Positions 1 through 64,000 of a stretch of 64,000 nucleotides of DNA are shown here, one piece after another; position 1 is the stretch's first letter; each line of letters opens with the position of its first letter. Source of the DNA: Capillimicrobium parvum (GTDB lineage Bacteria > Actinomycetota > Thermoleophilia > Solirubrobacterales > Solirubrobacteraceae); contig NZ_CP087164.1 in the NCBI RefSeq assembly GCF_021172045.1, positions 4,650,001 to 4,714,000 on the forward strand, written 5' to 3'. The translations under genes were made by a program, and so were the position numbers. The notes beneath the pieces were generated by a model that saw only the letters and a list, made by a program, of their open reading frames with translations, did not search any database and was not told where the DNA came from.

Positions 1-80
1 CCAACCAGCAGCTGCTCGTCCCGGCGTCCACGGTGTCGCCGAACCTGGCCGACGGTCCGGTCATGCAGCCGGTGGGCTGA
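1..80 (+). CDS. C-terminal end of an unidentified protein (cut by window edge)
   Basis: The frame beginning at base 3 is open from the window edge and ends in TGA at 78-80, giving the last 25 residues (NQQLLVPASTVSPNLADGPV, then MQPVG). The start lies outside the window. No domain can be recognised in so short a piece. It is followed by about 160 bases (81-241) in which I see no gene. Confidence 0.5.
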   Translation, partial: NQQLLVPASTVSPNLADGPVMQPVG

Positions 81-241
81 GCCGCTGGACCGGCGTACGG
101 CTCTGCGGCCATGGTGGCGCGCGGCGCCGGGGGGGCGCGCGGGTCAGCGCGAACCAGTGAACGGAGAGCCCCTGCGCGAGCGTGGCCGGCAGGGTGTCTG
201 CGGCTGAGCGGCACGGACGGCGCCCGGGGCACGCGGGGCGC

Positions 242-709
242 TCACAGCGCGGCCCGGAGCTGCGGGGCCGCGTCGGCCAGCGAAGCGGCGGAGACGCGCT
301 CGTCGCAGACGGCGCGCCCGCCGCTGCGCTCGACGGCCTGCTCGAGGGCGGGCGCCTCGTCACCGGAGAGCAGCACCGCGAGGATCGCGTCGCCGGGCGC
401 CAGCCCCGCGCCGGCCACCTCGACGAGGTCGGCGCTCGCGGCCAGCGTGCGCCTGGTGGCCGCCGCGCGGCGGCCCGGATCGAGCCGGAAGTCGAGCAGC
501 GCCGATATCGTCCCGCCGGCGCGTCCGGTCGCCAGGTCGACGGCGTGGAGCTCGCCGTCCGGCTCGCGCAGGACGAACAGCGCGTCGAGCAGGGCGGCGC
601 CCCCGGCGAGCTCCATGCGCTCCAGCGCGCCGATGAGGCCGCCGTCGAATGCGCCCCCGCCGGAGAACCGGTACACCCGCAGCCGGCCGTCCGCGCCCAT
701 CGTCCTCAC
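242..709 (-). CDS. Conserved hypothetical protein, DUF1269/DUF6325-like
   Basis: A 155-residue soluble protein of unknown function. It has a Gly-rich stretch early on (SGGGAFDGGLIGAL), a segment reading LDALFVLREPDGELHAVDL, a possible short amphipathic region around residues 65-90 and a compact second half. The pattern recalls small actinobacterial DUF1269/DUF6325-type proteins, but I base this only on general resemblance. The GTG start overlaps the TGA of the upstream remnant (GTGA), so it was once translationally coupled to the transporter that is now broken. Confidence 0.6.
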   Translation of the reverse strand: MRTMGADGRLRVYRFSGGGAFDGGLIGALERMELAGGAALLDALFVLREPDGELHAVDLATGRAGGTISALLDFRLDPGRRAAATRRTLAASADLVEVAGAGLAPGDAILAVLLSGDEAPALEQAVERSGGRAVCDERVSAASLADAAPQLRAAL

Positions 710-955
710 CCGCCTTCCCGAACGTCCTCGACGAGGACCGCCGCCGCCGCGCGCTCGGCGCGGCCGCCGGTCGCCCCCGCGCAGGGTGCGAGCGGCGCCG
801 AGAGGATCAGCCCGTTCATGCCGAACAGGCCGCCCGCGGCGATGGTGACGGTGAAGACCACAAGGGGTTGAGGCTCAGGTCGCGCCGTAGGTGACCGGCG
901 CGACGATCTGCTGCAGCGGCCCGTTGGCCATGAAGACCAGAGCGCCGAACCGGTC
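706..955 (-). pseudogene. Frameshifted remnant of an AI-2E family (PerM-type) transporter C-terminus
   Basis: Reading leftwards from about 955, one frame gives FGALVFMANGPLQQIVAP followed by VTYGAT and then TGA; a second frame gives LSLNP; a third gives PLVVFTVTIAAGGLFGMNG followed by LILSAPL and runs to a TGA at 706-708. Joined, these match the usual AI-2E transporter C-terminus (conserved xLxLHPLVVL, then GGxLFGxxGxxLAxPL). At least two frame changes within about 15 bases and a stop just upstream of the match show the gene is broken, or that the assembly has indels here. No N-terminal membrane segments are visible further right. Confidence 0.6.
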
Positions 956-1077
956 ATGGCCTCAGGCTGGTCCGTCGCGGGTCGGGAAGCATCACCCAGA
1001 CCGGGTGAATCGCCGAGATCGCCGCATTTCATCAGCGCCAGGCGTGCGCGGTCCAGCGGGTGACGCCGCGCTGACGT

Positions 1078-1740
1078 TCAGGACGCGCGCCGGACCGCCA
1101 CGGTGCGGTCGACCTCGGCGGCGATCGACCACCCGGCGGCCGGATCGGCGGGACCGCGCAGCAGGCGGTCGACCACGGCGGTCGGGCCGGGCAGGCCGCG
1201 CCCCTCGGGGCGACCCTCGCGCGCGTCGTGGAACAGCACGTGGCCGCCCGGGGCGACGAGGTCGTGCCAGTCGTCCCAGTCGCGCTGGACGCCCGCCTCG
1301 GCGTGGTCGCCGTCGATGAAGAGCAGGCCGATCGGCCCGGCGCTCCAGCGCGGCGCGACGTCGTGGCTGAAGGCGACATGCCAGACGACGCGCGGGCCGT
1401 CGTGGCGGGCGGCACGGGCGACGACACGGCGGCTCGCGCGCTCGGTGGCGCCCCAGCCGCTCGGCAGCGCCGACGCGTGGTGGCCGAAGGGGTCGATGAG
1501 GTGCAGCTCCTGGCCCGGGCCCATCACCTGGGCGAGCGCGACGGCCGAGCTGCCCTCGTAGACGCCGATCTCGACGACCCGGCCCGCATCGCGGCCCAGG
1601 CGCTGCAGCAGCTCGCGCTCGGCGTCGGAGTGCATCGTGCGGGGCGGGATGAGCCCCGCGCCCACGGCGACGGCGCGCAGGCGCGGGTCGTCGCGCAGGC
1701 GATCGGGAGCGAGGCGGCGCAGGGCCTGGGGCAGCGGCAT
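1078..1740 (-). CDS. Class I SAM-dependent methyltransferase (Methyltransf_24 type)
   Basis: 220 residues. The SAM-binding loop is VVEIGVYEGSSAVALA (about residues 55-70), the acidic second-strand residue is in LHLIDPFG, and a metal/substrate motif LLFIDGDHAEAGVQRDWDDW lies near residue 145, followed by VAPGGHVLFHD. This order is that of the Methyltransf_24 family, which includes O-methyltransferases and glycan-associated enzymes. The substrate cannot be told. ATG start; transcribed in the same direction as the glycosidase-like gene 60 bases upstream, so possibly co-transcribed and linked to surface glycan work. Confidence 0.8.
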   Translation of the reverse strand: MPLPQALRRLAPDRLRDDPRLRAVAVGAGLIPPRTMHSDAERELLQRLGRDAGRVVEIGVYEGSSAVALAQVMGPGQELHLIDPFGHHASALPSGWGATERASRRVVARAARHDGPRVVWHVAFSHDVAPRWSAGPIGLLFIDGDHAEAGVQRDWDDWHDLVAPGGHVLFHDAREGRPEGRGLPGPTAVVDRLLRGPADPAAGWSIAAEVDRTVAVRRAS

Positions 1741-1799
1741 CGGGCGGGGACGCTACCGCCCGCCGCCGCCCGCCCGGTCCGGCGCCGCCGGGCGCCGCG

Positions 1800-3095
1800 C
1801 TACTGCTGCCCCGCGCACGCCGCGGCCGGATCGCCGAGCCCGCCGGTCGCCAGCGCGCGCCACGCGCCGTACGCCGGCTCGAGCCGCGTCAGCCGCGGGT
1901 TGGCGAGCCCGACCCGGAACGCCGTGTCCTCGCGGAACGTGTACTGAAACGCGACGTCGACGCGCGGATCGTCGGACCACACCGCCAGCGCGCGGGCCAT
2001 CGCCTCGCAGCCGTCGCGCCCGTCCTGCGACGACGCGCCCGTCTCGGTGATCCACACCGGCAGCGGCCCGCCCGGGCACGCATGGGCGTCGAGAGCGTCG
2101 GTCACGCCGCGCAGGATCCGCGGCGCCCCCGGCTGGGCGGCGGGATCGGCCGCATCGGCGGCCAGCTCGCCGGCCACCTTCGCATACGCGTGCTGGGCCC
2201 AGACGCCGGCGCCGCACACCACATCGTCGGGCAGCGCGCGGGCGAACTCCGCCGAGCCGACCGCGTTGGCCCGCGGTGCGTCGAACCCCGCGACCTCGCC
2301 GAGGACGATGCGCTGGTCGCCGGGCGCCGCGTCGAGCTCGGCCCGCGCCGCACGCACGAGCTCGGCGTAGCGGTCGGGCGACTGCGGCGCCCGGTCGGCG
2401 TCACAGGCCGCGCGCTGCGGCCCGAAGAACAGCGGGTGGTTCGGCTCGTTCCACGGCGACCACCACGGCAGCGCGATCCGCTCGCCGGCGCCCAGCTCGA
2501 GCAGCGACCGGATCAGCACGCGGTAGGCCTCGAGATCGGCGGGCATCCGCGCCGCGGCGCCCGCGCGCTCGGACTCGCAGCCCGCGGGCGGGCTCGCCGC
2601 CCAGTCCGGTGTGCCGAGGATCACGATGACGGGCACCATCTGCGCGGCGGCCGCCGCACGCAGCTCGTCCGCGATCCCGCTGAACGCCGCGCACGGCGGG
2701 ATGCCGCGCAGGCAGCCGTCGGCGGGCTGGGACCAGTCGGGGCCCTGGCTCGGCGTAGGCTGGACGCGCCGCCAGTCGACGAGGATCCGCAGGTAGCGCG
2801 GCTGCAGCGCCTGCAGGCGGTCGCGCCACGGCGTGAACGCGCCGGGCTGCGGGCCGGGCGCGACGAGGTGCGGGTTGGCCTCGGTGATGCCGGCGTTCAA
2901 CGGCGCCGCCGGGACGGGCGGCGGCTCGGGCGGAGCCGGCGGCGGCGTCGGCGTGGTCGGGGACGCGGTGGTCGCCGTCGTGGTGACGGGCGCCGGCGGC
3001 TCCTCGCCGCCGGAGAGGACGACGATCAGGACGACGACGAGCGCGGCCGCGAGCGCAGCGCCCGCGCCCAGCGCGATCCGCCGTCGGTCAGACAG
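1800..3095 (-). CDS. Membrane-anchored glycoside hydrolase-like TIM-barrel protein
   Basis: A cellulase-type (GH5/GH39-like) barrel: WSPWNEPNHP holds the likely acid/base Glu and VWITETGASS the likely nucleophile Glu. From the TTG at 2900 the protein has 366 residues, but the frame stays open upstream and encodes a clear signal anchor (RRRIALGAGAALAAALVVVL) then a Thr/Pro-rich linker, so I place the start at CTG 3095, giving 431 residues and a short overlap with the A-type carrier's stop. No ATG, GTG or TTG is available between the upstream in-frame stop and 2900. Predicted to act outside the cell, tethered to the membrane. Substrate unknown. Confidence 0.65.
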   Translation of the reverse strand: MSDRRRIALGAGAALAAALVVVLIVVLSGGEEPPAPVTTTATTASPTTPTPPPAPPEPPPVPAAPLNAGITEANPHLVAPGPQPGAFTPWRDRLQALQPRYLRILVDWRRVQPTPSQGPDWSQPADGCLRGIPPCAAFSGIADELRAAAAAQMVPVIVILGTPDWAASPPAGCESERAGAAARMPADLEAYRVLIRSLLELGAGERIALPWWSPWNEPNHPLFFGPQRAACDADRAPQSPDRYAELVRAARAELDAAPGDQRIVLGEVAGFDAPRANAVGSAEFARALPDDVVCGAGVWAQHAYAKVAGELAADAADPAAQPGAPRILRGVTDALDAHACPGGPLPVWITETGASSQDGRDGCEAMARALAVWSDDPRVDVAFQYTFREDTAFRVGLANPRLTRLEPAYGAWRALATGGLGDPAAACAGQQ

Positions 3096-3441
3096 CGCTC
3101 ACGTGCTCGTCCTCCGCGACGCGGAAGGACGAGCCGCAGCCGCAGGCGGCGACGACGTTGGGGTTGTTGACCTGGAAGCCGGCGCCCTGCAGCGAGTCGA
3201 CGTAGTCGATGATCGAGCCGGCGACGTAGGGCAGCGACTGCGTGTCGCACAGGAGCTTGAGCCCGTGGTCCTCGAAGACCGTGTCGTCGTCGCGCTGCTC
3301 GTCGAACGCCAGGTTGTACTGAAAGCCCGAGCAGCCACCGCCGCGCACGCCCACCCGAAGGCCGGCGGTCTGCACGTCGGCGTTCTGGCCGGCGAGGAAC
3401 TCCCGCACCTTCTCGGCGCCCTTGTCGGTGATGGTGATCAT
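3088..3441 (-). CDS. erpA: A-type iron-sulfur carrier (IscA/ErpA/HesB family)
   Basis: 117 residues from the ATG at 3441; an upstream purine-rich AGGAAGG supports this start over a longer frame. The three cluster ligands are present: Cys37 in GGGCSGFQY and Cys100/Cys102 in ACGCGSSF. The family accepts [4Fe-4S] or [2Fe-2S] clusters and hands them to apoproteins in the cytoplasm. It is divergent from bolA and the CGFS glutaredoxin across 65 bases, forming an iron-sulfur handling module. The name erpA is a family-level choice; iscA is possible. Confidence 0.9.
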   Translation of the reverse strand: MITITDKGAEKVREFLAGQNADVQTAGLRVGVRGGGCSGFQYNLAFDEQRDDDTVFEDHGLKLLCDTQSLPYVAGSIIDYVDSLQGAGFQVNNPNVVAACGCGSSFRVAEDEHVSAV

Positions 3442-3506
3442 GATCAGTCGTGCCTTCCTGTGGTGACGCTTCACAAAGGATAGCGACCTGTACCCTCTGA
3501 ACTGCG

Positions 3507-3734
3507 ATGCCCACCGTCGAAGAGATCAAAGAGCGTATCGAGGCCGCGATCCCCGGCGCCCGCGCCGAGGTCGAGGACTGGACGGGCGGCGGCGACCACT
3601 TCCGCGCCGTCGTTCGCTCGCCCGCGTTCGCGGGCAGGACGCGCGTCCAGCAGCACCAGATGGTGTATGCCGTGTTCGGCTCGGAGATCGGTGGGTCCAT
3701 CCATGCCCTGTCGCTGAAGACCGAGGAGACCTGA
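3507..3734 (+). CDS. bolA: BolA family protein
   Basis: 75 residues, the normal size of a BolA domain. It shows the family core: VEDWTGGGDHFRAVV followed by a Arg/Gln/His segment (TRVQQHQMVYAVFG) and a C-terminal IHALSLKTEE. BolA proteins bind monothiol glutaredoxins and share a [2Fe-2S] cluster through a conserved His. The partner gene follows with a TGATG overlap, which strongly supports a BolA-Grx complex. Confidence 0.92.
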   Translation: MPTVEEIKERIEAAIPGARAEVEDWTGGGDHFRAVVRSPAFAGRTRVQQHQMVYAVFGSEIGGSIHALSLKTEET

Positions 3735-4132
3735 TGTCCGAGAACCCGCTGCGCGACGCCATCCAGGAAGCCATCTCCGAGAACCAGATCATCCTCTTCA
3801 TGAAGGGCACCCCCGAAGCCCCGGCGTGCGGCTTCAGCGCTCGCTCCGCCGCCGCGCTGCAGGCCCTCAACGCGCCGTTCGCGGCCGTCGACATCCTGCC
3901 CGACCCGGCGATCCGCCAGGAGCTGTCGGCGATCTCGGGCTGGCCCACCATCCCGCAGCTGTTCGTCGAGGGCGAGCTCGTCGGCGGCTCGGACATCATC
4001 ATGGAGCTCTACGAGTCCGGCGAGCTGGCCGAGACGCTCGGCCTCGAGGCCCCCGCGGACGTTCCGGCCGAGCCGACCGAGGCCGCGACCGCCTCGGCGC
4101 CGCCCCTCTCGATCGAGAACCGCCTGGGCTGA
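3734..4132 (+). CDS. grxD: Monothiol glutaredoxin, CGFS type (Grx4/Grx5 family)
   Basis: 132 residues. The active-site CGFS is at residues 32-35 after MKGTPEAPA, and the glutathione-binding WPTIPQLFV and GGSDIIMELYESGEL motifs are intact. CGFS glutaredoxins carry a glutathione-ligated [2Fe-2S] cluster rather than acting as reductases. An extra Ala/Pro/Glu-rich tail of about 25 residues follows the domain. The start overlaps the bolA stop, so both are translated together. Confidence 0.93.
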   Translation: MSENPLRDAIQEAISENQIILFMKGTPEAPACGFSARSAAALQALNAPFAAVDILPDPAIRQELSAISGWPTIPQLFVEGELVGGSDIIMELYESGELAETLGLEAPADVPAEPTEAATASAPPLSIENRLG

Positions 4133-4133
4133 C

Positions 4134-6551
4134 ATGCCCGGCCGGGCCGGCGCGGTCGCGCTGGCCCTGACGGCCGCGCTGCTCGCCACCGCGCCCGCCG
4201 GCGCGGCAGCGGCGCGCTGCGCCCTGCGGCCCGTCCCGAGCTGGCGGTCGATCACCGGCGCCGCCCCGGGCCGGGCGCCGGCGACGGGCGAGCAGGTCGG
4301 CGCCTACCTGCAGGCGGTCGACGCCGCGAGCCCGCGTGTGGCCACCGGCGTCCTCGGCCGGTCGCCGCAGGGGCGTGCCCTTCCGTACGCGGTGATCGCC
4401 GAGCCGGGCACGCTCGCGCGGCTCGACCCGACCGCCGCGCGGCTGCGCGCCGTCCGCGACGGCACCGCCGCGGCGCGCACCGCGGCCGGGACGCCGCCGA
4501 TCGTCTGGCTCACCGCCGGGGTGCACGCCAACGAGCCGAGCGGCATCGACGCCGACATGGCCGTCGTCGCCGACCTCGCCGCAGGCCGGCTCTGCGGGCC
4601 GCTGCGCCGGCTCATCGTGGTCGTCGCCCCGCTGCAGAACCCTGACGGCCTGGCCGCGGGCACCCGCACGAACGCCGCCGGCTTCGACCTCAACCGCGAC
4701 TGGTTCGCCGCGACGCAGCCCGAGACGCGGGCGATGCTCGCGCTGCTGGCCCGCCTGCCGCCGACGGCGCTCGCCGACCAGCACGAGCAGGAGGGCTCGG
4801 CCTTCTTCTTCCCGCCGAACGCCGACCCCGTCCACCACGAGGTGCCCGCCCAGGTCCGGCGCACGATCGCCGGCCTGTACGCGCCTGCGCTGCGGCGCGC
4901 GTTCGACCGCGCCGGGCGCGAGCACGCGAGCTCGGGCACCTACGACCTCTTCTACATGGGCTACGCCGACACCGCCGCGACGACGCTGTTCGGCGCGGCC
5001 GGCATGACGTTCGAGCAGGGCGGGGCGGTGCCGTACGCCGAGCGCGTGGCCGGACACACGCTGGCCGCCGAGACCCTGCTGCGCGCGAGCGCCCGACATG
5101 CCGCGACGCTCGTCCGGCGCTGGAGCGCCGTGTGGCCGCAGGCCCGGGCCGAAGGCGCCCGCGGGGCACTGCAGCCCAACGCGCGCCCCGCAAGCGGCGG
5201 GCGCCCGCTCGAGCGGGTCCCGCCGGAGCCCGTGTACGCCTACCTCCTGCGCGCGGACGTCCACGGTGCGGACGCCGCCGCGCTCGCCGCCCGGCTCGGC
5301 GCCGCCGGGGTCCGGGTCGGCCGTCTCGCCCGCGCCACGCGCCTGCCGGCGTTCCATGCGTACGGCGCCTCCGCGGCCGGCGCGCGGACGCTGCCCGCGG
5401 GCACCTGGGTCGTCCCGCTCGCCCAGACCCGCAAGCACTGGGTCGAGGCCATGCTCGGCCAGGACGCCTATCCGCCCGTCGCGCGCTTCTACGACGTCTC
5501 GTCGTGGTCGAACCCGCTGCTCATGGGGCTCGCGGGCGGCTGGAGCGAACGGCCGTTGCCCGCCGGCTCCGTCACGTTCGCCCCCGCGCCGGCGCCGGTC
5601 CCGCCCCCGGACGCGCCCGCGTACGCGTTCGCCGGCGACAGCGCCGCCGCCCTCGGCCTCGCCGCCGACCTGCTCGCCACCGGCGCGACGGTCCTGCGCA
5701 CGCCGCGCTCCGGCGAGCTCGCCGCCACCGGCCCCCTGCCCGCCGACGTCCTCGCCCGCGCGGGCGCCCGCGGCGTCGCGCTGACCGCGGCCGGCGCCCC
5801 GCCGGCGAACGCCGTCGCCCTGCGGGTGCCGAAGGTCGCGCTGCTCGCCGACCTCGCGCCGGTCGTGCTCGGCCGCCCCGGCCTGGAGAACAGCACGGAG
5901 CACGAGCCGCATGCGTGGATGCGCTTCGTGCTGGCGCAGCGCCTCGGCCTCACCGCCGACGTGCTCGGCGACGCCGATCTCGCCGCGGGGCGGCTGCGCG
6001 ACGGCGGCTACACCGCGCTCGTCGTCGCCGGGACGCGGATTCCCGACGGCTCGCTCGGCGCCGCCGCGCTGGCCGAGGTCCGCGCGTTCGTGACGGCCGG
6101 GGGCACCTACGTCGGCGCCCGCCGCCCCGGGTTGGCCGCGGCCCGCGCCGCCGCGCTGACGACGGCCGCCGAGCGCTCCGCGCCCACGCTCGACGTGCCC
6201 GGCGCGACGTTCGCCGTCGCCGTCGACCGCGACGACCCCGTCGCATGGGGCAACGGGGGCACGCGCGGCTTCACGTTCGACGCGGGCGACCCGGTGCTCG
6301 AGGCCGGCGACGCCCACCCGGTGCTCCGCTTCGCGCGCGGCGGCGGGCTCGTCTCCGGCTACGCCCGCGACGCCGCCGTGCTCGGCGGGACGCCCGCCGT
6401 CCTCGACGCGACGCTCGGCGCCGGCCGGGTCGTCCTGTTCGCGGGCGACCCGAGCTTCCGCGCCTACGCCGAGGGCGCTCAGCGCCTGCTCGCCAACGCC
6501 CTCCTGGCGCCCCCCTTGCCGCCCGCCGCGGCCCGCACGCGCACGGGGTAG
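4134..6551 (+). CDS. Secreted zinc carboxypeptidase, M14 family, with long C-terminal region
   Basis: 805 residues with an N-terminal signal peptide (ALALTAALLATAPAGAAAA). The M14 zinc site is present: His131 and Glu134 in GVHANEPS, third ligand His217 in ADQHEQEG; NPDG, DLNRDW (substrate Arg) and the catalytic Glu294 in MTFEQGG are also seen. Beyond about residue 340 comes a C-terminal half resembling the extra domain of large secreted M14 peptidases. It begins one base after the glutaredoxin stop but has its own export signal. Its 3' end overlaps the convergent S55-like gene by 73 bases. Confidence 0.88.
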   Translation: MPGRAGAVALALTAALLATAPAGAAAARCALRPVPSWRSITGAAPGRAPATGEQVGAYLQAVDAASPRVATGVLGRSPQGRALPYAVIAEPGTLARLDPTAARLRAVRDGTAAARTAAGTPPIVWLTAGVHANEPSGIDADMAVVADLAAGRLCGPLRRLIVVVAPLQNPDGLAAGTRTNAAGFDLNRDWFAATQPETRAMLALLARLPPTALADQHEQEGSAFFFPPNADPVHHEVPAQVRRTIAGLYAPALRRAFDRAGREHASSGTYDLFYMGYADTAATTLFGAAGMTFEQGGAVPYAERVAGHTLAAETLLRASARHAATLVRRWSAVWPQARAEGARGALQPNARPASGGRPLERVPPEPVYAYLLRADVHGADAAALAARLGAAGVRVGRLARATRLPAFHAYGASAAGARTLPAGTWVVPLAQTRKHWVEAMLGQDAYPPVARFYDVSSWSNPLLMGLAGGWSERPLPAGSVTFAPAPAPVPPPDAPAYAFAGDSAAALGLAADLLATGATVLRTPRSGELAATGPLPADVLARAGARGVALTAAGAPPANAVALRVPKVALLADLAPVVLGRPGLENSTEHEPHAWMRFVLAQRLGLTADVLGDADLAAGRLRDGGYTALVVAGTRIPDGSLGAAALAEVRAFVTAGGTYVGARRPGLAAARAAALTTAAERSAPTLDVPGATFAVAVDRDDPVAWGNGGTRGFTFDAGDPVLEAGDAHPVLRFARGGGLVSGYARDAAVLGGTPAVLDATLGAGRVVLFAGDPSFRAYAEGAQRLLANALLAPPLPPAAARTRTG

Positions 6552-8221
6552 CTCGCGCTGCCGCTGATGCGCACGTCCGCGTCGCGGAAGAGCCGGCGGC
6601 CGGGCACGGGCTGCTCCGAGCCCGCGGGCCGCAGCCCGGAGTAGACGCCGTCCCAGCGCCCGATGCGGCTGATCTGGCGCGCCAGCCCGGCGAAGGTGGC
6701 CGGGGACGGCCGCGGCGTGTCGTCCGCCGCCACGGTGAGCACCGCGGCGTCCTCGATCGCGCCGTCGGCGGGGGTCCCGGAGACCCCGAGGTCGTAGCGC
6801 CCGCGCTCGGTGGAGCGCGGCACGCGCAGCGTGACCTGGCGCTCGAAGCGCGCCCCGCGGTAGCGCTGCAGCTGCAGCGTCAGGCGCGCGGACCGACCCG
6901 GGCGGACGACGCGCGGGCCGCGCACGCCGACGATGAACGCCTGCTCCAGCCCGGCGGCCACCTTCAGGTCGGCGTCGACGGACACGACGTGCGGCGCCTG
7001 CGCAGTGAACGCGTCGATGGCGGCGATCGCGTCGGCGAGGTCGATGGCGTACGGGCCGCCGGGGCTCGCGCCCCCGCCGAGATCGCCGACGTAGCGGTTG
7101 CAGAAGCCGGTCGGCTGCGAGAGCTCGCGCAGCCGGAACCGCACGCACATCTCGGCGCTCTGGCGCACCGGCGAGCCGTCGAGCGCGGCGAACCCGGCCT
7201 GCGCGACGGCCAACGGCGCGACCAGGGCCAGCGGCGACGCGCCGGACGGCAGCCCGACCTCGGTCTCGTCGGCGACCTGGACGTTGGACTCGCGCGCCGC
7301 GCCCCCGGCCTCGTTGCGGGCGAGCACGTGCACCGCGGTCTGCGGCGGCGGCGCGCCGATGAGCCCGGTGACGCCGAAGCGCCCGTCGAAGGTGATCGAG
7401 CCGAGGTCGTGCCCGGGCGCGGCGAGCTTCGTCGACGTGGCGCCCTCGATCCCGATCGGGTTGTCGATGACCGTGTACACCCACGCGTCCTGCAGCAGCA
7501 GCGAGCGCCGGCCGGTCGCGTCGAACGGATGCCCGAGCGCCCAGACCCGTGGGCCGTCGACGTACGTCACGGTGCCGACCGCTCCGGCCGCGAGGTCGCC
7601 GGAGGCCAGGCCGACGGCCATGGAGGCGCCGGGGACCAGCGGCTGGACGGGGAAGTCGCTGCCGACCGGGCCGGTCGGCACGGCCTGGAGCACGAGGCCC
7701 GCCTTCGCCGCCCGGCGGGCGAACGGGGCGAGGACCGCCGCATCGACGCCCCGGACGGCGATGGGCGTGGCGAGCGGGCGCACGGTCCCGCGCAGCGCGC
7801 GCGGCAGGGCGTGGCGCGCCGCCGGCGGGTCGGGCACAGGCGTGCCGAGCAGCGACTCGATCGGCGTGGCCAGCGCCACCTTGTTGCCGTAGTCGCCGGT
7901 GCCGAACGCGATCGCTCCCGCGATCCGGCCGCCGCAGATCACCGGGGCGCCCGAGAACCCGGAGGCGATCCCGGCGGGCTCCGCCGCGCCGCCGGAGGCG
8001 CGCACCAGGATGAGCGGGTCGCCGGCCACGGCATCGCCCGCGACGACGTCGATGACCTCCACGTCGAACGACGCGATGTCGACGCCGCGCACGACGGTCA
8101 GGCCGGTGCAGCGCAGGCCGCCGTGGACCTCGCCGAGCGGCATGATTGGGTCGGCCGCGACCGCCGTGCCGGTCGCGACGGCGAAGGCGGCCGCCGTGAT
8201 GGCGAGCAGGCGGAGGAGCAC
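6479..8221 (-). CDS. Secreted SpoIVB-like serine peptidase (S55 family)
   Basis: 580 residues, GTG start, signal peptide over residues 1-22 (LLAITAAAFAVATGTAVA). The N-terminal domain has MPLGEVHGGLRCTGLTVVRG, where SpoIVB proteins read GMxGxGYTV, and the nucleophile-type loop GIASGFSGAPVI near residue 90 followed by GRIAGAIAFG. In Firmicutes SpoIVB triggers sigma-K activation; in this non-endospore lineage the role is unknown. The C-terminal half (from about residue 300) has no recognised domain. Transcribed convergently to the M14 peptidase with overlapping ends. Confidence 0.7.
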   Translation of the reverse strand: MLLRLLAITAAAFAVATGTAVAADPIMPLGEVHGGLRCTGLTVVRGVDIASFDVEVIDVVAGDAVAGDPLILVRASGGAAEPAGIASGFSGAPVICGGRIAGAIAFGTGDYGNKVALATPIESLLGTPVPDPPAARHALPRALRGTVRPLATPIAVRGVDAAVLAPFARRAAKAGLVLQAVPTGPVGSDFPVQPLVPGASMAVGLASGDLAAGAVGTVTYVDGPRVWALGHPFDATGRRSLLLQDAWVYTVIDNPIGIEGATSTKLAAPGHDLGSITFDGRFGVTGLIGAPPPQTAVHVLARNEAGGAARESNVQVADETEVGLPSGASPLALVAPLAVAQAGFAALDGSPVRQSAEMCVRFRLRELSQPTGFCNRYVGDLGGGASPGGPYAIDLADAIAAIDAFTAQAPHVVSVDADLKVAAGLEQAFIVGVRGPRVVRPGRSARLTLQLQRYRGARFERQVTLRVPRSTERGRYDLGVSGTPADGAIEDAAVLTVAADDTPRPSPATFAGLARQISRIGRWDGVYSGLRPAGSEQPVPGRRLFRDADVRISGSASYPVRVRAAAGGKGGARRALASRR

Positions 8222-8230
8222 GCGGCGAAC

Positions 8231-8499
8231 CTACCGGGGCGACGCGGGCTGCGCGGCGCTCGCCCGTCCGCGCAGGTGCTCGACGATCCGCCGCGAGTCG
8301 CAGATCGGCTCGCCGTCGATCACGAGCAGCGGCACGACGCGCTGCCCGGAGAGGCGCTCGATCTCGTCGCGCCCGGCCCGGCGCATCGGCACGCGGACCT
8401 CGTCGAACGCGACGCCGGTCCGCCGCAGCTCGCGCGCGACGCGCCCGCACGCGCAGAGGCGGTCCGTCGGCGCCGGGCAGCGGTACAGCGTCGCCGCGC

Positions 8500-8503
<4 letters not shown>
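8231..8503 (-). CDS. Glutaredoxin/GST N-terminal-like thioredoxin-fold protein
   Basis: 90 residues from a GTG start at 8503 that overlaps the upstream epimerase stop (GTGA). A thioredoxin-like fold is suggested by LYRCPAPTDRLCACGRVA, a cis-Pro loop VVPLLVIDGEPICDSRRIVEHL typical of glutathione S-transferase N-domains and glutaredoxins. The usual CPYC is not present; Cys residues occur as C-x7-C-x-C. Function unknown; probably co-expressed with the epimerase. Confidence 0.75.
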
Positions 8504-9561
<1,058 letters not shown>

Positions 9562-9613
9562 GGACCCGGACGATAAGGGCTCTCACCGGGATAGGCCCTA
9601 AGGTGGGGCGCGC

Positions 9614-10462
9614 ATGTCCGGGGTCGCCGTCGTCACCGACACCACGCACTACCTGCCGGCCGGCGTCGTGTCGGCGTACGGCATCCATCAGGTCTCCCTG
9701 TACGTCAACTGGCCCGACAGCCAGGAGCGCGAGATCGACCTGCCGTCGTTCGACGCCTTCTACGACCGGCTGCGCGCCGCGCGCCAGCTGCCGACGACGT
9801 CGCAGCCGTCGGTCGGCGACTTCCTCGCCGTCTACGAGCCGTTGCTCGACGCCGGCCGCGACATCGTCTCGATCCACATCTCCGGCGGCATCTCGGGAAC
9901 CGTGGAGTCCGCGCGCCAGGCGGCCGCCCAGCTCGGCGACCGGGTGCGGGTCATCGACTCCGCCACGGCGTGCGGCGGGCTGGGGCTCATGGCGATGGCC
10001 GCGGCGAAGGCCGCCCGCGAAGGCGGCGACCTCGACGTCTGCGCCGCCCGGGCCCAGGAGACGCGCGACGGCCTCACCCTGTGGTTCGCGGTCGACACGC
10101 TCGAGTTCCTCGTGCGGGGCGGGCGCATCGGACGCGCGGCGGGGATGGTCGGCACCGCGCTGAAGGTCAAGCCGATCCTCAGCGTCGAGTCCGAGATCAC
10201 GCCGGTCGAGCGCGTGCGCACGTCCGCGCGCGCCGTCGCGCGCATGGTCGAGCTGCTGCGCTCCCTGCACGCCGACGGCACGGACGGCTGGGTCGTCCAG
10301 CACGTCCAGGCCCCCGAGCAGGCGGCCAAGCTCGTCGAGGCCGGTCGCGAGATCTTCGGCACGGAGCCGGTGATCGTGTCCGAGATCGGCCCGGTCATCG
10401 GCGCGCACGTCGGCCCCGGGCTCATCGGGGCCGGCGCCGTGCCGCGCGCGCTCGTGCAGTAG
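9614..10462 (+). CDS. DegV family fatty acid-binding protein
   Basis: 282 residues, full length for DegV. Family marks are VAVVTDTTHYLP at the N-terminus, LPTTSQPSVGDF, the SGGISGTVESA loop, VIDSATACGGLG and LEFLVRGGRIGRAAGMVG. DegV/FakB proteins bind a fatty acid for phosphorylation by FakA. No fakA is visible nearby. It is divergent from the epimerase gene with 52 bases between starts. Confidence 0.9.
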   Translation: MSGVAVVTDTTHYLPAGVVSAYGIHQVSLYVNWPDSQEREIDLPSFDAFYDRLRAARQLPTTSQPSVGDFLAVYEPLLDAGRDIVSIHISGGISGTVESARQAAAQLGDRVRVIDSATACGGLGLMAMAAAKAAREGGDLDVCAARAQETRDGLTLWFAVDTLEFLVRGGRIGRAAGMVGTALKVKPILSVESEITPVERVRTSARAVARMVELLRSLHADGTDGWVVQHVQAPEQAAKLVEAGREIFGTEPVIVSEIGPVIGAHVGPGLIGAGAVPRALVQ

Positions 10463-10476
10463 GCGCGGCGGCAAAG

Positions 10477-10494
10477 TACGGCAATACCGCCGTA
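10477..10494. promoter_or_regulatory. Small perfect inverted repeat between degV and the DUF4242 gene
   Basis: TACGGC and GCCGTA face each other across six bases. It lies 15 bases after the degV stop and about 220 bases before the next start; it could be a weak terminator or an operator. The remaining intergenic stretch to 10715 shows no convincing gene, only a strong AAGGAG ahead of the next start. Confidence 0.25.
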
Positions 10495-10715
10495 GCGCGG
10501 GCTCCCGGTCGGGCGTAGCTTGGCCGACGTGATGACCGTGGCCACCGATATCCGCGTCGTGGTCCACCAGCACCGCTTCGTCTCCCAGCGAGCGCTCGAC
10601 CCGCCGACACGTACGGCGTCGTGAGCGTCTCCGTCCGGGCGACCAAGGACGCCGGCAGGGCCTGACGCCCGGCCGCGCGCCGCCGGACCCACCCCCCACC
10701 CGAAGGAGCAGCGCC

Positions 10716-11021
10716 ATGCAGCTGTACGCCATCCGTCGCCGCAACGCGTGGAAGACCCCCGAGGAGCTCAAGGCCACGGCCGAGCGCTCGGCCGCCGAGG
10801 GCGACAAGACCCCGGACCAGGTGCGCTGGATCCGCTCGTACGTCGTCGCAGAGGACGACGGGACGCTCGGCACCGTCTGCATCTACCAGGCCGCCAGCCC
10901 CGAGGCGATCCGCGACCACGCCCGTCGCACGGGCATGCCGGCGGACGAGATCACCCCGGTCGCCGACACCGTGATCGTGCGTCCCGACCCCGAGCCGGCC
11001 GTCGCCGGCGCGAGTTCCTGA
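10716..11021 (+). CDS. DUF4242 family protein (SCO4226-like nickel-binding fold)
   Basis: 101 residues. The pattern MQLYAIRRRNAWKTPEEL... RWIRSYVVAEDDGTLGTVCIYQA... EAIRDHARRTGMPADEI matches the DUF4242 family, ferredoxin-like folds that include the Streptomyces nickel-binding protein SCO4226. AAGGAG sits seven to eight bases before the ATG. Followed after 32 bases by a LuxR-type regulator, perhaps co-transcribed. Confidence 0.82.
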   Translation: MQLYAIRRRNAWKTPEELKATAERSAAEGDKTPDQVRWIRSYVVAEDDGTLGTVCIYQAASPEAIRDHARRTGMPADEITPVADTVIVRPDPEPAVAGASS

Positions 11022-11053
11022 TCAAGGCCGGCCGCGCGGCGTAGAGTCGCTCC

Positions 11054-13951
11054 ATGAGCGGCCCGGGAGCCCTGGTCGGACGCGAGGCGGAGTGCGGCCG
11101 ACTCCGCGCCGTGCTGCGACGCGCCCGTGAGGGCTCCGGCACGCTCGTGCTGATCTCCGGCGAGGCCGGGGTCGGCAAGACCCGCCTCGTCGACGCGGCC
11201 GTCACCCGGGCCTGCCTGTCCGTCCTGCGCGGTGCGGCGGCCCAGGGCGGCACCGCCCCCTACGGCCCGCTCGTGGGCGCCCTGCGCGCCTACATGCGGG
11301 CCGTTCCCGGGGGGCTCGACGGCTGCGGCCCGCTGCGCGGGCATCTCGCGTTGCTGCTGCCCGAGCTCGGTCCGCCCGCCGGCGGAGGCGACCGCGCGAC
11401 GCTGTTCGAGGCGGTCCGCTGCGCCCTGGCCGAGATCGCCCGCCACGAGCCGGCCGTCGTCGTGCTCGACGACCTGCACTGGTCCGACGAGGCGACGCTC
11501 GAGCTGCTCGCCGCCCTCGGCCCGGCGCTCGAGGAGCTGCCGCTCGTCGTCGTCGGGATCTACCGCTCGGACGAGCTCGCCCGGACCAACCCCCTCCGGC
11601 GCCTGCGCGCCGAGCTGCGCCGCTCGGCCGCGATCGACGAGCTCGCCCTCGATCTGCTCGACGCGGACGACGGCGCCGCGCTCGCCACCCAGGTGCTCGA
11701 CGCGCCGCTGTCGCCCGCGCTCGCGGCCACGATCCACGATCGCGCGCAGGGCCTGCCGTTCTTCGTCGAGGAGCTCGCCGGCGCGCTGCACGCCGGCGGC
11801 CTGCTGCACCAGGGGCCCGACGGCCTCATGCTCTCCGGCGACGCTGACCTCCCCGTGCCGGCCACGGTGCGCGACGCCGTGCTGATGCGCTCGTCGTCGC
11901 TGTCGGGCGAGGCGCGCGCGGCGGCCGAGGCGGCGGCCGTCGCAGGCGAGCACTTCGACCTCGAGCTGGTCGCGCAGCTGTCGAGCGAGGACGGCGTCAC
12001 GGAGCTGCTCGAGAGCGCCCTGGTGCGCGAGCAGGGGCCGGCGACCGGCGCCTTCCGCCACGCGCTCGCCCGGGACGCGCTCTACGCCGACGTCGCCTGG
12101 TCGCGCCGGCGCGCACTGCACCGGCTGCTGGCCGAGCGCCTCCAGGCGACCGGCGGCGCGGACCTCGAGGTCGCGCGCCATTGGCTCGGCGCGCACGAGG
12201 AGGATTGCGCCCGCAAGGCGCTGCTGCGCGCCGCCGAGTCCTCCTCGCGCGCCCACGCCTACCGCGACAGCGCCGCCCTTCTGCAGCAGGCTCTCGAGCT
12301 CTGGCCCAACGGCGATGCGGGCGAGGGCGCCGGGCGCCTCGGCGCGCTCGAGCGCTACGCCGGCTGCGCCGAGCTCGCCGGCGACCTCGCCGAGGCGGCC
12401 CGGGCCTGGCGCGAGGCGGTGACCCTGCGCCGCAGCGAGGTCGCCGAGCCGACCGCGGCGCTCGGCGAGGCCGAGGGCCGGCTCGCCCAGGTCCACGGCC
12501 TGCGCGGCGAGCGCCCGGCGGCGATCGCCGCCGGCGTCGCCGCGGCCGGGACGTTCGCCGGCGCCGGCCTGCCGGCCGAGGCGGCCGACCAGCGGCTGCG
12601 CGCCGCCGGCCACCTGTCGAGCGCCGGCAACCACGCCGACGCGATCGCGCTCACGCGCGCCGCCGCCGAGGAGGCGCGCCGCGCCGGACGCGTCGACCTG
12701 CAGGCCCGCGCCATGGGCCTCGAGGGCGCCGCGCTCGCCAAGCGCGGGGCGTTCGCGGTCGGGCTCGACGTCACCCGGCGTGGGCTGTCGCTCGCGCTCG
12801 AGCACGAGCTCAACGCGGTGGCCGCCGACGTCTATCAGCGGCTCGGCACCGTGTTCGAGACCGCGGCCGACTACGAGGGCGCGCGCGACGCGCTGTCGAG
12901 CGCCATCGGGCTCTGCGAGGCCGGCGGCCCGACGAACCAGGAGCAGGTCTGCATGGGCTGCCTGGCCTACGTGCTGCGCGAGCTCGGCGACTGGGACCAG
13001 GCCGCGGACCTGTGCCGCGACCTCATCGCCCGGCACCCGTCCGACGGCGTGCGCGTCGTGGCCGAGGGCATGCTCGGATCGATCCTCGCCTTCCGCGGCG
13101 ACGGGCGCGCGGCCCGGCCCCTGCTCGACTCCGCGCTCTCCATCGCACGCCGGCTCGGGGTCATCTCGGTCGCCACCGACAGCCTCGGGGCGCTGATCAT
13201 CCTCGGCGACGCCGAGCCGGGCGATGACGCGAACGGCGCCGCGGGGGCATGGACCTCGCTCGCCGACGAGCTGCTGGACCGCTGGCAGGCCAGCCAGGAC
13301 CGCCACTACGCCACGTGGGCCCTGCGGGTCGCGGCCGGTTCGGCGGCGGCGCGGGGCGACGGCGCCCGGGCGCGGGCGTGCGCGGATGCGCTGGCCCGCA
13401 TCGCCGATGACAGCGAGCACACCGACGCGCTCGCCGCGCTGGCCTGCGCCCTGGGCGAGCTGGCCCTGCTCGACGGCGACGCCGTCACCGCCGCCGCGCA
13501 GCTCGGCCGCGCGCTCGAGCTGCACGCGGACCTCGACATCCCGTTCGAGCGGGCGCAGATCGCCCTGCGGGCCGGCATGGCCGCGGCGCAGGCCGGCGAG
13601 CGGGAGCTCGCGGTCGCGCGACTGACCGAGGCCCACCGCGTCGCCCGCCGCCTCGGCGCGCGGCCGCTGGCGCTCGCGGCCACCCAGGCGCTCGCCGAGC
13701 TCGGCGAGTCGGTCCAGCGCCGGCTCGGCCGCCGCGCGGCCGCCGAGCACGAGGGTGCCGGGCTCACACGCCGGGAGGCCGAGGTCATGCGCCTCGTCGC
13801 GCTCGGCCGCACGAACCGCGAGATCGCGGCCGAGCTGTTCCTCAGCCCGCGCACGGTCGACATGCACGTGCGCAGCATCCTGGCCAAGCTCGGCGTCCGG
13901 TCGCGCGTCGAGGCGACGACGCGCGCCCACGCGCTGGGCCTGGTCGCCTGA
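11054..13951 (+). CDS. Large ATP-binding LuxR-family regulator (LAL type)
   Basis: 965 residues. N-terminal AAA/STAND ATPase with Walker A GEAGVGKT at residues 36-43 and Walker [13 protein letters not shown] near residue 140. The middle, from about residue 380 to 880, is Ala/Leu-rich helical TPR-like repeat. The C-terminal LuxR helix-turn-helix reads [20 protein letters not shown] and ends [17 protein letters not shown]. Members sense small molecules or proteins through the TPR region and activate transcription. The target is unknown; DUF4242 next door is a candidate. Confidence 0.9.
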
Positions 13952-13960
13952 GTCGATCCG

Positions 13961-14001
13961 GGCGATCGGCGTCCGGGCCCTCCCAGAGGGCCCTGATCGC
14001 C
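13961..14001. terminator. Nested hairpin between convergent genes
   Basis: Inner stem GGGCCCTC/GAGGGCCC (13975-13993) with a three-base loop, enclosed by outer arms GGCGATC (13961-13967) and GATCGCC (13995-14001). It lies between the LuxR stop at 13951 and the convergent DUF3618 stop at 14028 and could stop transcription from both sides. No U-tract follows, as is usual in such GC-rich genomes. Confidence 0.6.
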
Positions 14002-14027
14002 AGACGCGAGCTGACGCGGGGCCGGCG

Positions 14028-14276
14028 CTAGCGGTTGCCGCGCCGGCGCGTGATGATCGCCAGCCCGCCGCCGATGACGAACCCGGCGACGGCGGCGCCG
14101 ATCAGCACCTGCTTCTTGTGCGCCTCGATCTGCCGGCGCCAGTCGGTGGCGACCGTCACCTCGGCGCGCAGCTGGGCGATCGCCTCGCCGAGCTGCATGC
14201 GGTTGGACTCGATCGAGGCACGGATCTCCTGCGGCGTGCGCTGGCCTGACGCGATCTGACGGGGTGCGGGCGACAT
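14028..14276 (-). CDS. DUF3618 family small membrane protein
   Basis: 82 residues from the ATG at 14276. The N-terminal helix has the DUF3618 signature TPQEIRASIESNRMQLGEAI and a single membrane span (QVLIGAAVAGFVIGGGLAII) ends in basic RRRGNR. The ATG overlaps the upstream stop (ATGA). DUF3618 genes usually sit with holin-like and YtxH-like genes in actinobacterial envelope or stress clusters, as here. Last gene of the six-gene operon starting at the nitrilase. Confidence 0.85.
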   Translation of the reverse strand: MSPAPRQIASGQRTPQEIRASIESNRMQLGEAIAQLRAEVTVATDWRRQIEAHKKQVLIGAAVAGFVIGGGLAIITRRRGNR

Positions 14277-14683
14277 CAGCCGGAGACCGTCTCCTTGATC
14301 TTCTGCGCCTCTTCGATGGCGAGGTCCGGCGTGGGCGGTGCGCCGGCCTTGAACAGCTTGGAGGCGAGCCACCCGGCGATCCCGCCGACGATGAACAACA
14401 GCCCGGCGACCAGGAAGAAGCCCCAGAAGAACTGCGTGCCGCCCGCGGGCAGCGCCCACCAGGCCAGCCACGCGAACCCGTTGAGCAGGATCGACAGCCC
14501 GAAGATCGCGAAGATCGCCGCCGCGGCGCCGATCGCCGCGCCCTTGGCGAGCTTCTGGGCCTTCGCGGTGACCTCGGCCTTGGCGAGCTCGATCTCCTCG
14601 CGCACCAGCACCTGGGCGCGGTCGCTGATCTCCTGGATCGCCGCGGAGATCTGCTGCGGGCTGCCGGTGGGCTCAGGGGACAA
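14276..14683 (-). CDS. Holin-X-like (phage holin superfamily) membrane protein
   Basis: 135 residues. A cytoplasmic amphipathic N-terminal helix (DRAQVLVREEIELAKAEV) precedes two membrane spans (about residues 47-72 and 84-106), the arrangement of actinobacterial Holin-X proteins. Despite the name these are chromosomal envelope proteins, not lysis genes. Overlaps both neighbours by a few bases. Confidence 0.82.
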   Translation of the reverse strand: MSPEPTGSPQQISAAIQEISDRAQVLVREEIELAKAEVTAKAQKLAKGAAIGAAAAIFAIFGLSILLNGFAWLAWWALPAGGTQFFWGFFLVAGLLFIVGGIAGWLASKLFKAGAPPTPDLAIEEAQKIKETVSG

Positions 14684-14876
14684 TGCGCTTGAGGATCAGG
14701 GCGGCCAGAAGGCCGCCGGCGAACGCGGCGCCGACCTGGACCTCAGGTCGCTCGGCCGGCGATGGCGATGAAGACGAGGGCGACGCCGAGACGGAGCCGC
14801 CGGCGGTCGCCGGGCCGGACCCCGCCAGGGGCGGAGGAGCAGCGCTCGTCGGAGTGTGGAGCTGGTCGGTGCTCAC
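14673..14876 (-). CDS. Small single-span membrane protein
   Basis: 67 residues with a Pro/Ser-rich N-terminal half and one C-terminal hydrophobic span (VGAAFAGGLLAALILKRIV). GTG start directly abuts the TAA of the upstream gene and the end overlaps the holin-like gene by 11 bases, so it belongs to the operon. Family not recognised; it resembles the tail of YtxH/DUF883-like envelope proteins. Confidence 0.65.
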   Translation of the reverse strand: MSTDQLHTPTSAAPPPLAGSGPATAGGSVSASPSSSSPSPAERPEVQVGAAFAGGLLAALILKRIVP

Positions 14877-15011
14877 TTACTCGGGCGGGTCTTCCCCGAA
14901 CATGCGCCGCCAAATCAGCGTCGCCGCCTTCGTGGTGGCGATGGAGGCGAGCGCGCCGAGCCCTGCAAGCAGGCCGGCCCACGTCAGGCGCTTGACGACA
15001 TCGTTGCTCAT
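14877..15011 (-). CDS. Very small DUF4235-like membrane protein
   Basis: 44 residues: one membrane span (WAGLLAGLGALASIATTKAA) followed by LIWRRMFGEDPPE, which resembles the WRxxxGxxPPE motif of DUF4235 proteins, though it is half their usual length. Its ATG overlaps the TetR stop (ATGA), which supports it as a real translated gene in the operon. Confidence 0.6.
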   Translation of the reverse strand: MSNDVVKRLTWAGLLAGLGALASIATTKAATLIWRRMFGEDPPE

Positions 15012-15637
15012 GTGGCGCGAAGTCCTATCACGTCGAGGCCGTCGCAGATGGTGTCGATGATCTGCGTCTTCGCCGCTTCGACGTCCTCGGGCGACTGCGG
15101 CAGCAGCGCGAAGATCCATCCGGTGAGCACCTGCTCGATGGTGCCGTAGAAGGCGAGCGCGGCGAAATCGGGCGTCACGTCGGAGCGCAGCTCGCCCGCC
15201 TCCTGCGCCTTCGCGACCACCTCGGCGATGAGCGCGTAGGCCTCGCGGATCTTGCTCAGGTGCGTCCGGCCGAACGAGTTCGCCGCGCGCGTCACCTCGA
15301 CCACGATGACCTTCATCACGTCGGGATCGTGGCGGTAGGAGTCGACGATGAACGACGCGATCGCGTGCAGCTTGTCGCGCGCGCTGCCCTCCCCCGCGTC
15401 GACCTCCGCGATCACGTGCAGCAGGACGTTCCAGCGCTCGAGGAAGACGGTGTCGAGGATCTCGTCCTTGCTCGAGAAGTAGTGGTAGACGAGCCCGTAC
15501 GCGACGCCCGCCTCGTCCGCGATGTCGGAGACGCGGCACGCGTGGAAGCCCTGGCGGGCGAAGACGCGGACCGCCGCGTCGAGGATCTGGCGGCGCTTGT
15601 CGGCGGCTGCCTGGCTGCGGCTGGTCGTCGACGCCAT
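15008..15637 (-). CDS. TetR family regulator (FadR/AcrR-like)
   Basis: 209 residues. HTH region: RQILDAAVRVFARQGFHACR then VSDIADEAGVAYGLVYHYFSSKDEIL, a classic TetR DNA-binding domain. The ligand domain (VEVTRAANSFGRTHLSKIREAY) resembles acyl-CoA-sensing TetR proteins related to Bacillus FadR. Start overlaps the nitrilase stop (ATGA). The perfect palindrome at 16469-16490 ahead of the operon is the likely operator, making this an autorepressed operon. Confidence 0.88.
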   Translation of the reverse strand: MASTTSRSQAAADKRRQILDAAVRVFARQGFHACRVSDIADEAGVAYGLVYHYFSSKDEILDTVFLERWNVLLHVIAEVDAGEGSARDKLHAIASFIVDSYRHDPDVMKVIVVEVTRAANSFGRTHLSKIREAYALIAEVVAKAQEAGELRSDVTPDFAALAFYGTIEQVLTGWIFALLPQSPEDVEAAKTQIIDTICDGLDVIGLRAT

Positions 15638-16449
15638 CAGGCCTGCGCCTCGACCAGCCGGGCGTTGGCGAGCGACGGCAGCTCGCGGCGGATGCGCGCC
15701 TGTGCCTCGAGATCGAGGTCGGCGGCGACGTGGCCCACGCGGTCGGGCGCCGTGGCCAGCACGAGCCCCCACGGATCGACGATGAGCGACCGTCCGCCCG
15801 AGCGCATGCCGCCCGGGTGCGAGCCGATCTGGTTGGCGGCGACGACGAACGCCTGCTCCTCGATCGCGCGGGCGCGGACGAGGACCTCCCAGTGGTCGCG
15901 CGTCGTCGCCAGCGTGAACGCGGCGGGCACGAGCAGGATGCGCGCGCCGCGCATGGCGAGTTCACGGTAGAGCTCGGGGAACCGCAGGTCGTAGCAGATG
16001 GACATCCCGAGTTGGACGCCGCCGGCGGTGGCCGAGGTGACGATCTCGTCGCCCGGCTCCTCGGCCGCCGACTCGCGGTACTCGGTGCCGTCGACGACCA
16101 CGTCGAACATGTGGATCTTGCGGTAGGCCGCCTTGATCTCGCCGTCCGGCCCGATGTGCAGCGAGGTGTTGCGCAGCTTCTCCCTGCCGTCGACGCGCTC
16201 GGAGATCGAGCCGGCGACGAGGTCGACGCCGAGCTCGCGGGCGATGTCGCGCGCCCACGTGACGACCGGCCCGTCGAGCGGCTCGGCGGCGGCGCGCAGG
16301 TCGTCGGGCGTGCCGAGCGCCATCCACTTCTCGGGCAGGACGATCAGCTCGGCCCCGCCGGCCGCGGCGGCGCGCACGTGCTCGTCGGCCGCGCGGACGT
16401 TGGCGGCGACGTCGGCTGTCGCGTTCAGCTGGACTGCGGCGGCCCTCAA
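15637..16449 (-). CDS. Carbon-nitrogen hydrolase (nitrilase superfamily, Nit1/Nit2-like)
   Basis: 270 residues from the TTG at 16449, chosen because a GAGGGAGC Shine-Dalgarno sequence lies just upstream and the longer frame only adds non-family residues. Catalytic triad: Glu40 (VLPEKW), Lys111 (AYRKIHMFD), Cys152 (SICYDLRFPELYR). This resembles Nit1/Nit2 (omega-amidase or deaminated-glutathione amidase) enzymes. First gene of an operon with TetR and four small envelope genes. Confidence 0.88.
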   Translation of the reverse strand: MRAAAVQLNATADVAANVRAADEHVRAAAAGGAELIVLPEKWMALGTPDDLRAAAEPLDGPVVTWARDIARELGVDLVAGSISERVDGREKLRNTSLHIGPDGEIKAAYRKIHMFDVVVDGTEYRESAAEEPGDEIVTSATAGGVQLGMSICYDLRFPELYRELAMRGARILLVPAAFTLATTRDHWEVLVRARAIEEQAFVVAANQIGSHPGGMRSGGRSLIVDPWGLVLATAPDRVGHVAADLDLEAQARIRRELPSLANARLVEAQA

Positions 16450-16468
16450 TCCGTGCTCCCTCGTCGAC

Positions 16469-16490
16469 TCGTTGACTGGCGAGTCAACGA
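16469..16490. promoter_or_regulatory. Perfect 22-bp palindrome, probable TetR operator
   Basis: Arms TCGTTGACT and AGTCAACGA are exact reverse complements around a GGCG spacer. It lies in the 55-base gap between the divergent nitrilase/TetR operon and the DUF2804 gene. Each arm contains TTGACT, a good -35 hexamer, so a bound TetR would block both promoters at once. Confidence 0.75.
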
Positions 16491-16504
16491 TACCGTTCGC
16501 GCGG

Positions 16505-17347
16505 ATGCTTCCCTGGCGCACCGAGGATCATTCATCCGCCCGCCCGGTCGACCTCGGCAACCTCCCGGCGCGGCGCGAGGGGCGGGCGCTCAAGCGGTGG
16601 CGGTACGTCGGCGTGTTCGGCCCGGAGCGGATGCTGTGCGTGGGGCTCGCCCACGTCGGCGGGGTGCCTCAGGCCTGGTGGGCGGTGTGGGATCGCGGCG
16701 CCGGCTCCCTGCGCGAGCGCACGATCTTCGCCCGCCCGCGCGCGATCGTCCGGTTCGGCCACGGCCCCGGCCGCGTGACGGTGCGCGACCGCGACGTCCG
16801 CATCGACCTCGAGCTCGACGAGGGGCGCGGCGTCGAGACCGTCTGCCCCCATGGCGGCGGCACCGGCTGGATCTGGACCCGAAAGCAGGCCGGGATCGCC
16901 GCGCGCGGCAGCGTGCGGCTCGGCGAGCGCGCGTTCGCGGTCGACGGCCTCGCGGTGGTCGACGACACCGCCGGCTACCACGCCCGCCACACCGCCTGGC
17001 GCTGGTCGGCGGGGGTCGGCCGCACCGCCGACGGGCAGGTCGCGGGCTGGAACCTCGTCAGCGGCGTCAACGACCCGCCGCACGACAGCGAGCGCACCGT
17101 GTGGCTGGACGGCGCCCCGCGCGAGGCCGGTCCGTGCACCTTCGCCGACGACCTCTCGGCGGTCCGCACCGCCGACGGCGGCGACCTCGCGTTCCGCGCC
17201 GAGGCGACCCGCGAGCGCCACGACGAGCTGCTCCTCGTGCGCAGCGACTACCGCCAGCCGTTCGGCACGTTCTCCGGCGTCCTGCCGGGCGGCGCGGGGC
17301 TCGCGGAGGGCTTCGGGGTCATGGAGGACCATCGCGCCCGCTGGTGA
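16505..17347 (+). CDS. DUF2804 domain-containing protein
   Basis: 280 residues from ATG 16505; longer upstream frames overlap the nitrilase gene. It shows DUF2804 traits: repeated Trp/Gly/Arg beta-strand blocks (RWRYVGVFG, GWIWTRKQAG, HTAWRWSAGVG, GWNLVSGVNDP). The family is thought to form a lipocalin-like barrel; function unknown. It shares the palindromic promoter region with the nitrilase operon. Its stop touches the stop of the convergent permease gene. Confidence 0.85.
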   Translation: MLPWRTEDHSSARPVDLGNLPARREGRALKRWRYVGVFGPERMLCVGLAHVGGVPQAWWAVWDRGAGSLRERTIFARPRAIVRFGHGPGRVTVRDRDVRIDLELDEGRGVETVCPHGGGTGWIWTRKQAGIAARGSVRLGERAFAVDGLAVVDDTAGYHARHTAWRWSAGVGRTADGQVAGWNLVSGVNDPPHDSERTVWLDGAPREAGPCTFADDLSAVRTADGGDLAFRAEATRERHDELLLVRSDYRQPFGTFSGVLPGGAGLAEGFGVMEDHRARW

Positions 17348-18745
17348 TCAGAACACGTTGACCCGCAGCCAGCTGTCGGCGTAGTAGGCGAGGAACAGCG
17401 GCACGAGGATCCACATGAGCGGGTGGATCTCGCGGACGCGGCCGCGTCCGACCATCGCGATGATGTAGCCGAGGACGCCGAAGCCGATGCCGGCGGCGAT
17501 CGAGAAGGTGAGCGGGATCCCGGCGATGATGAGGAACGCCGGCAGCGCGTCCTCCGGCTGGGACCAGTCGATGTTCTGGACGAGCCGCATCATCAGGTAG
17601 CCGACCATGACGAGGGCGGGCGCCACCGCCGGGGTGACGGTCGAGTCGCCGGCGTACGGCACCGACTGGCCGACGACGGCGATGAGCGGCACGAAGAAGA
17701 TCGTCAGGAGGAAAAGGCCGCCGGTGACGAGGTTCGCGAAGCCGGTGCGCGCGCCCTCCGCCACCCCGGCCCCGGACTCGACGTACGTCGTCACGCTCGA
17801 GACGCCCATCGCCCCGCCGACGGCCGCGGACGCCGAGTCGACGAGCAGGACGTTGCGGATCTGCGGCAGGTCGCCCTCCTCGTCGGTGAGGCCGCCGGCG
17901 GTGCCGACCGCGACCGCCGTGCCGATCGTGTCGAAGAAGTCGGTCATGAACAGCGCGAAGATCGTCGGCACGAGCGCCCACGTCAGCGCGTCGCCGAGGC
18001 TGCTCGGCTTGAGCGCGTCGCCGATCGTGTCGAAGCCCGCGGCGCCGGGCCACTCGGCGACGGCGCTCGGCCCGTCGAGCACCCCGAAGATCAGGCCGAG
18101 CGCCGTCGACGTCGCGATGCCGAACAGGATCGACCCGCGGATGTCGCGCACCGCCGTCACCGCCGCCACCGCGATGCCCGCGAGGGCGATGAGCGCCGGC
18201 CCGGACGTGAGGTCGCCGAGCGCCACGCCGGTCGCCGGGTCGTTGACGACGATGCCGCCGTCGCGCAGGCCGACGAACGTGATGAACAGCCCGATGCCGA
18301 CGCCGATCGACAACTTGATCGAGTTCGGCACCGCCCGCACGACCGCCTCACGCAGGCCGGCGAGCACGAGCACGAAGGCGATGACGCCCTCGATCACGAC
18401 GCACGCCATGCCGACCGGCCATCCGACCTTCTGGCCGAGGATGATGTCGAACGCGACGATCGCGTTGATGCCGAGCCCGGAGGCGAGCGCGAGGGGGTAG
18501 TTCGAGATGAGCCCCATCGCGATCGTGCAGATGCCGGCCGCGAGCGCGGTGGCGACGGCGACGCCCGCGAACGGCACGCCGGCCTGGCTCAGGATCGCCG
18601 GGTTGACGAACACGATGTACGACATCGTCAGGAAGGTCGACAGGCCGCCCAGGGCCTCGACGCGCGGGCTCGAGCCTCGCTCGCCGATGCGAAACCGCCG
18701 CTCCATGAGCGAGCCGCGCGACGAGGATGCGGTGACGTCGGACAT
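17348..18745 (-). CDS. Purine/nucleobase permease, NCS2 AzgA type
   Basis: 465 residues, hydrophobic throughout with 12-14 predicted membrane spans. AzgA-type marks: FLTMSYIVFVNPAILSQAG at the first span, NYPLALASGLGINAIVAF, MTDFFDTIGTAVAVG and GVSSVTTYVESGAGVAEGAR. Members import adenine, guanine or hypoxanthine by proton symport. Substrate not decidable from sequence alone. Divergent from the GNAT gene. Confidence 0.9.
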   Translation of the reverse strand: MSDVTASSSRGSLMERRFRIGERGSSPRVEALGGLSTFLTMSYIVFVNPAILSQAGVPFAGVAVATALAAGICTIAMGLISNYPLALASGLGINAIVAFDIILGQKVGWPVGMACVVIEGVIAFVLVLAGLREAVVRAVPNSIKLSIGVGIGLFITFVGLRDGGIVVNDPATGVALGDLTSGPALIALAGIAVAAVTAVRDIRGSILFGIATSTALGLIFGVLDGPSAVAEWPGAAGFDTIGDALKPSSLGDALTWALVPTIFALFMTDFFDTIGTAVAVGTAGGLTDEEGDLPQIRNVLLVDSASAAVGGAMGVSSVTTYVESGAGVAEGARTGFANLVTGGLFLLTIFFVPLIAVVGQSVPYAGDSTVTPAVAPALVMVGYLMMRLVQNIDWSQPEDALPAFLIIAGIPLTFSIAAGIGFGVLGYIIAMVGRGRVREIHPLMWILVPLFLAYYADSWLRVNVF

Positions 18746-18810
18746 TGCGCGATCACCGTACGAGCGCCACCGGTCGGTTGCGCCCGTGGCACTCTTGGAC
18801 TCGGTACGTG

Positions 18811-19353
18811 ATGCCCCTCCGGCTGCCCCTCCACACCGATCGGCTCGAGATCCGCCCGTTCGTGCTCGCCGATCAGGCGGCGATGCAGGCGATCTACGAC
18901 GACCCGGAGGTGATGCGCCACATCACCGGCGGCGGCGATCCGCGCGGGTGGGTCGCGACCTACGTGCGCGACCAGCGCGAGCGCGGCTTCACGTTCTGGG
19001 CGGTGATCGAGCGTGCCACGGGCGAGATGATCGGCGAGGCCGGCATCGCCCCGTTCGACAGCGGCTCGCGCCTCGAGCTCGGCTACCTGCTGCGCCGCGA
19101 CCGCTGGGGCGTGGGCCTGGCGACCGAGGCGGCGCGCGCGATCCTCGACGCGGCGTTCGACGACCTGGGCGCGCCGGAGGTGATGGCGGTGGTCGACGAG
19201 GGCAACGGCGCGTCGCTGAACGTCCTGCACAAGCTCGGCTTCCGCGACGTGGGACGGCGCACGCGCGAAGGGGTCCGCCAGCACGTGCTGCGGATACGGC
19301 CGGCCGATCGACGGCGCGCACGCGCCGGCGATGAACGAGAGGGGACGCGATGA
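18811..19353 (+). CDS. GNAT acetyltransferase (RimJ/RimL type)
   Basis: 180 residues. TDRLEIRPFVLAD at the N-terminus and LELGYLLRRDRWGVGLATEAARA (acetyl-CoA pyrophosphate loop) then NGASLNVLHKLGFRDVG are typical of N-acetyltransferases acting on ribosomal protein or small-molecule amines. Start could be ATG 18811 or the GTG just before it. Its TGA overlaps the next ATG (ATGA). Confidence 0.85.
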   Translation: MPLRLPLHTDRLEIRPFVLADQAAMQAIYDDPEVMRHITGGGDPRGWVATYVRDQRERGFTFWAVIERATGEMIGEAGIAPFDSGSRLELGYLLRRDRWGVGLATEAARAILDAAFDDLGAPEVMAVVDEGNGASLNVLHKLGFRDVGRRTREGVRQHVLRIRPADRRRARAGDEREGTR

Positions 19354-20240
19354 CCGCTGGGACGCCGGAACTGGGCGTGTTCGTCACGCCGGAGGCCGCC
19401 ACCTACCCCGACGTCGTGCGCCAGGTGCAGGCCGCCGAGCGCGGCGGACTGGAGCTCGTCGGCATCCAGGACCACCCGTATCAGCGGCGCTTCCTGGACA
19501 CGTTCACGCTGATCGCCGACCTGCTCGCCCGGACCGAGCGGGTCCGGGTCTTCCCCGACGTCGCGAACCTGCCGCTGCGCCCGCCCCCTGTCCTGGCGAA
19601 GACGGCCGCGTCGCTCGACGTGATGAGCGGCGGCCGGTTCGAGCTCGGCCTCGGCGCCGGCGGCTTCTGGGACGCCATCGCCGCGATGGGCGGGCCGCGG
19701 CGCACCCCGGGCGAGTCGGTCGAGGCGCTCGAGGAGGCGATCGCGATCCTCCGCGCGTCCTGGAGCGGCGAGCGCTCCGTGCGCTTCGCCGGCCGCCACT
19801 ACGCGGTCGACGGCTGGCATCCCGGTCCGCCCCCGGCGCACCCGATCGGGATCTGGATCGGCGCCTACGGACCCCGGATGCTGCGGCTGACGGGCCGGCT
19901 CGGCGACGGATGGCTGCCGTCGCTGCCGTACGCGCCGCCGGAGCGCATCCCGGAGATGCAGCGGCGCATCGACGACGCGGCGGCGAGCGCGGGACGCGAC
20001 CCGGGCGCCATCCGGCGGATCCTCAACGTGGGCGGCGAGATCACGGGCGGACCGGCGACGGAGCTGCTGCAGGGCCCGCCGGACCACTGGATCGAGGCCC
20101 TCACCGGGTTCGTGCTCGAGCTCGGCTTCGACGGGCTCGCGTTCTGGCCGACGGGCGGCGGCGACGACCTGGGCCAGATCGAGCGGTTCGCGGCCGAGGT
20201 GGCACCGGGCGTGCGGGAGGCGGTCGCGCGCGGCGGCTGA
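19350..20240 (+). CDS. LLM-class flavin-dependent oxidoreductase
   Basis: 296 residues in the luciferase-like monooxygenase fold: GIQDHPYQRRFLDTFT, MSGGRFELGLGAGGF (the conserved GRxxLGxGxG strand) and PIGIWIGAYGPRMLRLTGR. Most actinobacterial relatives use F420 or FMN; which applies is not clear. Translationally coupled to the GNAT gene. Confidence 0.88.
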   Translation: MTAGTPELGVFVTPEAATYPDVVRQVQAAERGGLELVGIQDHPYQRRFLDTFTLIADLLARTERVRVFPDVANLPLRPPPVLAKTAASLDVMSGGRFELGLGAGGFWDAIAAMGGPRRTPGESVEALEEAIAILRASWSGERSVRFAGRHYAVDGWHPGPPPAHPIGIWIGAYGPRMLRLTGRLGDGWLPSLPYAPPERIPEMQRRIDDAAASAGRDPGAIRRILNVGGEITGGPATELLQGPPDHWIEALTGFVLELGFDGLAFWPTGGGDDLGQIERFAAEVAPGVREAVARGG

Positions 20241-20273
20241 ACCGAGCGGCGGGCTGCGGAGCGTCGCGGAGCG

Positions 20274-20504
20274 TCAGCGCCGGCGACCGAACGCAAAGTA
20301 GGCGATCGGGCCGACGTAGTTGACGAACGACAGCGCGGCCCAGAGCCGCTTGTCGCCGTTGACCTCGTCCGCGGGCCGGCGGCGCAGGTCGACGAGCGCG
20401 GCGACGAGCAGGGCGATCTGGACGACGCCGGCCGCGAGGATCCCCGTACGCCGGCCCGGGCTGAGGTCGCTCCATCGCTGCTTGGGCGCAGGCACGTCGC
20501 GCAC
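20274..20504 (-). CDS. Stand-alone PLDc_N domain membrane protein
   Basis: 76 residues, GTG start. Two membrane spans (about residues 20-40 and 54-72) with NGDKRLWAALSFVNYVGPIAYFAFGRRR, the signature of the cardiolipin synthase N-terminal (PLDc_N) domain without any phospholipase D catalytic part. Such small proteins are common in actinobacteria; function unknown. Convergent with the LLM gene. Confidence 0.82.
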   Translation of the reverse strand: MRDVPAPKQRWSDLSPGRRTGILAAGVVQIALLVAALVDLRRRPADEVNGDKRLWAALSFVNYVGPIAYFAFGRRR

Positions 20505-20543
20505 CCTACCTGCGCGCCGGACTCGCGGGGTAGGCTCGGCTCG

Positions 20544-21110
20544 GTGCCTCGCGGCCGGTCAGCCGTCGCGACAGCCGCGGTGGCGGCGGGCATCGCGCTG
20601 GCCGCGCCGGGCTGCGGGGGCAGCGACGGCACCGTGACCGGCCCGGCCCCGGCTGCACGCGATCGCATGCAGCTGACGAGCCCGGCGTTCATCGATGGCG
20701 GGAGCATCCCTCCGCGCTTCACCTGCAACGGCAGCGGCGTCTCGCCGCCGCTGGACTGGCGCGGGACCCCGGACGGCGCAAGGTCGCTCGCGCTGCTCGT
20801 CGAGGACGCCGACGCATCCGGCGGGACCTTCGTGCACTGGACGGTGTGGGACCTGGCGCCGAAGGTGCGCGGCGTGCTGTCGGGATCGGTGCCGGCGGGC
20901 GCCCGGGAGGGCGAGAACTCGGCCGGAGACAAGGCCTACGCTGCCCCGTGCCCGCCCAAGGGCGACGCCGCGCATCACTACCGGTTCTCGGTCTACGCGC
21001 TGCGCGAACCGCTCGGGCTCGACCAGGGCGCCCCGGCGCAGGACGTGCGCGACGCGATCGCTCAGCAGGCGATCGCGCGCGGCCGCCTGACGGGCCGCTT
21101 CGAGCGCTGA
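20544..21110 (+). CDS. YbhB/YbcL family (PEBP/Raf kinase inhibitor-like) lipoprotein
   Basis: 188 residues, GTG start, with a lipoprotein signal ending in AAPGC. The PEBP core is complete: FIDGGSIPPRFTCNGSGVSPPL, LALLVEDADASGGTFVHWTVWDL and HHYRFSVYAL. PEBP proteins bind anionic ligands or phospholipid headgroups; the bacterial role is unclear. Predicted to be anchored on the outer face of the membrane. Confidence 0.9.
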   Translation: MPRGRSAVATAAVAAGIALAAPGCGGSDGTVTGPAPAARDRMQLTSPAFIDGGSIPPRFTCNGSGVSPPLDWRGTPDGARSLALLVEDADASGGTFVHWTVWDLAPKVRGVLSGSVPAGAREGENSAGDKAYAAPCPPKGDAAHHYRFSVYALREPLGLDQGAPAQDVRDAIAQQAIARGRLTGRFER

Positions 21111-21182
21111 TCCCACCGGCCGTCGATTCGGCGGCCCCGCAGGCGGGGAACGCGACGCTGGCGTGCGCCGAAGCGGCGCGGC

Positions 21183-21761
21183 CTACGGGAAGTCGCGGCT
21201 CTGGGCCACGCCGCCCTTCGTCCACTGGATCGTCGTGCCGACCGCCTTCACCGACTCTGGCGGGATGTCGCCTGTGTCGAGGACGACGTCGCCCGTGGCG
21301 TTCACCGCGTGCAGGCCGTCCGCGACGAGGTAGCCGGCCGTGCCGGTGCGAGTCAGGGCGAAAGCGGTGACGCCGAGGGCGCGCGTTGCGGCGCGCCGGC
21401 CCGTGCGCAGGTCGACGACCTCGACGTGGCCTGATCCGGTGACGTCCGGCGGGCAGTCCGCCTTGCACGCCGGCGTCTCGGCGAACACGTACGCGGCGAA
21501 CCGTCCGGCGAGCGCGACCGCGTCGACGCTCGAGTAGATGTCGTCCGGCGTCGCGAGCCGGCGCGTCTTGCCGCGCGGGCGCAGACAGCCGATGTAGGCA
21601 CCGGTGCTCTCGCGGATGAAGACGACCGCGCGCGCCGTCTTCTGTACGACCGGGGCTCCCTTCGGCGGGCAGCGCGGCGCGCGCTTGGCGCCGGCGGCGG
21701 GGACGCCGGCGACCAGGCCGGCCAGGGCGAGGGCGGCGAGCGCCGGTGCGAGTCTCCTCAT
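21183..21761 (-). CDS. Secreted hypothetical protein
   Basis: 192 residues with a clear Ala/Leu signal peptide (residues 1-24). The mature part has three Cys pairs' worth of residues (CPPKG, IGCLRPRG, CKADCPPDV) and short beta-like repeats (AYVFAET, HVEVVDLRTGRRA, AGYLVADGLHAVN), suggesting a beta-propeller-like fragment. No family recognised. Confidence 0.7.
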   Translation of the reverse strand: MRRLAPALAALALAGLVAGVPAAGAKRAPRCPPKGAPVVQKTARAVVFIRESTGAYIGCLRPRGKTRRLATPDDIYSSVDAVALAGRFAAYVFAETPACKADCPPDVTGSGHVEVVDLRTGRRAATRALGVTAFALTRTGTAGYLVADGLHAVNATGDVVLDTGDIPPESVKAVGTTIQWTKGGVAQSRDFP

Positions 21762-21803
21762 GGGCCGACTCTAGTCGGGCCGCGGAGAAGTGCCCGAGGA
21801 AAG

Positions 21804-22565
21804 TCAGCCGACCTCGTGGATGCGGCCGCGGGCGTCGATCAGCCGGCCGCCGGTGCGCCCGTGGCGCAGCGCCACGATCTCGGCGATCACCGACAACGCC
21901 GTCTCCTGCGGGCTCAGCGCGCCGAGATCGAGCCCGATCGGGGCCGCCAGGCGCGCCAGCTCGTCGTCGGTGATGCCCTGCGCGAGCAGCCGCTCGCGGC
22001 GCTTCTCCTGGGCCCGACGGCTGCCCATCGCGCCGATGTAGCCCGCCGGCGACCGCAGCGCCACGGTCAGCGCGGCGTCGTCGAGCTTCGGGTCATGGGT
22101 CAGCACGCAGATCGCCGTCGCACGGTCGATGCCGCCGACCCGCGCGAACGCCTCGTCCGGCCACCCCGCCACGACGTCCTCGGCTGTCGGGAACCGCTCG
22201 CGCGTGGCGAACCGGCTGCGCGGGTCGCACACGTACGGCCGCCATCCGACCGCGCGCGCCACCGTGCACAGCGCCGCCGCGAGGTCCACCGCGCCGAACA
22301 TGATCAGCCGGGGCGGCGGCGCGGTGACGTCGACGAAGAGCCTGCGCTCGCCCGACTCGACAAGCTCGCTGCGCTCGGCCCACATGCGCTCCTCGGCCGC
22401 GGCCACCGCGAAGGCGTCGAGCTCGGGGTCGCCGAGCGTCCCCTCCTGGGTGCCGTCGGCGCCGAGCAGGAGGCGGCCGCCGATGCCCTCCCCCTCGACG
22501 ACCGTGACCAGCGCGCCGCGACCGCCCTCACGCGCCAGCGCGGCGAACCGGCCCTGGAGGCTCAT
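21804..22565 (-). CDS. XdhC family protein, C-terminal Rossmann part of a split XdhC/CoxI
   Basis: 253 residues from the ATG at 22565. LIMFGAVDLAAALCTVARAVGWRP is the XdhC_C Rossmann strand and DLGALSPQETALSVIAEIVALRHG the usual end. XdhC/CoxI proteins protect, sulfurate and insert molybdenum cofactor into hydroxylase-family enzymes. The N-terminal XdhC_CoxI domain is encoded by the preceding gene, overlapping by four bases (ATGA), so the two halves are made together. Its position behind the CODH-linked LysR gene suggests it serves the CO dehydrogenase. Confidence 0.85.
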   Translation of the reverse strand: MSLQGRFAALAREGGRGALVTVVEGEGIGGRLLLGADGTQEGTLGDPELDAFAVAAAEERMWAERSELVESGERRLFVDVTAPPPRLIMFGAVDLAAALCTVARAVGWRPYVCDPRSRFATRERFPTAEDVVAGWPDEAFARVGGIDRATAICVLTHDPKLDDAALTVALRSPAGYIGAMGSRRAQEKRRERLLAQGITDDELARLAAPIGLDLGALSPQETALSVIAEIVALRHGRTGGRLIDARGRIHEVG

Positions 22566-22876
22566 GGCTCGTAGCGCTCCACCCACACGGAGATCTCGCC
22601 GCCGCACGGCAGCCCGACGTCCCAGGCCTCCTCGTCGGCGATCCCGAAGTGCAGCAACTGCGGCTCGCCGCCGGCGAGCACGTCCTCGGCGATCGTCACG
22701 ACCGCACCCTCGACGCAGCCGCCCGACACGCCGCCGGACACCTCGCCGCGCGCGTTGACCGCCATCTTCGTCCCGGCCGGACGCGGCGCCGAGCGCCGGG
22801 TCTCGACCACCGTGGCCAGCGCGACGGAATCTCCCCGCGCCACCCAGGCATCGACATCTGCGAGCACGTCTTGCAT
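22562..22876 (-). CDS. XdhC/CoxI N-terminal domain protein
   Basis: 104 residues. Family marks: SVALATVVETRRSAPRPAGTKMAV, GEVSGGVSGGCVEGAVV and GIADEEAWDVGLPCGGEISVW, containing the two conserved Cys of XdhC_CoxI. The protein stops where a normal XdhC would continue into the Rossmann domain, which is the next gene. Co-directional with lysR 40 bases upstream. Confidence 0.88.
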   Translation of the reverse strand: MQDVLADVDAWVARGDSVALATVVETRRSAPRPAGTKMAVNARGEVSGGVSGGCVEGAVVTIAEDVLAGGEPQLLHFGIADEEAWDVGLPCGGEISVWVERYEP

Positions 22877-22916
22877 GTCACAAGTGGTACCAGACCCGCG
22901 CCGTGGCGCTCAAGCG

Positions 22917-23876
22917 TCAGGACCAGAGCGTGACGTAGACCGACGGCCGCACCCGGTCGGCGGGCACCCCCGCGTCGCCGGCCAGCATCGCCTGATTGGC
23001 TTCCGGGGTCGTGACGAACCGCCGCAGCGCCCACGCCCCGGGCGAGCGCCGGTCGGCCGCCAGCGTGCTCGCGTACCAGAGCCCGTCGATCGGCGTGCCG
23101 GTCACGTCGAGCCGGACGAGCCCGCCACGGCGCAGCTCGTCGCGCACGGCGTGGGCGACCGCCAGCATCACGCCCTGCCCGGCCACCGCCGCGTCGAGCG
23201 CCGCCGCCTCCGAGGCGAACGCGCCCACCCCTGCCGTGCCGATCCGCGCCCGCGCCAGGAACCGCCCCGTCGCCGTCGCCGGGCCCGCGCCGTCCGGCCC
23301 GACCAGCCAGCGCTCGCCGGCCAGCGCCGACGCCGCCAGCCCGCGGCGGGCCGCCAGCACGTGGCCCGGCGCCGCCACCACGACGAGCCGGTAGCGCAGG
23401 AACGCGACCGCGTCGACGCCCGGCGCGTCCTCGCCGCCCGGCCGCGGGCCGAGCGTCACGTCCGCGCGCCGGTCGAGCAGGATCTGCCCCAGGCGCTCCT
23501 CGGGCTCGACCCCGAGCGCCACCTCGACGTTCGGCTGGCGGCGCATGAACGCCGCGAGCAGCGGCCCCGCCACCGACTCGGCGACCACGCCCGTGGCGGC
23601 CACGCGCAGCAGCGAGCGCTCGCCCTGGGTCGCGCGGATCTCCCGCCGCGCCTGGTCCATGAGCCCGAGCATCTCCGCGGCCGCCGCGGCCAGCCGCCGG
23701 CCGCCGGCCGTGAGCTGCACCCCGCCGCCGCCGCGCACGAACAGCTCGTCGCCGAGGTCCTTGCGCAGCGCGGCCACCGCCCCGGACACCGCGGGCTCCG
23801 AGACGCCGAGCGCCTGCGCGGCCGCCTTGACCGAGCCCAGCCGGGCCACGGTCACGAACGACTCGAGCTCACGCAT
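22917..23876 (-). CDS. LysR family regulator of the CO dehydrogenase locus
   Basis: 319 residues from ATG 23876. The winged helix-turn-helix is ELESFVTVARLGSVKAAAQ, then LGVSEPAVSGAVAALRKDLG, and the effector-binding domain follows. It is divergent from coxM with 105 bases between, the standard arrangement for a LysR activator of a cox operon, and it likely also controls its own xdhC pair. Effector unknown. Confidence 0.87.
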   Translation of the reverse strand: MRELESFVTVARLGSVKAAAQALGVSEPAVSGAVAALRKDLGDELFVRGGGGVQLTAGGRRLAAAAAEMLGLMDQARREIRATQGERSLLRVAATGVVAESVAGPLLAAFMRRQPNVEVALGVEPEERLGQILLDRRADVTLGPRPGGEDAPGVDAVAFLRYRLVVVAAPGHVLAARRGLAASALAGERWLVGPDGAGPATATGRFLARARIGTAGVGAFASEAAALDAAVAGQGVMLAVAHAVRDELRRGGLVRLDVTGTPIDGLWYASTLAADRRSPGAWALRRFVTTPEANQAMLAGDAGVPADRVRPSVYVTLWS

Positions 23877-23921
23877 CGTCACGGCACGCCGGCCTCTCCT
23901 AAGCGATCGCCTAATCCGGTC

Positions 23922-23950
23922 TTGACGAACTGACAGTACGCCAGTTCCAT
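23922..23950 (+). promoter_or_regulatory. Probable coxM promoter with embedded inverted repeat
   Basis: A TTGACG hexamer (23922-23927) stands 17 bases before a weaker TTCCAT (23945-23950). An inverted repeat GAACTG/CAGTTC (23927-23947, nine-base spacer) fills the gap between them, and a second near-palindrome around GCGATCGC (23899-23914) lies just upstream. These are candidate LysR sites. The downstream AAGGAGG at 23968-23974 is a full ribosome binding site, spaced seven bases from the coxM ATG. Confidence 0.5.
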
Positions 23951-23981
23951 CGCCGTAAGGAGAGAGCAAGGAGGGTGAGCC

Positions 23982-24854
23982 ATGCAGGTCCCTGCCCCGT
24001 TCGAGTACGAGCGGGCCTCAAGCGTGGAGGACGCGCTGGCGCTGCTCGAGCGCCTCGGTCCCGACGCGCGCGTCATCGCCGGCGGCCACAGCCTGCTGCC
24101 GATGATGAAGCTGCGTCTCGCGGCGCCCGAGCACCTCGTCGACATCAACGACCTGCGCGAGCTCGACTACATCTCCGACGAGGGCGGCGAGGTGCGCGTC
24201 GGCGCGATGACCCGCCACCGCGCCCTGCTGGAGTCGGCGCTGCTCGGCGAGCGCTTCCCGATCATCCACGACGCCGAGCGCGTCATCGCCGACCCGCTCG
24301 TGCGCAACCGCGGCACGATCGGCGGCGCGCTGTGCCAGGCCGACCCGTCCGAGGACCTGTCGGCGGTCTGCGCCGCGCTCGGCGCGAGCGTCGTCGTCCG
24401 CGGCCGCGACGGCGAGCGCGTGCTCGACATGGTCGAGTTCCACCGCGGCCCCTACGAGACGGCGGTCGCCGACGGCGAGCTGCTCGTCGAGGTGCGCATC
24501 CCGGCCCATGAGCACGCCGGCAGCGCCTACGAGAAGGTCGAGCGGCGTGCGGGCGACTGGGCGGTGGCCGCCGCCGGCGCCGCGCTGCGCATGGACGGCG
24601 GCACGATCGCCGAGGCGGGGATCGCGCTGAGCGCCGTGGGCGCGAGCGTCACGTCCGAGCGGGCGGTGGCGTCGCTGCGCGGCGCGACCGCCTCCGAGGA
24701 GGCGTTCGCCGAGGCGGGCCGCCTCGCGGCGGAGGACTGCTCGCCGACCGAGGACCAGCGCGGCGACGTGGCCTACAAGCGCCACCTCGCCCAGGAGCTG
24801 ACGACCCGTGCCCTGCGCCGCGCCGCGGGCCGGGCACTGCGACAGGAGGCCTGA
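23982..24854 (+). CDS. coxM: CO dehydrogenase medium subunit (FAD)
   Basis: 290 residues. The FAD-binding motifs are AGGHSLLPMMKLRL (residues 33-46) and RNRGTIGGALCQADPSED (about 108-125), followed by the C-terminal CO_deh_flav_C domain (AYEKVERRAGDWAVAAAGA). It passes electrons from the CoxS iron-sulfur clusters to the respiratory chain. First gene of the operon, order M-S-L as in Oligotropha. Strong AAGGAGG ribosome site. Confidence 0.93.
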   Translation: MQVPAPFEYERASSVEDALALLERLGPDARVIAGGHSLLPMMKLRLAAPEHLVDINDLRELDYISDEGGEVRVGAMTRHRALLESALLGERFPIIHDAERVIADPLVRNRGTIGGALCQADPSEDLSAVCAALGASVVVRGRDGERVLDMVEFHRGPYETAVADGELLVEVRIPAHEHAGSAYEKVERRAGDWAVAAAGAALRMDGGTIAEAGIALSAVGASVTSERAVASLRGATASEEAFAEAGRLAAEDCSPTEDQRGDVAYKRHLAQELTTRALRRAAGRALRQEA

Positions 24855-24858
24855 GCCG

Positions 24859-25331
24859 ATGCAAGTGACGATGACCGTCAACGGCGACGAGGTCACGCGG
24901 GAGATCGAGCCGCGCCTGCTGCTCGTCCACTTCCTACGCGACCACCTCGGGCTCACCGGGACCCACTGGGGCTGCGACACGAGCAACTGCGGCACGTGCA
25001 CCGTCCAGATGGACGGCGAGCCCGTGAAGTCGTGCACCGTGCTGGCCGCGATGGCCGGCGGGCACGAGATCCGCACCGTCGAGGACCTCGAGCGCGACGG
25101 CGTGCTCGACCCGGTCCAGCAGGGCTTCATGGAGGAGCACGGCCTGCAGTGCGGCTTCTGCACACCCGGCATGCTCATGACCGCCCGGGCGCTGCTCGAC
25201 GAGAACCCTGACCCGAGCGACGACGAGATCCGCACCGCGATCTCCGGCCAGATCTGCCGCTGTACCGGCTACACCACGATCGTCCGCTCAGTGCGCTGGG
25301 CGGCCGAGCACCCTGCGGAGGTGACGCCCTG

Positions 25332-25332
<1 letters not shown>
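24859..25332 (+). CDS. coxS: CO dehydrogenase small subunit (2x [2Fe-2S])
   Basis: 157 residues from ATG 24859. Plant-type cluster ligands Cys39, Cys44, Cys47 and Cys59 (GCDTSNCGTC...C) and the C-terminal cluster Cys98, Cys101, Cys133 and Cys135 (LQCGFCTPG, QICRCTGY) are all present. It relays electrons from the Mo-Cu site in CoxL to FAD in CoxM. Only four bases separate it from coxM and its stop overlaps the coxL ATG. Confidence 0.95.
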
Positions 25333-27751
<2,419 letters not shown>

Positions 27752-27755
<4 letters not shown>

Positions 27756-28588
27756 GCGTCGCCGAGCCCTATGTCGAGGCGACGGTCGTCCACGTCGTGC
27801 GCCCCGCGAGCGCACGGCCGGGCGACCGCGCCCGCATCGACGCCCGCGGGCGCATCCACGGCTTCGTCGGCGGCGACTGCGCGGAGGAGAGCGTGCGCCT
27901 GCACGCGCTGCGCGCGCTCGAGACCGGCGAGCCGCTGCTGCTGCGGATCGTGGGGACCGCGGGCGAGGGCGGCAGTCCCGGCGACGTCGACGTCGAGGAG
28001 GGCTGCCTGTCGGTGGGCAACCCGTGCCTGAGCGGCGGAGGGCTGGAGATCTTCCTCGAGCCGCACCTGCCCGCGCCCCGGCTGGTCGTCGCCGGCGACA
28101 CGCCGATCGCCGGCGCGCTGCGCGAGCTCGCGGCGGCCGCCGGCTACGACGTCGTGCCCGGTGGCGGGGGGGTGCGAGGCGACGACGCCGCAGTGGTCGT
28201 CGCCTCGCACGGCCGGGACGAGGAGGGCGTGCTCGCGGACGCGCTGGCCGCGGAGGTCCCGTACATCGGCCTCGTGGCGAGCCGGCGGCGCGGGCCGGCG
28301 GTCCTCGCCGCGCTCGGCGAGGCGGACGCGGCGCGGGTCCGGACGCCCGCGGGCCTCGACATCGGCGCGCTGACGCCGGCCGAGATCGCGGTGTCGATCC
28401 TGGCCGAGATCGTGGCGGTGCGCCGCGCGGCCGAGCGGACCGATGTGGCCGTCGCGGTCGACCCGGTGTGCGGCATGGAGGTCGCCGCGACGGACGAGAC
28501 GCCGCACCTCGACGTCGACGGTGAGCGCATGTGGTTCTGCTCCGAGCACTGCCGCGGGGCATACTCCACCCATGGACGAACGCGTTAG
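27752..28588 (+). CDS. XdhC/CoxI-family maturation protein fused to a C-terminal YHS metal-binding domain
   Basis: 278 residues from the TTG at 27752, which overlaps the coxL stop (TTGA). Residues 1-95 are an XdhC_CoxI-like part (GRIHGFVGGDCAEESVRLHA, CLSVGNPCLSGGGLEIFLEP), residues 105-230 the XdhC_C Rossmann domain (PRLVVAGDTPIAGALRELA, YIGLVASRRRG, DIGALTPAEIAVSILAEIVA). Residues 235-275 are a YHS domain: DPVCGMEV from Asp237 with Cys240, then FCSEHC with Cys263 and Cys267. YHS domains occur in copper ATPases and bind metal. The fusion inside a Mo-Cu CODH operon suggests a role in Mo cofactor and possibly copper loading; this is inference. Confidence 0.85.
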
Positions 28589-29165
28589 CGGCCTGGTGCT
28601 GGCGGCCGGAGGATCCCGGCGGCTGGGGACGCCCAAGCAGCTCCTGCCGCTCGGCGGGCGCACCCTGCTCGACGCCGTGCTCGACGTCGCGCGCGCCTGC
28701 CCCTTCGACCAGCTGATCGTCGCCCTCGGCGGCGGCGCGGCCGACGTGCGTGCGAAGGTCGACCTGTCGGGTAGCCGGGTGGTGGTGAACGAGTCCTATG
28801 GCAGCGGATGCTCGTCGTCGATCGCGGCGGCGCTGCCGGTCGTCGACCCGGCGGCGGACGTGCTCGTGCTCATGCTCGGCGATCAGCCGGGCGTGCGCCC
28901 CGAGACCGTGCGCGCGCTGCTGGCCGGCCGCGGCGACGCGCCGCTGGCCGCGTGCCGGTACGACGACGGCCGCGGCCACCCGCTCGCGTTCTCGCGCGCG
29001 ACGTTCGGTGAGCTGGCGGGCCTGCACGGCGACAAGGCGGTGTGGCGCCTGATGGACGAGCGGGCCGGCGAGGTCGCCGACGTGCCGGTGGCTGGGCGCG
29101 TTCCGGCCGACGTCGACACGTGGGAGGACTACGAGGAGCTGCGGGCGGCGGAGGTGGCGTCGTGA
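28572..29165 (+). CDS. mocA: MobA-like NTP transferase (molybdenum cofactor cytidylyltransferase type)
   Basis: 197 residues. LVLAAGGSRRLGTPKQLLPLG is the nucleotidyltransferase signature, VLVLMLGDQPGVRPE the metal-binding strand, followed by GRGHPLAFSRATFGEL and HGDKAVWRL. MocA-type enzymes make the molybdopterin cytosine dinucleotide used by CO dehydrogenase, which fits the operon. The start overlaps the XdhC-YHS gene by 17 bases; the stop overlaps a GTG inside a tandem repeat. Confidence 0.88.
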   Translation: MDERVSGLVLAAGGSRRLGTPKQLLPLGGRTLLDAVLDVARACPFDQLIVALGGGAADVRAKVDLSGSRVVVNESYGSGCSSSIAAALPVVDPAADVLVLMLGDQPGVRPETVRALLAGRGDAPLAACRYDDGRGHPLAFSRATFGELAGLHGDKAVWRLMDERAGEVADVPVAGRVPADVDTWEDYEELRAAEVAS

Positions 29166-29253
29166 GCGGCGGCAGCGCAGCGCGGGCGGGCGCACCGCAG
29201 GCGGAGGTGGCGTCGTGAGCGGCGGCAGCGCGGCGCGGGCGGGCGCACCGCAG
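29148..29253. repeat. 53-bp tandem direct duplication at the mocA/coxD junction
   Basis: Two adjacent 53-base units, 29148-29200 and 29201-29253, differ at one position (A/G, 52 of 53 identical); four further bases (GCGG) match beyond the second. Each unit contains the end of mocA-like coding sequence (GAGGTGGCGTCGTGA) and the start of coxD (GTGAGCGGCGGC). Because 53 is not a multiple of three, the first copy's GTG opens a frame that ends at the second copy's TGA. Confidence 0.95.
29162..29218 (+). CDS. 18-codon relay ORF created by the tandem duplication
   Basis: GTG at 29162 overlaps the mocA TGA (GTGA) and opens an 18-residue frame (VSGGSAARAGAPQAEVAS) that ends in TGA at 29216-29218, which in turn overlaps the coxD GTG at 29215. 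Its first 14 residues equal the CoxD N-terminus. It may act only as a translational coupler between mocA and coxD; a functional peptide is not implied. Confidence 0.45.
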   Translation: MSGGSAARAGAPQAEVAS

Positions 29254-30144
29254 GCGGTCGTCGACCGCGTCCCGGACCTCGACACGCTGATCGCCGCGCT
29301 CGACGAGGTCGGCTACATCGCCGATCCCGCGCTCGCCACGACGATGTTCCTGGGCTTGCGCCTCCCCCAGCCGATCCTGCTCGAGGGCGAGGCGGGCGTC
29401 GGCAAGACGAGCGCGGCGACCGCGCTGGCCGACGCGCTCGGCACCCCGCTGATCCGCCTGCAGTGCTACGAGGGCATCGACGCGGCCGAGGCGCTGTACG
29501 AGTGGAACTATCCGCGCCAGCTCCTGGCGATCCGGGCCGCCGAGGCCCGCGGCGAGCCGCTCGACGAGGACTCGCTGTTCGCCGACGCCTACCTGCTGCG
29601 CCGGCCGCTGCTGCGCGCCATCGAGCACCCGGGCCCGCTGCCCGCCGTGCTGCTCATCGACGAGCTCGACCGCGCCGACGACGACTTCGAGGCGTTCCTG
29701 CTCGAGCTGCTCGCCGAGTCGAGCGTGACGGTGCCGGAGCTGGGGACGATCCGCGCGGCGATCGCGCCGCTCGTCGTGCTGACGTCCAACCGCACCCGCG
29801 ACCTGCACGACGCGCTCAAGCGCCGCTGCCTGTACCACTGGATCGACTACCCCGACCAGGAGCGCGAGGCCGAGATCGTCCGCCGCCGGGTTCCCGCCGC
29901 GGCGCAGTCGCTCGCCGTCGAGGTCAGCGCCGCGGTGGGCCGGCTGCGAGCACTCGACATGCAGAAGCCGCCGGGCGTCGCGGAGGCGATCGACTGGACG
30001 GCGGCGCTGCGGGTGCTCGGGATCGACCGGCTGACCGCGGACGCCGCCGATCGCACGCTCGGCTCGGTGCTCAAGGACCGCGACGACGAGGTCGCGGTGC
30101 GCGCGGCCGGCCTGGAGCGGATCGCCGGCGGCGCCGATGAGTGA
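29215..30144 (+). CDS. coxD: CoxD, MoxR-type AAA+ ATPase
   Basis: 309 residues, GTG start in the second repeat unit. Walker A GEAGVGKT at residues 58-65, Walker B AVLLIDELDRADDDFEAFLLELL near 145-165, sensor VVLTSNRTRDLHDALKRRCL. In Oligotropha, CoxD is the chaperone-like ATPase needed to build the copper-sulfur part of the CODH active site. It works with the VWA protein CoxE, which follows with an 8-base overlap. Confidence 0.93.
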   Translation: MSGGSAARAGAPQAVVDRVPDLDTLIAALDEVGYIADPALATTMFLGLRLPQPILLEGEAGVGKTSAATALADALGTPLIRLQCYEGIDAAEALYEWNYPRQLLAIRAAEARGEPLDEDSLFADAYLLRRPLLRAIEHPGPLPAVLLIDELDRADDDFEAFLLELLAESSVTVPELGTIRAAIAPLVVLTSNRTRDLHDALKRRCLYHWIDYPDQEREAEIVRRRVPAAAQSLAVEVSAAVGRLRALDMQKPPGVAEAIDWTAALRVLGIDRLTADAADRTLGSVLKDRDDEVAVRAAGLERIAGGADE

Positions 30145-31339
30145 GACGGCGACGCTCGACCTCCCCGCCTTCGCCGCCGCCTTCGGGCGCGAGCTGCACG
30201 ATGCGGGCGTGAACGCGGGCGCCGAGCGCTGCACGCGGTTCGCCGAGGCGCTCGCGCTGCTGGACCCGCTGGATCGCGACCGCGTGTACCGGGCCGCGCG
30301 CGCCGTGTTCGTCAGCGACCCGTCGCAGCTGTCGGCGTTCGACGCCGTCTTCTCCCACGTCTTCGACGGCTGGGCCGATCCGATGGACGCCGTGCGCGGC
30401 CATCCCGGCGTGCGCACCGCGCCGGGCGACGCGAAGAACCCGCGCGAGCGCCACACCAGCGACGAGACGGCCCAGGCGCCCCCGGGGACGCAGCCGCGCC
30501 GGTCGCCCCAGGCGGTCCCGGCCGAGCCGGAGGCCGACGACGAGGATGCCGAGAGCGACGACGAGGCGACGCTGGCGGTGGCCAGCGCGCGCGAGCGCCT
30601 GTCGCACCGCGAGTTCGACGAGCTCGACGACACGGAGCTCGCCGCCGTGCGCCGGCTCATGCGCGAGCTGCGCCTCGCACCGCCCCCGCGCCGGCGCCGC
30701 CGCACCGAGCGCCACCGCCACCACGGCCGGCCCGACCCGCGCGCGACGCTGCGCCGCGCGCACCGCACGGGCGGCGACCCGGTGCGCATCGTGCGCCGCC
30801 GCCGGCGCGTCGAGACGCGCCGGCTCGTGCTGCTGTGCGACATCTCGGGGTCGATGGAGTCCTACGCCCGCGCCTACCTGCAGCTGCTGGAGAGCGCGGT
30901 CGGCGGCGCGGAGGCCGAGGCGTTCACGTTCGCCACCCGCCTGACGCGGGTCACCCGCGCGCTGCGCGGGCGCGACCACGCCGCGGCGCTCAGGCGCGCC
31001 GCCGCCGCGGCCCCTGACTGGTCGGGCGGCACGCGCATCGGCGAGGCGCTGCGCACCTTCAACCAGCGCTACGGCCGCCGCGGCCTGGCCCGCGGCGCGG
31101 TGATCGTGATCCTGTCCGACGGCTGGGAGCGCGGCGACCCCGAGCTCGTCGGCCGCGAGATGGAGCGCCTGCGCCGGCTCGCGCACCGCATCGTGTGGGT
31201 CAACCCGCGGGCCGCCGCCGCCGGCTTCGAGCCGCTCGCCGGCGGCATGGCGGCCGCGCTGCCCCATTGCGATGCGATGGTCAGCGGGCATAGCCTGGCC
31301 GCACTCGACGAGGTCGTCGACGCGATCGGCGCACCATGA
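30137..31339 (+). CDS. coxE: CoxE, VWA domain protein
   Basis: 400 residues. An N-terminal helical domain (FAAAFGRELHDAGVNAGAERC) is followed by an acidic linker (EADDEDAESDDEA), a very Arg-rich patch (PPPRRRRRTERHRHHGRPDP) and the VWA domain with the MIDAS motif DISGSM from Asp235. VWA proteins pair with MoxR ATPases; CoxE partners CoxD in CODH maturation. The Arg/His patch could bind metal or nucleic acid, but I see no more than its composition. Confidence 0.92.
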   Translation: MSETATLDLPAFAAAFGRELHDAGVNAGAERCTRFAEALALLDPLDRDRVYRAARAVFVSDPSQLSAFDAVFSHVFDGWADPMDAVRGHPGVRTAPGDAKNPRERHTSDETAQAPPGTQPRRSPQAVPAEPEADDEDAESDDEATLAVASARERLSHREFDELDDTELAAVRRLMRELRLAPPPRRRRRTERHRHHGRPDPRATLRRAHRTGGDPVRIVRRRRRVETRRLVLLCDISGSMESYARAYLQLLESAVGGAEAEAFTFATRLTRVTRALRGRDHAAALRRAAAAAPDWSGGTRIGEALRTFNQRYGRRGLARGAVIVILSDGWERGDPELVGREMERLRRLAHRIVWVNPRAAAAGFEPLAGGMAAALPHCDAMVSGHSLAALDEVVDAIGAP

Positions 31340-31370
31340 CGCAGCCCCTGAGAGCGAGGAGCATCACCCC

Positions 31371-32135
31371 ATGAAGTTCGAGAACACGTTCGACGTCAAG
31401 GCGCCGATCGACGAGGTCTACGCGGCGATGCTGGACGTCGAACGCGTCGCCCCGTGCGTGCCGGGCGCACAGGTGCTCGAGCAGACGAGCGACGACAGCT
31501 ACAAGGTCTCCATCAAGGTCAAGCTCGGGCCGATCCAGATGACCTATCGCGGCGACGTCGAGATCGTCGACCGCGACGAGGCCGGCCACCGCGCCGTCAT
31601 GCGCGCCCGCGCCCGCGAGGCCCGCGGCCAGGGCACGGCGGACGCGACGGTCGAGATGACGCTCACGCAGGCGGGCGACGGCACGCACGGCGACATCACG
31701 TCCGACGTGGCGCTGAGCGGCAAGGCGGCGTCGATGGGCCGCGGGATCATCCAGGACGTCTCGGGCAAGCTCATCGACCAGTTCTCGTCCAACCTGGCGG
31801 CGATGCTCGAGGGCGGGCCCCCCGAAGAGGACGCCACGACGGCGGAGATGCCGGCGGCCGCGGCGCCGTCGGCGCCGCAGGCCGCGGGCGCGACCGCGGC
31901 TGAGGCGGCCCAGGCCGATGCCGCGGACGAGGCCGGCGCGGGCGCCGGGGCCGCGGCGGGCGCCGTGCCGCCGCCCCCGCCGCCGCCGCGCACGCCGGCC
32001 CCGGAGCCCGAGCCGCTCGACGCCGGCAACATCGCCGGCGCTGTCATCGCGAGCCGTCTGCGCGACCCGAAGACGGTCGCGGGCCTCGCCGTGATCGTCC
32101 TCGTGATCCTCTGGCTGCTACGCCGCCGGCGTTAG
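31371..32135 (+). CDS. coxG: CoxG, SRPBCC-domain membrane-anchored CODH partner
   Basis: 254 residues from ATG 31371 with GAGGAG upstream. Residues 1-150 are the CoxG/SRPBCC domain (FENTFDVKAPIDEVYAAMLD, CVPGAQVLEQTSDDSYKVSI). A 75-residue Ala/Pro linker leads to a C-terminal membrane anchor (VAGLAVIVLVILWLL) ending in RRRR. CoxG tethers CODH to the membrane and has been linked to quinone handling. The 3' end overlaps the convergent monooxygenase gene by 18 bases. Last gene of the cox operon. Confidence 0.9.
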   Translation: MKFENTFDVKAPIDEVYAAMLDVERVAPCVPGAQVLEQTSDDSYKVSIKVKLGPIQMTYRGDVEIVDRDEAGHRAVMRARAREARGQGTADATVEMTLTQAGDGTHGDITSDVALSGKAASMGRGIIQDVSGKLIDQFSSNLAAMLEGGPPEEDATTAEMPAAAAPSAPQAAGATAAEAAQADAADEAGAGAGAAAGAVPPPPPPPRTPAPEPEPLDAGNIAGAVIASRLRDPKTVAGLAVIVLVILWLLRRRR

Positions 32136-33356
32136 GCCCGCGGCCCACCGTGCCAGGTACGCCCGGGTGCGCTCGGGCGTACAGAGCACGTCGACCTGCT
32201 TCTCGGGATCGTTGAAGTTCGAGGTGAACTCGTCGCAGAGCGCCTTGTCCTGCGACATCGCCCCGATGAACTCGAGCACGTGCGGCGGCGGGTTGAGCAT
32301 GAGGTTCGTCCAGTCCGAGACGCCGAGGACGAGCCCCTCGCGCTCGCGCGCCGCCCGGCGGCAGAAGCGCTCGTCGTAGACGTGGTCGGAGACGATCGCC
32401 TCGCCGAGCGTCCACGCGGAGTACGAGGCCGAGTTCGCGCCCTGGCCCATCATCGGGTCGACCACGGTGTGGACGTCGCCGACGGCGATCGCGTAGCCCC
32501 CGCCGTCGAGGCGCACGTAGTCCTCGCGGACCGTCGGCGTCAGCGCGCCCTGCAGGATGTCGCGCTCGCCCCACAGCCCGAACTCGGACTCGTCGAGCCG
32601 TTCGACCACCATCGGGTAGTGCGCACGCAGCTTCTCGAGGACGAGGCGGTTGAACGCGGCCGGATCGTCCTCGAAGCGCGTGTCGGCGAGGACCTCGAGG
32701 TCGCCGCCGGGGACGTTCTCGAACAGCAGCGCGGTGCCGAACCCCTGGTGGGAGAAGATCGGCAGCTCGAGCAGCTCGCCATGGCCGGGCGAGAAGTGGA
32801 TGTTCACGCCCTTCGGCTCGGAGTAGGCGACGCCGGCGTAGATCCCGGCGCTCAGGCGCCGCTGCGGGCGGTCGTACGGGGACTGCTCCGGCCGGCGGGC
32901 GAACATCGACTGAAGCGACCCGCGGCCCGACGCGACGACCATGAGGTCGTGGCGCTGGGACAGCCGGTCGACGTCCTCGGCGGCCACCTGCTCGATGACG
33001 ATCTCGCCGCCGCGCGACTCGAAGTCCTCCATGAGCCTGGGCAGGTAGAGCCGGTAGTCGATCACCGAGGACGGGTGGGCGAAGTCGCCCCGGAAGCGCA
33101 GCGGCTGCTCGCCGCCGACGTAGTGGTGGTGGCAGACGTAGCCGTACTCGTTCGCGTCCCAGTGGTGGACGCCGAGCGCGCGCTCGCGCTCGAGCGTGTG
33201 GTGGTGGTGGCCGACGGTGTTCGGCAGCCGCCCGCCCGCGACCTGGTCGGCGGTCCTGTCCGTGTAGATCGTCACCGGCACGTCGTGCCCGCGCAGGAAC
33301 AGCCCGAGGTGCAGTCCTGCGATCCCGGAGCCGACGATCCCGATCCCTTCACCCAT
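32118..33356 (-). CDS. StyA-like FAD-dependent monooxygenase (styrene/indole monooxygenase family)
   Basis: 412 residues from ATG 33356, the size of StyA. The FAD fingerprint is IGIVGSGIAGLHLGLFLRG, with HHHHTLERERALGVHHWDAN and VGDVHTVVDPMMGQGANSAS (the GD motif region) as in styrene monooxygenases. StyA enzymes epoxidise styrenes or oxidise indole using FADH2 from a separate reductase StyB; no styB is adjacent. Divergent from a LysR DNA-binding stub across a palindrome-bearing region. Confidence 0.88.
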   Translation of the reverse strand: MGEGIGIVGSGIAGLHLGLFLRGHDVPVTIYTDRTADQVAGGRLPNTVGHHHHTLERERALGVHHWDANEYGYVCHHHYVGGEQPLRFRGDFAHPSSVIDYRLYLPRLMEDFESRGGEIVIEQVAAEDVDRLSQRHDLMVVASGRGSLQSMFARRPEQSPYDRPQRRLSAGIYAGVAYSEPKGVNIHFSPGHGELLELPIFSHQGFGTALLFENVPGGDLEVLADTRFEDDPAAFNRLVLEKLRAHYPMVVERLDESEFGLWGERDILQGALTPTVREDYVRLDGGGYAIAVGDVHTVVDPMMGQGANSASYSAWTLGEAIVSDHVYDERFCRRAAREREGLVLGVSDWTNLMLNPPPHVLEFIGAMSQDKALCDEFTSNFNDPEKQVDVLCTPERTRAYLARWAAGLTPAA

Positions 33357-33390
33357 GTGCAGCCTCCTCCAACGCGTCTCTCTCGAGCGC

Positions 33391-33470
33391 CAACCTACGT
33401 CGGCGCGGCGCGGGCGATCAACCCCGCGGCCCGTCTCGTTTCGATGCAGTTCCTGCATTGATGTAGGTTG
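33391..33470. repeat. Spaced 8-bp inverted repeat in the styA-like/LysR promoter region
   Basis: CAACCTAC at 33391-33398 and GTAGGTTG at 33463-33470 are exact reverse complements across 64 bases. Together with the palindrome at 33444-33458 they flank the divergent promoters; they could be paired regulator sites that loop. Confidence 0.4.
33444..33458. promoter_or_regulatory. T-N11-A LysR-type operator
   Basis: ATGCAG and CTGCAT face each other over TTC, giving a perfect 15-bp palindrome with the T-N11-A form (T33445, A33457) of LysR boxes. It lies in the 123-base gap between the StyA-like gene and the LysR stub. Confidence 0.65.
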
Positions 33471-33479
33471 CGCATCGCC

Positions 33480-33761
33480 ATGGTGGAGCTGCGCGACCTG
33501 CGCTCGTTCCAGGCGGTTGCGACCGACCTGCACTTCGGGCGCGCCGCCGAGCGCGTCGGCGTCTCGCAGCCGACGCTGAGCCGGCACATCCGCCGCCTCG
33601 AGGACGAGCTCGGGGTCGTGCTGCTGCACCGCACGAGCCGCCGCGTCGGGCTCACCGACGCCGGCCGCTCGCTCGCCACGACGCTGCCCGCCGCGCTGCG
33701 CCAGCTCGACCGCGCGCTGGCCGAGGCGCGCAGCGGCGAGAGCGGCGGCTGGGAGGTCTGA
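33480..33761 (+). CDS. LysR DNA-binding domain only (truncated regulator)
   Basis: 93 residues from ATG 33480. ELRDLRSFQAVATDLHFGRA, ERVGVSQPTLSRHIRRLEDE and LGVVLLHRTSRRVGLTDAG form a complete LysR winged HTH plus linker helix, but the protein stops at 93 residues with no effector domain (full LysR is about 300). Either a decayed regulator or a stand-alone HTH. No effector-domain remnant is visible to the right, where the PPOX gene ends six bases on. Confidence 0.8.
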   Translation: MVELRDLRSFQAVATDLHFGRAAERVGVSQPTLSRHIRRLEDELGVVLLHRTSRRVGLTDAGRSLATTLPAALRQLDRALAEARSGESGGWEV

Positions 33762-33767
33762 CGCTCG

Positions 33768-34163
33768 CTACGCGTGCTCGAAGGGGAGCTCCTCGAACGA
33801 CTCCCGGTGGATCTCGACGAAGTAGAGCGTCGAGTCGCGCAACGGGAAGTCGGTGCCGACGTACCGCTGGCTGATGCGGTCGACGACCTCCATCGCGGCG
33901 TCGCCGTCCAGCGTCTCGACCACCTCGCCGCGCACGCGCGCGGTGCGGTAGGGGTTCTCGAAGTCGACGACCGAGAGGGCGACGTGGGGATCGCGGGCGA
34001 TGTTGCGCCCCTTGAGCGACTGTCGGCCCGTGAAGAAGACGACCCGGTCGCCCTCCACCCCGCTCCAGATCGAGATCGCGTGGGGCGAGCCGTCGGTCAT
34101 GAGGGTCGCCAGCGTGGGGAAGTTGCGGCCCTCACCGAAGAGCTCGCGCACCTGTGCGTCCAT
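33768..34163 (-). CDS. PPOX-class (pyridoxamine oxidase-like) flavin/F420 oxidoreductase
   Basis: 131 residues from ATG 34163. FPTLATLMTDGSPHAISIWS, then VVFFTGRQSLKGRNIARDPHVALSV and ARVRGEVVETLDGD are the split-barrel FMN/F420-binding pattern. Many actinobacterial members are F420-dependent. Substrate unknown. Confidence 0.85.
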   Translation of the reverse strand: MDAQVRELFGEGRNFPTLATLMTDGSPHAISIWSGVEGDRVVFFTGRQSLKGRNIARDPHVALSVVDFENPYRTARVRGEVVETLDGDAAMEVVDRISQRYVGTDFPLRDSTLYFVEIHRESFEELPFEHA

Positions 34164-34230
34164 GCGCGCGAAGCTAGCGGCCCGCCTCCGGACCCTCAAC
34201 CCGAAAGGGCGACGGTCCTGGGACGAACCG

Positions 34231-34935
34231 CTAACGCTCCCCATGCTGGCGTCGCAACTCCGCCAGCAGGAGCTTGGAGTGCATGGCGCCGATGAGCTCG
34301 CGCAGGGGCTCGGCCCCCGAGGCGATGATGTCCGCCGCGCGCTCGACGCTGACCTCGCCGGCGAGCCGCTCGAGCAGGATGCGGACCTCCTCGCGCACGA
34401 GGGGCTCGAGCGCCTCCTGGTAGCGCAGCGTGTCGTAGACGGTGAAGCCGAGCGCCTCGTCATAGCCGCCCGCGCGGAAGCGCGAGATCGCCTCGATGAT
34501 CGCGACGTCGTCGCCGTCGTAGCCGCGGCTGGTCGGCGACAGCACGCCGATCTCCTGCAGACGGTCGAGCACGGCGTCGGGCAGGTCGTAGCTGCGCGTG
34601 GCGTCCGCCCGGGAGATCCGGTCGCCTTCGCGCGCCGAGACGGCGCGCTCGAGGATGCGGTCCTCGAGCGCGACGAGCGCCGCCATCCGCTCGGGGTCGT
34701 CGCCCATGACGTGGGCGATGACCTTCAGCGGCATGAAGCGCTCCTCCTGCAGGCGCTTGATGAGCCGGATCCGGTCGACGAACTCCGGCGGGTAGTACGC
34801 CATGTTGCGCGACGTCCGCACGACGTCGTCGCCGCCGCCGAGCAGCCCCTCGCGCAGGTAGTGCTTGATCGTCCCCGCGCTGACCCCGGAGCGCTCGGCC
34901 AACTCGGACATCTTCAGCAGCCCGTCGGCGTTCAT
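34231..34935 (-). CDS. MerR family regulator
   Basis: 234 residues. N-terminal MerR HTH: LLKMSELAERSGVSAGTIKH YLREGLL, then MAYYPPEFVDRIRLIKRLQEERFMPLKVI. The long C-terminal region (about 150 residues) has no known domain and would bind an effector such as an acyl-CoA. ATG overlaps the CoA-transferase stop (ATGA). It is the likely regulator acting at the two matching operators at 37056 and 41318. Confidence 0.85.
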   Translation of the reverse strand: MNADGLLKMSELAERSGVSAGTIKHYLREGLLGGGDDVVRTSRNMAYYPPEFVDRIRLIKRLQEERFMPLKVIAHVMGDDPERMAALVALEDRILERAVSAREGDRISRADATRSYDLPDAVLDRLQEIGVLSPTSRGYDGDDVAIIEAISRFRAGGYDEALGFTVYDTLRYQEALEPLVREEVRILLERLAGEVSVERAADIIASGAEPLRELIGAMHSKLLLAELRRQHGER

Positions 34936-36167
34936 CCGAGGAACGAGCCCTCCGGCGCCTGCGCGGGGCCGGCCACCGCGCCGGACGCCAGCAGCGCCGC
35001 GATCTCGTCCTCGACGAACCCGGCCTCGCGCAGCAGCTGCTCGCTCTGCTCGCCCAGGCCCGGCCCGGGCAGGCGGTTCGCGTCGCCCGGCGTGCGCGAC
35101 AGCTTGACCGGCACGCCCAGCAGGCGCACCGGCTCCTGCGCCCCCGGCTGGTCGAGCTCGACCACCATCTCGCGCGCCGCGACCAGCTCGGAGTCCAGCG
35201 CCTCGTCGAGCTCGAGCACCGGCTCCAGGCAGCAGTCGTGGTCGGACGCGAACGCCGACCACTCGGCGCGGGTGCGGCGGCGGAAGATCGCCTCGACCTC
35301 CGCGTGCGCGGTGGATCCGGGGGCGTCGAACTGGTGGGCGACGAGATCCTCCCGGCCGACGCCGCGACACCACGCGGCCCAGAACTTCGGCTCCAGCGCG
35401 GCGAGCGTGACCCAGCCGTCGGCGCACGCGTAGGGCCGGTAGCAGACGAGCCGTCCGGCGAGCTCGAGGTCGCCGCGCCGAGGCACCTCGCCGGACGCGA
35501 AGTACTTCGCCGCGACCATCGCCAGCCACGACAGCGCGCCGTCGGCCATCGACACGTCGACGAGCTGCCCCACGCCCGAGCGGTCGCGCTCGCGCAGCGC
35601 GGCGAGGATGCCGAACGCGGCCATGAGCGCCCCGCCGCCGAGGTCGGCGATCTGGCCCGCCGCCTGCATGGGGGGCCCGTCGTGCTCGCCGCTGAGGCCG
35701 AGCAGGCCGACGAGGCCGAGGTAGTTCATGTCGTGCCCGGAGCGCTCGCGGTACGGCCCGTCCCGGCCGTAGCCGCTGATCGCGCAGTACACGAGGCCCG
35801 GGTTGACCTCGCGCAGGCGCTCGTAGCCGACGCCGAGGCGGTCGAGCACGTCGGGCCGGAACGACTCGAGCAGCACGTCCGCGTGGCGGGCGAGGCGCAG
35901 CAGCACGTCGCGCCCGGCGTCCGTCTTGAGGTCGATGCGGATCGAGCGCTTGTTGCGGTTCAGTGCCAGGAACAGCGCGCTCGACGCCGTCGGCTCGGCG
36001 CCGGGGACCTTCGGCTCGGCCCAGCGCACGTAGTCGCCGAGGCCCGTGTCCTCCACCTTGATCACGTCGGCGCCGAAGTCGGCCAGGAGCAGCGAGCAGA
36101 AGCCGCCCGGCAGCAGCCGCGAGAGGTCGAGGACGCGGATGCCGTCGAGCGGGAGTCCGCCGCTCAT
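34932..36167 (-). CDS. Class III CoA-transferase (CaiB/BaiF family)
   Basis: 411 residues. GIRVLDLSRLLPGGFCSLLLADFGADVIKVE is the family N-terminus, followed by NRNKRSIRIDLK and SGHDMNYLGLVGLLG holding the catalytic Asp. It moves CoA between carboxylic acids. The ATG overlaps the upstream gene's stop, so it is made together with the keto-acid cleavage enzyme; it may activate that enzyme's substrate or product. Confidence 0.92.
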   Translation of the reverse strand: MSGGLPLDGIRVLDLSRLLPGGFCSLLLADFGADVIKVEDTGLGDYVRWAEPKVPGAEPTASSALFLALNRNKRSIRIDLKTDAGRDVLLRLARHADVLLESFRPDVLDRLGVGYERLREVNPGLVYCAISGYGRDGPYRERSGHDMNYLGLVGLLGLSGEHDGPPMQAAGQIADLGGGALMAAFGILAALRERDRSGVGQLVDVSMADGALSWLAMVAAKYFASGEVPRRGDLELAGRLVCYRPYACADGWVTLAALEPKFWAAWCRGVGREDLVAHQFDAPGSTAHAEVEAIFRRRTRAEWSAFASDHDCCLEPVLELDEALDSELVAAREMVVELDQPGAQEPVRLLGVPVKLSRTPGDANRLPGPGLGEQSEQLLREAGFVEDEIAALLASGAVAGPAQAPEGSFLG

Positions 36168-37039
36168 GCGATCGCCACCCGCTCGGACAGCCCGAGCTGG
36201 ACGCGCGCCTCGGCGATCGTGGCGGGCCGCCGGCCGACGTCCTCGGTCATCTGGCGCGCCTTGGCGATCAGGTCGCCGTTCGATCGCGCCATGCTGCCGT
36301 CGGGGAGGTAGAAGTTGTCCTCGAGGCCGACCCGGATCGAGCCGCCGAGCGTCAGGGCGGCGGCGACGAGCATCCACTGCGCGCGGGAGATGCCGATGAC
36401 GCCCCAGTGCGAACCGGCGGGCACGTTGTCGGCCATAGTCGCGAGGTTGCGCGCGGTGGGCGGCACGCCGCCGGTGATCCCCATCACCGCGGACACGTGC
36501 AGCGGGGGGTGCAGCACGCCCATGTCCACGAGCGGCGCCAGCGAGCCGACGTGCCCGACGTCGAAGCACTCGTGCTCGGGCTTGATCCCGGCCTCGTTCA
36601 TCGCCCGCAGGAGCTCGATGATCTCGTCGAACGGGTTCGTGAACACGGTCTGGAACACGAAGTCCTTGCGCCGCGACGAGTACTTCGCGTAGTTCATCGA
36701 GCCCATGTTCAGCGCGGCGACGTCGGGACGCAGCTCGCGCAGGTAGGCGACGCGCTTGGCGACCGGGACGCCGAGCGCGCCGGTCGAGTAGTTGACGATC
36801 ACGTCCGGCGTCTCGGCGCGGATCGCCTCGGTGATCGCGCGGAAGTCCTCGACCTCGTAGCTGGGCGTGCCGTCCGGCCGGCGGGCGTGGATGTGGATCA
36901 TCGCGCCGCCCTCGTCGACGATGCGGCGCGCCTCGGCCGCGTACTCGGCCGGCGTGTACGGGATCGCCGGGCACTGCTCGCGGTTGGCGAGGGCGCCGGA
37001 GATCGAGCAGGTGATGATGACCGGGTCGTCGAGGCTCAA
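36164..37039 (-). CDS. 3-keto-5-aminohexanoate cleavage enzyme family (BKACE, DUF849)
   Basis: 291 residues, TTG start with GGAG upstream. Zinc-binding HIHAR (His49, His51 region), NYSTG, LNMGSMNYA and GLEDNFYLPDG (catalytic-site Glu) are all present. BKACE enzymes condense a beta-keto acid with acetyl-CoA to give acetoacetate and a new CoA ester. The specific keto acid cannot be read off. First gene of an operon with CaiB and MerR. Confidence 0.9.
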   Translation of the reverse strand: MSLDDPVIITCSISGALANREQCPAIPYTPAEYAAEARRIVDEGGAMIHIHARRPDGTPSYEVEDFRAITEAIRAETPDVIVNYSTGALGVPVAKRVAYLRELRPDVAALNMGSMNYAKYSSRRKDFVFQTVFTNPFDEIIELLRAMNEAGIKPEHECFDVGHVGSLAPLVDMGVLHPPLHVSAVMGITGGVPPTARNLATMADNVPAGSHWGVIGISRAQWMLVAAALTLGGSIRVGLEDNFYLPDGSMARSNGDLIAKARQMTEDVGRRPATIAEARVQLGLSERVAIA

Positions 37040-37055
37040 GGAGGTCTCCGTCGGG

Positions 37056-37078
37056 AGTGGGAAGTCCTACTTCCCACT
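37056..37078. promoter_or_regulatory. Perfect 23-bp palindrome, operator site 1 of a shared regulon
   Basis: Arms AGTGGGAAGT and ACTTCCCACT, exact reverse complements around CCT, end 17 bases before the BKACE start codon. It matches the site at 41318-41340 at 19 of 23 positions, including the unbroken core GGAAGTCCTACT. Probably bound by the MerR protein of this operon; this is inference. Confidence 0.75.
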
Positions 37079-37271
37079 TTTGCGGACGCTTGGCCGGCGG
37101 TCAAGCGCGCCGGCCCGAGGCAGCGCTGCTCGGGCGGGATCGCCGGCGCGATTCGAGACTCAGGTATCAGGGTAATCGACCATCAGCGCAGCCGAAGCCG
37201 ACGCCGGAAGCGGCGCGCCACCCCATACGCAGCCAGCAGGAACGGTCGGTGATCCGCACAGCGTGCGCGGA

Positions 37272-37305
37272 CCTGGGCCTCTGGTGAACCAGAGCCTGAC
37301 CCAGG
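37272..37305 (+). promoter_or_regulatory. Nested stem-loop covering a ribosome site
   Basis: Inner stem CTCTGG-TGAA-CCAGAG (37279-37294) and outer arms CCTGGG (37272-37277) with CCCAGG (37300-37305). The outer right arm overlaps the AGGAG (37303-37307) ahead of a 51-codon ORF, so folding would hide the ribosome site. Could instead be a terminator for the right-hand operon. Confidence 0.35.
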
Positions 37306-37311
37306 AGACCC

Positions 37312-37467
37312 ATGCCTGCCGCCCCCCGCTCGCTTCGCCCCACCCCTTCCCGCATGCTCGAGCACGTTCGCCGTGAGCTGGCGCGGCGCCGCGTGCGCGC
37401 CGCCGTTCCGGCGGTCGTCGCCCCCCGTCGGTCGAGCACGGACGAGAAGCGCCCCGCCCAGGCCTGA
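37312..37467 (+). CDS. Possible 51-residue basic peptide
   Basis: ATG 37312 is four bases after AGGAG and the frame ends in TGA at 37465-37467. The product is strongly basic (MLEHVRRELARRRVRAAVPA in the middle) with no recognised family. The rest of the 520-base stretch 37079-37599 shows no other gene; parts are less GC-rich than the surroundings. The call rests only on the ribosome site and frame. Confidence 0.3.
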   Translation: MPAAPRSLRPTPSRMLEHVRRELARRRVRAAVPAVVAPRRSSTDEKRPAQA

Positions 37468-37599
37468 TCCGCCGCGGCGCAGGCACATCGGCAGCGGCGC
37501 GCCGGAGATCCCGTCGCCGCGGTCCGCGCGCCGCGCCGAGCAGGGCGCGCGGACCGGGCGGCAGTCGGCGCCGAGCACGAGGCCGCTGACGACGAGCAC

Positions 37600-38172
37600 T
37601 CAGGCGAGCAGGCCGGCGACCAGCACGCCGGCCGCGGCCATGCCCAGGCCGGCGCCGCCGCCCAGCAGCCACTGCCGGCGGGCGATGATCGAGATCGAGG
37701 CGAGCACGATCGCGATCTGCAGCCCGACCGCCGAGACCTCGAAGAGCAGGTGGCGCTCGTCGGCGTGGTCGCGCTCGTACTGGTGCTCGGCGATCTGGTG
37801 CTCGAGCTCCTTGTCGATCGGCGCGTAGTGCGCGACGACGCGCTCCTCGAGCGCGGCGGCCTGCTCCGCGGCGCGGCGTTCGCCCGGGTTGTCGGAGGCC
37901 AGGACCTTCAGGAGGGTCGCGTCGTTCTCGGCCACCGTCGTCTTGACGTCGTTGGCCTCGAGGCGAGCGGACGCGTCGGCGGCCTTCGTCTCGCCGGTGA
38001 TGACCTCCTTGACCGCCTCGTTGGAGAGGAAGGTCGCCAGCGCGAGGAAGGCCGCGAGGATCGCGACGAGGACCGCCGCGTTGCGCACGAGGTGCGGGTG
38101 GGCGCCACCGTGCAGGTGCGATGCGTGCGCCTGGGCGGTGTCGAAGTGCTCGATCGAGTCCTTGGCGTCCAT
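37600..38172 (-). CDS. DUF4337 membrane protein
   Basis: 190 residues. An N-terminal soluble segment rich in His (HASHLHGGAHPH), a first membrane span (AAVLVAILAAFLALATFLSN), a long helical middle (about residues 65-140, EKVLASDNPGERRAAEQAAA-like composition) and two C-terminal spans. This is the DUF4337 layout. Function unknown. Confidence 0.8.
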   Translation of the reverse strand: MDAKDSIEHFDTAQAHASHLHGGAHPHLVRNAAVLVAILAAFLALATFLSNEAVKEVITGETKAADASARLEANDVKTTVAENDATLLKVLASDNPGERRAAEQAAALEERVVAHYAPIDKELEHQIAEHQYERDHADERHLLFEVSAVGLQIAIVLASISIIARRQWLLGGGAGLGMAAAGVLVAGLLA

Positions 38173-38269
38173 GCCGGGCGCGCAGTCTGTCAGAAGTCGG
38201 CGTCGGCCCGGCGCAGCGCGGACCCGCCGCGCCGGCGCATCGCCGCCCTGGCCGGCGCGGTAGACGACC

Positions 38270-39844
38270 TCAGACCGGCACGACCCCGTTGCGCTTCCAC
38301 GGCCGCTGGACGCGCTTGGTCTCGGCCATCTCCAGGGCGCGGACGATCGTCGGGCGCGTCTCGCGCGGGTCGATGACGTCGTCGATCATCGCGCTCCGGG
38401 CCGGGACGTAGACGTCGATGACCTTGCGGTAGTTCTCGATGAGCTGCTGCTTCATCGCCGCCGGGTCGTCGGCCGCCTCGACCTGCTTGCGAAAGACGAT
38501 CTCGACCGCGCCCTCGGCGCCCATCACGCTGATCTCCGCGCTCGGCCACGCCACGATGAGGTCGGGCTCGTAGGCGCGGCCGTTCATGACGTAGTAGCCG
38601 GCGCCGTAGGCCTTGCGCAGCACGACGGTGACCTTCGGCACCGTCGCGTTGGCGACCGCGTAGAGCATCTTCGCCCCGTGGCGGATGATGCCCGCCTGCT
38701 CGACCTTCGTGCCGACCATGAAGCCGGGCACGTCCATGAGGAACACGAGCGGGATCCCGTAGGCGTTGCAGAGGTTGACGAAGCGCGCCGCCTTGTCGGC
38801 GGAGTCGTTGTCGAGGATGCCGCCGAGCTGCTTGGGCTGGTTGGCGACGATGCCGACCGGCCGTCCCCCCATGCGTGCCAGGCACGTGATGATCGTCTTC
38901 GCCCACTGCGGCTTGAGGTCGAGCCACTCGCCGTGGTCGACGATGCGCCGGATGACCTCGTACATGTCGTAGGGCTTGCGGTTGGACTCCGGCAGGACGT
39001 CGAGGAGACCGTCGTCGCGGCGGTCGGCCGGATCGGTGCACTCGCGGACCGGCGGCGCCTGCTCGTTGTGCGACGGGAAGTAGCTCAGGTACTCCCTGAT
39101 GCGGGCGATGCACTCCTGGTCGTCGGCGACCTCGAGGTCGCCGACGCCCGACTTGCGGCAGTGCACGCGCGAGCCGCCGAGCTCCTCCTGGGTGACGTCC
39201 TCGCCGACCGCGGCGCGGACGAGATGCGGGCCGGCGAGCGCCATGCTGCCCCGGCCCTTGACCATCGGCACGAAGTCGGCCAGCCCGGGGATGTACGCGG
39301 TGCCGGCCGCGCACGGGCCGAGCAGCGCGGCGACCTGCGGGATGACGCCGGACGCGACGACCTCCTCGCGGAAGAGGTGCCCGGAGCCGGCGAACAGCGA
39401 CCCGACCGCCTCCTGGATGCGCGCGCCGGCCGAGTCGAGCAGCCAGACCATCGGCATGCGCTTCGTCAGCGCGAGCTCGCGCAGCCGCGTGACCTTGATC
39501 TCGCCGCTCATGCCCATCGAGCCCGCCATCACCGTGAAGTCGTAGGCGGCGATCGCGGCCATCCGCCCGTCGACCTTGCCGTAGCCGGTGATGACGCCGT
39601 CCGCCGGCGCCTCCTTGTCCTCCAGGCCGCGCACCGAGTAGTGGATCCCGGCGTGGATGCCGAGCTCGGTGAACGTGCCCTCGTCGACGAGGAGGTCGAT
39701 GCGCTCGCGCGCGGTGAGCGCGCCCTTCTCGTGCTGACGGGCGATGCGCTCCTCTCCGCCGCCGAGACGGGCGTGGGCGCGGCGCTCGGCGAGCTCCTCG
39801 ACGAGCGGGCGCAGGATCGAGGTCCGGCCGGTGGTGCCGGTCAT
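38270..39844 (-). CDS. Acyl-CoA carboxylase carboxyltransferase (beta) subunit
   Basis: 524 residues from ATG 39844. LGGGEERIARQHEKGALTAR, MAGSMGMSGEIKVTRLRELA, VWLLDSAGARIQEAVGSLFA and CRKSGVGDLEVADDQECI identify the carboxyltransferase of acetyl-, propionyl- or methylcrotonyl-CoA carboxylases. The C-terminal half has GYYVMNGRAYEPDLIVAWP. No biotin carboxylase or biotin carrier gene is in the window, so the partner lies elsewhere. Start overlaps the arginase-like stop (ATGA). Confidence 0.9.
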   Translation of the reverse strand: MTGTTGRTSILRPLVEELAERRAHARLGGGEERIARQHEKGALTARERIDLLVDEGTFTELGIHAGIHYSVRGLEDKEAPADGVITGYGKVDGRMAAIAAYDFTVMAGSMGMSGEIKVTRLRELALTKRMPMVWLLDSAGARIQEAVGSLFAGSGHLFREEVVASGVIPQVAALLGPCAAGTAYIPGLADFVPMVKGRGSMALAGPHLVRAAVGEDVTQEELGGSRVHCRKSGVGDLEVADDQECIARIREYLSYFPSHNEQAPPVRECTDPADRRDDGLLDVLPESNRKPYDMYEVIRRIVDHGEWLDLKPQWAKTIITCLARMGGRPVGIVANQPKQLGGILDNDSADKAARFVNLCNAYGIPLVFLMDVPGFMVGTKVEQAGIIRHGAKMLYAVANATVPKVTVVLRKAYGAGYYVMNGRAYEPDLIVAWPSAEISVMGAEGAVEIVFRKQVEAADDPAAMKQQLIENYRKVIDVYVPARSAMIDDVIDPRETRPTIVRALEMAETKRVQRPWKRNGVVPV

Positions 39845-40521
39845 GGGGCGAGGAGGGGTTCGATGACGGCGGCGGCGACGTCGGGCGGTCCGGCGACGGC
39901 CGAGACGCTGACGCCGGCGATCTCGTGCCGTGCGGCGACGTGGGCCAGCACGTCGCGCACCTCGTCGGCGGTCGGGCCGCCGGGAACCGGGAACGCGGCG
40001 GGATAGCCGTCGATGACGTCGCAGTCGAGGTGGACGAAGACGGCGCCGTCCCCGCCGAGGGCGGCGGGCGCCTCGCGGACGTCGCGCAGCACCGTGGCGC
40101 CGGCGCCGTCGAGGAGCATCTGCTCGCCGGGGTCGATGTCGCGGATGCCGGCGAAGACGATGTCCTCGGCCGGGAACGCGGGCTGCACCCCGGCGTCCCA
40201 CATCCCGGTCGCGCCCGCCACGGGCATGCCGCCGGCGTATCCGCTCGGCGACGTGTCGGGCGTGTTGAAGTCCGGGTGGGCATCGAGCCACAGGACGCGC
40301 GTGCCGGGCCGCGCCTGGGCCAGCCACGGCAGGGTGGCCAGCGCGACGACGCACTCGCTGGAGATCACGACCGGACGGCCCTGCAGCGCCGCGCGGACGG
40401 TCGCGACGTCGGGCGCCAGGATCCGCGGCTCCCCCAGCATCCGCGCCAGCTCCTCGGTCCCCCGGCCCACGTCCGCGCGGTCCGTGAACGGCTGCGGAAT
40501 CGCGATCAGCGGCCCTTCCAC
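39841..40521 (-). CDS. Arginase/agmatinase-fold protein with one metal His missing
   Basis: 226 residues from GTG 40521. LWLDAHPDFNTPDTSPSGYA and VHLDCDVIDGYPAAF hold the Asp/His ligands of the dinuclear Mn site. The usual first motif GGDHS is replaced by ISSECVVAL, so the His ligand of metal A is absent, and the N-terminus is shorter than in arginases (about 300). It may have one metal or a new reaction. It sits between enoyl-CoA hydratase and a carboxyltransferase, a strange place for a urea-forming enzyme. Confidence 0.75.
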   Translation of the reverse strand: MEGPLIAIPQPFTDRADVGRGTEELARMLGEPRILAPDVATVRAALQGRPVVISSECVVALATLPWLAQARPGTRVLWLDAHPDFNTPDTSPSGYAGGMPVAGATGMWDAGVQPAFPAEDIVFAGIRDIDPGEQMLLDGAGATVLRDVREAPAALGGDGAVFVHLDCDVIDGYPAAFPVPGGPTADEVRDVLAHVAARHEIAGVSVSAVAGPPDVAAAVIEPLLAP

Positions 40522-41282
40522 TGCGGCTCCCGCTTCTCGAAGAACGCGGTGACGCCCTCCACGAGGTCCTCCGTCGACTGCGTGATCGTGAGCTGCCCGC
40601 GCAGGTACTCGAGCGCGTCGGCGAACGCCATGTCCTGCTGACGGAACATCGCGTCCTTGCCGAGGCGCATGACCAGTGGCGAGCGGCTCGCGAGCCGGGC
40701 CGCCCATTCGGCCACCGCGGCGTCGAGCTCGTCGTCGGGCACGACCTTGTTGACGATCCCGAGGCGCTCGGCCTCCTGCGCGTCGATCCGCTCGCCGAGC
40801 AGCAGGAGCTCGTTGGTCTTCTTGCGCGGGACGTTGCGGTAGATCAGCGCCATGATCATGAACGGGAACGCTCCGATGCCGATCTCCGGCGTCCCGAAGC
40901 TCGCGCTCTCGGAGGCGACGATGAGGTCGCAGGCGAGCGCGACGCCGAGCGCGCCCGCGAGGACGTGACCGCCGGCCTTGACGATCGACGGCTTGCCGAG
41001 CTCGCCGACCAGGCTGAACAGGCGCACGAACCGCGCGGTGGCCTCGTGGCGGTGCACGAGCGGCGTGTCGGCCGCGAACCCGCCCAGGTTCGCGCCGCTC
41101 GAGAACGTTCGCTCGTGCGAGGAGGCGAGCACGACGCAGCGCACGTCGTCGTCGTCTCGCGCGCGCTCGAACGCGTCGATGAGCTCGCCGAGGAGCTCGG
41201 CGGACAGTGCGTTGCGCGTGTCCGGATCGTCGAGGGTGATCGTGGCGACGCGGTCCGCGGTCGCGTAGAGGACTTTGCTCAC
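40506..41282 (-). CDS. Enoyl-CoA hydratase/isomerase (crotonase family)
   Basis: 258 residues. VATITLDDPDTRNALSAELL, the oxyanion loop SSHERTFSSGANLGGF and VKAGGHVLAGALGVALACDL, then FGTPEIGIGAFPFM. One of the two usual acidic catalytic residues corresponds to the Glu of PEIGIGAFP. Reversible hydration or related chemistry on acyl-CoA. First gene of an operon, divergent from the acyl-CoA dehydrogenase. Confidence 0.9.
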   Translation of the reverse strand: MSKVLYATADRVATITLDDPDTRNALSAELLGELIDAFERARDDDDVRCVVLASSHERTFSSGANLGGFAADTPLVHRHEATARFVRLFSLVGELGKPSIVKAGGHVLAGALGVALACDLIVASESASFGTPEIGIGAFPFMIMALIYRNVPRKKTNELLLLGERIDAQEAERLGIVNKVVPDDELDAAVAEWAARLASRSPLVMRLGKDAMFRQQDMAFADALEYLRGQLTITQSTEDLVEGVTAFFEKREPQWKGR

Positions 41283-41317
41283 GGGCGCATCCTACGGCGC
41301 TTCCAGGCCGAGCGGAA

Positions 41318-41340
41318 AGTAGGAAGTCCTACTGTTCACT
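41318..41340. promoter_or_regulatory. Operator site 2, in the divergent hydratase/dehydrogenase promoter
   Basis: Aligned with the 37056-37078 site: starts AGTAGGAAGT, then CCTACT, ends CACT; 19 of 23 bases agree. An inner palindrome AGTAGGA/TCCTACT and outer GAAAGT/ACTTTC arms (41315-41343) add symmetry. It lies 35-58 bases from one start and 30-52 from the other. Confidence 0.7.
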
Positions 41341-41369
41341 TTCGGCCCGGTTCCCGGTACCGTCCGACC

Positions 41370-42557
41370 ATGGCCGCCCCCGAGACCGTCCTCAAGCCCG
41401 ACTTCGCCACCAAGCGCTCCCACTTCATCTTCAGCGACGAGCACGAGCAGCTGCGGGAGTCGATCCGCGCCTTCGCGATCAAGGAGCTCGCCCCGCACGC
41501 CGAGGAGTGGGAGCAGACGACGTTCCCGGACTCGGTCTTCCGGCGCATGGGCGAGCTGGGGTTCCTCGGGCTCGACAAGCCCGAGCAGTACGGCGGCCAG
41601 GGCGGCGACTACTACACGGCGCTGGTGCTCGCCGAGGAGATCGTCCATGGGCAGTCGGGGGGCCTGGCGATGGGCGTCGCCGTCCACACCGACATGGCGA
41701 TGCCGCCGATCCTCGCGTTCGGCAGCGAGGACCAGAAGCAGGACTGGGTCGTGCCCGCGATCAAGGGCGAGAAGATCCTCTGCCTCGGCATCACCGAGCC
41801 CGACGCCGGCTCGGACGTCGCCGGGATCAAGACCCGCGCGGTCCGCGACGGCGACGAGTACGTCATCAACGGCTCGAAGACGTACATCACCAACGGCCAC
41901 CGCGCCGACGTCATCGTGCTCGTCACGAAGACCGACCCGGACGCGGGCTACGACGGCTTCACCCTGTTCCTCGTGCCGATGGACGCGCCGGGCGTCATCC
42001 GCGAGAAGCGCCTGGAGAAGCTCGGCATGCACGCCTCGGACACCGCGCTGCTCGCGTTCCAGGACGTCCGCGTGCCGGCGACCGCGGTCCTCGGCCAGGT
42101 CGGCAAGGGCTTCTACCACATCATGTGGGAGCTCCAGGGCGAGCGGCTGATCGGCGCGGCGGGCTGCGTCGCGGGCGCCCAGCGCTGCTTCGACCAGACG
42201 CTGCAGTACGCCAAGGACCGCACCGCGTTCGGCCGCCAGATCGGCAAGTTCCAGGTCATCCGCCACAAGTTCGCGGAGATGGCGACGAAGATCGAGACGG
42301 CCCGTCAGCTCGTCTACACCACGGCGTGGCGCTTCCAGAACGGCGACTACCCGGTGCGGGAGATCTCGATGGCCAAGCTCCACGCCGCGCGCGTCGCGGT
42401 CGAGGTGGCCGACGAGTGCATCCAGATCCACGGCGGGGCCGGCTACATGAAGGAGTACGGCGTCGAGCGGGTGTGGCGCGACATGCGCCTCAACCGGATC
42501 GGCGCCGGCACGGACGAGATCATGCTCGACGTGATCGGGCGGTCCTACGGGCTGTAG
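41370..42557 (+). CDS. Acyl-CoA dehydrogenase
   Basis: 395 residues from ATG 41370. LGITEPDAGSDVAGIKTRA and VINGSKTYITNG bind FAD and substrate, DRTAFGRQIGKFQVIRHKFA and QIHGGAGYMKEYGVERVWRD the C-terminal helices. The catalytic-base position falls in the GYMKEYGVER region, as in short- and branched-chain dehydrogenases. Co-regulated with the hydratase operon through the shared operator region. Confidence 0.93.
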   Translation: MAAPETVLKPDFATKRSHFIFSDEHEQLRESIRAFAIKELAPHAEEWEQTTFPDSVFRRMGELGFLGLDKPEQYGGQGGDYYTALVLAEEIVHGQSGGLAMGVAVHTDMAMPPILAFGSEDQKQDWVVPAIKGEKILCLGITEPDAGSDVAGIKTRAVRDGDEYVINGSKTYITNGHRADVIVLVTKTDPDAGYDGFTLFLVPMDAPGVIREKRLEKLGMHASDTALLAFQDVRVPATAVLGQVGKGFYHIMWELQGERLIGAAGCVAGAQRCFDQTLQYAKDRTAFGRQIGKFQVIRHKFAEMATKIETARQLVYTTAWRFQNGDYPVREISMAKLHAARVAVEVADECIQIHGGAGYMKEYGVERVWRDMRLNRIGAGTDEIMLDVIGRSYGL

Positions 42558-42583
42558 GACCAGGCGCCGGCGACGGGCGCGCG

Positions 42584-43258
42584 TCACTGCACGTGCGCCA
42601 CGAGCCAGCGGTGCAGCGGAGCCAGCGCCGACCACGCCTCGACGCATGCCGGCACGAGCCGATCGGCGTCCGTGGCGCGCTCCGCCGGCTCCTGGCGCGC
42701 GATGAAGAGGCTGTCGCGGCGCAGGAGCGGCTCGGCGTCGGGATCCACGGCCGTCCACCCGCGCGGCGCACGCTTCAGCCGCGGCTCGGCCAGGTCCCAG
42801 CCGTCGGTCTCGAGCGCGGAGACGATCTGCGCGAGCTCGGCGCCGGCTTCCGCGTCGCACACGGCGGCGCGGTACCGGTCGATCGCCTCCCGGCTGAGAT
42901 GGTTCGCGCCCGCGCCGATCCCGACGAGCTCCGGCGTGACGCGCAGGTAGAAGCCGGACCGCGCCGTACGCCGCTCGCCTTCCCAGAACCAGAGGTCGAG
43001 ATGCTCCTTGTACGGCCGCTTGTCCCGGCTGAAGCGGGTGTCGCGGTTGATGCGGAAGATCGAGCCGAGCACCCGCGGCTCGGCGCACACGCCGGGCGCG
43101 ATGCGCTCGAGCTCGGGCGCGACCGCGGCGACGAACGCCCTCGCGGGCTCGACGTACGCGGCCTGGTACTCGGCCCGGTGGGCGTCGAACCACTCGCGGT
43201 CGTTGTGCGCGCTCAGGTCGCGCAGGAAGTCCTGGGTCTGTGGGGGGAAAGCGAACAC
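42584..43258 (-). CDS. DUF2461 (TIGR02453) family protein
   Basis: 224 residues from GTG 43258. FPPQTQDFLRDLSAHNDREWF, then RDTRFSRDKRPYKEHLDLWF and RSGFYLRVTPELVGIGAGA, the marks of DUF2461. Function unknown, although it is very widespread. An earlier start is possible and would add about 20 non-family residues. Confidence 0.87.
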   Translation of the reverse strand: MFAFPPQTQDFLRDLSAHNDREWFDAHRAEYQAAYVEPARAFVAAVAPELERIAPGVCAEPRVLGSIFRINRDTRFSRDKRPYKEHLDLWFWEGERRTARSGFYLRVTPELVGIGAGANHLSREAIDRYRAAVCDAEAGAELAQIVSALETDGWDLAEPRLKRAPRGWTAVDPDAEPLLRRDSLFIARQEPAERATDADRLVPACVEAWSALAPLHRWLVAHVQ

Positions 43259-43412
43259 GGCGGCGATGCTCGCACCCGGCCGGCACGACGCCGCCGATCC
43301 GGGGCGTGCCGCGCGCATGTCGTGACGCTTCCGTGACGAACCGGGCCGCCCGCGTGTGATTCCGTCCCCGCCGGCGAGCTTGACGATCCGTTCCAGCGGG
43401 CAGAGGGGCGCC

Positions 43413-44285
43413 ATGCGGTTTCGCCCCGGAGCGCGCCTCGACACCGGCCAGGTCCAGGACCGCCGCGGCATGGGCGGCGGCCGCGGGCTGGCGATCGGGG
43501 GCGGCGGGGCCGGCGCGCTCATCATCGTGCTGCTGTTCACGGTCCTCGGCGTCGACCTCCCCGGCGGCGGCACCGACCCGCTCTCGATCGGCACGGGCGC
43601 CGGGGCCGGCCAGCCCCCGAGCGAGCTCTCGTCCACCTGCCGCACCGGCAGCGACGCCAACCAGCGCGAGGACTGCCGCATCGTCGGCGTCGTCAACTCG
43701 GTGCAGGCCTACTGGGGCGACCAGGTCACCGGCTACCGGGAGGCGCCCACCCGCTTCTTCACCGGCCAGGTCTCGACCGCCTGCGGAGCGGCCACCGCCG
43801 CCGTCGGCCCCTTCTACTGCCCCGGCGACCAGACCGTCTACATCGACCTGTCCTTCTATGACGAGCTGCGCTCGCGCTTCGGCGCCCGCGGCGGGCCGTT
43901 CGCCGAGGCCTACGTCATCGCCCACGAGTACGGCCACCACGTCCAGCACCTGCTGGGCACCGACGAGCGCGTGGGCAACGACCGCGAGGGCGCCACGTCC
44001 GGCTCGGTCCGGCTCGAGCTGCAGGCCGACTGCTACGCCGGCGTGTGGGCCGCCCACGCCGTCGACACGGGCTTCATCGAGCAGATCACCCAGGCCGACA
44101 TCACCGACGGGCTCGACGCCGCGGCCGCGGTCGGCGACGACCGCATCCAACGGGCCGCGACCGGCCGCGTCGACCGCGAGAGCTGGACGCACGGCTCGTC
44201 GCAGTCGCGCCAGCGCTGGTTCCAGCGCGGCTACCGCACCGGCGACGCGCGCCGCTGCGACACCTTCTCGGCGAACACCCTGTAA
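43413..44285 (+). CDS. YpfJ-type neutral zinc metallopeptidase, membrane anchored
   Basis: 290 residues from ATG 43413. One membrane span ([20 protein letters not shown], residues 26-45) then an extracellular domain with the zincin motif [15 protein letters not shown] and the downstream [15 protein letters not shown], as in the zinc_metallopeptidase (YpfJ) family. Four Cys may form disulfides. Substrate unknown. Confidence 0.9.
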
Positions 44286-44314
44286 GGGCCCGTCCCCGTA
44301 GACCTCGAGGTGCC

Positions 44315-44770
44315 TCAGAGCTCGCGCTCGTAGACGAACATGACCGGCCCGTCCGCCCCGCCCTCGTGGCGGGTGAAGCCCATCCGCTCGTACAGCGCCC
44401 GCGCCGCGACGTCGTCCTCACTCGTGCCGAGGTCCATGTGGTCGGCGCCCTCGGCCCGCGCCGCCTCGATCGCCGCCTCCATCAGCGCGCGCCCGATCCC
44501 CCGACCGCGCAGCGGCGGGACGACGTAGAGCTCGGCGAGATAGCACTCGAGCCCGGACGACCAGATCGACGGCCGCAGGCGCAGCACGGCCAGCCCGTCC
44601 GGCCCCGGTCCCGCGAGCAGCACCCGCGTGTCGCCCGCCATCAGCTCGCGGATGCGCTCCGCGATCCGCTCCGGTCCGAGCGTCACCTCGTCGTACTCGG
44701 TGTTGAAGTCGTGCAGGAGCCGCCCGATCGCCTCGGCGTCGTCCGGTCCCGCCCGCCGCACGTCGTCCAC
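44315..44770 (-). CDS. GNAT family N-acetyltransferase
   Basis: 151 residues, GTG start. VRRAGPDDAEAIGRLLHDFN, CYLAELYVVPPLRGRGIGRA (acetyl-CoA loop RGRGIG) and ARALYERMGFTRHE. Acceptor unknown. Confidence 0.88.
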   Translation of the reverse strand: MDDVRRAGPDDAEAIGRLLHDFNTEYDEVTLGPERIAERIRELMAGDTRVLLAGPGPDGLAVLRLRPSIWSSGLECYLAELYVVPPLRGRGIGRALMEAAIEAARAEGADHMDLGTSEDDVAARALYERMGFTRHEGGADGPVMFVYEREL

Positions 44771-44822
44771 GCCGGTGTTCTACCAGCCCCGGGCAACGCC
44801 GGGCCCCCGCGCCGGTCGCGCG

Positions 44823-46088
44823 TCAGGAGGCCATCACGGTCTGCGGCGTGAACGCGGCTTCCGCTCCGCGGCGCCACTCGAGCAGCACCGCCGTCGCATC
44901 GTCGTCGAGCCGCCCCTCCATGCGGGCGACGATCGTCTGCCGCAGCCGTCGCAGCACCTCCGGGGCCTGGTGGCCGGAGCTGACCTCCTGCTCGATGAAC
45001 TCGCTGAGCCCGTCGGTCGTGAGGCGCCGGCCGTCCGGGCCCCGCGCCTCGCTGAGCCCGTCGGTGTAGAGCAGCAGGAGGTCCCCGGGCTCGAGCGTCT
45101 CCTCGCTCGCCCGCGGTCCCGGCCCGTCCGGCGACGCCACGCCCAGCGGCGTGGCGGGCGGCGCGACCAGGGTGCGCGCCCGCCGGCCGCCGCGGATGAC
45201 GAGCGGCGGGGGGTGCCCCGCGCTGACCCACTCGAGGCGGCCGTTGCGCAGGTCCAGGCGCGCGATGAGCGCCGTCACGAAGCGGTCGTCGGGAAACTGG
45301 TGGGTCACCGCGGCGTCCATCGCCTCGTACGTCTCGACGAGCTCGCAGCCCCGCCGGCGGCTGTGGCGATAGGCCGAGACCGCGAACGCGGCGACGCCCG
45401 CGGCGGCGAGCCCATGCCCCATCGCGTCGAACACGGCGACGCTCAGCACGCCGTCGTCGACGGCGTAGTCGAGCGCGTCGCCGCCGTTGTCGTAGCAGGG
45501 CTCCAGCATGCCCGCGAGGAGCAGGTGGTCGGTGGCGAAGACGAGCGGGGGCGCGAGCTCCCACAGCAGCTCGGAGGCGATCGTCATGTCGCGCCGGCGC
45601 CGCGCCATCTCGAACGTGTCGCCGTAGGCGTTCTTGGCGACGATCAGCACGGCGGCGAGATGGGCGTAGCGCTCGACCACGGCGACCGTCTGCTCCTCGA
45701 CGCGATCCTCGGGGAACGAGATGCCCATCACCCCGAGGCGCTCCGTGCCGTCGAGCAGCGGGAACCAGAACCGGCGATCATGCCCGCGCCGGGGGGCCTC
45801 GAGGATGGCGGTGCCGCTGAACGACCGTCCGGCCACCGTGCCGGCCACCGAGAGCGGCTCCCGGCGGTCGTCGTCGCCGGCCGGCACCGGCATGAGCGTG
45901 GCCTGGTCGTAGTCGATCAGGTACAGCACGAGATCGTGCGCCCCGATGCTCGCCGCCTGCTCGGCGATCACCCGGGCGAGGTCGGACGGCGCGCTGAGAT
46001 GCGTCCGGCGCAGCAGCTCGCTGAGCAGCTCGGCAGCTGCTCGATCGAGCGTGGGCGGGTCATCGGGCTCTCGCGGTCCGGTGGCCAC
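44823..46088 (-). CDS. GAF-SpoIIE type PP2C phosphatase
   Basis: 421 residues from GTG 46088. N-terminal GAF-like sensor domain (ARVIAEQAASIGAHDLVLYL, residues 40-180) followed by a SpoIIE/PP2C phosphatase with metal-binding VAVFDAMGHGLAAAGVAA, VSAGHPPPLVIRGG, LLLYTDGLSEARGPDG and LDDDATAVLLEW. Such proteins dephosphorylate anti-anti-sigma factors in partner switching; no STAS/anti-sigma gene adjoins it. The signal sensed is unknown. Confidence 0.9.
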   Translation of the reverse strand: MATGPREPDDPPTLDRAAAELLSELLRRTHLSAPSDLARVIAEQAASIGAHDLVLYLIDYDQATLMPVPAGDDDRREPLSVAGTVAGRSFSGTAILEAPRRGHDRRFWFPLLDGTERLGVMGISFPEDRVEEQTVAVVERYAHLAAVLIVAKNAYGDTFEMARRRRDMTIASELLWELAPPLVFATDHLLLAGMLEPCYDNGGDALDYAVDDGVLSVAVFDAMGHGLAAAGVAAFAVSAYRHSRRRGCELVETYEAMDAAVTHQFPDDRFVTALIARLDLRNGRLEWVSAGHPPPLVIRGGRRARTLVAPPATPLGVASPDGPGPRASEETLEPGDLLLLYTDGLSEARGPDGRRLTTDGLSEFIEQEVSSGHQAPEVLRRLRQTIVARMEGRLDDDATAVLLEWRRGAEAAFTPQTVMAS

Positions 46089-46250
46089 ACAGCATGTCTG
46101 CCCGCCTCGAGCGCCGCCGAATCGGCCGGCTCCGGCGGGCGGGCCCGGCACCGGCTGCACGAGCGAGACGATCCCGACGTTGCTGGGCGGGCGCCGGCGG
46201 CGCCGCCGACGGGCTCGGCCGACCGCCGACGACGGGGCGCCGGGCGCCGG

Positions 46251-46285
46251 GCGCCAAACGCCGCCGCGCCAGGTACGTTTGGCGC
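46251..46285 (+). promoter_or_regulatory. 10-bp inverted repeat directly before a start codon
   Basis: GCGCCAAACG (46251-46260) and CGTTTGGCGC (46276-46285) are exact reverse complements around 15 bases; the right arm ends at the base before the ATG at 46286. No Shine-Dalgarno sequence is visible. In RNA the stem would abut the start codon; in DNA it may be an operator. Confidence 0.5.
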
Positions 46286-46717
46286 ATGTTGCGCTTCTCC
46301 CTCGCCCTCGGCGCGATCCTCGCCATCGCGCTGCCGGCCTCCGTCGCCTCCGCCGGGTCCGGCTCCAACCAGCTGCGCGTGTTCTTCCCGAAGGATTGCC
46401 AGCACAACGTCTACAAGCCGAAGTCGTTCGTCGTGACCTGCGCCGACGCGAACTTCGTCGTCAAGAACGTCGACTACAGCCGGTACGGCACGAAGTCGGC
46501 CCGCGGCACCGGCACGGCCAGCGTCAACACGTGCGAACCGAGCTGTGTCGCGGGGACGTTCAAGAGCTACCCCGTCTCGATCAGGCTGTCGAGGGTGCGC
46601 CAGTGCGGCGACGTCCCGCAGTTCCGGCGGCTGACGATCCGCTTCACCGGCAAGAAGCCCAAGGGCCAGGACCGCGTGACGCGCCAGCCCTTCACGTGCG
46701 CGATCCCGCCCAGCTGA
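46286..46717 (+). CDS. Small secreted hypothetical protein
   Basis: 143 residues with a signal peptide (LALGAILAIALPASVASA, residues 5-22). Six Cys in the mature part are likely disulfide-bonded, and the sequence is rich in Lys/Arg and beta-type residues (KSFVVTCADANFVVKNVDYS). No family recognised. Confidence 0.75.
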   Translation: MLRFSLALGAILAIALPASVASAGSGSNQLRVFFPKDCQHNVYKPKSFVVTCADANFVVKNVDYSRYGTKSARGTGTASVNTCEPSCVAGTFKSYPVSIRLSRVRQCGDVPQFRRLTIRFTGKKPKGQDRVTRQPFTCAIPPS

Positions 46718-46780
46718 TCCTCACCGGGCTTCTTCAGGAAGCTCTCATGTTCGTCTGAGGAGGCGTTCAGGAGCGGGCGG

Positions 46781-47143
46781 TTGAGTGGCGGCATGTCCTC
46801 CACGCTCGACACCCCCGACATCGGCTTCCGTGGCGACGGGGCGGCGGAGCGCCGCCCCGGTCGCTACCTCGAGCTCGTCTGCGGAGACGAAGCGCGCCGG
46901 ATCGCGCTCGAGCAGGACATCGTGCATCTCGGGCGTGGTCTCGGCGCCGACCTGCGGTTCGACGTGCCGACGGTCTCGCGCCGGCACGCCGTGCTGGTCC
47001 AGCGCCGCGAGGAGGTGCGGCTGCTCGACGACCGCAGCGTGCGCGGGACGTTCGTCAACGGGCGGCGGGTGCTCGCCGCGACCCTGGCCGACGGCGACCG
47101 GATCGCGCTCGGCGACGTGGTTCTCACGTTTCACGAGGCGTAG
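46781..47143 (+). CDS. FHA domain protein
   Basis: 120 residues if read from TTG 46781, which has AGGAG seven bases upstream; ATG 46793 would give 116. The FHA core is VHLGRGLGADLRFDVPTVSRRH AVLVQ, then RGTFVNGRRVLAA and LADGDRIALGDVVLTF. It binds phosphothreonine peptides. Probable partner unknown; it sits between a secreted protein gene and a metabolic operon. Confidence 0.88.
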   Translation: MSGGMSSTLDTPDIGFRGDGAAERRPGRYLELVCGDEARRIALEQDIVHLGRGLGADLRFDVPTVSRRHAVLVQRREEVRLLDDRSVRGTFVNGRRVLAATLADGDRIALGDVVLTFHEA

Positions 47144-47153
47144 TCTCGGCGGC

Positions 47154-48539
47154 ATGTCCGCCGCCGCTCCCATCCAGCTCGACCGCGACCGCATCCGCGA
47201 GCTCACCACTCGCGAGGAGGCGCTGCTCAACGAGCGCACGCCGCGCTCGGGCGAGATGTTCGCGCGCGCCGACCGCGTGCTGGCCGCCGGCGTCGCATCC
47301 TCCTACCAGCTGCGCGAGCCCTGGCCGATCTACCTCTCCCACGGCGCGGGGCCGCGCGTGTGGGACGTCGACGGCAACGAGATGCTCGACTTCCACAACG
47401 GCTTCGGCTCGATGGTGCAGGGCCACGCGCACCCGGCGATCGGCCGTGCCGTCCGCGACCGCTACGAGTTCGGCACCCACTTCGCGGCGCCGACCGAGGA
47501 CGCCGTCGTGGTGGGCGAGGAGCTCGCGCGCCGGTTCGGGCTGCCGCTGTGGCGCTACACGAACTCGGGGTCCGAGGCGACGATGGACGCCATCCGCATC
47601 GCGCGCGCGTACACGGGCCGCGACGTGGTCATGAAGATCTTCGGCTCCTACCACGGCCACCACGACACGGTGATGGTGTCGATCGGCGTCGCCTACGACC
47701 GGATCGGCGACCACGACCATCCCGCCCAGCTCGCCTACGGCGGCGGCATTCCGCAGGCGACGGTCGACATGACGGTCCCCGTGCACTTCAACGACGCCGA
47801 CTCCATGGACCGGCGGATCGTCGAGCTCGACCGCGAGGGCCGCAAGCCGGCCTGCGTGATCATGGAGGCGGCCATGATGAACCTCGGGGTCGTCCTCCCC
47901 GAGCCCGGCTACCTCGAGGCGGTGCGCGACGTCACCCGCCGCCACGGCGTCGTGCTGATCGTCGACGAGGTCAAGACCGGCCTGGCCATCGCGGCGGGCG
48001 GCGCCACGGAGCGCTTCGGCATCGAGCCCGACATGGTGACGCTGGCCAAGACGCTCGGCGGCGGCCTGCCGTCCGGCGCGATCGGGGGGACGGCCGAGAT
48101 CATGCGCGTCGTCCGCGACGGGACCGTGTACCAGGTGGGGACCTACAACGGCAATCCGCTGAGCATGGCCGCCGCGCGCGCCAGCCTCCTCGACGTCCTC
48201 ACGCCAAGGTCCTACGAGCATCTCGCCGAGCTCAACGACCGCATCGTCGGCGGCTGTCAGCACGTGGTCGACGAGCACCGGCTCCCGGCGTACGCGCTCG
48301 GGATCGGCGCCAAGGGCTGCGTCACGTTCGCCTCCGAGAAGGTCATCGACTACGAGACCTTCAAGGCCAATCAGGACGTCGAGCTCTCCGAGCTGGCCTG
48401 GCTCTACAACATGAACCGCGGGATCTTCATGACGCCGGGGCGCGAGGAGGAGTGGACGCTGTCCGTCACGCACACGCTGGGCGAGGTCGACCGATACGTC
48501 GAGGTGTTCGCCGAGATGGCGAGCGACCTCACGCGATGA
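47154..48539 (+). CDS. Class III aminotransferase (glutamate-1-semialdehyde mutase-like)
   Basis: 461 residues. YLSHGAGPRVWDVDGNEMLD, HNGFGSMVQGHAHPAIGRAV, NSGSEATMDAIRIARAYTGR, VLIVDEVKTGL and the PLP lysine in TLAKTLGGGLPSGAIGG. It resembles the GSA-aminomutase subgroup but is longer and sits with a catabolic acyl-CoA dehydrogenase, so a catabolic transaminase (beta-amino acid type) is more likely than HemL. Stop overlaps the next ATG (ATGA). Confidence 0.88.
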   Translation: MSAAAPIQLDRDRIRELTTREEALLNERTPRSGEMFARADRVLAAGVASSYQLREPWPIYLSHGAGPRVWDVDGNEMLDFHNGFGSMVQGHAHPAIGRAVRDRYEFGTHFAAPTEDAVVVGEELARRFGLPLWRYTNSGSEATMDAIRIARAYTGRDVVMKIFGSYHGHHDTVMVSIGVAYDRIGDHDHPAQLAYGGGIPQATVDMTVPVHFNDADSMDRRIVELDREGRKPACVIMEAAMMNLGVVLPEPGYLEAVRDVTRRHGVVLIVDEVKTGLAIAAGGATERFGIEPDMVTLAKTLGGGLPSGAIGGTAEIMRVVRDGTVYQVGTYNGNPLSMAAARASLLDVLTPRSYEHLAELNDRIVGGCQHVVDEHRLPAYALGIGAKGCVTFASEKVIDYETFKANQDVELSELAWLYNMNRGIFMTPGREEEWTLSVTHTLGEVDRYVEVFAEMASDLTR

Positions 48540-49684
48540 GCGCCGGCGCCTCGCCGTTCACCGCCGAGCACGACGAGCTGCGCGACTCGATCCGCCGGTG
48601 GGTCGCCGGCGAGCTGCGGCCGCACGCGACCGAGTGGGAGGACGCGCGCTGGTTTCCCGACGACGTCTTCGCGCGCGCGGGCGAGCTCGGCTTCCTCGGG
48701 CTGAAGTTCCCGGCGGAGTACGGCGGCCAGGGCGGCGACTTCCTGCATGACGCCGTGTGGGCGGAGGAGCTGGCGCGCTGCGGCTCGGGCGGGGTCGCGG
48801 CCGGCCTCGGCGCGCACACCGGGATCGCGACGCCGCCGATCTGGAAGTTTGGCACCGAGGACCAGAAGGAGCGCCTTCTCGCGCCCGCCATCCGCGGCGA
48901 GCGCATCGCGGCACTGGCGATCACCGAGCCGGACGCCGGCTCCGACGTGGCGTCGCTGCGCACGAGCGCGCGGCGCGTCGACGGCGGCTGGACCGTCAAC
49001 GGCTCGAAGATGTTCATCACGAACGGGGTGCGCGCCTCGTTCCTCGTCACCGCGGTCAGGACGTCCGCCGGCGGCGGCCACCACGGCATGTCGTTCCTCA
49101 TCGTGGACACGGGCCAGCCGGGCGTACGGGCGTCGAAGATCGAGAAGCTCGGCTGGCACGCGAGCGACACCGCGCTCGTCAGCTTCGACGACGCGTTCGC
49201 CGCCGACGAGGATCTGCTCGGCACCGAGAACGAGGGCTTCATGCTCATCATGGCCAACTTCCAATGGGAGCGGCTGTTGATGGCGCTCGGCGCGGTGGCC
49301 GGGATGCAGGTCGCCTACGAGAAGACCGTCGCGTACGTCAAGCAGCGCAACGCGTTCGGCCGTCCGCTGAGCGGCTTCCAGGCGCTGCGGCACAAGCTCG
49401 CCGACATCGCGACGACGATCCACGCCGGCCGCTGCGTCACCTACGACGCGCTGGCGCGCTTCGCCGCGGGCGAGAACGTCGTGCAGGAGGTGACGATGGC
49501 CAAGCTCGTCACGCAGCGATCGGCGTTCGACGTGATGGACACGTGCCTGCAGCTGCACGGCGGCGCGGGCTACATGCGCGAGTACGAGATCGAGCGGATG
49601 GCGCGCGACGCCCGGCTCGGCCCGATCGGCGGCGGGACCGACGAGATCATGCGCGAGATCCTGGCGAAGACGCTGGCGCTCTAA
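48536..49684 (+). CDS. Acyl-CoA dehydrogenase
   Basis: 382 residues. LAITEPDAGSDVASLRTSAR, VNGSKMFITNGVRASFLVTA, RNAFGRPLSGFQALRHKLAD and QLHGGAGYMREYEIERMARD. Translationally coupled to the aminotransferase, which suggests one pathway for an amino acid-derived CoA ester. Its stop overlaps the convergent TetR stop by four bases. Confidence 0.92.
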   Translation: MSAGASPFTAEHDELRDSIRRWVAGELRPHATEWEDARWFPDDVFARAGELGFLGLKFPAEYGGQGGDFLHDAVWAEELARCGSGGVAAGLGAHTGIATPPIWKFGTEDQKERLLAPAIRGERIAALAITEPDAGSDVASLRTSARRVDGGWTVNGSKMFITNGVRASFLVTAVRTSAGGGHHGMSFLIVDTGQPGVRASKIEKLGWHASDTALVSFDDAFAADEDLLGTENEGFMLIMANFQWERLLMALGAVAGMQVAYEKTVAYVKQRNAFGRPLSGFQALRHKLADIATTIHAGRCVTYDALARFAAGENVVQEVTMAKLVTQRSAFDVMDTCLQLHGGAGYMREYEIERMARDARLGPIGGGTDEIMREILAKTLAL

Positions 49685-50307
49685 GGAGCGCGCAGGACGG
49701 CGACCCACGCGAGGGCGAGCGTGGCGGTGGCCGTCTCGACCGAGACCGGCGGCTGCTCCGCGGGACGGTCGCCGCCGAACGCGGCCATCAGGTAGCGCTG
49801 GTTCATCGCCGACAGCAGCTCGGCGATCTGCTCGAGGTCGGCGTCCTGCAGGACGCCGGCCGCCCGGCGGCGCTCGAGCGCCGCCACGGTCGTCGCGCGG
49901 AAGCGGTACTGCGCGGCCATGACCAGCTCGTGGATCTCGCCGTCGTAGACCGCGGCGTCGCGCATCGCGCGCATGAGCGCGCCGTGGCGCTGCCAGTGCT
50001 CCACCACGGGGGCCAGAAGCGTTCGGGCCCGCTCCGGCGTGATCTCCTCGCCGGCCGCCTCGAGGAAGGCCTGGTTGGCCTCGGCGAACGCCGGCAGCAC
50101 GCGCGCGAGCACGGCGAGCACGAGGTCGGGCATACCGGTGAAGTGCCGGTAGAAGACGGTGCGGCGGTAGCCCGTCGGGCGCATGACCTCGTCGACGGAC
50201 AGCTCGCGGAACGGCCGCTCGCGCAGGAGCCGCTCGGCGGTGTCGAGGATCAGCGAACGGGTCTCGTCGGGTTGCTGGCGGCGCCGGGAACGGACGGGGG
50301 AGGCCAC
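49681..50307 (-). CDS. TetR family regulator
   Basis: 208 residues from GTG 50307. SLILDTAERLLRERPFRELS, then VDEVMRPTGYRRTVFYRHFTG make the HTH; the C-terminal part resembles acyl-CoA-responding TetR proteins. It is convergent with the acyl-CoA dehydrogenase gene, its likely target. An operator-like palindrome lies 25 bases upstream of its start. Confidence 0.87.
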   Translation of the reverse strand: MASPVRSRRRQQPDETRSLILDTAERLLRERPFRELSVDEVMRPTGYRRTVFYRHFTGMPDLVLAVLARVLPAFAEANQAFLEAAGEEITPERARTLLAPVVEHWQRHGALMRAMRDAAVYDGEIHELVMAAQYRFRATTVAALERRRAAGVLQDADLEQIAELLSAMNQRYLMAAFGGDRPAEQPPVSVETATATLALAWVAVLRAP

Positions 50308-50331
50308 GGTTGCGAACCCTAGCGCCCGCGG

Positions 50332-50344
50332 TGACGTATCGTCA
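50332..50344. promoter_or_regulatory. 13-bp palindrome upstream of TetR
   Basis: TGACG and CGTCA around TAT. It lies between the TetR start and the end of the UDG gene, a likely self-regulatory site. No second copy was seen before the aminotransferase or FHA genes. Confidence 0.5.
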
Positions 50345-50890
50345 TCAATTCTTCTGCTGCAACTGCGCGCCGAGCGCACGGGCGTCGGCGATGAGCGTCT
50401 CCCGCAGGCGCGGGTTGTGCAGGGCCGCCGCCGGGTGGTACAGCGGGAAGAGGCGCTCGCCGACGAGCGTGCCGTGGACCTTCGAGATCTGCGCGCCCGC
50501 GGCGAAGTGGCGCAGCGCATGGCGGCCGAGCGGCACGACCAGGTCGGGCTCGACGATCTCGAGCTGGGCCTCCAGCCACGGCCGGTGGTGCGCGACCTCC
50601 GGCGCCTTCGGATCCCGGTTGCCGGGCGGCCGCGCCTTCACGACGTTCGTGATGAAGACGTCCTCGCGGAGGAGCCCGGCGGCCTCGAGCAGGCTGTCGA
50701 GGAGCTTGCCGGCGTTGCCGACGAACGGGCGCCCGGTCCGGTCCTCGCTCGCCCCCGGGGCCTCCCCCACGATCACCACGCGCGCGTCCGCCGGACCCTC
50801 GCCCGGGACGAAGTTCCGGCACGTCTCACACGGCTCGCTGCCGCAGCCCGTGTGGGTCCGGATGTCCTGTGCGATGTCGTCCAGGGTCAC
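50345..50890 (-). CDS. Uracil-DNA glycosylase, family 4-like, with altered iron-sulfur ligands
   Basis: 181 residues from GTG 50890. VGEAPGASEDRTGRPFVGNA (motif 1 and water-activating loop), ITNVVKARPPGNRDP and FPLYHPAAALHNPRL are family 4 UDG motifs. The N-terminal Cys cluster is C16-x4-C21-x2-C24. The family's third and fourth Cys (CRPP and a Cys about 16 residues later) are Ala86 and a His pair (101/102). Probably active, but the cluster must be ligated differently or be absent. Confidence 0.85.
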   Translation of the reverse strand: MTLDDIAQDIRTHTGCGSEPCETCRNFVPGEGPADARVVIVGEAPGASEDRTGRPFVGNAGKLLDSLLEAAGLLREDVFITNVVKARPPGNRDPKAPEVAHHRPWLEAQLEIVEPDLVVPLGRHALRHFAAGAQISKVHGTLVGERLFPLYHPAAALHNPRLRETLIADARALGAQLQQKN

Positions 50891-50977
50891 GTCCGCGACG
50901 CTACTACCCGTCGCGAGGACACCTGCGTCACGCCGACAGTAGGGTGCCCGCAGGAACCGATCAGGAGGCCAGTGAAC

Positions 50978-51805
50978 ATGGGAGTCCTCGACGACAGGGT
51001 GGCGATCGTCACCGGGTCGGCGCGCGGCATCGGCCGTGCGACCGCCGAGCTGCTCATCGAGCACGGCGCCAAGGTCGTCATCAACGACCTCGACGGCGAC
51101 GTCGCCCAGCAGACGGCGTCGGAGATCGGCGGCGAGACCGCCGTCTTCTCGGGGGATCTGACGAAGGGCGACGCACCCGACCAGCTCGTGCGGACGGCGA
51201 TCGACAGCTTCGGCCGGCTCGACATCATCGTCAACAACGCCGGCTACACCCTCGACGCGCCGGTGCACAAGCTCTCCGACGACTGGTGGCAGCGGATGCT
51301 CGACATCCACGTCACGGTGCCCTTCAAGGTCATCCGCGCCGCCGCGCCGCATCTGCGCGAGCCGGCCAAGAAGGAGCGCGAGGAGGGCCGGGAGGTCTTC
51401 CGCAAGATCGTCAACGTGTCGTCGACGACCGGCATGTTCGGCAACGCCGGCCAGGCGAACTACGCGGCCGGCAAGGCGGGCGTTGTCGGTCTGACGAAGA
51501 CCGTGGCCAAGGAGTGGGGCCAGTTCAAGGTCAACGTCAACGCGGTCGCGTTCGGCTTCGTCGAGACCCGCCTGACGGACGCCAAGGTCGACGAGAACGT
51601 CATGGAGATCGACGGCGAGCAGGTCCAGCTCGGCATCCCCGAGCAGCTGCGAGGCATGGCGGCGATGATGATCCCGCTCGGCCGCGGCGCCTCGCCGAAG
51701 GAGGCCGCCGGCGGCGTGTTCTTCCTCTGCTCGCCGTGGAGCAACTACGTCCACGGCCAGGTGCTGAACATCACCGGAGGGATGTTCGGCGGCATGGTCA
51801 CCTGA
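50978..51805 (+). CDS. Short-chain dehydrogenase/reductase (FabG-like)
   Basis: 275 residues. AIVTGSARGIGRATAELL binds NAD(P), NNAG, the catalytic Ser in VNVSSTTGMFG and YAAGK (YxxxK). AGGAGG at 50962-50967 is close to a GTG six bases before the ATG I use. A long insertion (EPAKKEREEGREVFRK) lies before the Ser strand, as in HSD17B4-type SDRs acting on 3-hydroxyacyl-CoA. Confidence 0.9.
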   Translation: MGVLDDRVAIVTGSARGIGRATAELLIEHGAKVVINDLDGDVAQQTASEIGGETAVFSGDLTKGDAPDQLVRTAIDSFGRLDIIVNNAGYTLDAPVHKLSDDWWQRMLDIHVTVPFKVIRAAAPHLREPAKKEREEGREVFRKIVNVSSTTGMFGNAGQANYAAGKAGVVGLTKTVAKEWGQFKVNVNAVAFGFVETRLTDAKVDENVMEIDGEQVQLGIPEQLRGMAAMMIPLGRGASPKEAAGGVFFLCSPWSNYVHGQVLNITGGMFGGMVT

Positions 51806-51871
51806 GGCCGCTTGTGGGTCTCACGGCCGCCCCCGTCCGCGCTAGTGACCGCGAGGCCGGGGTGGTCTACC

Positions 51872-52276
51872 GTGTCGCTCGTGAAGGTCGTCAAGCCCGA
51901 GGGTGAGCGCGAGGTGCGCCGCGGCGTGCTCGGCGGGGCCGAGATCTCGCAGGCCACGGCGGGGGCGCGCAACATCTACATGGGCGTGTTCCGCGTTCCG
52001 GCGGGCGCGCAGTCGCGGCCGCACTACCACGAGGGGTGCGAGTCGGCGGTCTACATCCTGTCCGGGTCCCTCGAGGTGCGATGGGGCGACGCGCTCGAGC
52101 ACGTCGTCCGGCTCGAGCCGCGCGACCTGGTCTACGTGCCGCCGCGCGAGACGCACGTCCTCGCCAACCTGTCGGACACCGAGCCGGCCGAGTACGTGGT
52201 GGCGCGTGACAGCCCGCACGAGGACTCGGTCGAGGTGCCGTGGGCGGTGGGCGGCCCGGGCGCGCAGCGGCCCTGA
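51872..52276 (+). CDS. Cupin domain protein
   Basis: 134 residues from a GTG at 51872; a longer frame to 51812 is possible. Cupin motif 1 is SRPHYHEGCESAVYILSGSL and motif 2 PPRETHVLANLSD, giving a His-rich metal site. Single-domain cupins bind metals and act as dioxygenases, isomerases or ligand sensors; function unknown. Confidence 0.82.
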   Translation: MSLVKVVKPEGEREVRRGVLGGAEISQATAGARNIYMGVFRVPAGAQSRPHYHEGCESAVYILSGSLEVRWGDALEHVVRLEPRDLVYVPPRETHVLANLSDTEPAEYVVARDSPHEDSVEVPWAVGGPGAQRP

Positions 52277-52420
52277 GGCCGGCCGCCAGAGGCGTCTTCG
52301 ACTCGGAGGCCGGTCAGCGACGGACACGCCGGTCAGCGCGCTGACCCACGCCGGGAAGGATCGCACGGCGCGAGCGAGAATCCCGGTGCACGGTCCAGCC
52401 GCACCTAAAGGGGCAACGCC

Positions 52421-52831
52421 ATGAGCGACATGTCGGCCAGACGCGATCCGCCGGTCTCCGGCTGGGCGCGCGGGGGAACCATCTTCGCCGCCTGCATCCT
52501 CACGCTGATCGGGTTGTTCGAGTTGATCGCGGGACTCGTCGCCATCATCGACGACAACTTCTACGTCGTCACACGCCACTACACGTTCGACCTCGACACC
52601 ACGGCGTGGGGCTGGATCCATCTCATCATCGGGATCCTGTTGCTGCTCACCGCGTTCGGCCTGTTCACCCGCCAGGAATGGGCAGCTGTCGCGGGCGTCT
52701 TCTTCGCCGGGCTCAGCGCGCTGGCGAACTTCTTCTTCATCCCGTACTACCCCCTGTGGAGCATCGTCATCATCGCGCTCAACGTGTGGGTGATCTGGGC
52801 GATCACGCGCCCGGGTGCGATGCGCGAGTAG
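52421..52831 (+). CDS. DUF7144-like four-span membrane protein
   Basis: 136 residues with four membrane spans (about 20-45, 65-85, 88-108, 110-130). WGWIHLIIGILLLLTAFGLF and LSALANFFFIPYYPLWSIVI are typical of the small actinobacterial DUF7144 family. Function unknown. Its transcript ends in a strong hairpin 7 bases after the stop. Confidence 0.83.
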   Translation: MSDMSARRDPPVSGWARGGTIFAACILTLIGLFELIAGLVAIIDDNFYVVTRHYTFDLDTTAWGWIHLIIGILLLLTAFGLFTRQEWAAVAGVFFAGLSALANFFFIPYYPLWSIVIIALNVWVIWAITRPGAMRE

Positions 52832-52837
52832 ACGGAC

Positions 52838-52876
52838 AGGAGCAACCGTCACCACGTTGCGGTGACGGTTGCTCCT
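52838..52876 (+). terminator. Strong bidirectional hairpin terminator
   Basis: A perfect 16-bp stem, AGGAGCAACCGTCACC (52838-52853) against its reverse complement (52861-52876), with a seven-base loop. It lies between the DUF7144 stop and the convergent PPK2 gene. No U-tract is seen. Confidence 0.85.
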
Positions 52877-52911
52877 CGAAGGAGGCGGATGCGCCGGTCC
52901 GAGCCCGGCGA

Positions 52912-53901
52912 CTACGGAGAGCTCCGCCGACCGTGGCCGCCATCGCTGCGCCCGGCACCGGCGCGATCGGCGAACGGATCGGCCCTCGCGCCATCCGGAG
53001 CTTGCTCCTCGAGCTCGTTCTTGATCTCGAGGAGCTGCTCGCGCTGGCTCTTGGAGACGGCCGGAAAGCGCGGGTCGATCTCCATGAGAGCGTGCACGAT
53101 CACCGCCGCGGCGGCGAGGCGCGCGTACCACTTGCGGTCGGCCGGGATCACGTACCACGGGGCCCACGCCGTACTCGTGTGCGACAGCGCATCGGAGAAC
53201 GCGTGCTGGTACTGGTCCCAGAGCGCCCGCTCGGCGATGTCCGCCTCGGAGAACTTCCAGTTGTGATCGGGCAGGTCGATCCGGCGCAGCAGCCGCGTGC
53301 GCTGCTCCTCGTTGGAGAGGTTGAGGAAGAGCTTGACGATCCGGAAGCCGTTGTCCGAGAGGTAGCGCTCCCAGTCGTTGATCTCCCCGTAGCGGCGCTT
53401 CCAGACATCGCCCGTCCTGGCCTCGGCCGGGAGCTTCTGGCGCTCGAGGTTCTCGGCATGGACGCGCACGACGAGCACCTCCTCGTAGTGGGAGCGGTTG
53501 AATATCCCGATCTGGCCCCGTGCCGGCAGGCGCTGCGCGTAGCGCCACAGGTAGTCGTGGTCGAGCTCCTCGACCGATGGGACCTTGAAGCTGTGGACGG
53601 AGACCCCCTGCGGGTTCACCCCGCTCATGACGTGGCGGATCGTCCCGTCCTTGCCCGCCGCGTCGATCGCCTGCAGGAGCACGAGGACCCCCCACGAGTC
53701 TTGAGCTGCGAGACGTGCCTGGTACTCCGCCAGCAGGCGCACGCCCTCCTCGAGCAGCACCCGCCCGGCCTTCTTGTTCTTGACGCCCGTCTTGTCGGAT
53801 GGATCGAAGTCCCGCGCGACCGTCACCTTCGCGCCGGGCTCCACCCGGAACGGTGCGATGAACTCCGCCAGCCGCTCACGCCGCTTGTCGCTCAACGTCA
53901 C
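52912..53901 (-). CDS. ppk2: Polyphosphate kinase 2 family protein
   Basis: 329 residues, GTG start. Walker A-type DAAGKDGTIRHVMSGVNPQG, lid residues and FNRSHYEEVLVVRVH (Walker B) with WERYLSDNGFRIVKLFLNLS. PPK2 enzymes phosphorylate nucleoside mono- or diphosphates using polyphosphate. The C-terminal 25 residues are a low-complexity tail. Co-directional with SulP but 57 bases apart. Confidence 0.92.
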   Translation of the reverse strand: MTLSDKRRERLAEFIAPFRVEPGAKVTVARDFDPSDKTGVKNKKAGRVLLEEGVRLLAEYQARLAAQDSWGVLVLLQAIDAAGKDGTIRHVMSGVNPQGVSVHSFKVPSVEELDHDYLWRYAQRLPARGQIGIFNRSHYEEVLVVRVHAENLERQKLPAEARTGDVWKRRYGEINDWERYLSDNGFRIVKLFLNLSNEEQRTRLLRRIDLPDHNWKFSEADIAERALWDQYQHAFSDALSHTSTAWAPWYVIPADRKWYARLAAAAVIVHALMEIDPRFPAVSKSQREQLLEIKNELEEQAPDGARADPFADRAGAGRSDGGHGRRSSP

Positions 53902-53958
53902 GTTCGCTCCGTTCCTCTTCGGGGGCCGTGGAGTTCGTACCCCCGCGGCACGCGTATG

Positions 53959-55683
53959 TCAATCCGCGCTGGGGACGAGCGGACCGTCGGCGGCGAGCTG
54001 CGCCTCCAGCGCCTCATGGACCTCGCCGTGCACGTGATCGAGGCCGACGCGGTCGATGACCCCGTCGGCGCGGAGGACCGCCAGCACGCGCGCCTTCACC
54101 CGGGCCAGGCGCAGCGTGACGGCGTGCGTGTCAGCCAGCTCGCTGATCTCCCGCAGCTTGGCCGAGCCCTGGGCGTCGATGAAGTCCACGCCTTCGAGGT
54201 CCAGCACCACGCCGTGCAGCGTCGAGCCGCGATCCTGCGCGATCTCCCGCAGCCGGTCGTGCAGAGCGTCCGCGGTGGCGAAGAACAGCCCGCCGTCCAG
54301 ACGCACCACCACGACGCCGGGGAACGTCTCTGCGTCGGGGTGCTCCTCGAGCTCGTGAAAGAGCCGCGACCCGGGCTCCCGGCCGAGCAGCGGCATCGCC
54401 GGCGCCGTCGTCACGAAGACGAGCCAGGCGAGCGACAGCGCGACGCCGATCACCACGCCCGCGAGGACGCCGGCCGACAGCACGGCGATGATCGCCGCCA
54501 CGGCGATGACGAAGTCCAGGCGCTTGACGCGATACAGCCGCCGCAGCTCCGCCACGTCGATCATGCCCATCAGCACCGCGTCGATGATCAGCGCGGCCAG
54601 CACCGGCTTCGGCAGCGACGAGAAGACCGGGGCGAGCACCACGAGCGTCAGCAGGACGAGCGCGCCGGTCACCAGCGACGCGAGCGGCGTGCGCGCCCCC
54701 GACGACTCGTTCAGCGAGCTCGCCGACAGGCTCGTGGACACCGGCATCCCCTGGAACACGCCGGCGCCGACGTTCGCCATGCCCTGCGCCAGCGACTCCT
54801 GGTTGACGTCGATCCGGTACCGATGGCGCATGGCGAAGGCGCGCGCGTCGCCGGCGGTCTGCGAGAAGCCGATCAGCAACAGCGCGAACGCGGCGGCGGC
54901 GATGGTGGCGTAGTGGTCGGCGAAGACGTCGCCGTCGGGCAGTGCCGGCGACGGCAGGCCGCGCGGGACGTCGCCCACCAACGCGACCCCGTGGGACCCG
55001 AGGTCCAGGATCCAGGAGGCGAGCAGGCCGCCGACGACGAGCACGAGCGCGCCCGGCACCTTCGGCGCCACGACGCGCAGTCCGAAGATCACCAACAGCG
55101 AGACCGCGCCGACGAGCACCGTCGTCCAGTGCACCTCGCCGAGCCCGCGGATCCACGACGACAGCTCCTGCCAGGAGCTCGACCCGTCCGAGGAGGTGCC
55201 GGTGAGCTTCGCGAGCTCGCCGATCGTCACGTCGATGGCCGCTCCGGCCAGGAACCCGGTGACGACCGCCTTGGACAGGAACTGGGCGATCCGGCCCAGC
55301 CGGAAGACCGCGACGAGGACGAACAGCAGCCCGGTGACGAGCGCGATCGCGGCGACGAGCTGGGCCGCCTCGCCGCCGCCGACCCCGGTCGCGAGCACGG
55401 CGCCGCCGGCCACCGCTGCGAGGGACGAGCTCGGCCCGGTCGAGATCTGCCGCGACGTGCAGAAGAGGGCATAGAGGATCGCGCCCGCCGCCGCCGCGTA
55501 GAGGCCGTTCTGCAGCGGGACGCCGGCGATCCCCGCGTAGCCCAGGTTCTTCGGGACGATCAGCGCCGTGACGGCGATGCCCGCGATGACATCGCCACGA
55601 AGGTACCGGCGGTCATAGCCGGCAAGCCAGGTGACGATCGGCAGCAGTCGGGCGCTGCGCCGTTGGAGTCGCTCGATGAGCAC
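53959..55683 (-). CDS. SulP family anion transporter with STAS domain
   Basis: 574 residues, GTG start. Sulfate_transp domain with 10-12 spans (DVIAGIAVTALIVPKNLGYA, STGPSSSLAAVAGGAVLATG, GVFQGMPVSTSLSASSLNE) and a C-terminal STAS domain (LHGVVLDLEGVDFIDAQGSA). Substrates may be sulfate, bicarbonate or organic anions; bicarbonate would fit, but nothing here decides it. Confidence 0.92.
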   Translation of the reverse strand: MLIERLQRRSARLLPIVTWLAGYDRRYLRGDVIAGIAVTALIVPKNLGYAGIAGVPLQNGLYAAAAGAILYALFCTSRQISTGPSSSLAAVAGGAVLATGVGGGEAAQLVAAIALVTGLLFVLVAVFRLGRIAQFLSKAVVTGFLAGAAIDVTIGELAKLTGTSSDGSSSWQELSSWIRGLGEVHWTTVLVGAVSLLVIFGLRVVAPKVPGALVLVVGGLLASWILDLGSHGVALVGDVPRGLPSPALPDGDVFADHYATIAAAAFALLLIGFSQTAGDARAFAMRHRYRIDVNQESLAQGMANVGAGVFQGMPVSTSLSASSLNESSGARTPLASLVTGALVLLTLVVLAPVFSSLPKPVLAALIIDAVLMGMIDVAELRRLYRVKRLDFVIAVAAIIAVLSAGVLAGVVIGVALSLAWLVFVTTAPAMPLLGREPGSRLFHELEEHPDAETFPGVVVVRLDGGLFFATADALHDRLREIAQDRGSTLHGVVLDLEGVDFIDAQGSAKLREISELADTHAVTLRLARVKARVLAVLRADGVIDRVGLDHVHGEVHEALEAQLAADGPLVPSAD

Positions 55684-55745
55684 GCTGAGTCGAAGCGATC
55701 TTCCCCGCTCGGGCCGCCCCGCGGCAAGGGGAGGGCCGAATCCCG

Positions 55746-55773
55746 TTGCACGACCCTCGGCGGTCTGTTACAC
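55746..55773 (+). promoter_or_regulatory. Candidate promoter of the P-type ATPase gene
   Basis: TTGCAC (55746-55751) and TTACAC (55768-55773) are 16 bases apart, and the gene starts at 55830. The hexamers deviate moderately from consensus. The gap separates it from the divergent SulP gene. Confidence 0.35.
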
Positions 55774-55829
55774 CCGCCCTGCGCGTCGATGACGACGCGC
55801 TCGTGGAGCGTGGCGAGGAGCGGGCGAGC

Positions 55830-58565
55830 ATGGCTACGACGACCGGCCGGGGGGCAGCCCAGGCGCCGCTGACGGCCGAGCGCTGGTACAGCCTCTCTCC
55901 GCAGGACGCCATCGAGCGCCTCGGCGTCGATCCCGACATCGGCCTGTCCGCCGACCGCGCCCGGGAGCTGCTCGCCGCGCACGGGCTCAACGCCCTGCCC
56001 GGGGAGCAGCAGGTGCCGGTCTGGCGCCGGTTCGTCGCGCAGTACCGCAGCTACATGCAGCTGATCCTGCTCGGGGCCGCGATCGTCTCGCTGGCGATCC
56101 AGGAGTGGTCCACGGGCGTGCTGCTCCTGGTGATCACGGTCTTCAACGCGCTCGTCAGCATGCGCCAGGAGGGCAAGGCCACGAGCGCGATGAACGCGCT
56201 CAAGGCGATGGTGAAGGCCACGGCGCGGGTGCGGCGCGACGGATCGGAGGCGGAGGTCCCCGCCGAGCAGCTCGTCGTCGGCGACGTCGTCCTCCTGGCC
56301 GCGGGCGACGAGGTGCCCGCGGACGGGCGGATCATCTCGGCGAGCTCGCTGCAGATCGACGAGTCGGCGCTGACCGGCGAGAGCGTGCCCGCGTCGAAGG
56401 GCGTGGAGATCCCTCAGGGCACCGATCTGCCGCCGGGCGATCAGACCGACATGGCGTTCATGCACACGCCGGTCACGCACGGCAGTGCGGTGATGGTCGT
56501 CACCGCGACGGGAAGCGACACCCAGGTCGGCCGGATCGCCGGCATGCTCGCCGCGACGGCCCGGGAGGAGACGCCGCTGACGCGGCAGCTCAACACGCTC
56601 ACCCTCTGGATCGCCGCCGCGGCCGGCCTCACGATGGTCGTGATGTTCGTGCTCGGGGCCGAGCGCGGGCTGTCGGCGACCGACGTCTTCACCAGCGCGG
56701 TCGCGCTCGCGATCGCCGCGATCCCGGAGGCGATGCCCACCGTCCTGCAGGTCATCCTCTCGCTGGGCGCGGCGAACCTGGCCGTGCGGGGCGCCGTGCT
56801 CACCGACCTCGCGTCAGTCGAGACGCTCGGCTCCACGTCGGCGATCAACTCCGACAAGACCGGCACGCTGACGATGAACCAGATGACGGCGGTCGAGGTG
56901 CTCGACCCGACCGACCGGTACACGATCTCCGGTTCCGGCTACGAGCTCGAGGGCCAGGTGCTTCACGCCGCCGGCACCACCGACACGATCGACGACGCGA
57001 TCCTGCCCTACGTGGTCGCGAGCGACGCGACGATCGCCGACGGGAAGGTCGTGGGCGATCCGACCGAGGGCGCGCTGCTCGTGCTCGCCCACAAGGCGGG
57101 GCTCGACCTCGAGGCCACGCGGGAGCGCTATCCGCGGCTGGCGACGCTGCCATTCGATCCGACCTACAAGCTGATGGCGGTCTTCGCCCAGGCATCGGAC
57201 GCATCCGGCGCGGACGTCGTGCGCTGCTTCGTCAAGGGCGCGGCGCCCGCGGTCATGAGCCACACGTCGACCGCCCTGGCCAATGGCGAGAGCATCCCCT
57301 GGGACGCGGATCTGCGCTCGCGCGCTGAAGCGAACGTCCGGCGGATGGGCGGGGACGGGCTGCGCGTGATGGCCGCCGCGTTCTGCGACCTCGACCCGGC
57401 GGCGTTCGATCCCGAGGGCGACCTGCTCGGTTACGTCGACGGTCTGCGCATCACGAGCCTCGTCGGGATGGTCGACCCGCCCCGCGCCGAGTCCAAGCAG
57501 GCCGTCGAAGATGCGCAGAAGGCGCATATCCGCGTCCGGATGGTCACGGGCGACGACGTGGTGACCGGCGCGGCGATCGCCCGCCAGCTCGGGATCGACG
57601 GCGAGGCGATGCTCGGCGCCGAGTTCGCGGCGCTCAGCGAGGAGGAGCGGCTCGCGCGGATCGCCGACATCGGCGTCGTCGGACGCGTCGCCCCCGAGCA
57701 CAAGGTGCTGCTCGTCGACACGCTCAAGAAGATGGGCGACGTCGTCGCGATGACCGGCGACGGCGTCAACGACGCCCCGTCGATCAAAGCCGCGCACATC
57801 GGGATCGCGATGGGCAGCGGCACCGAGGTGGCCAAGAACGCCGGCCGGATGATCCTCACCGACGACAACTTCTCGACGATCGTGCACGCCGTCGAGGAGG
57901 GGCGCAAGCTCTACGACAACCTCACGAAGTACATCCGCTTCGTTCTGATCTCGCTCGTCGCGTTCGTGCTCACCTTCCTCGGTGCAACGGTGCTCAACAT
58001 CGCGGCGGGCGAGCCGTTCAGCCCGGCGCAGGTCCTGTGGATCCACTTCTTCGTGAGTGCGCCGTTCGGCGTCGCGCTCGGCCTGGATCAGGCGACTCCG
58101 GGGTTGATGCGGCTGCGCCCGCGGCCGAGCAGCGAGTCGATCATGACGACCGGCGTGAAGCTCACCTCCGGCCTCGTGGGGCTGTACATGGCGATCTGCA
58201 TGGACGCTCTCATCCACCTCGGGGAGTCGCACTACGACAGCGTGAAGGTGGGATCGTCGACCGGGCTGACCGCGTTCGGCCTGATGCTCGTGGTCGCGGC
58301 CTACGAGTGCCGAAGCCTCACGCTCTCGACCTTGACCAGGGATGCCTTCGACAACCCGCGGGTGAACTGGATCGTGGTGGCGGAGCTCGCGCTGGCGGTG
58401 ATGGCCACCCAGATGGACCTCTTCAACCGGCTGCTCGGCACGACCCCTCTCACGGCGGGGCAGTTCGGGCTGGCACTCGCGTCAGCCGCGCTCCTGCTCG
58501 TGCTCTGGGAGGCCGGCAAGCTCGTCGCTCGCCGCCGCACCGTCGAGGCAGCCGGCCTCACGTGA
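55830..58565 (+). CDS. Cation-translocating P-type ATPase (P2 type)
   Basis: 911 residues from ATG 55830 with GAGGAG upstream. Cation_ATPase_N domain, actuator TGES (LTGESVPASKG), the fourth-span IPEAMP, phosphorylation motif SDKTGTLT (Asp342), hinge MTGDGVNDAPS and four C-terminal spans. The sequence before Asp342 reads INSDKTG instead of the usual ICSDKTG. Likely Ca2+, Na+ or H+; the span-4 motif does not settle it. Confidence 0.9.
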   Translation: MATTTGRGAAQAPLTAERWYSLSPQDAIERLGVDPDIGLSADRARELLAAHGLNALPGEQQVPVWRRFVAQYRSYMQLILLGAAIVSLAIQEWSTGVLLLVITVFNALVSMRQEGKATSAMNALKAMVKATARVRRDGSEAEVPAEQLVVGDVVLLAAGDEVPADGRIISASSLQIDESALTGESVPASKGVEIPQGTDLPPGDQTDMAFMHTPVTHGSAVMVVTATGSDTQVGRIAGMLAATAREETPLTRQLNTLTLWIAAAAGLTMVVMFVLGAERGLSATDVFTSAVALAIAAIPEAMPTVLQVILSLGAANLAVRGAVLTDLASVETLGSTSAINSDKTGTLTMNQMTAVEVLDPTDRYTISGSGYELEGQVLHAAGTTDTIDDAILPYVVASDATIADGKVVGDPTEGALLVLAHKAGLDLEATRERYPRLATLPFDPTYKLMAVFAQASDASGADVVRCFVKGAAPAVMSHTSTALANGESIPWDADLRSRAEANVRRMGGDGLRVMAAAFCDLDPAAFDPEGDLLGYVDGLRITSLVGMVDPPRAESKQAVEDAQKAHIRVRMVTGDDVVTGAAIARQLGIDGEAMLGAEFAALSEEERLARIADIGVVGRVAPEHKVLLVDTLKKMGDVVAMTGDGVNDAPSIKAAHIGIAMGSGTEVAKNAGRMILTDDNFSTIVHAVEEGRKLYDNLTKYIRFVLISLVAFVLTFLGATVLNIAAGEPFSPAQVLWIHFFVSAPFGVALGLDQATPGLMRLRPRPSSESIMTTGVKLTSGLVGLYMAICMDALIHLGESHYDSVKVGSSTGLTAFGLMLVVAAYECRSLTLSTLTRDAFDNPRVNWIVVAELALAVMATQMDLFNRLLGTTPLTAGQFGLALASAALLLVLWEAGKLVARRRTVEAAGLT

Positions 58566-58601
58566 GCCGCCCGCTGCGGTCGGGTCAGCTCGCGCGCGCC
58601 G

Positions 58602-59969
58602 TCAGGAAGCCGCACTGGGCATCGGGGGCGCTGTGCCGGCCGGATATTCCTGCATCGGAACTTCGCCCGCGGACCACGCATCCATCACCGGGTCGATGAT
58701 CCGCCAGGACTCCTCCGCCTCGTCGCCCCGGATGAACAGCATCGGATCGCTGCGAAGCATCTGCCCGATCAGGTGGGCGTAGGCGGTGAACCGCGGCGCG
58801 GCCGAGCGCGTCTCGAGCCTCCGGTTCTCCGCCGTGGCTTCCGGGCCGTTGAGCGTCGTTGCCAGGTGCACATACGGCTCACGCAGACCGATTCGCAACA
58901 CATTCGGTTCGACGCCGGGCCACTGGTCGAGCAGGTACCGGGGAAGGGGCCGGAAGTGGATGGCGATCTCGGCCGAGTCGACCTCGAGTGCCTTGCCGGA
59001 TCGCAGGGTGAACGGGATGCCACCCCAGCGAGTGCTGTTCACATCCAGCGTGAGCGCAGCGTAGGTCTCGGTGTCGCGGCTGGGGTCGACGCCGGGCTCG
59101 TCGACGTAGGAGGGCACGTGCCGGGATCCGATCACGCCCGCCGTGTACCGGGCGCGGACCGTCTGCTCGCGCAGTCGCTCGGCCGACGGAGTTGCGAGCG
59201 TCCGCAGGGCCTCGACGCGCACATCGCGAAACGAATCGGCGTCCACGCGAGCGGGCTGCTCCATCAGGACGAGCGCCATGGCCTCCATGAGGTGGTTCTG
59301 CAGCATGTCCTTCATGGCCCCGGTGCCGTCGTAGTAGGCGGCGCGGCCCTCGAGCGTCAGGCTCTCCAACCAGCTGATGTCCACGCGCTCGACATGCCCG
59401 GCATTCAGAACCGGCTCGAAGACCCGGTTGAGGAACCGCAACACGATGATGCGGCGGACGAGCTCGTCGGACAGGAAGTGGTCGATGCGGAAGATCATGG
59501 GCTTCGGCAACTGGACGCGCAGCAGCTCGTTGAGCTCGTGCGCCGAGGCGAGATCCGTCCCGAAGGGCTTCTCGATCGCGACCGCGTCCGACGCGCCCAG
59601 ACCGCTCGCGGCCAGCGCCGGCAGGACCGAGGAGAACAGCTCCGGCGGCAGGGCGAGATAGACGAGCGTGTCGGGATGATCACCACCGATGACCGCGGCG
59701 ACGTCGACGGGTTGCGTCACGTCCGCCGGCCGGAAGTCCAGCATGGCCACCACCGCGTCGCGCGTGGCGGGGGCCACCGTGGCGTGCTCCTCCAGCCCGC
59801 CCGCGATGTGGTCCCGGAAATCAGCCACCGACCACTCGGTCCGGTCGGACCCCAGGATCGTCAGGCCGCGCGGCAGCTGTCCCGCCTCCGCCAGCTGGGC
59901 GATCGCCGGCAGCAGCAAGCGGCTCGCAAGATCGCCGGCCGCTCCGAACAGCACGATCCGTTCGACCAC
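58602..59969 (-). CDS. Glucose-6-phosphate dehydrogenase-like protein with altered active site
   Basis: 455 residues, GTG start. NADP fold FGAAGDLASRLLLPA, AIEKPFGTD and DMLQNHLMEAMALV (with the catalytic His) fit G6PDH. The signature RIDHYLGKE reads RIDHFLSDE (residues 161-169): Tyr to Phe and the substrate-binding Lys to Asp. No gnd, zwf partner opcA, or tal gene is adjacent. It may use another sugar phosphate. Confidence 0.82.
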   Translation of the reverse strand: MVERIVLFGAAGDLASRLLLPAIAQLAEAGQLPRGLTILGSDRTEWSVADFRDHIAGGLEEHATVAPATRDAVVAMLDFRPADVTQPVDVAAVIGGDHPDTLVYLALPPELFSSVLPALAASGLGASDAVAIEKPFGTDLASAHELNELLRVQLPKPMIFRIDHFLSDELVRRIIVLRFLNRVFEPVLNAGHVERVDISWLESLTLEGRAAYYDGTGAMKDMLQNHLMEAMALVLMEQPARVDADSFRDVRVEALRTLATPSAERLREQTVRARYTAGVIGSRHVPSYVDEPGVDPSRDTETYAALTLDVNSTRWGGIPFTLRSGKALEVDSAEIAIHFRPLPRYLLDQWPGVEPNVLRIGLREPYVHLATTLNGPEATAENRRLETRSAAPRFTAYAHLIGQMLRSDPMLFIRGDEAEESWRIIDPVMDAWSAGEVPMQEYPAGTAPPMPSAAS

Positions 59970-60109
59970 CCCATGCCCCTTCCGCGATTGGTCGCCGCTG
60001 CCGTGGCGGTACGTCGCGGCGTCAGAACAGGCCTGACCTTATTCCGTCCAGAGATCGCTCGCAGACGACGTCCATCGAGGTGCGGCTGAGCGCGCGTGCC
60101 GCTACGTCA

Positions 60110-60664
60110 TCACGTGAGCGTGAAGGCGCAGCCGCTGTAGTACTCGCCGGCGGACGAGGCGAGGAAGGCGACGAGCTCGGCGAGCTCCGGGTCGGTCGTC
60201 TCGGGCCCGGGCAGCAGCGCCGTGGTGCGCATGCGGTAGCGCGACCACTCGATCGAGAGGGTGCGGGCGAGGTTCTCGAGGCCGGCCCTGAGGGCCTCGG
60301 CGTGCGCACCGCTCTGGGCGCGCGGTGCGACGAGGATCACCTTGCCGGCCTTCTCCGGGGCGAAGTGGGCGTGGACGGCGGACCACGTCGCGTCGAGGGC
60401 GGTACGCAGCAGGTCGGGGCCGCCGGCTCCGAAGAGGACGGCCGCGTCGACGACGAGGACGTGCGCGGGAGCGCCCTGCTCGGCCGCGTGGCGCGTGGCG
60501 TCCTCGTCGAGGAGGTCGGCTTCCAGGGCGCTGACGTGCGCGCCGAGGGCCAGGCAGCGGTCGGTGGCGGGCGAGCGGGGGGCGGCGAGGACGGCGAGCC
60601 CGTCGAGCAGGCCGTCGCGCAGGAGCGGGATGGGCGGCGCGGGCGGCGGGGCCGTGGTGCTCAT
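60110..60664 (-). CDS. Degenerate short-chain dehydrogenase-like protein
   Basis: 184 residues from ATG 60664. The second half follows SDR pattern (GLENLARTLSIEWSRYRMRT, then ELVAFLASSAGEYYSGCAFT) but the first half lacks GxxxGxG, and the YxxxK pair reads His/Arg (AHAEALR). A non-catalytic SDR relative is likely. Divergent from the lactonase-like gene with only 24 bases between starts. Confidence 0.65.
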   Translation of the reverse strand: MSTTAPPPAPPIPLLRDGLLDGLAVLAAPRSPATDRCLALGAHVSALEADLLDEDATRHAAEQGAPAHVLVVDAAVLFGAGGPDLLRTALDATWSAVHAHFAPEKAGKVILVAPRAQSGAHAEALRAGLENLARTLSIEWSRYRMRTTALLPGPETTDPELAELVAFLASSAGEYYSGCAFTLT

Positions 60665-60688
60665 GCGCGGGACGCTAGCGTGCCGGAC

Positions 60689-61585
60689 GTGGGGGTCGCC
60701 ACCGAGCCGAAGGCCTACACGCATGCGCTGTCCGGCGGCCGGCCGGGGGCGACGGTGCGCGTGCGCCCGCTGCTCACCGGCGAGATCAACGCGCCGCCTG
60801 CGTTCTTTCGCCGGCCGGACGGTCCGCTCGCGATCCCGCGCGGTCTGCTGGCGCCGCGCCGCCTCTGGTCGCCGGTGCCCATCCCGGCGTTCCTCGTCGA
60901 CCATCCGGGCGCGGGACCGCTCCTGATCGACACCGGCCTGCACGCGAGCGTCGCGTCGGCGCCGGCGGCCAGCCTCGGCACGCTCGCCGCGCGCATGTAC
61001 GACATCCGGATGGAGGCGTCGCAGTCCGTGCCGGCGCAGCTCGAGGGGCTGGGCGTCGAACCGCGGTCGGTCCGCGCGGTCGTGATGACGCACCTGCACT
61101 ACGACCATGCGAGCGGCGTGTCGGCGTTTCCCGAGGCGACGTTCGTCGTGGCTCGGGCGGAGTGGGATGCGGCGGCGTCGGGCCGGATGCTGCAGGGATA
61201 CCGGCCGCGCCAGTTCGACCACGCGTTCGACTGGCGGGCCATCGACTACGCGAGCACGTCGCTGGACTCGTTCGCCGGCTTCGGACGGTCCGTGGACCTG
61301 CTCGGCGACGGGTCGATCCGCCTCGTCTTCACCCCGGGCCACTCGGCCGGCCACCAGTCCGTCGTGCTGCGGTTGCATGACCGCGAGCTGCTGCTGACCG
61401 GCGACGCCGCGTACCGGCGCACGGCGATCGAGGAGGGCGAGCTGCCGCTGTTCTGCGCCGACGAGCACCTGTACCGCCGCTCGCTCTCGGAGATCCGCGC
61501 GTACGTGGAGCGGACGCCGAACGCCGTGGTGATCTGCGGCCACGATCCGCAGGGCTGGGCGGAGCTCGACGCGGTCTACAGCTGA
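60689..61585 (+). CDS. Metallo-beta-lactamase fold hydrolase (lactonase-like)
   Basis: 298 residues from GTG 60689. VVMTHLHYDHASG is the HxHxDH zinc motif, VFTPGHSAGHQSVVL the second His region, LLTGDAAYRR the bridging Asp and VICGHDP the last His. The spacing is that of AHL-lactonase (AiiA/AttM)-like enzymes. Substrate uncertain. Confidence 0.85.
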   Translation: MGVATEPKAYTHALSGGRPGATVRVRPLLTGEINAPPAFFRRPDGPLAIPRGLLAPRRLWSPVPIPAFLVDHPGAGPLLIDTGLHASVASAPAASLGTLAARMYDIRMEASQSVPAQLEGLGVEPRSVRAVVMTHLHYDHASGVSAFPEATFVVARAEWDAAASGRMLQGYRPRQFDHAFDWRAIDYASTSLDSFAGFGRSVDLLGDGSIRLVFTPGHSAGHQSVVLRLHDRELLLTGDAAYRRTAIEEGELPLFCADEHLYRRSLSEIRAYVERTPNAVVICGHDPQGWAELDAVYS

Positions 61586-61649
61586 GTCGAGGCACAGCCG
61601 CGACGGACACGCGTAGAGCTGTCACATCGGTCCCGGCAGGCTGGACGGC

Positions 61650-62735
61650 ATGCCCAGCCGCACCCGCCCCACGCCCCAGGCCCGCCCCACGCCCCAGGCC
61701 CGCCCCACGCCCCAGGCCGGCCCCACCCACCAGGCCCGCCCCACCCTCCACGTCGAGCGTCGACTTTCTCCGCCGCACGCGGAGAAACTCGACGCTCGCG
61801 CCGATGTCGTGGTCGCCGAGCTGGCGCGGGACCAGTGGGGGATCCTGTCGACCCGCGAGCTGCGGGCCTGCGGACTCGACGACCAGGCGATCCACGTCCG
61901 CGTGCGCAACGGCCGGCTGCATCGCATCCACCAGGGGGTATACGCCGTCGGCCACCCCGGGCTGACCATGACCGCGCACTTCCTGGCGGCGGTGAAGGCA
62001 TGCGGGCCGGGAGCCGTCCTGAGCCACTTCGCCGCCGGGGTGAAGTGGGGATACGTCGAGTGGGACGACCGGCTGCCCGAGGTGACCGTCATGGGTGACG
62101 CGACACGGGTGCACCGTGGCATCCGCGTCCATCGCACGGCGGCGTTGGCGCCCCACGAGACGCTCCGGTTCGACGGCATCCCGATCACCTCGCCCCTGCG
62201 GACGCTGCTCGACCTGGCGGCGGTCGTCGACGAGCAGACCCTGCGGCGCGCGGTGCGGCGCGCGCAGGGCCTGAGGCGCGTCACGGTCCGTCAGATCGCC
62301 GAGCTGCTGCGCCGGTGCGGTCCTCGGCGCGGCGTGCGCCGGCTGGCGCGCATCATCGCCACCGGGCCGGCGCCGACCCGCAGCGAGCTGGAGAACGTGG
62401 TGCTCGACCTGCTGATCGACGGCGGGTTCGCCCACCCCGACGTCAACCGCGCGCTGCGGCTCGACGGCCGCCGCGTCGTTCCCGACTTCCGCTGGCCCGC
62501 CGAGCGCCTGGTGGTCGAGGCCGACGGCGCGGCCTGGCACGACAACCCGGTGGCTCGGCAGGAGGACGCCGAGCGCCAGGCCGTCCTCGAGGCCCACGGC
62601 GAGCGTGTGCTCCGCGTGACGTGGAACCAGGCGGTCGCGCGCCCCGCGCAGACGCTCGCTCGGCTCCCGGGCGGCCGGCGTCCCGGATCGAGCGTCGAGT
62701 TCCTCAGCATGACGTTGAGGAAGTCGACGCTCGCC
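61650..62735 (+). CDS. AbiEi-like winged-helix plus DUF559 (Vsr-like) nuclease protein, no stop after the domain
   Basis: The recognisable protein runs from about 61809 (GTG) to 62690: an AbiEi-type N-terminal domain (VVAELARDQWGILSTRELRA, QAIHVRVRNGRLHRIHQGVYA VG, then PITSPLRTLLDLA) followed by a DUF559 endonuclease-like domain (VVPDFRWPAERLVVEADGAA W) ending QAVARPAQTLARLPGG. ATG 61650 would add 53 residues encoded by tandem repeats and hairpin DNA. The frame passes through the right-hand hairpin without a stop and stays open to 63989, antisense to the acyltransferase gene, so the natural 3' end seems lost. It may be an endonuclease-type toxin or a nuclease tied to the flanking palindromes. 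Confidence 0.75.
61665..61754 (+). repeat. Five tandem 18-bp C-rich repeats
   Basis: Units at 61665, 61683 and 61701 are identical (CGCCCCACGCCCCAGGCC); the fourth (61719) and fifth (61737) are degenerate. In frame they encode PTPQAR-type hexapeptides. The 9-mer GCCCCACGC inside each unit reappears as its complement GCGTGGGGC downstream of the gene (62736 and 62767). Confidence 0.9.
61754..61798. repeat. Left 45-nt REP-like palindrome
   Basis: 20-nt arms (CGAGCGTCGACTTTCTCCGC against GCGGAGAAACTCGACGCTCG) with a five-base loop CGCAC. One mismatch, C against C, at the 11th pair from the outside. It ends 10 bases before the likely GTG start of the nuclease gene. Confidence 0.9.
62689..62733. 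repeat. Right 45-nt REP-like palindrome
   Basis: 18-nt arms (CGAGCGTCGAGTTCCTCA against TGAGGAAGTCGACGCTCG) around nine bases. One mismatch, G against G, at the same 11th pair as in the left palindrome. Outer ten bases are identical to the left copy. Directly follows the DUF559 domain coding sequence. Confidence 0.9.
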
Positions 62736-62918
62736 GCGTGGGGCGCGGCCGCGTGGGGGCGCGACCGCGTGGGGCGCGGCCGCGCGGCGGGGCGGGGCGC
62801 GGGCGCGCGGCGGGGCGGGGCGGGGCGGCCGCGCGGCGGGGCGGGGCGGGGCGGCCCGCGCGGCGGGGCGGGGCGGCCACGCGCGGCGGGCGGGCGGCGG
62901 GGCGGAGCGGGGCGCTCA
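62736..62918. repeat. G-rich low-complexity tract
   Basis: About 180 bases of GCGTGGGGC, GCGGGGCGGGGCGGGG-type repeats, strongly strand-biased with G on the plus strand. Many G-runs of four could fold as G-quadruplexes. It separates the nuclease element from the acyltransferase stop codon. Confidence 0.85.
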
Positions 62919-63713
62919 GGCCGGGGCGGCGCTGCCGCGCTTGGACCGGCGCAGCGCCCGCTGCTGGTCGCGCACCCGCTGGGCGATCCCACGGCGGCCG
63001 TGCTGCTCGAGGCCCGCGTGCAGCTCCTTGATGCGGGCGAAGATCTCGTCGGCGACCTCCTGCTGACGCTCGCGCGACGGGTCCGCCTCGACCGGGAACG
63101 CCACTGGCTCGCCGTACTGGACGGTGACCTTCGGGAACTGCAGCTTCTTCCAGTTGCGCACGCGGTGCGAACCGAAGATCGCCACCGGCACGACCGGGGC
63201 GCCCGACGTGAGCGCCAGCCGGCCGATCCCCGGCTTGGCCTGGTCGGCGAGCTTGCCGGTCCGCGACCGGCCGGCCTCCGGATACATCGCGATGCAGCCG
63301 CCGTTCTCGAGGATCCCCTCGGCGGTGAGGAACGCGTCCTCGTCGCGGGCGCCGCGGCGCACGGGGAACACCCCGCCGTGGGTGTAGATCCACTGCATCG
63401 GCGGCGTGAACAGCTGCGACTTCGCCATGAACCGGATCCGCCGGCGGACGAACATCCCGCACAGGAAGTGGTCCATGAACGAGAAGTGGTTCGGGGCGAT
63501 GATGACCGACCCCGACGCCGGCACGTTGTCCGCGCCGATCGCCCGCGCGCGGAACGCGGTGTAGCCCCAGATCGTCGTCAGGGTCCGCACCAGCTCGTAG
63601 ACGTAGTCCGGCTCGCGGGTGCGCGCGCGCTCGTGGAACCGATCGAAGTACTCCTTGGGGCGCGGGTCCCGGTAGACCTGCTCCTTCAGCCCCGACAGCT
63701 TCTCGTCCGTCAT
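62916..63713 (-). CDS. 1-acyl-sn-glycerol-3-phosphate acyltransferase family protein
   Basis: 265 residues. NHFSFMDHF holds the HX4D motif, HGGVFPVRRGARDEDAF the second block and MYPEAGRSRTGKLA the third (variant of FPEGTRS), then APVVPVAIFG. Makes phosphatidic acid or related lipids at the membrane. Its position next to glpK fits glycerolipid synthesis. The C-terminal Arg-rich tail is encoded close to the G-rich tract. Confidence 0.9.
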   Translation of the reverse strand: MTDEKLSGLKEQVYRDPRPKEYFDRFHERARTREPDYVYELVRTLTTIWGYTAFRARAIGADNVPASGSVIIAPNHFSFMDHFLCGMFVRRRIRFMAKSQLFTPPMQWIYTHGGVFPVRRGARDEDAFLTAEGILENGGCIAMYPEAGRSRTGKLADQAKPGIGRLALTSGAPVVPVAIFGSHRVRNWKKLQFPKVTVQYGEPVAFPVEADPSRERQQEVADEIFARIKELHAGLEQHGRRGIAQRVRDQQRALRRSKRGSAAPA

Positions 63714-63744
63714 GTGCTCCCTTTACCCGAGGACGCGGCGAGGG

Positions 63745-64000
63745 TTACCGCTGTTCCCAGCCGCGGGCGCGTTCGACCGCGCGTCCCCATCCTTCCAGGA
63801 GCGCGGCGCGCTCGGCGTCCTCCATGCGCGGCTCGAAGCGCGCCCGTTCGCGCCAGCCTCGCTGGACCGTGTCGAGCGTCCACATCCCCACCCCGACGCC
63901 GGCCAGGTACGCGGCGCCCAGCGCGGTCGTCTCGGCCACCTCCGGCACGAGCACCGGCACGCCGAGCAGGTCCGCCTGGAACTGCATGAGCCACCGGTTG
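63745..64000 (-). CDS. glpK: Glycerol kinase, C-terminal end (cut by window edge)
   Basis: The last 84 residues of a FGGY kinase: MQFQADLLGVPVLVPEVAET then TALGAAYLAGVGVGMWTLDTVQRGW. This region carries the conserved glycerol kinase C-terminal ATP-binding helix. The start lies beyond the window. Only 31 bases separate its stop from the acyltransferase start, so both may be one operon supplying and acylating glycerol-3-phosphate. Confidence 0.9.
   Translation of the reverse strand, partial: NRWLMQFQADLLGVPVLVPEVAETTALGAAYLAGVGVGMWTLDTVQRGWRERARFEPRMEDAERAALLEGWGRAVERARGWEQR

What the first reader, a model, noticed from the sequence alone, without database searches (positions are those of the whole stretch)
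16469..16490. Perfect palindrome with two divergent -35 boxes controls an operon of envelope genes
A 22-bp exact palindrome with TTGACT in each arm sits between a TetR-containing operon and DUF2804. The operon joins a nitrilase, TetR and four small membrane proteins (DUF4235-like, unnamed, holin-X-like, DUF3618) by ATGA overlaps. A nitrilase co-regulated with envelope proteins is odd.
Basis: partly seen in the sequence, partly recalled or inferred. Interest (0 to 1): 0.5.

Follow-up and report, generated by a model that had tools for sequence, protein, structure and literature searches.

The report
Fatty-acid breakdown switch beside membrane genes
The palindrome is most likely the DNA docking site of the regulator encoded in the operon beside it; copies of the site stand in front of fat-burning genes in an order of soil bacteria, and the regulator's gene sits in a conserved operon with an amidase and small membrane-protein genes.

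Summary
The palindrome is real but not exact: 16469-16490 pairs in 10 of 11 positions (core TTGACT-N4-AGTCAA, 16472-16487). It is best read as a repressor operator, not a pair of -35 boxes. The host (placed in Solirubrobacteraceae) has 5 exact and 2 one-mismatch copies. The other exact copies precede two acyl-CoA dehydrogenase loci, etfBA and a 3-hydroxyacyl-CoA dehydrogenase; the one-mismatch copies precede sucCD and biotin carboxylase. The TetR is FadR-like by sequence and predicted fold.

Of 61 genomes of the order examined, 49 of 50 with the TetR ortholog hold an exact site, against 2 of 11 without it. Of 61 further sites in relatives, 46 have a beta-oxidation homologue starting within 300 bp. 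At most nitrilase/TetR loci examined a -10-like hexamer lies upstream of or on the operator's edge, so the repressor would cover the transcription start.

The operon is real and conserved: nitrilase-TetR-DUF4235-(small protein)-holin-X-DUF3618.

Verdict: a FadR-type regulon with its own operator and an unusual self-regulated operon, for which my searches of open-licence papers found no report. DNA binding, acyl-CoA as inducer and a role of the membrane genes are inferred.

The parts
16472..16487 (.). Operator core TTGACT-N4-AGTCAA of the FadR-like TetR (extended 22-bp form 16469-16490, one mismatched pair at 16478/16481); binding inferred
16487..16492 (-). -10-like hexamer TATCGT overlapping the upstream edge of the operator for the nitrilase/TetR operon (inferred promoter)
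   Evidence: TANNNT at -20..-1 of the operator is common in orthologous loci; no transcription start mapped
15637..16449 (-). Nitrilase-superfamily amidase (CN_hydrolase; best NCBIfam model deaminated glutathione amidase, below cut-off); start taken as TTG 16449, after the operator
15008..15637 (-). FadR-like TetR repressor (TetR_N and YsiA/FadR-type C-terminal domain)
14877..15011 (-). Small DUF4235-like protein, ATGA overlap with TetR
   Evidence: (below cut-off)
14673..14876 (-). 67-aa protein with a hydrophobic C-terminus by eye, no Pfam family; homologue at the same place in 23 of 43 loci with enough flank
14276..14683 (-). Holin-X family membrane protein (PF07332, Phage_holin_3_6)
14028..14276 (-). 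DUF3618 protein with a hydrophobic C-terminal segment by eye
16505..17347 (+). DUF2804 protein, divergent across the operator; control by the operator possible, not shown
   Evidence: divergent neighbour in 25 of 45 loci

Best explanation
The palindrome is the autoregulatory operator of the FadR-like TetR encoded at 15008-15637. A TetR dimer would bind TTGACT-N4-AGTCAA here and at copies in front of acyl-CoA dehydrogenase, etfBA and hydroxyacyl-CoA dehydrogenase genes, and block RNA polymerase. At most of the nitrilase/TetR, acyl-CoA dehydrogenase and hydroxyacyl-CoA dehydrogenase promoters examined a -10-like hexamer lies just upstream of the operator, so the repressor would cover the start of transcription; at some etfB promoters the operator may cover the -35 position instead. 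When long-chain fatty acids enter the cell, acyl-CoA would bind the C-terminal pocket and release the repressor, inducing beta-oxidation together with the TetR operon, which also carries a Nit-type amidase and a DUF4235/holin-X/DUF3618 membrane set. Shown in silico: the sites, their neighbours, co-occurrence with the TetR gene, synteny and the FadR-like fold. Inferred: binding, repression, acyl-CoA as inducer, one transcript through the membrane genes.
For: Sites: 5 exact in the genome, control 0; 7 against 1 at up to one mismatch. Own neighbours: two acyl-CoA dehydrogenase loci, etfBA, a 3-hydroxyacyl-CoA dehydrogenase, sucCD, biotin carboxylase. Relatives: of 61 exact sites in 21 genomes, taken from the cut list without the TetR loci seen there, 46 have a beta-oxidation homologue starting within 300 bp (acyl-CoA dehydrogenase c 23, etfB 15, hydroxyacyl-CoA dehydrogenase 5, FadB 2, acyl-CoA dehydrogenase a 1), one a nitrilase start, 14 neither; random positions in the same loci 1075 of 11600. 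Attribution to this TetR: a site with at most 2 mismatches in the 231-bp control region of 35 of 47 relatives' TetR loci, reversed-arm control 0 of 47; in L129 and L138, where nitrilase is not next to TetR, a one-mismatch site lies directly before TetR and none before nitrilase; exact site in 49 of 50 genomes with the ortholog and 2 of 11 without, Fisher P 3e-8, not corrected for kinship. Regulator: best PDB sequence hit is B. subtilis FadR (E 1.9e-19). The AlphaFold2 model (pLDDT 90) has FadR of B. subtilis or B. halodurans as eight of its nine best fold matches, a stearoyl-CoA complex first; the ninth, 1vi0, aligns like the B. subtilis FadR chain. Best NCBIfam model is FadR, below cut-off. 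Operon: nitrilase to TetR gap at most 60 bp in 44 of 47 (one-base overlap in 25), TetR to DUF4235 at most 60 bp in 39 of 49, window included. Thermus FadR likewise has sites at its own operon, etf and acyl-CoA dehydrogenase genes (PMC5597230, passages).
Against: 12 of 47 TetR control regions have no site with at most 2 mismatches. Of five loci with enough flank where nitrilase is absent or not adjacent, two keep a one-mismatch site before TetR (L129, L138), L116 has one of two mismatches there plus others of that grade elsewhere, L140 has none, and L101 has its only one (two mismatches) before nitrilase, not TetR. G006 and G038 hold 5 and 2 exact sites, G038's before an acyl-CoA dehydrogenase and etfB, but no ortholog was found. 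The TetR scores 101 bits against a cut-off of 200 for the Bacillus FadR equivalog, and two other TetR C-terminal Pfam models pass their cut-offs. Some sites precede genes not of beta-oxidation, such as ribD and a sigma-70 factor. Some of the 46 homologues are distant (30-37% to the query), and the sites of related genomes are not independent. No binding or expression data.
Confidence: 0.85

Rival explanations
1. The palindrome is a promoter element: two TTGACT -35 boxes drive divergent transcription of the nitrilase operon and DUF2804, with no dispersed regulon.
For: TTGACT fits the -35 consensus (recalled). In etfB promoters 8 of 16 have a TANNNT hexamer 21-25 bases after the start of TTGACT; the control motif TNNNAT scores 7 of 16 there, in part because hexamers such as TACCAT fit both. 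Window and two same-genus relatives have a -10-like hexamer on the DUF2804 side, at a short 13-bp spacing.
Against: Only 1 of 31 nitrilase/TetR promoters has a -10-like hexamer at -35 spacing. Both arms with N4 spacing occur far above the reversed control and before beta-oxidation genes.
Confidence: 0.05
2. The operator belongs to another regulator of beta-oxidation, and the TetR operon is only one more target.
For: G006 and G038 have sites without a detectable ortholog; L101 has its only near-site before nitrilase rather than TetR; the genome has 43 other TetR-like matches.
Against: 49 of 50 genomes with the ortholog have the site against 2 of 11 without. The protein is FadR-like in sequence and fold. 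The next best TetR in the genome is far off (E 1.6e-12 against 5.7e-135).
Confidence: 0.08
3. The membrane genes are mere neighbours: only nitrilase and TetR are controlled by the operator, and the membrane set has its own promoter and role.
For: In three genomes of one family about 1.3 kb separate TetR and DUF4235. In Actinoplanes the same three families were raised by expression of a stress sigma factor (PMC11205660, passages).
Against: DUF4235 and holin-X follow TetR on the same strand in 43 of 43 loci with enough flank; ATGA overlap in the window and gaps of at most 60 bp in 39 of 49.
Confidence: 0.35

Closest known systems
TetR-type FadR of Bacillus subtilis and B. halodurans
   Same: TetR repressor; best sequence and fold matches; acyl-CoA-dependent control of beta-oxidation in B. 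subtilis is stated in PMC6449355 (passages)
   Different: 24-26% identity in the fold alignments; below NCBIfam's cut-off for that equivalog; operator differs (Bacillus operator recalled, not looked up)
FadR of Thermus thermophilus
   Same: Sites at beta-oxidation genes, etf and its own operon; palindromic operator (PMC5597230, passages)
   Different: Consensus TTRNACYNRGTNYAA fits none of 87 exact sites examined here; lower fold match (TM 0.64-0.65); its own operon is listed as an oxidoreductase, a hypothetical protein and fadR
FadRSa of Sulfolobus acidocaldarius
   Same: TetR-type repressor of fatty-acid genes with a 16-bp dyad motif; acyl-CoA abrogates DNA binding (PMC6449355, passages)
   Different: Represses one 30-kb gene cluster; archaeal; lower fold match than Bacillus FadR
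DUF4235/DUF3618/holin-X clusters of actinobacteria (Actinoplanes ACSP50_3380-3382)
   Same: Same three families side by side
   Different: There raised by expression of a stress sigma factor, with a BrkB/YihY-family gene next to them (PMC11205660, passages); here downstream of a FadR-like gene

Membership tests
TetR-type FadR | TetR helix-turn-helix domain | tested here: met
   PF00440 67.1 bits, cut-off 24
TetR-type FadR | YsiA/FadR-type C-terminal domain and fold | tested here: met
   PF08359 31.2 bits, cut-off 21, though PF17938 and PF17932 also pass; eight of the nine best fold matches are labelled FadR
Bacillus FadR equivalog (NCBIfam NF053878) | curated score of 200 bits | tested here: not met
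   101.3 bits; so it is called FadR-like, not a member of this equivalog
TetR-type FadR | operators in front of beta-oxidation genes | tested here: met
   sites only, not binding: own genome; relatives 46 of 61
TetR-type FadR | operator in its own control region | tested here: met
   window; 35 of 47 relatives' loci
Thermus FadR | operator TTRNACYNRGTNYAA | tested here: not met
   0 of 87 exact sites match it within 6 bp (consensus)
TetR-type FadR | release from DNA by long-chain acyl-CoA | not testable with these tools
   needs gel shift with acyl-CoA
Deaminated glutathione amidase (Nit1-type) | NCBIfam curated score | tested here: not met
   178 of 500 and 159.6 of 355 bits; nitrilase homolog 2 and NitFhit are the best PDB sequence hits

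The most novel reading that the evidence does not exclude
Across Solirubrobacterales a FadR-like repressor wires fatty-acid catabolism to a membrane module (DUF4235, holin-X, DUF3618) and a metabolite-repair amidase in one acyl-CoA-responsive operon, so that the cell adapts its membrane, perhaps in the manner of the E. coli yqjDE stress genes, whenever it burns lipid.
Probability: 0.3. Interest if true: 0.6.

Novelty: new variant of a known kind. Interest (0 to 1): 0.45.

Why it matters
It gives a predicted operator and regulon for lipid catabolism in a little studied order of bacteria (my recall), most of whose records are metagenome-assembled, and ties three membrane-protein families without known function to fatty-acid metabolism. 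Both predictions can be tested, the first with one purified protein.

Tried and rejected
Two -35 boxes: rejected for the nitrilase side by promoter geometry across relatives; not excluded on the DUF2804 side or for some etfB promoters, where the control motif is also high.

The first pattern, with N10 spacing, was wrong and was corrected to N4. The first DUF2804 frame given to Pfam was out of frame and was corrected.

Two-mismatch hits TTGACC-N4-GGTCAA in L022 and L023 lie inside predicted genes of a repeated segment and were not counted as operators. The other two-mismatch hits were not examined for context.

A strict -10 search (TATAAT, up to two mismatches, A and T required) found no single position above 8% of 81 promoters and was replaced by TANNNT, so that motif was chosen after looking at the sequences. 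Its control TNNNAT gives 4 and 3 of 31 (nitrilase/TetR) and 2 and 1 of 26 (acyl-CoA dehydrogenase) in the bins -20..-11 and -10..-1.

Rows dropped: one search left out 3 of 50 loci too short upstream (the 50 loci are 49 relatives plus a second contig of G003); one search used 43, 45 or 46 of 50 by available flank; one search used only sites with at most one mismatch and enough flank; one search's place list was cut, so the 61 sites come from 21 of the relatives. L176 ends in nitrilase and is probably the upstream half of the G017 TetR locus.

Papers: no paper holds the operator pattern or five of its spelled forms; one search for Solirubrobacter, TetR, fatty acid and regulon listed 3 papers, none on this by title and start of abstract; searches were seen as listings. 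They cover open-licence PMC only.

Full report
What is there. The stretch 16469-16490 reads TCGTTGACTGGCGAGTCAACGA. It pairs in 10 of 11 positions; 16478/16481 is G/G, so it is not exact. Its core is TTGACT-N4-AGTCAA. On the minus strand follow a nitrilase-superfamily gene, a TetR gene, a DUF4235-like gene, a 67-codon gene, a holin-X gene and a DUF3618 gene. On the plus strand DUF2804 starts at 16505, 17 bases after the core. The nitrilase start is taken as TTG 16449; the longer frame from 16521 would run through the operator.

More than chance. The genome (5.95 Mb, one contig) has 5 exact cores, control 0, and 7 against 1 at up to one mismatch. In 61 genomes of the order the column sums to 157 exact sites against 1 control site. 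In a sample of 198 genomes of the phylum, 6 of 6 members of the order have it, 2 of 12 others of the class, and 8 of the 180 remaining; the control pattern occurs in 16 of the 192 outside the order. So outside the order the motif is at background.

What the sites stand before. In the host the other exact sites precede an acyl-CoA dehydrogenase pair (L016), etfBA (L017), a 3-hydroxyacyl-CoA dehydrogenase (L018), and an acyl-CoA dehydrogenase with a FadB-like gene further down (L019); the one-mismatch sites precede sucCD (L020) and biotin carboxylase (L021) (families, where only biotin carboxylase passes a curated cut-off). In 21 relatives, 46 of 61 sites have a beta-oxidation homologue starting within 300 bp; random positions in the same loci give 1075 of 11600. 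One more is a nitrilase start. The 14 left over include a thiolase by Pfam (L151) and two that begin like thiolases by eye (L172, L194), methylmalonyl-CoA mutase (L197), a MaoC domain (L182), an acyl-CoA dehydrogenase as second gene (L166; L169 similar by eye), ribD (L153; L163 begins alike and L171 has the same neighbour by eye), a CMAS methyltransferase on the other side of L194 (L203 similar by eye), a sigma-70 factor (L149) and two small proteins that look like membrane proteins (L173, L188; no Pfam for L188).

Which regulator. The TetR has an ortholog in 50 of 61 genomes, its own included (relatives 57-86% identity, E 6.1e-71 or better); the next matches are at E 1.2e-15 or weaker. Exact sites occur in 49 of 50 genomes with it and 2 of 11 without (Fisher P 3e-8). 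Five of the 11 belong to one genus and two to another, and several are incomplete, so the P value overstates the case. The exceptions are G037, whose TetR control region has a one-mismatch site (L129), and G006 and G038, with sites but no ortholog found, also by profile. A site of at most 2 mismatches lies in the control region of 35 of 47 TetR loci, control 0 of 47. Where nitrilase is absent or not adjacent the picture is mixed: before TetR in L129 and L138 and, weakly, L116; none in L140; before nitrilase in L101. Sequence, NCBIfam and predicted fold all point to the TetR-type FadR, but the score for the Bacillus equivalog is half the cut-off.

How it would work. A TANNNT hexamer starts 11-20 or 1-10 bases upstream of the operator in 19 and 12 of 31 nitrilase/TetR promoters (window included), 19 and 2 of 26 acyl-CoA dehydrogenase promoters, and 6 and 0 of 6 hydroxyacyl-CoA dehydrogenase promoters; the control motif gives 4 and 3, and 2 and 1, for the first two. 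So the repressor would sit at the start site. In the window this is TATCGT at the operator's edge. For etfB 8 of 16 have the hexamer at 21-25 and 6 of 16 at 31-35, but the control motif scores 7 and 6, in part because hexamers such as TACCAT fit both. By analogy with FadRSa and B. subtilis FadR (PMC6449355, passages), acyl-CoA should release it; I could not test this.

The operon. Among loci with enough flank, DUF4235 and holin-X follow TetR in 43 of 43 and DUF3618 in 42 of 43, in this order; nitrilase is next upstream in 41 of 46; DUF2804 diverges in 25 of 45. Nitrilase and TetR overlap by one base in 25 of 47 and lie within 60 bp in 44 of 47 (starts chosen by rule, so approximate). The same three membrane families stand together in Actinoplanes and were raised by expression of a stress sigma factor (PMC11205660, passages). 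PF07332 also gives a signal in E. coli; that this is YqjE is my recall. YqjD and ElaB there bring ribosomes to the membrane in stationary phase, and the function of YqjE is unknown (PMC10746276, passages). A YqjDE-like role here is speculation.

Host. The nearest titled relatives are MAGs named Solirubrobacteraceae or Solirubrobacterales; named strains in the list include Conexibacter, Svornostia and Solirubrobacter. So the host is placed in Solirubrobacteraceae by inference.

Verdict. A known kind of regulator in a lineage for which I found no report in open-licence PMC, with a distinct operator and an unusual, conserved operon.

Noticed in passing
L022 about 5141-7548 and L023 about 5564-8103: Two neighbouring genes seem to occur twice in the genome: the second has the same printed start and length in both, and both firsts hold the same two-mismatch hit. 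This suggests a duplication; identity was not measured.
   Followed up: no
L165, L166, L169 (sites at 2530, 2579, 2513): In three genomes of one family a variant site with centre TTGT (or ACAA) stands near acyl-CoA dehydrogenase genes; it may belong to a related regulator.
   Followed up: partly
L153, L163, L171: In three relatives the site lies near ribD-like genes; riboflavin supply for the flavin enzymes of beta-oxidation would make sense.
   Followed up: partly
L217, L228, L237, L248: Records titled Bifidobacterium breve MAG carry close relatives of this TetR, otherwise found mainly in records titled Solirubrobacterales or Actinomycetota; the titles look wrong.
   Followed up: no
L291 (G000:C1:3592364-3592714): A second holin-X gene in the genome scores higher (135 bits) than the one in the window (74.2 bits).
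   Followed up: no
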